Part shown: positions 1 to 23,858 of the stretch, piece by piece
How the letters are laid out: each line of letters begins with the position of its first letter
Position numbering within the stretch: position 1 is the first letter of the stretch
DNA from: a virus
IMG/VR virus record: IMGVR_UViG_3300043775_000281
Coordinates: 1-23,858 of that record
Strand: one strand, 5' to 3'
Length of the DNA: 23,858 nt
Translations under genes and position numbers: made by a program
Notes under the pieces: model-generated
What the model was told of the DNA's origin: nothing
What the model saw: the letters and a program-made list of their open reading frames with translations, nothing else
The model's database searches: none

Positions 1-2
1 TA

Positions 3-545
3 CCAATCAGTTCAACGCAGTTTGACCAATACGTTATGAACACCATTAGCGGGTCATGGTCACGTTTTACAGGCGTTAATGCTACCTGTTGGGCGTTTGT
101 TAACAACGTAATGTATTTCGGACAAGGCGGCAAAGTCTTTAAATTTTGGGATGGGCCAACTGATGATGGCGAAGTCATCAATACCGACCTTTTACCTGCT
201 TTTTCTGCCTTTGGCAGTCAAAGTCAGATTAAGCGTTGGACGATGGCTAAAGTGTCAATGGGCTACGATTATGCGTTTGCGTTTTCCGGTCAGATTAACC
301 TTAATTTTGATTTAGATTCTCAGCCACCACAACCCTATAACCTTCTTGCTACCAACGCAGGCGTTTGGGATTCTGGCACTTGGGACAATGTACAATGGGG
401 AGGAAATATACTTCCTTTTTCACGTTGGCAAATGGCGTCGGGCATGGGCTATTACGGCACGTTTAGAATCAAAACATCAAGTAAAACGTCTGATATTCGC
501 TACTATGCAACAGACTATGTATTTGAAGGCGGAGGCGTACTATAA
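3..545 (+). CDS. Virion structural protein, C-terminal part (5' end outside window)
   Basis: The frame is open from the first bases, so the gene starts before the window; the ATG at 36 is probably internal. The visible part is rich in aromatic residues and glycine, with a stretch (WSRFTGVNATCWAFVN, then YFGQGGKVFKFW) of a kind I associate with proteins encoded near the head-tail junction of podovirus-like phages, such as DNA-stabilisation or tail proteins. The high Trp/Tyr/Gly content and absence of charged helices suggest a beta-rich fold. It ends in TAATG, so its stop shares a base with the next start and translation is probably coupled. Virion role is inferred from position and composition; the exact function is not recognised. 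Confidence 0.6.
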   Translation, partial: PISSTQFDQYVMNTISGSWSRFTGVNATCWAFVNNVMYFGQGGKVFKFWDGPTDDGEVINTDLLPAFSAFGSQSQIKRWTMAKVSMGYDYAFAFSGQINLNFDLDSQPPQPYNLLATNAGVWDSGTWDNVQWGGNILPFSRWQMASGMGYYGTFRIKTSSKTSDIRYYATDYVFEGGGVL

Positions 546-970
546 TGATATTTGTTGACCGGCAAAAAGAGTTAGCCGAATATATATCAAAAGTAACTGG
601 GGGCACTTATTCTACTGATACAGGGCAATTTATAGGCCTTGAAAGAAACGGAAAAATAGCGGCCTGCGTAGCTTGCACGGATTGCAACGGTTCATCCGCA
701 CAATTACATATAGGCGCATCAGATAGGTTTAATATAGACTTTTTATGTTTTTGCTTTGAGTATGTTTTTTATCAGTTAAAATTAAAACGTCTTGCAACTG
801 TAGTTGATTCAAAAAACATAAAGTCGTTAAAATTTAGCGCAAATTGTGGGTTTCAAACAGACCACATTATAAAAGATGCAGGTATTGATGGCGATTTACA
901 TATCCTTACAATGTACCCACATCAATGCAAATTATTAAATAAATACCGAAAAACTAGCAACCTAGTTTAG
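545..970 (+). CDS. GNAT-family acetyltransferase
   Basis: A 141-residue protein whose second half has the GNAT pattern: a helix, then a strand like RLATVVDSKN, then a helix and turn reading SLKFSANCGF, which in GNAT enzymes precedes the last strands. Small GNAT proteins ending in a GDLHIL-like strand followed by a basic tail are common beside phage structural genes. Such enzymes move an acetyl group from acetyl-CoA to an amine; the phage target is unknown. The first half is divergent and I do not see a clear Q/RxxGxG/A acetyl-CoA loop, so activity is uncertain. The start overlaps the previous stop by one base, so it is co-translated with virion genes. It could modify a virion or host surface component. 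Confidence 0.7.
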   Translation: MIFVDRQKELAEYISKVTGGTYSTDTGQFIGLERNGKIAACVACTDCNGSSAQLHIGASDRFNIDFLCFCFEYVFYQLKLKRLATVVDSKNIKSLKFSANCGFQTDHIIKDAGIDGDLHILTMYPHQCKLLNKYRKTSNLV

Positions 971-996
971 TGTAATCAAACCAAAGGACATTAAAC

Positions 997-3951
997 ATGG
1001 GAAAACCATCTGCTCCACCCGCTCCCGATTATAAAGCCGCTGCTCAAGCGACAGCGTCAGGCAATCAAAACGCTTCTCTTGCTGCTCAAATCGGGAACAT
1101 GACCAATCAAGCAGGGCCTCCGCAATACTCTCTAAATGAAAGGGGGGAACTGCTAGACGCCGCAGGGAACGTTACTACTGACGTTTCAAAAGCGCAACAG
1201 TTAGGGTCTACGGGGGTTAAATACTCTACCCCCGCACAACCCGACAAATTTGGCAATATGCCTTTTGACCAATCTACACTAACCGCAGCGCAAAAAGCCA
1301 ATTATGCGGCCACTGGCGCGCTTCCAAAAGGCTTTAACGTAACATATTCACCGCAGCAATGGTCGCAAAATCAAATACTTGGGGGTAATGACCAAACTTT
1401 ATTTAATCAAAGTCAGGCAACGCAATTAGGCTTGTCAGAGATGGCAGTTGATGCGCTTGGCAGAGTTAACACGGCTGTCAACACAAGCATTGCCCCGGAC
1501 ATTGCCGTTCAAGGCGGCCCTGCATCTACTGCTGACGCAATGACAACCAACATTGGTATTGGAGGAGGGTTAAACGCGGGTAGGGCAACAGGCTTTGCTG
1601 ACCAAGACCAAGTTCAACGTTTTGTATCCCCTTCTGGCGCTATTACGGGTAGCGTAGCTAGCGCAGGCAAGATAGGTGGAGAAATAGCCGATGCAGGCGC
1701 GGTTAACGCAAATGTTGCTAATGCAGGTGCGATTAATACAAGTTTTGCCGACGCGGGAATGGTAAACAGAAATATTGCCGACGCAGGAACGGTAAACAGA
1801 AATATTGCCGACGCAGGTGCGATTAACGCAAATGTTGCTAATGCAGGTGCGATTAACACAAGCATTGCTGATGCAGGAAACATTAACACAAGCATTGCAA
1901 ATGCAGGAAAAATTAGAGGAAATGTCGCTAATGCCGGTAAAATTGCGTCAACTATAGGCCCAATTGGAAATATAACTTCTGCATCGGGCGCAAATGGATT
2001 AGCGCAAACAACGGTAGATAACAACGGAAATTTAATTCAATTAAATTCTGGGGCTAATGAGCGAGCTAGTGGATTAGCGCAAGGACAACAGACAGCTAAT
2101 CAGATTAGAACAAATCTTGGTACCGACCCTCAGCTACTAAACCAGCAAACGCAAGACGCCTTATATAAAGCCAATACGCAATATCTTGACCCGCAGTTTA
2201 ATCAACAGCAGGCTAAAATTGAAAACCAATTAGCCAACCAAGGGATTACACGAGGTAGTGAAGCGTATAACAACGCAATGCTTAATTTTAATAATCAAAA
2301 ACAACAGGCTTACGAAAGCGCACGAAATCAAGCAATTGCTGGGTCAACCGCCGCTGCTCAAGGTATGTTTGGTATGGGGCTTCAAAGCGCTCAATTTGGC
2401 AATCAAGCGCTTGGTCAACAGTTTGGGCAATATACTACTGCGCAACAACTTGCAAACCAAGCAGCAAGTCAAAACAATGCTAATGCTCAAACAAATATGG
2501 GCCTTACTAACGCCGCACGTGGGCAACAGTTTGGACAGGGCTTGCAAGCGGCGCAGTTTGGTAATCAAGCAGTAGCGCAAAACAACGCGAATGCAATGGC
2601 TAATGCACAATTTGCAAATACTGCACAACAACAGCAATATGGTCAGCAAATGGGGCTTGCAGGGCTTACTAACACTGCACAAGCACAACAATACGGGCAA
2701 AACGCCAATAATACGGCTATCGCTAACACTGCACAAGCTCAACAATACGCACAAAACGCTAACAACGCCACGTTTGGTAACGCCGCTCAAGCGCAGCTAT
2801 ATGGACAGAACGCTAACAATGCTCAGTTTGCTAACGCCGCTCAAGCACAACAATACGGGCAAAACGCCAATAATACGGTTATCGCTAACGCCGCTCAAGC
2901 ACAACAGTATGGACAGAACGCTAACAACGCTGCGTTTGGTAACACTGCACAAGCTCAACAATATGGACAGAACGCTAATAACGCCACGTTTGGTAACACT
3001 GCTCAAGCGCAACAATTTGGACAAAATGCTAACGTTGCGCAATTTGCTAACACTGCGCAGGCTCAACAATTTGGGCAAAACGCAGATACTACTAAACTTG
3101 GGCTTTTAGGTCAGCAACAACAGTTTAACCAAAATGAAGCTGCGTTAGCGGCGGCTAATGCGGCGCAATCGCAGCAATATGGGCAGAATTTAAGTAACAC
3201 TAATCTTGCCAACGCCGCGCAAAATCAACAGTACAACCAAAACCTTAGCAACGCGCAATTTACTAACGCGGCAGGGCAACAATATTTCAATAACAATTTG
3301 TCTGCGGCGCAGTTAAAAAATTCATCTATCGCGCAAAACTTTGGTATGGATTTAACCAACCAACAACAACAGCTAGCGGCAAACCAAGCTAACGCAGCGT
3401 TAAATAATCAAGCGCTTGAATCGCAGTATAACCAAGCATTGCAATCAACGCAGTTAAACAATCAAGCTAGCAATCAACAGCTAGCGCAAAATCAAGCAAT
3501 TCAGCAGAATCCACTTAACATTTTGCAAGCAGTACGAACAGGCGCTCAGCTAAATACAGCTAACTTACCTGCTGTTGGTGTATCGCAACCCGGTCAATTA
3601 GCTAATTGGTCAGGGCCAGATTTTCTTGGTGCGGCTACTGCTCAAGGGCAATATGACCAAGGCGTATATAACGCTAAATCCGCTGCTAATTCTAATTTTA
3701 CTGGCGCTTTAATTGGCGCTGGGGGCGCTGTTGCCGGTGGAGCGCTAGCATCAGATAGACGACTTAAAAAGAACATTAAACGTATTGGAACGCATATCTT
3801 GGGCATTGGGCTTTACACATGGGATTACTTGTGGGGCGAACCGTTTGCTGGGGTTATGGCAGATGAAGTGGAACAAGTCATGCCAGAAGCTATCGTTATG
3901 CACCCAAGTGGGTTTAAAATGGTTAATTATTCAATGCTGGGGTTAATGTAA
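997..3951 (+). CDS. Repeat-rich tail fibre-like virion protein with C-terminal S74 chaperone
   Basis: This 984-residue protein follows a good ribosome binding site (AAAGGA). Residues 1-15 have the Pro/Ala-rich leader (GKPSAPPAPDYKAAA) seen on such phage proteins. Residues 218-327 are eleven 10-residue repeats; residues about 450-791 are nineteen units of 18 residues, rich in Ala, Gln and Asn. Residues 919-984 match the intramolecular chaperone of Peptidase_S74 (SDRRLKKNI ... GVMADEVEQVMPEAI). Ser919 and Lys924 sit where the endosialidase-type Ser/Lys cleavage dyad lies. In that family the domain guides trimer folding and then cuts itself off just before the Ser. I infer a trimeric, elongated virion protein released by self-cleavage near residue 919. 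Gly/Ala-rich residues 900-918 form a hydrophobic linker. A fibre or an ejected protein would both fit. Confidence 0.75.
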   Translation: MGKPSAPPAPDYKAAAQATASGNQNASLAAQIGNMTNQAGPPQYSLNERGELLDAAGNVTTDVSKAQQLGSTGVKYSTPAQPDKFGNMPFDQSTLTAAQKANYAATGALPKGFNVTYSPQQWSQNQILGGNDQTLFNQSQATQLGLSEMAVDALGRVNTAVNTSIAPDIAVQGGPASTADAMTTNIGIGGGLNAGRATGFADQDQVQRFVSPSGAITGSVASAGKIGGEIADAGAVNANVANAGAINTSFADAGMVNRNIADAGTVNRNIADAGAINANVANAGAINTSIADAGNINTSIANAGKIRGNVANAGKIASTIGPIGNITSASGANGLAQTTVDNNGNLIQLNSGANERASGLAQGQQTANQIRTNLGTDPQLLNQQTQDALYKANTQYLDPQFNQQQAKIENQLANQGITRGSEAYNNAMLNFNNQKQQAYESARNQAIAGSTAAAQGMFGMGLQSAQFGNQALGQQFGQYTTAQQLANQAASQNNANAQTNMGLTNAARGQQFGQGLQAAQFGNQAVAQNNANAMANAQFANTAQQQQYGQQMGLAGLTNTAQAQQYGQNANNTAIANTAQAQQYAQNANNATFGNAAQAQLYGQNANNAQFANAAQAQQYGQNANNTVIANAAQAQQYGQNANNAAFGNTAQAQQYGQNANNATFGNTAQAQQFGQNANVAQFANTAQAQQFGQNADTTKLGLLGQQQQFNQNEAALAAANAAQSQQYGQNLSNTNLANAAQNQQYNQNLSNAQFTNAAGQQYFNNNLSAAQLKNSSIAQNFGMDLTNQQQQLAANQANAALNNQALESQYNQALQSTQLNNQASNQQLAQNQAIQQNPLNILQAVRTGAQLNTANLPAVGVSQPGQLANWSGPDFLGAATAQGQYDQGVYNAKSAANSNFTGALIGAGGAVAGGALASDRRLKKNIKRIGTHILGIGLYTWDYLWGEPFAGVMADEVEQVMPEAIVMHPSGFKMVNYSMLGLM
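1648..1977 (+). repeat. Eleven 30-base (10-residue) repeats inside the fibre-like gene
   Basis: The encoded units read like TSIADAGNIN, RNIADAGTVN and ANVANAGAIN with no indels. Position 3 is nearly always I, V or F, position 4 is Ala in all but the last unit, position 5 is usually D or N, and positions 6-7 are usually Ala-Gly. The spacing suggests a small solenoid or beta-helix with one coil per one or two units. Only some units are near-identical at DNA level, so the array is old enough to have drifted. Confidence 0.85.
2344..3369 (+). repeat. Nineteen 54-base (18-residue) repeats inside the fibre-like gene
   Basis: The core units (2668-3099) read like ANAAQAQQYGQNANNTVI, with Q-Q-[YF]-G-Q-N at the centre. 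More diverged units keep exact 18-residue phase on both sides, from about 2344 to 3369. Eighteen residues equal five turns of an alpha helix at 3.6 residues per turn, so each unit would present the same face: a long helix or helical bundle. Core units are close to identical at DNA level and should allow copy-number change by recombination. Confidence 0.85.
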
Positions 3952-4271
3952 TGATGCTAGGTGAAGACCAACACGCAGCGCTGGTGGCTGCACTTAGAAA
4001 TCAACCGCAATACCCGCAAGGCGTTGCCGCGCCATCGGCGCAGTCCATAATGGAAAACGGAAGACTGCTTGCTAAAGGGTATCAAAATATAAAAGAAGCA
4101 GGTAAAAACGAAACTCAGCAATATGTAGATGAGTTTGGCCCTTATGATTCTCAAATGGTTAATTCTTTAGGGACTGACGCGGATAAAGGAAACTTTATGC
4201 AGGGGCTGCAAAATAAATTTGGAGCTGCGCAAAATAAACTAAACGGGCTATTTGGAGGAAATAATGGCTAG
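3951..4271 (+). CDS. Small virion-region protein, function unknown
   Basis: A 106-residue, mostly polar and helical protein with a Gly/Asn-rich end (FGAAQNKLNGLFGGNNG). Its start overlaps the S74 gene stop by one base (TAATG); a second ATG follows immediately at 3954 and either may be used. The 3' end runs past the start of the next gene by 8 bases. I do not recognise the family. Lying between a fibre-like protein and the probable ejection proteins, it may be a minor virion component or a factor for one of them. Nothing in the sequence points to an enzyme or membrane segment. Confidence 0.65.
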   Translation: MMLGEDQHAALVAALRNQPQYPQGVAAPSAQSIMENGRLLAKGYQNIKEAGKNETQQYVDEFGPYDSQMVNSLGTDADKGNFMQGLQNKFGAAQNKLNGLFGGNNG

Positions 4272-5901
4272 CCTATACGATGAGAAAGTTTTAGGCGCTA
4301 AAGAACGACTTGCTTTAGCCCGCAAATTACAAGAGCAAGGCGATAATGTAGCCGCAGGTCAAATGGTTAGTGGATGGTACGTTCCCAACACAGGCGGCGC
4401 TATTACAGGCGCAATTAAGAGTATTATGGGGGGTTATCAAGAAGGTAAAGCTAAAGAAGATTTAGACAAAGCAGAACGTGAAAAAACGGCCGCCACTATG
4501 CGAATGTTTAACTCAGCAGGTATTCGTGTACCTGAAGAAATGGCATTGCAAGCTGGAACACCTGAGCAAAAACCTTCTTGGTGGGATAAAACGTCGGCAT
4601 TTGTTACAGGTGGAGAACAACCTCAAACCGTACCTGCCAAACCTTTAGAACAAAATGTTGCTCAAAATGTTACGCCTGACCAGTTTGAACAACTTGCGCC
4701 CGCAATGGCGTTAACGTCGCCAGAGCTTGCGCCTACAATAACATCTATTGCTAATAACAGATACACTAGAGCTACTCAAAAAGAGCTTGCAGACGCGCTT
4801 AGAACGGATAAACGCGAACAATTTGATATATCTGAAGAAGGTAGAAACGAAAGAGCAAAAGAAGCTAATCTTCTTCGTGAAACTATTGCTAATCAGGGTA
4901 ACGAGACTCAAAAAGCAATCGCAGCTTTGGCTGCCGCGTCCAGACAAAATCAAGGCGGAAATCAAGACCATTATGCGTCTGCTGGCGTAGACCCTTATAC
5001 GCAAGAGCCTATTACATTTAACAGACAAACTGGGCAACATTTTAAAGCAGGCCCTAACGGAACACTTGTCCCCTTTGGCAATACTGCTGCACCTCCTGCT
5101 GTTAATGTTGCACCTCAGCCTACTGGAGCGCCTACTGGGATGCCGCCGCAGCCTAACGGTGCTATGGGGGGTGCTTCTGCGCCAAATCAATTCTCTCCAG
5201 AACAGAATGCTACCTTTAGCCAAATATATCAAAATCAATTGTCCGGCATAAACCCTCGCATAAGCACTAAGATTCAGCCTGCGTATTTACGCTGGCAGGA
5301 AGCCAATGGTATAGCCCCAAGTGATATTGTAAGCGGAAGCGCTACCTCTAAAGCTGGTACATCAGCATTAGGAGCGCAAACTAAACAATTTGAAGCCGCT
5401 AAGAATTTTAGTGATACGTTTGATAAAAATGCTCAAATGGCACTTGAATTTAGCGATACCGTTGCGCGGACTAAATCTCCGATAGCTAACCAACTTATTC
5501 AATCATGGCAATCAAGCGGTGTCCAAAGCCCTGAATTAAAATCGTTTAAAAACGCTACCGAAACTGCCGTTAATGAGTATGCTAAAATTATGTCCGGCAG
5601 CACGGGGTCTTCAGCCGTATCTGTTGCAGCGGCTAAACACGCTCGTGAAATGTTAAGCACTGCCGACAGCCCTGAAACATATAAAATGGCTATTCAAACT
5701 TTACGACGAGAAGCTGATAACAGACTTGAAAGTTTTAGAACAGGGACAGCCGGTATTAGCGCTCAGCTTGCTAATCCACAACAGCCTGTTCAACAACCTG
5801 TTCAACAACCCGTACAACAACCCGTACAACAAGCGCCTGTGGGCATACCTCCACAAACCGACATTATGGCTGAAATGCGCAGACGAGGGCTTGTAAAATG
5901 A
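4264..5901 (+). CDS. Probable internal virion (DNA-ejection) protein, 545 residues
   Basis: I chose the ATG at 4264 because GGAGGAA lies 5-6 bases upstream; the frame also opens at a TTG at 4252, but that would place the start on top of the binding site. The protein is helical and polar, with a Lys/Glu/Arg-rich coiled-coil-like stretch around residues 60-85 and 180-215, a Pro/Gly/Ala/Gln-rich linker around 275-320, and a QQPV tandem repeat near the end. The last residues (DIMAEMRRRGLVK) form a short basic tail of a type I associate with this class of phage proteins. No enzymatic motif is seen. Size, composition and position beside the fibre genes suggest a protein packaged in the capsid and ejected with DNA. 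It overlaps the next gene by ATGA. Confidence 0.55.
   Translation: MASLYDEKVLGAKERLALARKLQEQGDNVAAGQMVSGWYVPNTGGAITGAIKSIMGGYQEGKAKEDLDKAEREKTAATMRMFNSAGIRVPEEMALQAGTPEQKPSWWDKTSAFVTGGEQPQTVPAKPLEQNVAQNVTPDQFEQLAPAMALTSPELAPTITSIANNRYTRATQKELADALRTDKREQFDISEEGRNERAKEANLLRETIANQGNETQKAIAALAAASRQNQGGNQDHYASAGVDPYTQEPITFNRQTGQHFKAGPNGTLVPFGNTAAPPAVNVAPQPTGAPTGMPPQPNGAMGGASAPNQFSPEQNATFSQIYQNQLSGINPRISTKIQPAYLRWQEANGIAPSDIVSGSATSKAGTSALGAQTKQFEAAKNFSDTFDKNAQMALEFSDTVARTKSPIANQLIQSWQSSGVQSPELKSFKNATETAVNEYAKIMSGSTGSSAVSVAAAKHAREMLSTADSPETYKMAIQTLRREADNRLESFRTGTAGISAQLANPQQPVQQPVQQPVQQPVQQAPVGIPPQTDIMAEMRRRGLVK
5779..5826 (+). repeat. 12-base tandem repeat encoding QQPV
   Basis: Four in-frame copies of a 12-base unit (CAACAGCCTGTT and close variants ending GTT or GTA) encode Gln-Gln-Pro-Val, followed by a degenerate QQAPV. 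They form a flexible linker just before the C-terminal basic tail of the probable ejection protein. Confidence 0.9.
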
Positions 5902-8783
5902 CCGATTTAAACAAATTATCTGATAACGATTTAATGGCGTTGTCTAATAACGATTTAACTAAAGTAAGCGATGAAGGGTTATTGCATTTAAGCGGCGCTC
6001 AAACGCAGGAAGCACCTAAAGAAGAACCGTCAATGCTCAAACGGTTTGAGGATTACGTTGTAAATACGCCCTCAGCTACGGTTGAAAATTTAGGTAATAT
6101 CTATGCAGGAGGAGCGCAAGGGCTTGCTAACGTCGGCATTAACGCTGCGGATTTAGTTAACGCGCTTCCTGCCAAGCAACAAACTTTAAGCTCGTTAATT
6201 GCCCCCTCTAATACTACAACTGCTGATGATTATAAAGCCGCTGTTCAACAAAAACTTCAAGGCTTGGGCGCCAATCCGCAAAGCGGCGCGTTTCAAGCAG
6301 GGCAAGTAGGCGGTGAAATAGCCGCTACGCTTCCTATTGGCGGATTATTAGGCGGCGCGGCAAAGATGGCTAAAGCACCCTCACGAATCGTAGAAGCCTT
6401 AAAATCGGGTGGGCTAAGCACCGGCGGCGAAAAAGGGTTTACTAATAATTTGCTTACTAAAACAGTTGCAGGCGCTGGCGTGGGGGGTCTTACAGGTGAA
6501 TTAATAGCGCCTGAAGACGATGGCGGGCTTACTGGCGGTGTTGTAGGCGGCGGCGTAAGCGCGGCGACATCAGTTATAAATCCTGCGGCTAAGCTAGGAT
6601 ATAAAATTGTCGAGCCTGTGTTTGAGCGTGGCAGAGAAGCTATGGTCAACAGAAAGATGCGTGATATTGCAGGCAGTGAAGAGAATATCCCCGCTATGAT
6701 TGACCGACTAAGAAATAAAGGCGTCACACCTGAACAATTAGCCGTTAAGATGAATTCGCCTGAATTAGCCGGGTCAATTAGAACTTCAGAAGAGCAGTTT
6801 CCGCAAGAATGGAGCGTTAAACGCGGCGCAGAAGCGGAAGCAATGGCCTCTAAAGTTAACCAAGCTCAAAGCTCGCTTAATGAACTCTATCAAGGTGAAT
6901 TGCCCGTTAGCAACGTAAGCGCTAACGCGCCATATCAAAACGTGCGTGATGCGCTAATTGCACAAAAAGGCGGCCTTGAAAATACTAAAGCCACGCGGAC
7001 AGCAGAGCTACTGCGCCAAGCCGAAACAGAGCAGGGCGCTATCGAGCAGCAAAAACAAGCGCTAGCAGGAACGGTTGCACAGCCTGTTCAGCGACAACTT
7101 GGCGAAGCAATCATAGGGCGTAAAGAAGCGCTTGAGAGCCAAGCTAAAGCCGCTGTAAGCCCTTTATATCAACAAGCTTATGATTTATCGCCTCAGCCTT
7201 TTAGCTTTCAGCCTTTACTAGATAAAGCAGAAAAGATTAAGAATAAAGTGTCTACCGCTATTGACCCTAAGATTGCACCTAAAGTACACGAAGCTTTAGA
7301 TGTATTTAAGGTTAAAGAGAGCGAAGCGCCCATACTCTTAGATGCTAAAGGTAAGCCAATGAAACCGGTTTCGGCGGATTTACCTTATGGCGGAACGCTA
7401 CAAGATATTCACGCTTTGCGGTCTGCGGTATTAGAAGATATTAGAAATATTGAGGGTAATTCAGACACCAGCGCTAACTTAACGCGAGCTAATCTATACA
7501 AATTAAAAGAAGGTATTGACGCGTCGATAGCACAACACGCGCCAGAAGAAGCTAAAGCGGTGTTTAATAAAGCCAACGAACTTTACAGAACTACAGTAGC
7601 GCAACCATTCCGCGAGGGCATGGTAGACAAACTAACGCGCGAAAACACGCTTTCTCGACCTCAAATTAACCCGTCAGAAGTAGCTGACAAGTTTCTTCAC
7701 CCTGACCATGCGGTTGACTATGTCAATGCTTTTGGCAGTGACCCAGAAGCTATGCAAGCTATTAAAACAGGTATTGAAGGTAAATTTAACGACGAAGTGG
7801 TGCAAGGCAGTAAATCTCCCGAAAAGTTTTTAAAAGATAATCGGGAAGCTTTAGCTACTTTAGACGCTACCGGATTAGGCGTACAAGATAGACTTGTTCA
7901 AATTATGCGCGGTATGAAGCAGATTGAAGGTAGTCAATCAGCGCTTGGCGAGCAAGTTAAAGCGATTCCTAAAGTGGTAGATGAATCGGTTGCTAATCAA
8001 CAGCGTATTATTAGCAAGTCAGCTAAAGACCTAAGCGGGGTATCTGACGCAGAGAATTTAGCTAAAGTAGCTGTTAACGCTGACGCTCGCGTAATGGGGC
8101 GCATACTGCACAAAATGACGCCTGAAGCTAAACCTGAATTGGCAAAGCAAGTCATTAGCAATGCGTTTGAGCCTATTACAGCAGGCGTAGATAAAGCAGG
8201 TGCTAAAGTAAATACGGCACTAGAAAATCCGCGTATTGCAACACTTTTAAAATCTACTTACGGTAAAGAAGAAGGCGCAGCTAAATTAGCGGACTTTAAA
8301 GAAACGGCGCATATTCAGTCAATGATTGAAAGTATTAAAAAAGAAGCGCCATCACACCCTTACGACACTGCCCAAGCGCTTGATAATTTAACGGCAGATA
8401 AACCGCAAGTAAAACGCGCGGTAGAGAATATACTTGCTACACTTAGCGACCAGAAAAAGTTTGCAGAGCTTGCTAGCGGCGGACGCAAAGCAAACGAAGG
8501 AACGCTTAAAATGGCGACCAAAGCAACACCTTCTTTACCGTTTTCATTGACTGAAGGTGCTTCGCTAGTTAAATGGATTCACACTTCTTTATTAAAATCA
8601 GCCGACACTAAACTTGCCGATAAGCTATCTAGGGAGCTAATATCTTCAGAAGCTTTTGCTAACGCATTAGAACGCGCTCAAAGAGCAGATGAATATGCAA
8701 TACCCTCTGCGGTGATAGAGTATGGTAAAATTATTCCACGCACTGCTGCTGGCGCAGTCACTTCAATTTCAGGGGAACAATAA
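5898..8783 (+). CDS. Large probable internal virion (DNA-ejection) protein, 961 residues
   Basis: The start overlaps the previous stop by four bases (ATGA), so the two large proteins are made together. Residues 4-33 are three 10-residue repeats of the type LSDNDLMALS. Residues about 130-230 are Gly/Ala-rich and hydrophobic (PIGGLLGGAAK, GGVVGGGVSAATSVI), which could insert in or cross a membrane. Residues about 300-900 are long amphipathic helices rich in Glu, Lys, Gln and Ala. I see no lysozyme, transglycosylase or protease motif, unlike some large ejection proteins. Podoviruses usually carry two or three adjacent large helical proteins that leave the capsid ahead of DNA and build a conduit through the cell envelope. 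This protein and the one upstream fit that pattern; the assignment is by context. Confidence 0.55.
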   Translation: MTDLNKLSDNDLMALSNNDLTKVSDEGLLHLSGAQTQEAPKEEPSMLKRFEDYVVNTPSATVENLGNIYAGGAQGLANVGINAADLVNALPAKQQTLSSLIAPSNTTTADDYKAAVQQKLQGLGANPQSGAFQAGQVGGEIAATLPIGGLLGGAAKMAKAPSRIVEALKSGGLSTGGEKGFTNNLLTKTVAGAGVGGLTGELIAPEDDGGLTGGVVGGGVSAATSVINPAAKLGYKIVEPVFERGREAMVNRKMRDIAGSEENIPAMIDRLRNKGVTPEQLAVKMNSPELAGSIRTSEEQFPQEWSVKRGAEAEAMASKVNQAQSSLNELYQGELPVSNVSANAPYQNVRDALIAQKGGLENTKATRTAELLRQAETEQGAIEQQKQALAGTVAQPVQRQLGEAIIGRKEALESQAKAAVSPLYQQAYDLSPQPFSFQPLLDKAEKIKNKVSTAIDPKIAPKVHEALDVFKVKESEAPILLDAKGKPMKPVSADLPYGGTLQDIHALRSAVLEDIRNIEGNSDTSANLTRANLYKLKEGIDASIAQHAPEEAKAVFNKANELYRTTVAQPFREGMVDKLTRENTLSRPQINPSEVADKFLHPDHAVDYVNAFGSDPEAMQAIKTGIEGKFNDEVVQGSKSPEKFLKDNREALATLDATGLGVQDRLVQIMRGMKQIEGSQSALGEQVKAIPKVVDESVANQQRIISKSAKDLSGVSDAENLAKVAVNADARVMGRILHKMTPEAKPELAKQVISNAFEPITAGVDKAGAKVNTALENPRIATLLKSTYGKEEGAAKLADFKETAHIQSMIESIKKEAPSHPYDTAQALDNLTADKPQVKRAVENILATLSDQKKFAELASGGRKANEGTLKMATKATPSLPFSLTEGASLVKWIHTSLLKSADTKLADKLSRELISSEAFANALERAQRADEYAIPSAVIEYGKIIPRTAAGAVTSISGEQ

Positions 8784-9643
8784 TGCCTTTTAATGGTTCA
8801 GGAACATACTCGCTACCCGCTGGCAACCCAGTTGTCACCGGTACAACGATTTCGTCTACGACGACAAACAACACTAACAGTGATATTGCAACAGCGTTAA
8901 CCAACTGTTTAACGCGTGACGGGCAGTCAACGCCGTCGGCTAACTTGCCAATGAACGCTAAAAAGCTTACAGGGCTTGCCGCAGGCACAACTGCTGGCGA
9001 TTCTGTGCGGTATGAGCAAATTCAATATGTAGAAGGCGTATCTAGCGCAGGCACTTCTGGCTATGTTTTAACCAGTAATGGCGCAGGAACAGCGCCTAGC
9101 TTTCAATCGTTATCAGTAACAGGAACATTACCGCTAACTGGCGGCACGATGACGGGTGCAATTACGTTTGCGGCTGGTCAAACATTTACAGGAACATTAC
9201 CGCTAACTGGCGGCACAATGACGGGCAATATTGTATTTAATAGCGGACAACCTTTAGGTACGCCTTCTAGCGGTACGCTGTCATCTTGTACGGTAGACGG
9301 GACTGATGCAGTAGGGTTTAGAAACATTCCTGTAAATAGTCAAAGCGCAGCTTACACAGCAGTTTTAGCGGATAGCGGCAAATGTATTCTTCACCCATCA
9401 ACCGATGCTAACGCTCGGACGTTTACAATCCCTGCAAATGGTTCAGTGGCTTATCCAATTGGCACAGCAATTTCGTTTGTAAACATGACTTCTCAAGTGG
9501 TCAGTATTGCTATCACAACAGACACGATGTATTTAGCGGGTACAGGCACGACAGGCACACGCTCACTGGCACAATACGGCACAGCCACAGCACTAAAGCT
9601 AACATCGACTACTTGGATTATTTCTGGTGCGGGGTTGACATAA
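8783..9643 (+). CDS. Tail fibre / receptor-binding protein
   Basis: A 286-residue protein. Its N-terminus (MPFNGSGTYSLPAGNPVVTG, then a SDIATALTNCLTRDGQS-like stretch and PMNAKKLTGLAAGT) is the typical virion-attachment segment of many phage tail fibres. Residues about 113-148 hold two copies of the LTGGTMTG repeat of phage fibre proteins. The C-terminal 100 residues (YTAVLADSGK ... FTIPANGSVAYPIGTAISF ... WIISGAG) form a beta-rich tip domain found on many fibres. It probably trimerises and contacts the host surface. The start overlaps the upstream stop by one base. Low charge and high Thr/Ser/Gly support a beta-structured fibre. Confidence 0.8.
   Translation: MPFNGSGTYSLPAGNPVVTGTTISSTTTNNTNSDIATALTNCLTRDGQSTPSANLPMNAKKLTGLAAGTTAGDSVRYEQIQYVEGVSSAGTSGYVLTSNGAGTAPSFQSLSVTGTLPLTGGTMTGAITFAAGQTFTGTLPLTGGTMTGNIVFNSGQPLGTPSSGTLSSCTVDGTDAVGFRNIPVNSQSAAYTAVLADSGKCILHPSTDANARTFTIPANGSVAYPIGTAISFVNMTSQVVSIAITTDTMYLAGTGTTGTRSLAQYGTATALKLTSTTWIISGAGLT
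9119..9225 (+). repeat. 38-base direct repeat in the tail fibre gene
   Basis: Two copies, 9119-9156 and 9188-9225, differ at one base and start 69 bases apart, giving a 23-residue in-frame unit containing LPLTGGTMTG. Phage fibre genes often gain or lose such units by recombination. Confidence 0.9.
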
Positions 9644-10302
9644 TGAGCGGGATTCAACAAATGCTAACGGGCGGGACGTATAAAGCTCCTGGGCCTACTA
9701 CTATTGGACAAGCGTTTGGCGGTGGTTTTTACGCTGGTAAAATTGCTGTAGGTGGCGGAGGCGTAGCTACACATTACTTGATTGTAGCTCCTAAAGCATC
9801 GGGTGAAAACTCAAGCAGAACATGGGGTGTGTACGGAACAACGACAGGTATTACTTCAGTTATCAACGGGCCTACTAATTCTGCTTCATTAGCCGCGTTA
9901 GGGGCTTCGTATCAAGCTGCTACGTTCTGCGAAGGTTTAACTATCGGTGGTTATAGCGATTGGTATTTACCTGCAAAGAATGAGCTTGAAGTTTGTTATT
10001 ATTTCCTAAAACCTACGACTAACGCGAATAATACAGTTTTTGGGTCAAATGCTAATGCAGTATCACCAGAACCGATAAGTACTAATTACACGAGTGGCTC
10101 TCCTGCTCAAACAAGTGCGGGTATAGGGTTTAGAGTCGGTGAAACAAATGCGTTTACGGTAGGGTCGGGGCCCGACTATTGGACTTCTACTGAAGTCGAT
10201 GCTAACACAACGTGGTTTCAAGTCTTCCCTGCTGGAGACCAAGGCGGCGGTAGTAAAAACGCTACTAAGTATGTCAGAGCCGTACGCAGAATACCCGTAT
10301 AA
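9643..10302 (+). CDS. DUF1566 (C-type-lectin-like) fibre-associated protein
   Basis: I chose the ATG at 9643, which overlaps the fibre stop as TAATG; the frame is open from a TTG at 9613 but that start lacks support. The 219-residue product has a Gly-rich N-terminus and then the DUF1566 signature: GGYSDWYLPAKNELEV (residues 102-117), YWTSTE (179-184) and a final strand YVRAVRRIP (210-218). DUF1566 is related to the C-type lectin fold used by Legionella Lcl and resembles domains that display variable binding surfaces in phage receptor-binding proteins. Directly after the fibre gene it is probably a tip adhesin. In many phages such proteins are targets of diversity-generating retroelements, but no reverse transcriptase or template copy lies in this window. 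Confidence 0.75.
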   Translation: MSGIQQMLTGGTYKAPGPTTIGQAFGGGFYAGKIAVGGGGVATHYLIVAPKASGENSSRTWGVYGTTTGITSVINGPTNSASLAALGASYQAATFCEGLTIGGYSDWYLPAKNELEVCYYFLKPTTNANNTVFGSNANAVSPEPISTNYTSGSPAQTSAGIGFRVGETNAFTVGSGPDYWTSTEVDANTTWFQVFPAGDQGGGSKNATKYVRAVRRIPV

Positions 10303-10317
10303 CAACAGGAAATAATT

Positions 10318-10743
10318 ATGTACATACAACTAACAAACATTGACGCAGACACAGGTATTCTTTGCACAGAAGCACCTATGCGTACAGGGCCAGTATTACC
10401 AGAAGTCAAGGGCTTTCAATTCATCTTTGCTAAAGAGTCAGCTTATCCAATTGATACAAACGCTGACGGTTCTTATGCTGAAATGCCGCTGTACTATGGA
10501 ACGTGTGACGATGATGCAGATACATCATTAACTGGTGTTGTCAAAGTGCTTTCAGAAGTTGAATTTAATGCAGATAAACAAGCAGAGCATCAAGCTAGAA
10601 AACCTTATCCGTCTTGGGTAGGCGATATTAATACTATGTCATGGCAACCACCTTTAGCTTATCCGCAAGATGATAAAAGCTATTACTGGGACGAGCCAAC
10701 AGTGTCTTGGAAAGAATTTACACCAGTGGTTGAGTTACCATGA
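10318..10743 (+). CDS. Fibre-associated protein with PYPSW / YYWDE module
   Basis: A 141-residue acidic protein preceded by CAGGAA 6-7 bases upstream of the start. Its C-terminal 50 residues have the pattern PYPSWVGD, W-x-PP-x-x-YP, Y-x-WDE and SWKEF. Similar Trp/Pro modules occur in small proteins beside fibre genes of cyanophages and other aquatic phages; I recall this pattern but no defined function. The N-terminal part is a compact beta-like segment with several Asp residues. It lies between the adhesin and a cupin gene, overlapping the latter by four bases. A fibre assembly factor or a minor tail component would fit. Confidence 0.6.
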   Translation: MYIQLTNIDADTGILCTEAPMRTGPVLPEVKGFQFIFAKESAYPIDTNADGSYAEMPLYYGTCDDDADTSLTGVVKVLSEVEFNADKQAEHQARKPYPSWVGDINTMSWQPPLAYPQDDKSYYWDEPTVSWKEFTPVVELP

Positions 10744-11114
10744 AAACGGCTGAGTTAGGTTACTTTGGCAATATCTGGGTTAAACAGAACGTCCTAGAAC
10801 TTGCTGGCGAAACACACGGTGGGCATGAGCATAAGTTCGACCATGTGACACTGCTTGTATCGGGCAAGGTATCTGTTGAAATTGAAGGTCACGAACCTAA
10901 AGAATTCACAGCACCAACCTTTATTGTCATTCGCAAAGAACATCAGCACAAGATTACAGCAGTTGAGGACGGTACAGTTTATTACTGTGTCTATGCTCTG
11001 CGTAATATGGACGGTGAGCCTATTGAAGACATTTACGGGGAGCAACATGACCCAGAGTCTGCCAGTGCTAGAGATGCAGGATACTGGGATAAAGTTAAGA
11101 GGATAGACAAATAA
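10740..11114 (+). CDS. Cupin-fold protein
   Basis: A 124-residue single-domain protein. Residues about 22-45 have the cupin motif-1 pattern G-G-H-E-H-x-F-D-H ... L-V-S-G, with the His pair that usually binds a metal; the usual motif-1 Glu appears as Asp or is missing. A second His group (KEHQHKI) takes the motif-2 position. Strands between (SVEIEGHEPKEFTAPTFIVI) fit the small beta barrel. Function is not defined: phage cupins have been suggested to act on sugars or small metabolites, or to be structural. It overlaps both neighbours (ATGA upstream, one base downstream) and so is part of the late operon. Confidence 0.7.
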   Translation: MKTAELGYFGNIWVKQNVLELAGETHGGHEHKFDHVTLLVSGKVSVEIEGHEPKEFTAPTFIVIRKEHQHKITAVEDGTVYYCVYALRNMDGEPIEDIYGEQHDPESASARDAGYWDKVKRIDK

Positions 11115-11470
11115 TGGAGCATTTCATTTCGCTACTATTTCTTGCTCGCGATGTCGCCCACCGTGAGCATTTGCGCACCAGAAGTTTTGCGGCGCACATG
11201 GCGCTTAACGACTTTTACCATGAGATTATTGACCAAACTGATGGTTTAGTTGAGGCGTATCAAGGCAGTTATCAGCTTCTTAAAAACTTAGAAATTATCG
11301 GCAGTAAAGATGAAGCTAATATTGAAACTTTTTTAAAGAATCAAGTGACGTGGATTGATAATAACCGTTACAAGGTTTGTTCAAAAGAAGATTCACCCAT
11401 CCAAAATTTAATCGACGGTATTTTAGAATCTTACTTTACTGTTCTCTATAAACTCAGATTCTTAAAGTGA
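11114..11470 (+). CDS. Four-helix (Dps/ferritin-like, DUF5856-type) phage protein
   Basis: A 118-residue helical protein. The N-terminal pattern LFLARDVAHREHLRTRSFAA, HMALNDFYHEI and LVEAYQGSY recalls the DUF5856 family known from myoviruses, whose helices resemble the Dps/ferritin-like bundle (His, Glu and Asp spaced along the first two helices). The family role is unknown; proposals such as DNA or metal binding are not supported directly here. It starts one base inside the cupin stop and is followed by the lysis genes. I rate the family match as moderate and the function as unknown. Confidence 0.55.
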   Translation: MEHFISLLFLARDVAHREHLRTRSFAAHMALNDFYHEIIDQTDGLVEAYQGSYQLLKNLEIIGSKDEANIETFLKNQVTWIDNNRYKVCSKEDSPIQNLIDGILESYFTVLYKLRFLK

Positions 11471-11477
11471 GGTCGAG

Positions 11478-11690
11478 ATGCCTGATGAAGCCTGCCGGTT
11501 AGCTAAAGTGGAACAGCGCATTGATGCGCTAGAAGAAGTGTTTGAAGACAGAGGGAGAAAGCTAGACGCTATAATAGCCGCGCTTGACGAGATGAAAGCG
11601 GAGCAATCACGTTATAAAGGCTTTATCGGTGGCATTGTTTTTACCGTGGGAGCGCTGTTTTCGTTCCTTACATGGTGGTCGGGTAAATAA
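11478..11690 (+). CDS. Coiled-coil plus C-terminal membrane segment protein (XhlA/holin-like)
   Basis: A 70-residue protein: residues 6-45 are a charged heptad-like coiled coil (VEQRIDALEEVF, LDAIIAALDEM), and residues about 47-67 are one membrane segment (FIGGIVFTVGALFSFLTWW) ending in GK. This layout matches XhlA-type hemolysin/holin accessory proteins. It follows a GAGG binding site and lies first in a cassette of three membrane proteins and an endolysin, so it very likely takes part in lysis timing. It could also be an antiholin. It shares one base with the next gene. Confidence 0.6.
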   Translation: MPDEACRLAKVEQRIDALEEVFEDRGRKLDAIIAALDEMKAEQSRYKGFIGGIVFTVGALFSFLTWWSGK

Positions 11691-11959
11691 TGGAATTTTT
11701 ACAGTTTGCCACGGACGTGGGGTTCCCCATCGCGGCGGCTTGTGGTGGTATGTATTTTGTCTACCTGACGCAGAAATTTCTGCTTGATAGCGTTCTTGAA
11801 AAGATTAAAAGTCTAATTGGAATTATCAAGCAGCTAGACCGGCGCGTTACGGCTATGTCGTGCGACATCACTCGAATAGATGAGCTAGCGTCAACAGCGC
11901 TTGATATTCCACAAGAAAAAGACAAACCTAAACCGCCTCTTGTAGAGAGAAAAGACTAA
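11690..11959 (+). CDS. Holin-like membrane protein A
   Basis: An 89-residue protein with one N-terminal membrane segment (residues about 9-32, around GFPIAAACGGMYFVYL), then a charged helix (IKQLDRRVTAMSCDITRIDEL) and a Pro/Lys-rich tail. One membrane segment followed by a cytoplasmic coiled coil resembles BhlA/UviB-type holins. It shares GFPI-x-AA-x-G with the next protein at equal spacing, so the two look like tandem paralogues. As a holin it would make membrane lesions that release the endolysin. One-base overlaps on both sides. Confidence 0.6.
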   Translation: MEFLQFATDVGFPIAAACGGMYFVYLTQKFLLDSVLEKIKSLIGIIKQLDRRVTAMSCDITRIDELASTALDIPQEKDKPKPPLVERKD

Positions 11960-12201
11960 TGGACGCTGATGCAATCGCTAAATACATTAACCAGTTTGGA
12001 TTCCCTATCATTGCAGCCGGTGGTATGGGCTATATTGTTTATTTTGTCTGGCTTTGGGCAACAACAGTAGTAAAGCCTATTTTGCAAGAAGCAACAGATG
12101 CGCTAATTGAGTTAATTGACCAAATTCGTGTGCTAGACAATGACATGATACGACTGACGCAAAAACTAACAACGATACTATTACTGCGGAGTAAAAAATG
12201 A
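11959..12201 (+). CDS. Holin-like membrane protein B (paralogue of A)
   Basis: An 80-residue protein with one membrane segment (residues about 14-37, GFPIIAAGGMGYIVYFVWLW) and a C-terminal amphipathic helix (ALIELIDQIRVLDNDMIRL). The spacing between the GFPI motif and the D-x-x-R/I-x-x-L pattern is like that of the preceding protein. It lacks that protein's Pro/Lys tail. A holin/antiholin or two-subunit pair is a reasonable inference. It overlaps the endolysin gene by four bases. Confidence 0.6.
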   Translation: MDADAIAKYINQFGFPIIAAGGMGYIVYFVWLWATTVVKPILQEATDALIELIDQIRVLDNDMIRLTQKLTTILLLRSKK

Positions 12202-12644
12202 AGACAGGCGAGCGTGGGCTAGCGTTAATTAAAGAATTTGAAGGGTGTAAGCTAGCGGCCTATCAGTGCCCGGCAGGAATTTGGACTATCGGCATAGGCA
12301 GCACACATTATGGTGATGGTACGCCAGTTACTAAAAGCAGAACGTTGCCGACAGAAAAAGCCGCTATTGCACTGCTTGCGGCAACGATTGGGCAGTATGA
12401 AAAAGCAGTCAACGCAGTTTATGCTGAGCTAACGCAGAATGAATTTGATGCGCTGGTCTGTCTTTGCTATAACATCGGGGCGGGTAATTTTGCTTCCTCA
12501 ACACTTGTAAAGATGTTAAACGCGGGCGAAGCTAAAGAAGAAGTAGCAAAGCAATTCGTGCGTTGGAATAAAGCCGGCGGTAAAGTAATGGCTGGCCTTA
12601 CCCGACGCAGAGAAGCAGAAGCAGCTTTGTTTTTAAGCGAGTAA
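12198..12644 (+). CDS. Endolysin, GH24 (T4-type) lysozyme
   Basis: A 148-residue muramidase that cuts the MurNAc-GlcNAc bond of peptidoglycan. The active-site layout is visible: Glu15 in FEGCKL, Cys25 in the CPAGIWTIGIG segment, and Thr31, which match the Glu-Asp/Cys-Thr triad of phage GH24 enzymes. Downstream are the family blocks ALVCLCYNIGAGNF, STLVKMLNAGE, RWNKAGG and GLTRRREAEAALFL. Length is normal. There is no signal peptide or signal-anchor at the N-terminus, so export should depend on the holin-like proteins encoded just upstream. No Rz/Rz1-like spanin genes are recognised after it. Its last 12 bases overlap the end of the converging leftward operon. Confidence 0.93.
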   Translation: MKTGERGLALIKEFEGCKLAAYQCPAGIWTIGIGSTHYGDGTPVTKSRTLPTEKAAIALLAATIGQYEKAVNAVYAELTQNEFDALVCLCYNIGAGNFASSTLVKMLNAGEAKEEVAKQFVRWNKAGGKVMAGLTRRREAEAALFLSE

Positions 12645-12815
12645 TTCGTCACGCTCACGATTAGCGCGAAGTATGCAGTAGCGCTGATGCAGTCGCACCA
12701 AGATAGAGCGTCTACGTTTACCGTGGCGCTCTGAATCAATCATTTTTTCTAGCTCGTCTTCTGTGTAATTATTCAAATTAAAGAAGATGTCGCGCCATGT
12801 CAGGGTGTTCATCAT
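12633..12815 (-). CDS. Small protein at end of the leftward operon
   Basis: A 60-residue basic protein with a helical pattern (LTWRDIFFNLNNYTEDELEKMI, then KRRRSILVRLHQRYCILRANRERDELL). The central Lys/Arg run and following helix could contact nucleic acid; I do not recognise a named family. The start overlaps the helicase stop by four bases, typical of translational coupling in this operon. The end overlaps the last 12 bases of the endolysin gene on the other strand. I see no terminator hairpin at this convergent junction. Confidence 0.65.
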   Translation of the reverse strand: MMNTLTWRDIFFNLNNYTEDELEKMIDSERHGKRRRSILVRLHQRYCILRANRERDELLA

Positions 12816-14095
12816 TTTAGTTCCTCCAGCGCAATATCTGAGATTGCGCGTTTGTCATGCAGACTTGCAAATATGCGCTCGTCTACGGTTTTGTCTGTTA
12901 GCAGTACATAGCAATATACTGCGCTCTTTTGCCCGCTACGGTGCAAACGCCCAATGGTTTGCTCATATCTATCAAGTGACCACGGAAGCGACAGGAAGAC
13001 CATTTTACTGCCGCCAAATTGAAGATTTAGCCCATGCCCTGCGGACTTAGGGTGAACAAGCAGTAATTCCACTCGCCCTGCGTTCCACGACGAGATGACG
13101 CCCTGCTGGTCGATTGTTTGCGCTTTAGGATACCGGCGTTTAAGTTTTTCAAGCTCTGCCTGAAAGTTGTACACGATAATGGTATTCGCGTGTTGGTTTT
13201 CTTCAAGAATCTCATCAAGACGGTCAAACTTGTGGCGCGAAAACCATGCCGTTTCTTCTTCAGAATATAGAAATCCACTGGCCATTTGCTGTAGCTTAGA
13301 CACAACTACTGCCGCGTTCATTGCTCTAACTTCTATGTCTTCAAACTGAACAATAAAATCGTTTTTCATCTTTTTGTACATTTTCATGTCCATAGCGCAG
13401 TCTACGCGCACGACGTTTAACGGCGGCAAAGTGTTCATATACTCTTGCGTATCTATAAGATAGGTGGCCGGTTTAATAACTTCCATTATTTCAGCTAAAG
13501 ACGTTGCTTTAGCTATCCATTCCACATACCCTCTATTAAGCATAATGAAATACTTTTGGTAAAACGCCGTTTTAGATTTACCAAGTAAAGTTTCGTCGAT
13601 TATTTTGCACTGCCCAAATACATCTATAAGACCGTTGCTAGTAAACGAGCCGGTAAGTCCCCATCTGACTTTAAAATTTTTAATTAAAGCAAACAGCGCT
13701 TTAAAGCGTTTGCCTGACGGGTTCTTTAAAACAGTTAGCTCGTCAAACACTATTCCGTCAAAGCCAACTAAGGGCGGCGTAGATTGCAGTGTTTCGTAAT
13801 TAGTCACCACAACTTGCGACGGTTTGTTAAACGCGTTCAGCCGTTGCGCGTAAGAGCCAACGGCGATAGATACGGTCAGACTTGGCGCCCACTTCGCCGG
13901 TTCTATTGTCCACACGTCCGTGCAAACACGCTTTGGCGCTATCACTAAGAACCGACGTACTCTGCCCGTGTCGAGCGCCTCCTTCATCGCTGTCAATGTT
14001 ATTGCTGTTTTCCCTGCCCCCACTGGGGCAAGAATCATTCCTTTGTCTATCTGGCTCAAAAAGGCAACAGCCTCTATCTGATTGGGTCTTAGCAT
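12812..14095 (-). CDS. SNF2-type superfamily 2 helicase
   Basis: A 427-residue ATPase of the compact phage SNF2 type. Motif I is APVGAGKT (residues 23-30, Lys29 for ATP), motif II is DELT (118-121) in place of DEAH/DEAD, motif III is GLTGS (146-150), and motif VI is QTIGRLHRSGQ (379-389) with the two Arg residues. The N-terminal LRPNQIEAV is the Q-motif-like start of SNF2 proteins. Both RecA-like lobes are present with little extra sequence. Phage relatives lie near replication genes and are thought to remodel DNA or move along it; the precise role is unknown. The first bases overlap candidate reading frames of a small upstream gene. Confidence 0.9.
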   Translation of the reverse strand: MLRPNQIEAVAFLSQIDKGMILAPVGAGKTAITLTAMKEALDTGRVRRFLVIAPKRVCTDVWTIEPAKWAPSLTVSIAVGSYAQRLNAFNKPSQVVVTNYETLQSTPPLVGFDGIVFDELTVLKNPSGKRFKALFALIKNFKVRWGLTGSFTSNGLIDVFGQCKIIDETLLGKSKTAFYQKYFIMLNRGYVEWIAKATSLAEIMEVIKPATYLIDTQEYMNTLPPLNVVRVDCAMDMKMYKKMKNDFIVQFEDIEVRAMNAAVVVSKLQQMASGFLYSEEETAWFSRHKFDRLDEILEENQHANTIIVYNFQAELEKLKRRYPKAQTIDQQGVISSWNAGRVELLLVHPKSAGHGLNLQFGGSKMVFLSLPWSLDRYEQTIGRLHRSGQKSAVYCYVLLTDKTVDERIFASLHDKRAISDIALEELK

Positions 14096-14210
14096 TGATA
14101 AATTTCCATCTTAAATACGCCGTTTTGGGGTGGTCTGCCATCATTGGAATCGAGCAGCAAGGGGTGTAGCATATCCACACCCCGTTCATCGTTTTGAGTT
14201 TTGGTTTCAT
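13827..14210 (-). CDS. Small protein, long out-of-frame overlap with the helicase gene
   Basis: The ATG at 14210 overlaps the preceding 53-residue gene's stop as ATGA, the rule in this operon. The first 36 residues have a pattern I associate with small phage proteins: K-P-K-L, N-G-V-W-I-C, then P-K-T-A-Y-L-R-W. After about residue 39 the frame runs 269 bases into the helicase gene in another frame, and that part (127 residues in all) looks like shadow sequence. The functional part may be only the first 40 residues, or a base may be missing near 14095-14110. A competing 27-residue frame (14089-14172) ends in TAA across the helicase start and also reads plausibly. Confidence 0.4.
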   Translation of the reverse strand: MKPKLKTMNGVWICYTPCCSIPMMADHPKTAYLRWKFINAKTQSDRGCCLFEPDRQRNDSCPSGGRENSNNIDSDEGGARHGQSTSVLSDSAKACLHGRVDNRTGEVGAKSDRIYRRWLLRATAERV

Positions 14211-14368
14211 CTATCCCGCCAAGGCAACACGATGTCGCTGACTTTCAGAGGAATAAACGGCACTGAATCTAGCCATTTGAGCAAATTCATGTAGTTTTCC
14301 ATATCTTCATCGCGCAACGCTTTGATAGTTGGGTCTTGGTCTACTGGGTAACCTTTAAATGCGTACAT
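14207..14368 (-). CDS. Small protein of 53 residues, unknown
   Basis: The start shares one base with the DUF3310 gene stop (TAATG) and the end overlaps the next ATG by four bases, so it fits the chain exactly. The product reads MYAFKGYPVDQDPTIKALRD, a helix ENYMNLLKWLDSV, then VSDIVLPWRD. It is acidic, with no membrane segment. No family is recognised. AGAATTTCTA precedes the start, a weak binding site consistent with coupling. Confidence 0.65.
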   Translation of the reverse strand: MYAFKGYPVDQDPTIKALRDEDMENYMNLLKWLDSVPFIPLKVSDIVLPWRDR

Positions 14369-14745
14369 TAGAAATTCTCCAATTTGATTAGTTTGTTTAA
14401 ATACCAGTTAGCTTTGCGCAGGTCTTCAAGCCCGTTCTTCTCTCTAAACCGCCACATATACTTAAAAATATTCCCGCGCAAATACCCTCTGAATTCATCT
14501 TGCGAAAGCATAGCTTGCATTGCGTCAATGCACTGCATCTTGTCACCTTGATAGTGCGCTGGCGCGTTTACGGCGTCGCTTGCGTGTACTGAGTCGCCTT
14601 TTAGCATACTGTTGTTTCCTATTTCTGTTTGATAAGTTGTCTGTCTGTCATTCCACATTCGCAATAATTCTTCAAACCAATCTTCATCACAAACATGGAC
14701 ATTTGACATTATGTCATCAAGTTGTTTTTCATTTAATAGCCCCAT
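14368..14745 (-). CDS. DUF3310 protein (SaV-like nucleotide kinase annotation)
   Basis: A 125-residue protein. Residues about 59-122 match DUF3310: VNAPAHYQGDKMQCIDAM, then RGYLRGNIFKYMWRF, and LEDLRKANWYLNKLI. Members are common in phage early regions and are sometimes labelled nucleotide kinases from weak similarity; no P-loop is visible, so I would not assert that activity. Residues 1-38 (GLLNEKQLDDI ... LLRMWNDRQ) resemble the start of the protein encoded at 16938-17294, suggesting a shared N-terminal module. It starts 11 bases after the methyltransferase-like gene. Confidence 0.8.
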   Translation of the reverse strand: MGLLNEKQLDDIMSNVHVCDEDWFEELLRMWNDRQTTYQTEIGNNSMLKGDSVHASDAVNAPAHYQGDKMQCIDAMQAMLSQDEFRGYLRGNIFKYMWRFREKNGLEDLRKANWYLNKLIKLENF

Positions 14746-14756
14746 TGCGCTTACCG

Positions 14757-15380
14757 TTATCGATTAACATTAAAAAATTGTTGCGCAAAAGTCTGTGGGC
14801 ATAAAGAGCGCAAACTCATGTCATCATGTACTAAATCAGCAAACTTTAAAAACTCGGGTATGTCGTATATTGCGGACTTATGCAAAAACACCAGTGACGG
14901 CTTACCTCGGTTTGGCCTAACATATAATTTAGGGTTTTTCTCAACAGTGTCCCAAGAATAAATCTTTTTAGGGTTGTTAAACTTTCCCCACAAAGCCGTC
15001 TTTTTAGTCCAAGGTGAGCCGTATTCATACGGTTGATAAACTAATCTTGGTGCGCCTAAAAATTCTTTTAACCTACCCGTTGCTGGATTCTCTATCACCC
15101 AAAATTTAGGGTTACACTGCTTTATAATTCTTAAGCAGTGGTTGACTAAAAACATTCCTTCTTCAACATCGCCATCACCTTTATTGTTTGCCCACTTTGC
15201 AAAAGAGAATTCAGTGCAGACGGGGTTGGCAATCACGCCGTAAACATTATCTGGCGGCGTGTAGTTTTCAACACCAATATCTTTACCGACTTTAATAACC
15301 TCATACTCGTCATCATTTGCATAGAACCAACTGTCAGAACCTATGTCAGCGCAAAGATGCAAAATTACTTTTTTTAACAT
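14757..15380 (-). CDS. Minimal C5-methyltransferase-like protein
   Basis: I chose the ATG at 15380, which has GGGAG about 8 bases upstream; the frame also opens at a TTG at 15395 that would cover that site. The 207-residue product shows the order of C5-cytosine methyltransferase motifs: motif I-like LHLCADIGSDS (8-17), motif IV-like NPVCTEFS (Cys55; usual PCQxFS), motif VI-like FWVIENP (Glu97-Asn98), and motif VIII-like YGSPWTKKTALWG (about 120-132). The usual target-recognition domain and C-terminal motifs are missing, and length is well below the 300 or more residues normal for the family. It may modify DNA or be a related enzyme acting on another substrate. Confidence 0.6.
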   Translation of the reverse strand: MLKKVILHLCADIGSDSWFYANDDEYEVIKVGKDIGVENYTPPDNVYGVIANPVCTEFSFAKWANNKGDGDVEEGMFLVNHCLRIIKQCNPKFWVIENPATGRLKEFLGAPRLVYQPYEYGSPWTKKTALWGKFNNPKKIYSWDTVEKNPKLYVRPNRGKPSLVFLHKSAIYDIPEFLKFADLVHDDMSLRSLCPQTFAQQFFNVNR

Positions 15381-15961
15381 AGCGTCATCTCCCAACCTTT
15401 AGGCACGATAGTGTGCGTTCTCAAGAATTCCATAAAATGCTCATTGCGACGTCTACCCATTGGTCGCGTTCTGGGCTTTTCTCTTATTTCTTCATCGCGA
15501 AGTTTCTTAGCTAGAAGTTTAGCGCAATTAGCTTCCAGTAAACTTTTACTAAAATACGCTCTTGAATACCCGTTCTCTATTCGACGAATAAACGGCTCTC
15601 CGCGCATGAGCGCTGACACGCTAGGGTAGCGCAAATCGTTTTCGTCGCAAAAGTCAATCATGGTCATTTCATCTTCGCCTGCTTTAATAACCTTGATGTT
15701 ACTAATGCTTAAGTTGCACGGGTTGCCGTCTAAATACTCTACTGCGTCAGTATGTTCGGGATACCATCCATAAGCTAAAAACACGGCAATCTTCCACGCT
15801 AGAAAGTAGGAGTGCATACCGCTTTTCTTGACGTTAATCGTAGCGTTTTTGTTTTTCCAGTTAAGTGCGGCAGGTGTGTTTGCGTCACCTTTGTAAAAGT
15901 GTCCGGTGTTACTGTTGTATCGTATCGCGCTTCTTATAATCCCTAAATCTTTATCTTTCAT
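15374..15961 (-). CDS. HNH-like protein with altered first histidine
   Basis: A 195-residue basic protein. Residues about 50-92 follow the fold of phage HNH/homing endonucleases: AWKIAVFLAYGWYPE, then V-E-Y-L-D-G-N-x-x-N-L-x-x-x-N-I. In active members the segment before DG normally contains a catalytic His (D-H-I-D/N-G); here it is Tyr76. Asn83 and Asn88 are kept. The C-terminal half has a region that may bind DNA (PSVSALMRG, then a Lys/Arg-rich helix at 146-172). It may be a DNA-binding protein derived from an HNH nuclease, or use another residue. Overlaps the next gene by 7 bases and the previous one by 11. Confidence 0.6.
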   Translation of the reverse strand: MKDKDLGIIRSAIRYNSNTGHFYKGDANTPAALNWKNKNATINVKKSGMHSYFLAWKIAVFLAYGWYPEHTDAVEYLDGNPCNLSISNIKVIKAGEDEMTMIDFCDENDLRYPSVSALMRGEPFIRRIENGYSRAYFSKSLLEANCAKLLAKKLRDEEIREKPRTRPMGRRRNEHFMEFLRTHTIVPKGWEMTLC

Positions 15962-16187
15962 GTCCGCTCACCACATCAAAAAATCGCAATCTGTCATTCA
16001 TCGTTAAGTTGTTTAGCGCTTTGTACAGCTTTCTTGTTTCACCGTTATGCTGACGTACCAAGCGCCGGCATCTAGCACGAAAGCGTTGCTCGTTTAGCTC
16101 GTTAATAAGTCCGAGCGTAAACACCTCGCTTATAAATCTGTCTTTTAAAAAGGGCGACAGCCCTATGAATATCTGTGAAATGTTCAT
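15951..16187 (-). CDS. Small basic protein, unknown
   Basis: A 78-residue protein starting in an ATGA overlap with the 52-residue zinc-ribbon-like gene, which settles the reading frame against a longer overlapping frame at 16102-16293. It is helical and strongly basic in the middle (EQRFRARCRRLVRQH), with NGETRKLYKALNNLTMNDRLRFFD after it. Nucleic-acid binding is possible from charge alone. No family recognised. Confidence 0.6.
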   Translation of the reverse strand: MNISQIFIGLSPFLKDRFISEVFTLGLINELNEQRFRARCRRLVRQHNGETRKLYKALNNLTMNDRLRFFDVVSGHER

Positions 16188-16342
16188 CTTTGATGCCGTA
16201 TATCGTTAAAAATGGGTCTTCGTTCTTTGCACCGGTCACACTCGCGGTAGCCAAGGCTATTATATATGCGCCAATGGTCATGTTTACAGTCAACCGTTGT
16301 TGGTGCAGGCGTCACTGGTGATACGGGTTTTACTAATGACAT
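16184..16342 (-). CDS. Small zinc-ribbon-like protein of 52 residues
   Basis: The gene begins with ATG at 16342, with CAGGAA about 8 bases upstream, and ends as ATGA with the next gene. The N-terminal 18 residues are Pro/Val/Thr-rich. Then come a D-C-K-H-D-H pair and, 15 residues on, E-C-D-R-C: Cys19, His21/His23, Cys35 and Cys38 could hold one zinc ion. The tail is basic (KERRPIFNDIRHQR). Similar one-zinc mini-proteins in phages are often regulators or host-takeover factors, but no specific role can be assigned. Confidence 0.6.
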   Translation of the reverse strand: MSLVKPVSPVTPAPTTVDCKHDHWRIYNSLGYRECDRCKERRPIFNDIRHQR

Positions 16343-16410
16343 AGCCAAATTCCTGTTAAAAATAAAACCCCGATATAAAACATGAGCGCCGCAACGTCAT
16401 CGATTTGCAT
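16333..16410 (-). CDS. 25-residue single-span membrane peptide
   Basis: The ATG at 16410 shares a base with the preceding stop (TAATG), with GGAGGAAGG just upstream as a strong binding site. The product is MQIDDVAALM followed by FYIGVLFLTGIWLCH: a short acidic N-terminus and one hydrophobic span. The end overlaps the zinc-ribbon gene start by 10 bases. Exact fit in the overlap chain supports translation. Function unknown; membrane location is inferred. Confidence 0.55.
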   Translation of the reverse strand: MQIDDVAALMFYIGVLFLTGIWLCH

Positions 16411-16544
16411 TACCCTTCCTCCAGTGCGCGAAGCATTAACTTTAACTGCTCAATTTCTTTAAGTAGTTGAAGTTTAATTTTCTTCAATTCTTTTTTGTTC
16501 TTTTGCGCCATCTCAAGGCGTTTGTAACATTCGTCTTTTGTCAT
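16410..16544 (-). CDS. 44-residue coiled-coil protein
   Basis: Starts in an ATGA overlap with the 67-residue gene and stops in a TAATG overlap with the 25-residue gene. The sequence is nearly all helix, with Leu/Ile at heptad-like spacing and Lys/Glu between them (KRLEMAQKNKKELKKIKLQL, then EIEQLKLMLRALEE). It should form a short coiled-coil dimer. No family recognised. Confidence 0.6.
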   Translation of the reverse strand: MTKDECYKRLEMAQKNKKELKKIKLQLLKEIEQLKLMLRALEEG

Positions 16545-16744
16545 TTTGACACCATATTACCTTGCACATCGCGCGTCATTTCATACACACCGTACAGTTT
16601 ACCGTCGCGAAGAATAAACTCACCAATATTGGTTTTAATGATAGTGTGGCGGTGTTTGTTATCTACGTAGTTAGTCGCTTGCGCTATGATAAAACACGTT
16701 GCAAATATAACTGCGACCACCCAACCTTTGTATTCATCTTTCAT
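16541..16744 (-). CDS. 67-residue protein with N-terminal membrane anchor
   Basis: Residues 8-22 (WVVAVIFATCFIIAQ) form one membrane segment after a short charged start (MKDEYKG). The rest is a small polar, strand-rich domain (IIKTNIGEFILRDGKLYGVY) likely on the outer face. Overlaps both neighbours by four bases. It is the first of two membrane proteins in this part of the operon; superinfection exclusion or host-membrane modification is possible but not shown. Confidence 0.6.
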   Translation of the reverse strand: MKDEYKGWVVAVIFATCFIIAQATNYVDNKHRHTIIKTNIGEFILRDGKLYGVYEMTRDVQGNMVSK

Positions 16745-16941
16745 TTTCCATTCCCTCTAATACCAAGTCTAAGTCTGGCTTTGTCTAAATCTTTAACGCG
16801 CCACAAGAATGAAGGTGCGCCTGCTTCGGATAATCTTATGCTGCCGGCAGGATATACCCCCATCTTAACGATGTGATAGTCCATACTGGTGCGGCTAACT
16901 TTATGCGCCGCACAGTAGGCTTTTAATGTTATCTCCGTCAC
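16741..16941 (-). CDS. Small helix-turn-helix-like DNA-binding protein
   Basis: A 66-residue basic protein. Residues 5-28 (TLKAYCAAHKVSRTSMDYHI) read as a helix-turn-helix of the excisionase/MerR-like kind: a helix, a short turn at KVSR, and a recognition helix. The later VKDLDKARLRL is a further helix. Size and pattern suggest a local transcription regulator or DNA-organising protein. The control region at 17951-18033 would be an obvious target, but this is inference. Overlaps by four bases on both sides. Confidence 0.55.
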   Translation of the reverse strand: MTEITLKAYCAAHKVSRTSMDYHIVKMGVYPAGSIRLSEAGAPSFLWRVKDLDKARLRLGIRGNGK

Positions 16942-17294
16942 TCTACCACTCCAATACCGTGTGACTTTTCTATTTGATATTCCAACTGCTTAACGTAAAC
17001 ATAAATAGAATAAGGCACTTTAAAATGCTCGGGTATCTTTGTTAACTGATTGGCGCAACATATAAAATATGCTGAGGGTTGCATTTCTTCATCACTCAGA
17101 GGCTCACGTTTTAAATCACGCTCTGCCGCTGCATACCCCCGTTGATACATTTCGCGTGCCGTCTGCGGTGGTTGTTTTTCGTTCCATTCAATCAATTTTT
17201 TTATAAAACATTCCTCGTGCGGTTCAGTACATTCACCAATGTCATCATGAAAATTTTGTATTTCTTCTAGTTGTTCTTTTGTTAATAAACTCAT
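16938..17294 (-). CDS. 118-residue early protein sharing an N-terminal module with the DUF3310 protein
   Basis: The first 41 residues (SLLTKEQLEEI ... HEECFIKKLIEWNEKQ) resemble residues 1-35 of the DUF3310 protein in the same operon. The middle part has a helix AREMYQRGYAAAERDLK, and the end has a Tyr-rich helix (PYSIYVYVKQLEYQIEK). No catalytic motif is seen. The shared module could be a common partner-binding segment. Four-base overlaps link it to the genes on both sides. Confidence 0.6.
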   Translation of the reverse strand: MSLLTKEQLEEIQNFHDDIGECTEPHEECFIKKLIEWNEKQPPQTAREMYQRGYAAAERDLKREPLSDEEMQPSAYFICCANQLTKIPEHFKVPYSIYVYVKQLEYQIEKSHGIGVVE

Positions 17295-17539
17295 TGTACT
17301 GTCCCCGTTGCACTATCATTGCAAATTGCGCCAATAATGCGCGTCGGGCGTTTGAATATTTGATATGCGCCTACTGCAAAGGTATATTCTTCCTTTGCGT
17401 TGTTGCACGCTTGCATTGTGTCGTATGGTATTGCAACGCTTGTGTACGCGATTACCTCATGCGTGGTTGTTTTGCCGCGTTTGTCGATACTAATATCAAC
17501 AGTCAAAAACGATAATGTTAGTGCTAGTGTTGCGCTCAT
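17291..17539 (-). CDS. 82-residue probably exported protein
   Basis: The N-terminus (MSATLALTLSFLTVDISI) is a short hydrophobic stretch that could be a weak signal peptide or anchor, though it lacks a basic residue at the start. The rest is a small domain with two Cys (Cys45 and Cys73), consistent with a disulfide if exported. Starts and ends in ATGA overlaps. Unknown family. Confidence 0.55.
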   Translation of the reverse strand: MSATLALTLSFLTVDISIDKRGKTTTHEVIAYTSVAIPYDTMQACNNAKEEYTFAVGAYQIFKRPTRIIGAICNDSATGTVQ

Positions 17540-17682
17540 CTCATCACCTGCTTCATAATTTTGCGTAAACGTGTAATTTCAGTTAGCGCATTGAGGTGCA
17601 AACGCGTCATAACTAAGAAGCAAAACAGCATAATAAGGTATGCCAAATTGCTTTCATCAAGGTATTGTAAAAATTCAATCAT
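17536..17682 (-). CDS. 48-residue single-span membrane protein
   Basis: I set the start at ATG 17682 rather than the longer open frame to 17901, because GGAGAGAG lies just upstream and the longer part only shadows the VRR-NUC gene. Residues 11-26 (SNLAYLIMLFCFLVMT) span the membrane; the C-terminus is a basic helix (LTEITRLRKIMKQVMR). It overlaps the VRR-NUC stop by eight bases and the next gene by four. Confidence 0.65.
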   Translation of the reverse strand: MIEFLQYLDESNLAYLIMLFCFLVMTRLHLNALTEITRLRKIMKQVMR

Positions 17683-17950
17683 TATTCTCTCTCCAGTTGT
17701 TAATATCTTCTTTGCTCCAAAGACAAGCGTACTTTTGATTAAGTTTGCCCATGTCTGATGCAAAGAGTTGTTGCAGTGGTGACAGCTTACCGCCTGCGGT
17801 TTTAAGTTCAATAAACCATGTACTGCCATTAGGTAGGCACACGATTCTATCTGCCACTCCCCGACACGCTGGAGAGGTGAACTTATACGATTTGCCGCCA
17901 AGCTCTTTGACGACTTTTATTAAGTATTTTTCGACGTCTTTTTCTAACAT
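17675..17950 (-). CDS. VRR-NUC domain nuclease
   Basis: A 91-residue, single-domain VRR-NUC protein of the PD-(D/E)xK nuclease superfamily. The catalytic pattern is complete: Glu3 in the first helix, GVADR with Asp34, ELK with Glu48 and Lys50, and Gln60 in LSPLQQ. Phage stand-alone VRR-NUC proteins are thought to cut branched DNA such as Holliday junctions; family members include the FAN1 nuclease domain. It is first in the leftward operon. The ATG lies about where transcription from the predicted promoter would start and has no binding site upstream, suggesting a leaderless message. The next in-frame codons upstream reach a stop within four codons, so the start is firm. Confidence 0.88.
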   Translation of the reverse strand: MLEKDVEKYLIKVVKELGGKSYKFTSPACRGVADRIVCLPNGSTWFIELKTAGGKLSPLQQLFASDMGKLNQKYACLWSKEDINNWRENND

Positions 17951-17956
17951 GGCTAA

Positions 17957-17985
17957 AGTTTATCATTGCAAACTTTTCTTTGCAA
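17957..17985 (-). promoter_or_regulatory. Predicted leftward early promoter
   Basis: On the - strand a -35-like TTGCAA (17985-17980) and a -10-like TAAACT (17962-17957) are separated by 17 bases, with TG one base before the -10 (extended form). The predicted start is at about 17950, the first base of the VRR-NUC ATG. Match to the sigma-70 consensus is 4 of 6 at both boxes, so this is a moderate prediction. Confidence 0.45.
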
Positions 17986-17991
17986 ACTTTT
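17966..17991. repeat. 12-base direct repeat, possible operator
   Basis: TTGCAAACTTTT occurs at 17966-17977 and 17980-17991, a 14-base period. Its TTGCAA core is self-complementary, so each copy can be read on both strands. The right copy covers the leftward -35 and lies just before the rightward -10; the left copy lies between the leftward boxes. A protein bound here could control both operons. Confidence 0.65.
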
Positions 17992-17993
17992 TT

Positions 17994-18002
17994 TGATATA
18001 CT
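17994..18002 (+). promoter_or_regulatory. Predicted rightward early promoter, extended -10
   Basis: TGATATACT is an extended -10 (TG, one base, TATACT with 5 of 6 matches). No good -35 lies 16-18 bases upstream, which is acceptable for an extended -10. The start would be near 18009, about 25 bases before the first gene, leaving its GAGG binding site intact. Confidence 0.45.
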
Positions 18003-18033
18003 GCAATCTCTTTAAACAATTAGAGGATTTAAA

Positions 18034-18210
18034 ATGAGTGGTGAAAACATATTACACAAAGAACGCGTAGAACAATTACATGAGTTTATAAGCGTTGCTA
18101 TAAAATTTGATACTAGAGATGAAGGCGTCAGTAAGTTTATTAAAGGGGTGCAGTTTGCTGTTAATCATATAGAAGACAAAACATCAACCGAGGCAGGAGA
18201 TTTAAAATGA
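18034..18210 (+). CDS. 58-residue first gene of the rightward operon, unknown
   Basis: The ATG at 18034 follows TTAGAGGATTTAAA, a clear binding site that is nearly repeated before the next gene (GCAGGAGATTTAAA). The product is acidic and helical (HKERVEQLHEFISVAIKF, SKFIKGVQFAVNHIED). It ends in a four-base-type overlap with the DUF2800 gene. No known family. As the first early gene it may be a host-takeover or regulatory protein, but this is only position. Confidence 0.65.
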   Translation: MSGENILHKERVEQLHEFISVAIKFDTRDEGVSKFIKGVQFAVNHIEDKTSTEAGDLK

Positions 18211-19325
18211 GCCACTCCAGTATCGCCGGCGGTAGCACCGCCAAACGAGTTATCGCGTGTCCTGCCAGTGTTAAGCTGGTGCAACAAATGCCACCTAAAC
18301 CATCATCATCGTATGCCGATGAAGGGACGCTTTGCCACCTTGCAATGGAAAAGTTACTCACTGAGGATAACTTTAACATTTACAGTTTGTCGTATGCGGG
18401 CATTGATATGACAACTGAGTTGGCAAAGGAAAAGATTGAACCGGCGCTGGCGGCGCTTGATGAAATTGACCCAACTAAGTCAATGGAGTTTACCGTTGAA
18501 GCTAACGTAAGCTACGGTGATTTCTTGCCTGACGTGTTTGGTAGCGTTGACCTTATCGGTAGACTTGGGGACCGCGCTGTTATCCTAGATTGGAAGTTTG
18601 GCAGTGGCGTTAGTGTAGAGGTGGAAGAAAATGAACAGCTCATGTTCTACGCCGCCGCCGCTATGCGCACAAAAGGGTTAGAATGGGTGTTTGATGGCGC
18701 GGCGTCTATTGAGCTTGTGATTGTTCAACCCCCGTCTGTTAAGCGCTGGAAAACTACTGCTAAACGCATTCGTGAGTTTGAAAAAACGCTTAAGAAAGCT
18801 ATCGATTTATCTGAAACACCTGATGCACCCTTAGCCAGTGGCAAACACTGCAAGTGGTGCGCGGCTAAACCAACTTGTCCGTTAATGACAGGTGAGGTAG
18901 ATAGAGCGCTGAAGGCAACGCTTGATAATATTGATGCAGAATCTATTGCAAACTATTTACAACAAGCTGAGATTCTGGAACAATGGATTACCGATTTGAG
19001 AGCATTAGCGTTTCAAATGCTTGAAGCGGGCAAACCAGTCCCTAACTACAAACTTGTTGCAAAGCGTGGGACAAGAAAATGGACTAATGAGGCGCAAGCA
19101 GTCGAATCGCTTTTGGCTCTTGGTCTGACAAATGATGACATCTACGATTCCAAATTGGTTTCACCGGCGCAAGCAGAAAAGAAATTAAAGGCTCTGAAAC
19201 TGCCCATGCCGGATGATGTTGTCGCAGTAGTATCTTCTGGCAGTACGATGGCGCACGAAAGTGACCCCCGTCCAACTGTCTTATTAATCGGGCAACAATT
19301 AACTAATGCCCTCAATAAACTTTAA
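18207..19325 (+). CDS. DUF2800 protein, Cas4/RecB-like iron-sulfur nuclease
   Basis: A 372-residue protein. Nuclease motifs of the PD-(D/E)xK superfamily are visible: EGTLCH (residues 39-44), FGSVD with Asp115, ILDWK with Asp128 and Lys130, and ENEQLMFYAA with Gln144/Tyr148. Cys18 in the N-terminal CPAS plus Cys215, Cys218 and Cys224 (H-C-K-W-C ... T-C-P) match the split four-cysteine iron-sulfur cluster of Cas4 and AddB. Family members in phages lie with a single-strand-binding-like protein and PolA and are thought to process DNA ends in replication or recombination. The last 140 residues are a helical domain specific to DUF2800. Strong binding site AGGAG. Confidence 0.88.
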   Translation: MSHSSIAGGSTAKRVIACPASVKLVQQMPPKPSSSYADEGTLCHLAMEKLLTEDNFNIYSLSYAGIDMTTELAKEKIEPALAALDEIDPTKSMEFTVEANVSYGDFLPDVFGSVDLIGRLGDRAVILDWKFGSGVSVEVEENEQLMFYAAAAMRTKGLEWVFDGAASIELVIVQPPSVKRWKTTAKRIREFEKTLKKAIDLSETPDAPLASGKHCKWCAAKPTCPLMTGEVDRALKATLDNIDAESIANYLQQAEILEQWITDLRALAFQMLEAGKPVPNYKLVAKRGTRKWTNEAQAVESLLALGLTNDDIYDSKLVSPAQAEKKLKALKLPMPDDVVAVVSSGSTMAHESDPRPTVLLIGQQLTNALNKL

Positions 19326-19337
19326 AGGTAAACTAAA

Positions 19338-19985
19338 ATGAACAACGTATCTGTATTTGGCAACGCCAACCTTCCAGCAGTTAACAGCATTTCTAACGCA
19401 TTACGCAACATTCAAACTGACACCAACAGCGCAGGTGGCGTCACTATCCTGAAAATGGATAGAACAGGTCACTGGGTATATGGCGCGTCTGAAACTGAAG
19501 TGGACAACGATAGCGTGTGGGCAGTTAACCCTTTTAGTTTCACGCACGGCTTTATTGCGTGGGGTGAAGGTGAAGTATTAGGTGAGAAAATGGTTAGCGT
19601 GACTGAGCCATTGCCACAAGTTGAGCCTGCGCCTGCCGCTGCTAAACGTGGTTGGGAAACGCAAGTGGGCTTCTCCCTCAAATGTATCGACGGTGAAGAC
19701 AAAGGTGAAGAAGTACGCTACACAGTCACCAGCGTGGGCGGTAAACGCGCCGTGCAAACGTTAGCAGTCAATATCGCTAATCAAGTAGAAACAGACCAAA
19801 CTAAGCCTGTCGCTGTTGTATCTTTGGGCAAAGAACACTATCAACATAAAGCCTACGGGCGTATCTACACACCGATGTTTGACATTGTGGAGTGGATTAG
19901 CCTTGACGGTGAACCTGCTACTGAAGACACACCCCAAGAAGTCATCGAAGATGACGCGCCTGCCACCCGCCGCAGACGCGCATAA
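19338..19985 (+). CDS. Probable single-stranded DNA-binding protein (DUF2815-like position)
   Basis: A 215-residue protein between the nuclease and PolA genes, where phages of this type encode an ssDNA-binding protein. The sequence is strand-rich with many aromatics (GHWVYGASETEV, SVWAVNPFSFTHGFIAWG, YGRIYTPMFDIVEWI), fitting an OB-like fold, and ends in an acidic stretch (EVIEDDAPA) followed by RRRRA. Acidic tails are typical of phage SSBs, though a terminal Arg run is not. I recognise this as a recurrent phage family but the function is inferred from context. A terminator-like hairpin follows 15 bases after the stop. Confidence 0.6.
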   Translation: MNNVSVFGNANLPAVNSISNALRNIQTDTNSAGGVTILKMDRTGHWVYGASETEVDNDSVWAVNPFSFTHGFIAWGEGEVLGEKMVSVTEPLPQVEPAPAAAKRGWETQVGFSLKCIDGEDKGEEVRYTVTSVGGKRAVQTLAVNIANQVETDQTKPVAVVSLGKEHYQHKAYGRIYTPMFDIVEWISLDGEPATEDTPQEVIEDDAPATRRRRA

Positions 19986-19990
19986 CCGAT

Positions 19991-19996
19991 AAGGAG
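19991..19996 (+). promoter_or_regulatory. Ribosome binding site separated from PolA start by a hairpin
   Basis: AAGGAG is the only good Shine-Dalgarno sequence before PolA but ends 28 bases ahead of the ATG at 20025, too far to work in a linear message. Folding of the hairpin at 20000-20017 removes 18 bases and leaves about 10 between them. Confidence 0.5.
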
Positions 19997-19999
19997 AAG

Positions 20000-20024
20000 G
20001 GCGGCTAAAAGGCCGCCTTTTTTT
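20000..20024 (+). terminator. Intrinsic-terminator-like hairpin directly before PolA
   Basis: GGCGGC (20000-20005), loop TAAAAG, GCCGCC (20012-20017), then seven T (20018-20024). The six-pair all-GC stem plus T-run is a textbook intrinsic terminator. The T-run touches the PolA ATG. It may thin transcription into PolA (attenuation), act as a translation element, or both. Confidence 0.75.
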
Positions 20025-21944
20025 ATGTCTATACTTTATATTGATTTTGAAACAAGAAGTGAATGTGACCTGCCTAAGCACGGTGTTTACAATTACGCGC
20101 AAGACCTGACTACTGACGTGCTGTGTATGTGCTACGCTTTTGATAATGAGGACGTGCAAACATGGACGCCTGATATGCCGTTTCCTGACAACGTTCGCAA
20201 CTTCACGGGTCAGATACGGGCGCATAACGCCGCGTTTGAGCGTTTAATATTCTGGTACGTTCTACAGATAGACTTTAAACTTGAACAGTTTTACTGCACC
20301 GCTGTGCAAGCACGAGCTAATTGCCTTCCGGGCAGTCTTGAGGATGTTGGTCGCGCTATCTCTAGTGAGATGCGCAAAGACCATCGTGGCAAGATGCTAG
20401 TCAAGCAGTGCTGTACTCCTCCTTTTAACACCAAATTGCTACCTGAGCTTATTGAGTATTGCCGTCAGGACGTGCGGACTATGCGGGCAGTGTCTACTGC
20501 ACTACGTCAATTGACTGATGACGAGCTTGCAGACTATCACGTCAATGAGCGCATTAACGACGCGGGTGTTCTTGTGGACGTTGACTTGTGTCGCGCCGCG
20601 ATGCGTTACGCCAGTGTCGAGCTTGAGGAAATCCAATCGCGTGTCGTGGAGTTAACGGACGGTGCAATTAAATCTGTTCGCTCGCCTAAGATGCGTGAGT
20701 GGGTGCTTGAGCGTGTTGGCCCTGCCGCGCGTGAGTTGATGTGGAACGGTGAGAAGTATTCTATCGACAAAAGCGTCCGCGCTAATTTAATGCTGATGGA
20801 CGACCCTGAAGAAATCCCTCCGCACGTTGGCGAAGTTATCCAGTGCGCTGATGACTTGTGGGCGTCGTCTGTTGCTAAGTTTAATCGTCTGCTTTACCTT
20901 GCGGACTTTGAAGACCATCGTGTGCGTGGCGCGTTTGTTTTTAACGGTGGCTCGGCTACTGGTCGAGCGTCATCGTATGGTGCGCAGGTGCATAACTTCA
21001 CGCGTAAATGCGCCAAAGAGCCACAGCGAGTGCGTGATGATATGGTCATTGGGCGCAACATTGTTCCGGTGCATGGCAAGCGCGTGACGGACGTTCTGAA
21101 AGGTATGCTTCGCCCTGCGCTGATGCCTGCTAGCGGAAACGTGTTCGTGGTAGCAGATTGGGCGGGTATTGAAGCGCGTGTAACGCCTTGGGCGAGTTTG
21201 CAGCACGGCAGTGAAGACGTGCTTGACGTGTTCCGCACGGGTGAGGACATCTACATTCGCGCGGCGGCGGGTATATTTAACCGTCCGATGGACGCAATAA
21301 CACCTGACCAACGTCAGATAGGTAAGGTGGCGATTCTATCGTGTGGCTATATGGGTGGTGCTGGCGCGTTTGGTGCTATGGGTAAAGCTTATGGCATCTC
21401 ACTGCCTGAAGCAGAGGCTAAACGTACCGTTGACGCGTGGCGTCGCAGTAACACTTGGGCGGTGCAATACTGGGGCGAGCTTGAGCGGGCGTATATGTGC
21501 GCCATGCGCCACAAAGGACGTGAGTTTACCGCTGGGCGCGTGACGTATCTGTTTGATGGCGTGAATTTGTGGTACGCCTTGCCGTCTGGTCGGGTGCTGT
21601 GTTACCCGTCCGCGTACATAGAAGACGGTGGCGTAACTTACGCTAAGGCGGCGTGGAAACCCGCTGCTGATGCAGTCGAATGGCCGCGAGCTAGGCTATG
21701 GGCTGGACTTGCTTGTGAGAACATTACACAGGCAATTGCAAATGATTTACTTCGTGACGCGTTGCGCCGAATCGGGCATACTGTCGTGCTTCATGTTCAC
21801 GATGAAATCGTCTTAGAAGTGCAAAAAGAAGACGCGGAAAGCGCCGCGCAAGACTTGGAAACGGTGATGTGTAGCGCTCCTGCGTGGGCAGAAGGTCTAC
21901 CGTTAGCTGTTGGTGTATCGACATTAGAGAGATATGGAAAATGA
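20025..21944 (+). CDS. Family A DNA polymerase with 3'-5' exonuclease
   Basis: A 639-residue replicative polymerase. Exonuclease motifs: YIDFET (Asp7, Glu9), AHNAAFE (around Asn68) and YCRQDV (Asp149). Polymerase motif A is VVADWAGIEAR (Asp378; usual DxSxIExR), motif B runs from RQIGK (Lys434) to CGYMGG, and motif C is HVHDEIV (His592, Asp593, Glu594). All catalytic residues are present, so it should be active and proofreading. The ATG at 20025 is firm because family members begin just before the first exonuclease strand and no other start is in frame after the upstream stop. Initiation is unusual: the T-run of a terminator-like hairpin touches the ATG. It overlaps the primase-helicase gene by ATGA. 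Confidence 0.95.
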   Translation: MSILYIDFETRSECDLPKHGVYNYAQDLTTDVLCMCYAFDNEDVQTWTPDMPFPDNVRNFTGQIRAHNAAFERLIFWYVLQIDFKLEQFYCTAVQARANCLPGSLEDVGRAISSEMRKDHRGKMLVKQCCTPPFNTKLLPELIEYCRQDVRTMRAVSTALRQLTDDELADYHVNERINDAGVLVDVDLCRAAMRYASVELEEIQSRVVELTDGAIKSVRSPKMREWVLERVGPAARELMWNGEKYSIDKSVRANLMLMDDPEEIPPHVGEVIQCADDLWASSVAKFNRLLYLADFEDHRVRGAFVFNGGSATGRASSYGAQVHNFTRKCAKEPQRVRDDMVIGRNIVPVHGKRVTDVLKGMLRPALMPASGNVFVVADWAGIEARVTPWASLQHGSEDVLDVFRTGEDIYIRAAAGIFNRPMDAITPDQRQIGKVAILSCGYMGGAGAFGAMGKAYGISLPEAEAKRTVDAWRRSNTWAVQYWGELERAYMCAMRHKGREFTAGRVTYLFDGVNLWYALPSGRVLCYPSAYIEDGGVTYAKAAWKPAADAVEWPRARLWAGLACENITQAIANDLLRDALRRIGHTVVLHVHDEIVLEVQKEDAESAAQDLETVMCSAPAWAEGLPLAVGVSTLERYGK

Positions 21945-23858
21945 ATTTTATTAAGTATTTAGAGAGAATCGCGCCGGAAGGCGAAACCGTCCTTCTGGTC
22001 AAACAAATAGCTAAAGACAATGGTCAGTTTGCATGGCCTGCGTATCTGCCAGCAAAGTACGATGGCAAAGGCGCATGGTATGGCAATACCGCGTCGTTTA
22101 TCACGTCACGTTTTAAAGATGGCAAACCGTCTGCGAGCGCAGGCAATTGCGAATACGTCGCCTTCCTTGTGCTAGACGACATCGGCACCAAGAGTCTACG
22201 CCCGCCTATCGAGCCGACGTGGATAATGGAAACCTCACCACAGAATTTTCAGTGGGGATACACTTTTGCTTTAGATGATATGCCAACGAAAGGCGAATTC
22301 AGCGCCGCTATTAAAGCAATCGCTGACGCTGGGTACACTGACAGCGGCGCAATTAACCCCGTGCGGAATTTTCGTTTGCCTGCGTCGGTCAATTTGAAGC
22401 CTGACCGTGCATCGTTTCAGTCTATTCTTGTGGAATTTCACCCGGAGCGTGAGTTTACCCTCGACCAAATATGCTCGGCGCTTGACGTTCACCCGTCTGA
22501 TGCTGACACGGCGTCTGTGCGTCCAATAGCTATCATTGATACAGGCAGTGATGAAGTGCTTGACTGGTTAGCCTCGCGTGGTGACGTAATGGAGTCAGCT
22601 AACGCTGAGGGCTGGGTTGGGGTGGTTTGCCCTAATCACGCAGAGCATACTGATGGGCAGTTAATGGGTAGATACCACCCACTTAACCGTGCTTACTGTT
22701 GCTTTCATGGCCATTGTTCTCTATGGGACAGCCGCGCATACCTTGCGTGGGTTGCTGAAATGGGCGGCCCTAAGCACTCGCATGGTCTTCGTGAGGAAAT
22801 CCTTGCAGAGGTGTTGCACAATGCGATTGGCAAACTTGAGCCTACGGATATGTTCAGCACTGACGCGGCGGCTATTATCGCAGAAGTTGAACAGAAAGAA
22901 ATCGCACGTCTTGAGAAGGCGGAGTGGTATCAACGTTTTGCTTACGTCATGTCAGACGATTCTTACTTCGATTTGCAAAACCGTCGTGAATTCTCACGTC
23001 AGACGTTCAACGCCGTGTTTCGTCATGTGTCGTGCAAAAGTATTCACTCCGACCGTAAGATAGAGGCCGCCATGAGCTTTGACGAGAATCGTCAGGTGAT
23101 GGGCGCTAGAGTGCTGGCAGGTATCACCTTTGCCGCTGGTGACTCGGTAATTGCTACGCGTGACGGTGAATTGTATGGCAACCGCTGGCGTGACGCTCGC
23201 CCAGATTCATCTCGTGGCGGAAATTTGGGTGGCAATATATCCTTGTGGCTTGACCACTGTAAATCGCTTGTTCCTGACGAGCGTGAGCTTAACCATATAT
23301 GGGATTACATGGCATTCAAAGTGCAGAATCCGCGCGTTAAGATTAACCACGCTATTCTTCACGCTGGTGGTCAAGGTATTGGTAAGGATACGATGTATGC
23401 CCCATTCATTTACGCCGTGTGCGGCCCTCACCTGCGCAATTACTCACTCATGTCTACTGACACCATTCAATCTGCGTGGGGTTATCATTTAGAAGCGGAA
23501 ATTATTGTCATTAATGAGCTTAAAGAAGCCGACAGCGCCGCGCGTCGGATGCTTGCCAACAAACTCAAGCCTGTCATCGCCGCACCACCTGAGATGCTGT
23601 CTGTTAATCGTAAAGGCCTTGCCCCATACAACCTTGTAAACCGTCTTGCTGTGCTTGCGTTCTCTAATGACCGTGTACCGTTGTCACTCGAATCGGGTGA
23701 CCGTCGTTGGTTTGCTACTTGGAGTACGGCGGAGCGCTTGCCTCCGCAATCAGCTACCGCTATATGGAAATGGTTTAATGACGGCGGTGGGTATGACCTT
23801 ATTGCCAACTGGTTGTTCTTGCGTGATGTGTCTGCGTTCAACCCTGCTGCGCCTGCGC
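21941..23858 (+). CDS. Primase-helicase (RepB-type primase, DUF5906/D5-like helicase), 3' end outside window
   Basis: The ATG at 21941 overlaps the PolA stop; the frame is open to the last base (about 639 residues seen). Residues about 1-190 resemble the RepB-type DNA primase domain (NCEYVAFLVLDDIGTK, TSPQNFQWGYTF, NPVRNFRLPASVNLKP). A zinc-binding set follows: Cys230-x2-His233 and a C-C-F-H-G-H-C cluster at 253-259. The helicase part has Walker A GGQGIGKDT (Lys482) and Walker B IIVINEL (Asn525-Glu526), as in the superfamily 3-like DUF5906 helicases. The later RLAVLAFSNDRVPL and GDRRWF are the sensor and arginine-finger region. It should prime and unwind DNA for the PolA encoded just upstream. 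Confidence 0.88.
   Translation, partial: MNFIKYLERIAPEGETVLLVKQIAKDNGQFAWPAYLPAKYDGKGAWYGNTASFITSRFKDGKPSASAGNCEYVAFLVLDDIGTKSLRPPIEPTWIMETSPQNFQWGYTFALDDMPTKGEFSAAIKAIADAGYTDSGAINPVRNFRLPASVNLKPDRASFQSILVEFHPEREFTLDQICSALDVHPSDADTASVRPIAIIDTGSDEVLDWLASRGDVMESANAEGWVGVVCPNHAEHTDGQLMGRYHPLNRAYCCFHGHCSLWDSRAYLAWVAEMGGPKHSHGLREEILAEVLHNAIGKLEPTDMFSTDAAAIIAEVEQKEIARLEKAEWYQRFAYVMSDDSYFDLQNRREFSRQTFNAVFRHVSCKSIHSDRKIEAAMSFDENRQVMGARVLAGITFAAGDSVIATRDGELYGNRWRDARPDSSRGGNLGGNISLWLDHCKSLVPDERELNHIWDYMAFKVQNPRVKINHAILHAGGQGIGKDTMYAPFIYAVCGPHLRNYSLMSTDTIQSAWGYHLEAEIIVINELKEADSAARRMLANKLKPVIAAPPEMLSVNRKGLAPYNLVNRLAVLAFSNDRVPLSLESGDRRWFATWSTAERLPPQSATAIWKWFNDGGGYDLIANWLFLRDVSAFNPAAPA

Follow-up and report, generated by a model that had tools for sequence, protein, structure and literature searches.

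How is translation of a DNA polymerase gene begun when its only strong ribosome binding site lies 28 nt before the start codon and a terminator-like hairpin fills the space between them? The question is raised by a 23,858-base virus record (a freshwater phage), analysed over its whole length and called the window here, in which the genes for a DUF2800 nuclease, an SSB-like protein and a family A DNA polymerase (polA) are consecutive on the plus strand. The genes and the parts of the element between them are as follows.

18207-19325, plus strand: DUF2800 nuclease gene, upstream of the SSB-like gene
19338-19985, plus strand: SSB-like gene, an open reading frame of 215 aa with its TAA stop at 19983-19985
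19991-19996, plus strand: Shine-Dalgarno-like AAGGAG (pairing region about 19990-19997; -9.3 kcal/mol against the 16S tail)
19993-19999, plus strand: outer 5' strand GGAGAAG, able to bury the site by pairing with the U-run (minimum-energy fold)
20000-20006, plus strand: 5' arm of the core stem, GGCGGCU (predicted fold)
20007-20010, plus strand: loop AAAA (predicted fold); in many close relatives GAAA, a GNRA tetraloop
20011-20017, plus strand: 3' arm of the core stem, GGCCGCC (predicted fold)
20018-20024, plus strand: U7 run, which resembles a terminator tail, separates the core stem from the ATG and can form the 3' side of the outer stem
20025-21944, plus strand: polA, family A DNA polymerase, 639 aa, ATG at 20025-20027 (Pfam DNA_pol_A, 4.8e-21; PHROG 17)

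An earlier note on this DNA had placed the AAGGAG, the hairpin and the ATG at these positions with a spacing of 28 nt, and on checking the coordinates proved correct. The AAGGAG begins 5 nt past the TAA that ends the SSB-like gene. Between this stop codon and the polA ATG are 39 bases, which hold the AAGGAG, the hairpin and seven T. The core hairpin has 7 bp (GGCGGCU/GGCCGCC), six of them consecutive G-C pairs, closed by the AAAA loop; the folding energy of the region is between -20.6 and -24.4 kcal/mol (z -4.4), and none of 200 shuffles folded equally well. A strict scan of both strands of the whole window, with minima of 6 G-C pairs and, within the next 8 bases, 6 T, matched only at 20000-20017, whereas dinucleotide shuffles gave 0.025 matches on average. 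A looser terminator scan of the window was uninformative (15 found, 14.0 expected), and an Rfam search gave no match for the hairpin.

As far as sequence can tell, ATG 20025 is the true start of polA, being set by a conserved N-terminal IDFETRS motif that lies a few codons downstream in all relatives. The other genes of the window mostly carry their binding site 4-10 nt before the start, and between the AAGGAG and the polA ATG there is neither a start codon nor a good site. The nearest site-like sequence to the ATG, AAAGG in the loop, was considered as a candidate and rejected as weak (-3.2 kcal/mol) and unconserved, being lost in four close relatives (L006, L021, L031 and L059), and the claim that AAGGAG is the only strong polA site was upheld. 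Subtraction of the 18-nt core from the 28 nt leaves the 10 nt that had been foreseen for the folded hairpin, and the core hairpin is predicted to stay folded at this distance when the AAGGAG is held open. The further claim that the T-run ends exactly at the ATG is true of the window and of nearly all its close relatives (6-7 T and then ATG, with ATT in L012).

The neighbouring genes are less clearly defined. The upstream protein had no Pfam or NCBIfam match, and sequence searches of PDB and NCBIfam left it without identification; the best PDB matches to its AlphaFold model are mostly SSBs, at a weak E of 0.013 or above, and the SSB label is accordingly a weak one. The reading frame of the gene after polA (21884-23857, plus strand; DUF5906, primase/helicase type) extends back to a GTG that lies 60 bases within polA, and the true start of this gene may be further downstream.

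The earlier note had overlooked that the U-run is able to sequester the AAGGAG. In the minimum-energy fold U20018-U20024 are paired with 19993-19999, and since the U-run thus pairs with the binding site too, the full 14-bp stem hides the AAGGAG, with GGAG buried; as the same run follows a GC stem and precedes the ATG, it would combine a terminator tail, a spacer and a possible lock. The sequence parts, their predicted folds and the recurrence of the layout with different stems are all directly seen, and their best explanation, which we consider probable, is a polA binding site that accommodates a structure, joined to an intrinsic-terminator-like 3' end of the SSB-like gene. Some transcripts may terminate within the U-run and so lack a start for polA, and in those that continue the folded GC core would move the AAGGAG from 28 to 10 nt before the AUG, so that ribosomes could use it for polA across the hairpin. 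The outer stem, in which the site is paired with the U-run, would have to open for initiation. A ribosome terminating at the TAA, its footprint reaching about as far as the site but not the core, might open this stem and hand the site over, and would in that way couple polA to translation of the SSB-like gene. That the element sets the ratio of PolA to SSB is a reasonable guess.

A hairpin shortens the distance from site to AUG from 22 to 5 nt in T4 gene 38 and from 27 to 11 nt in T4 gene 25, and stem-weakening mutations in these genes reduce initiation (PMC3014915). The window shares with them a site that is too distant (28 nt here, 22-27 nt in T4), an intercistronic hairpin that would shorten the distance (to 10 nt here, 5-11 nt in T4) and the lack of a competing ordinary site, and a mechanism of the gene 25/38 kind is the best explanation by analogy. 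It differs in that its hairpin adds a terminator's GC stem and U-run, the latter able to bury the site, and in that the layout recurs in many lineages of the phage group with unrelated stems; moreover, the T4 cases are backed by mutants and probing, whereas the window element is known from its sequence and predicted folds. With intrinsic terminators and attenuators it shares a GC-rich stem followed by seven U, but its tail runs straight into a start codon, its stem lies inside the downstream initiation region and several relatives keep the stem without the U-run. What is new is that such a start would be combined with a terminator and with a tail able to hide the site, and that the arrangement comes back repeatedly in structures unrelated to one another.

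A search with PolA gave about 290 loci, mostly viral contigs from environmental samples, and the junction, taken from the stop codon of the SSB-like gene to the next gene, was usable in 262 of them (155 distinct, in 70 clusters); a strong GC stem was present in 146 junctions. Among related MAG contigs some bear the names Rhodoferax or betaproteobacteria, which offers no more than a lead to the host. The window's own clade has 13 variants, all with 6-7 T. AAGGAG and ATG are intact in all ten distinct close-relative junctions that run directly into polA, whereas two of the four variants with an inserted gene that has its own site have lost the AAGGAG or the hairpin's ATG (relaxation test, p 0.066). 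The inserted gene in this subgroup is PAPS-reductase-like by Pfam. L026 has lost the site and L012 the ATG, and both retain the stem and the U-run. Since site and ATG are kept without exception only in junctions that run straight into polA, and stem and U-run are kept regardless, the comparison suggests that polA maintains the former and something else, most simply termination, the latter. In the junctions of L016, L017, L024, L026, L050, L052 and L057 the hairpin's ATG survives gene insertion as the start of an 8-codon open reading frame, MFVLLELI and a stop, the stop overlapping the ATG of the inserted gene (ATGA).

The same pattern lends itself to a second explanation, which we regard as possible but doubtful, namely that the hairpin is a terminator or a stabiliser of the RNA 3' end of the SSB-like gene, that polA starts weakly and independently of any site at an AU-rich start, and that AAGGAG is a purine tract upstream of a terminator. 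The element does remain at the 3' end of the upstream gene whichever gene follows, its stem and U-run outlast the loss of site or ATG in L012 and L026, a hairpin lies 3' of the DUF2815/SSB-like gene even in distant phages, and many relatives have larger RNAs in the gap without any site. Against this, AAGGAG is invariant only where polA follows directly, and most other genes of the phage use a close site.

Also against a terminator without a bridge are the relatives L053 and L126, in which stems that lack a U-run keep the site and the spacing. Among related junctions a recurrent order is seen of binding site, stem, 6-12 nt and ATG, the stems being unrelated. In a clade whose PolA is about 65% identical the stem is unrelated to the window's (for example AAGGAG-C-GGGGGC..GCCCCC-GATCTTT-ATG), and the layout runs from AAGGAG or GGAG through a stem of GGGGGC..GCCCCC, whose loop varies (GNRA, UUCG or UACG), and a further 6-9 nt to the ATG. 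The U-run is degraded there (ATCTTTCT), and in L053 and L126 it is absent (ACACTGAC) while site, stem, a spacing of 8 nt and ATG are retained. An inserted gene occupies the hairpin's start position with spacing unchanged in L033, L046, L124 and L230; the inserted genes are cytosine methylases in L124 and L230 (Pfam) and an unrelated protein in L033 and L046, where polA, moved away from the hairpin, instead has a site-like GGTGAG near its start, and in L053 the inserted gene encodes a small protein. A quite different gene pair in L322 and L305 has TAAGGAG, a larger RNA, 7-12 nt and ATG. That related phages rebuild the layout with unrelated hairpins suggests a real, rarely described mode of gene control.

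It had been proposed that compensating changes in the stem be sought among related phages, and that relatives with an ordinary site close to the ATG would speak against the bridge. Changes that preserve pairing are present in the 65% clade (GGGGGCUG/CAGCCCCC against GGGGGUCG/CGGCCCCC and GGGGGCCG/CGGCCCCC), the phylogenetic test given below being non-significant. Relatives with an ordinary site close to the start do exist in number, and L058, L062, L070 and Streptococcus phage Javan385 are among those with no hairpin, or with a hairpin followed by an ordinary site; the bridged layout is therefore not universal, but all close relatives in which polA comes next retain it, as do several lineages whose stems are different. 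Of the two roles that had been claimed for the hairpin, bridging is backed by this recurrence with unrelated stems, and attenuation by the same element is plausible within the window's clade. In a further group of junctions (L092, L107, L117, L121, L150 and others) there is no hairpin, and polA begins inside the SSB-like gene or immediately at its end (TGATG).

Across the 70 clusters, starts within 14 nt of the stem that lack a close site were compared with starts that have their own site, an upstream site being counted if it paired at -4 kcal/mol or better. An upstream site was found for 16 of 32 near-stem starts and 6 of 26 own-site starts (Fisher p 0.033), and for 12 of 18 against 6 of 21 when simple hairpins only were considered (Fisher p 0.019); in all 16 such cases the core stem is predicted to form still with the site held open. 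For half of the near-stem starts a clear site is lacking both upstream and downstream, and a simple Mann-Whitney test found no significant difference in the strength of the upstream site (p 0.10). Independent pairs on the PolA tree were consistent in direction, 3.8 concordant against 0.2 discordant, and not significant (p 0.125). An initial Fisher test on "qualified" bridges (p 3e-4) was discounted as partly circular, because a start's own site pushes it away from the stem. The bridged state is scattered on the PolA tree (15 changes, with 14.7 expected by shuffling), from which it appears that the junction turns over fast. The statistics favour bridging, with moderate support that is suggestive and not proof.

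The bridged start has also to be set against the burial of its site, since the cost of freeing the AAGGAG in the full fold, 4.6 kcal/mol in local context and 8.2 in a longer one, is near the -9.3 kcal/mol of its pairing with the 16S tail and counts against bridging. A third explanation, which we think improbable, makes this the main function, the structure chiefly repressing translation of polA by hiding the site in the 14-bp stem of U-run and GGAG until upstream translation or a factor opens it. Burial of GGAG in the minimum-energy fold, opening costs of up to 11 kcal/mol in other relatives and a pyrimidine-rich spacer 3' of the stem in many of them would fit such a role. The cost of opening is nevertheless small in L053 (0.4 kcal/mol) and L172 (0.8 kcal/mol), and a site 28 nt from the start would be useless without the core stem, so that pure repression does not explain the layout.

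Autoregulation, in which PolA would bind the hairpin and repress its own translation as T4 gp43 does, is very unlikely. The likeness to T4 gene 43 is that a phage DNA polymerase gene has an RNA hairpin where its translation is initiated (PMC3014915). The window element differs from that operator in being unconserved in sequence and not tied to polA: stems and loops are unrelated among relatives, and where other genes are inserted before polA the element is left with the upstream gene. As it does not follow polA, it is not an operator of the gene 43 type. Readthrough of the stop codon or frameshifting stimulated by the hairpin, to give an SSB-PolA fusion, fits a hairpin shortly 3' of a stop and the in-frame 39-nt gap of the window, and was rejected as the gaps from stop to ATG in relatives run from 32 to 53 nt with no frame preference.

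The slot taken up by the hairpin in the window holds larger RNAs in other phages. One, termed class B, consists of two covarying helices around an internal loop (P1-GAAAGCGGAUGC-P2-GACGCAGCGAGUA-P1') and was found in at least 120 viral contigs. It most often begins 5-8 nt beyond a stop codon, the genes that precede it are of many kinds, and each of the 11 records checked had a single copy. Covariation extends over both helices (88 double-change cells against 29.9 shuffled; score 0.639 against 0.204), the invariance of the core results partly from the exact search pattern, and there was no meaningful Rfam match. Another, class C, also in at least 120 contigs, has nested helices and a likely pseudoknot, GCCAG/CUGGC, with GGCAG/CUGCC or GGUAG/CUACC elsewhere, and a helix change from UCGA/UCGA to UCAA/UUGA. 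Copies include the following.

L369, 6663-6729, minus strand: class B
L322, 1054-1121, minus strand: class B
L161, after the stop of the SSB-like gene: class B (with at least about 110 other unique copies)
L174, 964-1080, plus strand: class C
L051, 2899-3013, plus strand: class C
L343, 6702-6816, minus strand: class C (at least about 90 unique copies)

By sequence comparison class C appears to be a sub-threshold relative of Rfam RF02496 (Atu_At1): the L174 copy matches over its full length with a similar layout of helices and loops, but at 24 bits (E 0.03), far under the gathering score of 60, and the class C member L083 gave no match to Atu_At1. The larger RNAs are mostly followed by an ordinary site or none and hence are not bridges in general, the full bridged layout being seen with a larger RNA in few junctions, those of L174 (a 92-nt RNA in the gap), L305 and L322. 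After the SSB-like stop of L170, L140 and L183 there is a third conserved block, RNA-like and about 96 nt long (..CTGAGG..TGAGGAGC..GAGGAACTA..), with a closing GC helix and no Rfam match, and in L265, L275 and L283 class B is followed in tandem by a second long hairpin in which CCTTGGTCGG is conserved. On the minus strand, L036 5478-5525, L110 3946-3995, L170 4763-4816 and L183 3990-4043 match Rfam Betaproteobacteria_toxic_sRNA below threshold (26-28 bits, against a gathering score of 50); these matches consist mostly of a terminator-like hairpin preceded by UUUCUCC and may be due to chance.

Taking hairpins and larger RNAs together, it can tentatively be suggested, as a reading that we would not yet favour, that the space downstream of the SSB-like gene accepts interchangeable RNA structures, from 14-nt tetraloop hairpins to covarying RNAs of some 50-100 nt, in a large group of freshwater phages, where the ribosome crosses from a site beside the preceding stop and any RNA domain could serve as a controllable initiation joint. 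The GAAAGCGGAUGC..GACGCAGCGAGUA RNA would then be an undescribed class, present once per genome behind different genes. It also counts against a bridge that hairpins beside a stop may exist for other reasons, the upstream site being merely tolerated.

To our knowledge, very few genes are known to start across a hairpin, genes 25 and 38 of T4 being the main examples. If the bridged start of polA is real, a whole phage group would be using such starts repeatedly and independently, joined to a terminator. The junctions would then form a natural series, with and without a U-run, with and without an upstream site and with RNAs of 14 to 92 nt, suited to testing what length of RNA a ribosome is able to pass over from its binding site to the start codon, and they would warn annotation and expression tools that distant binding sites can be real.
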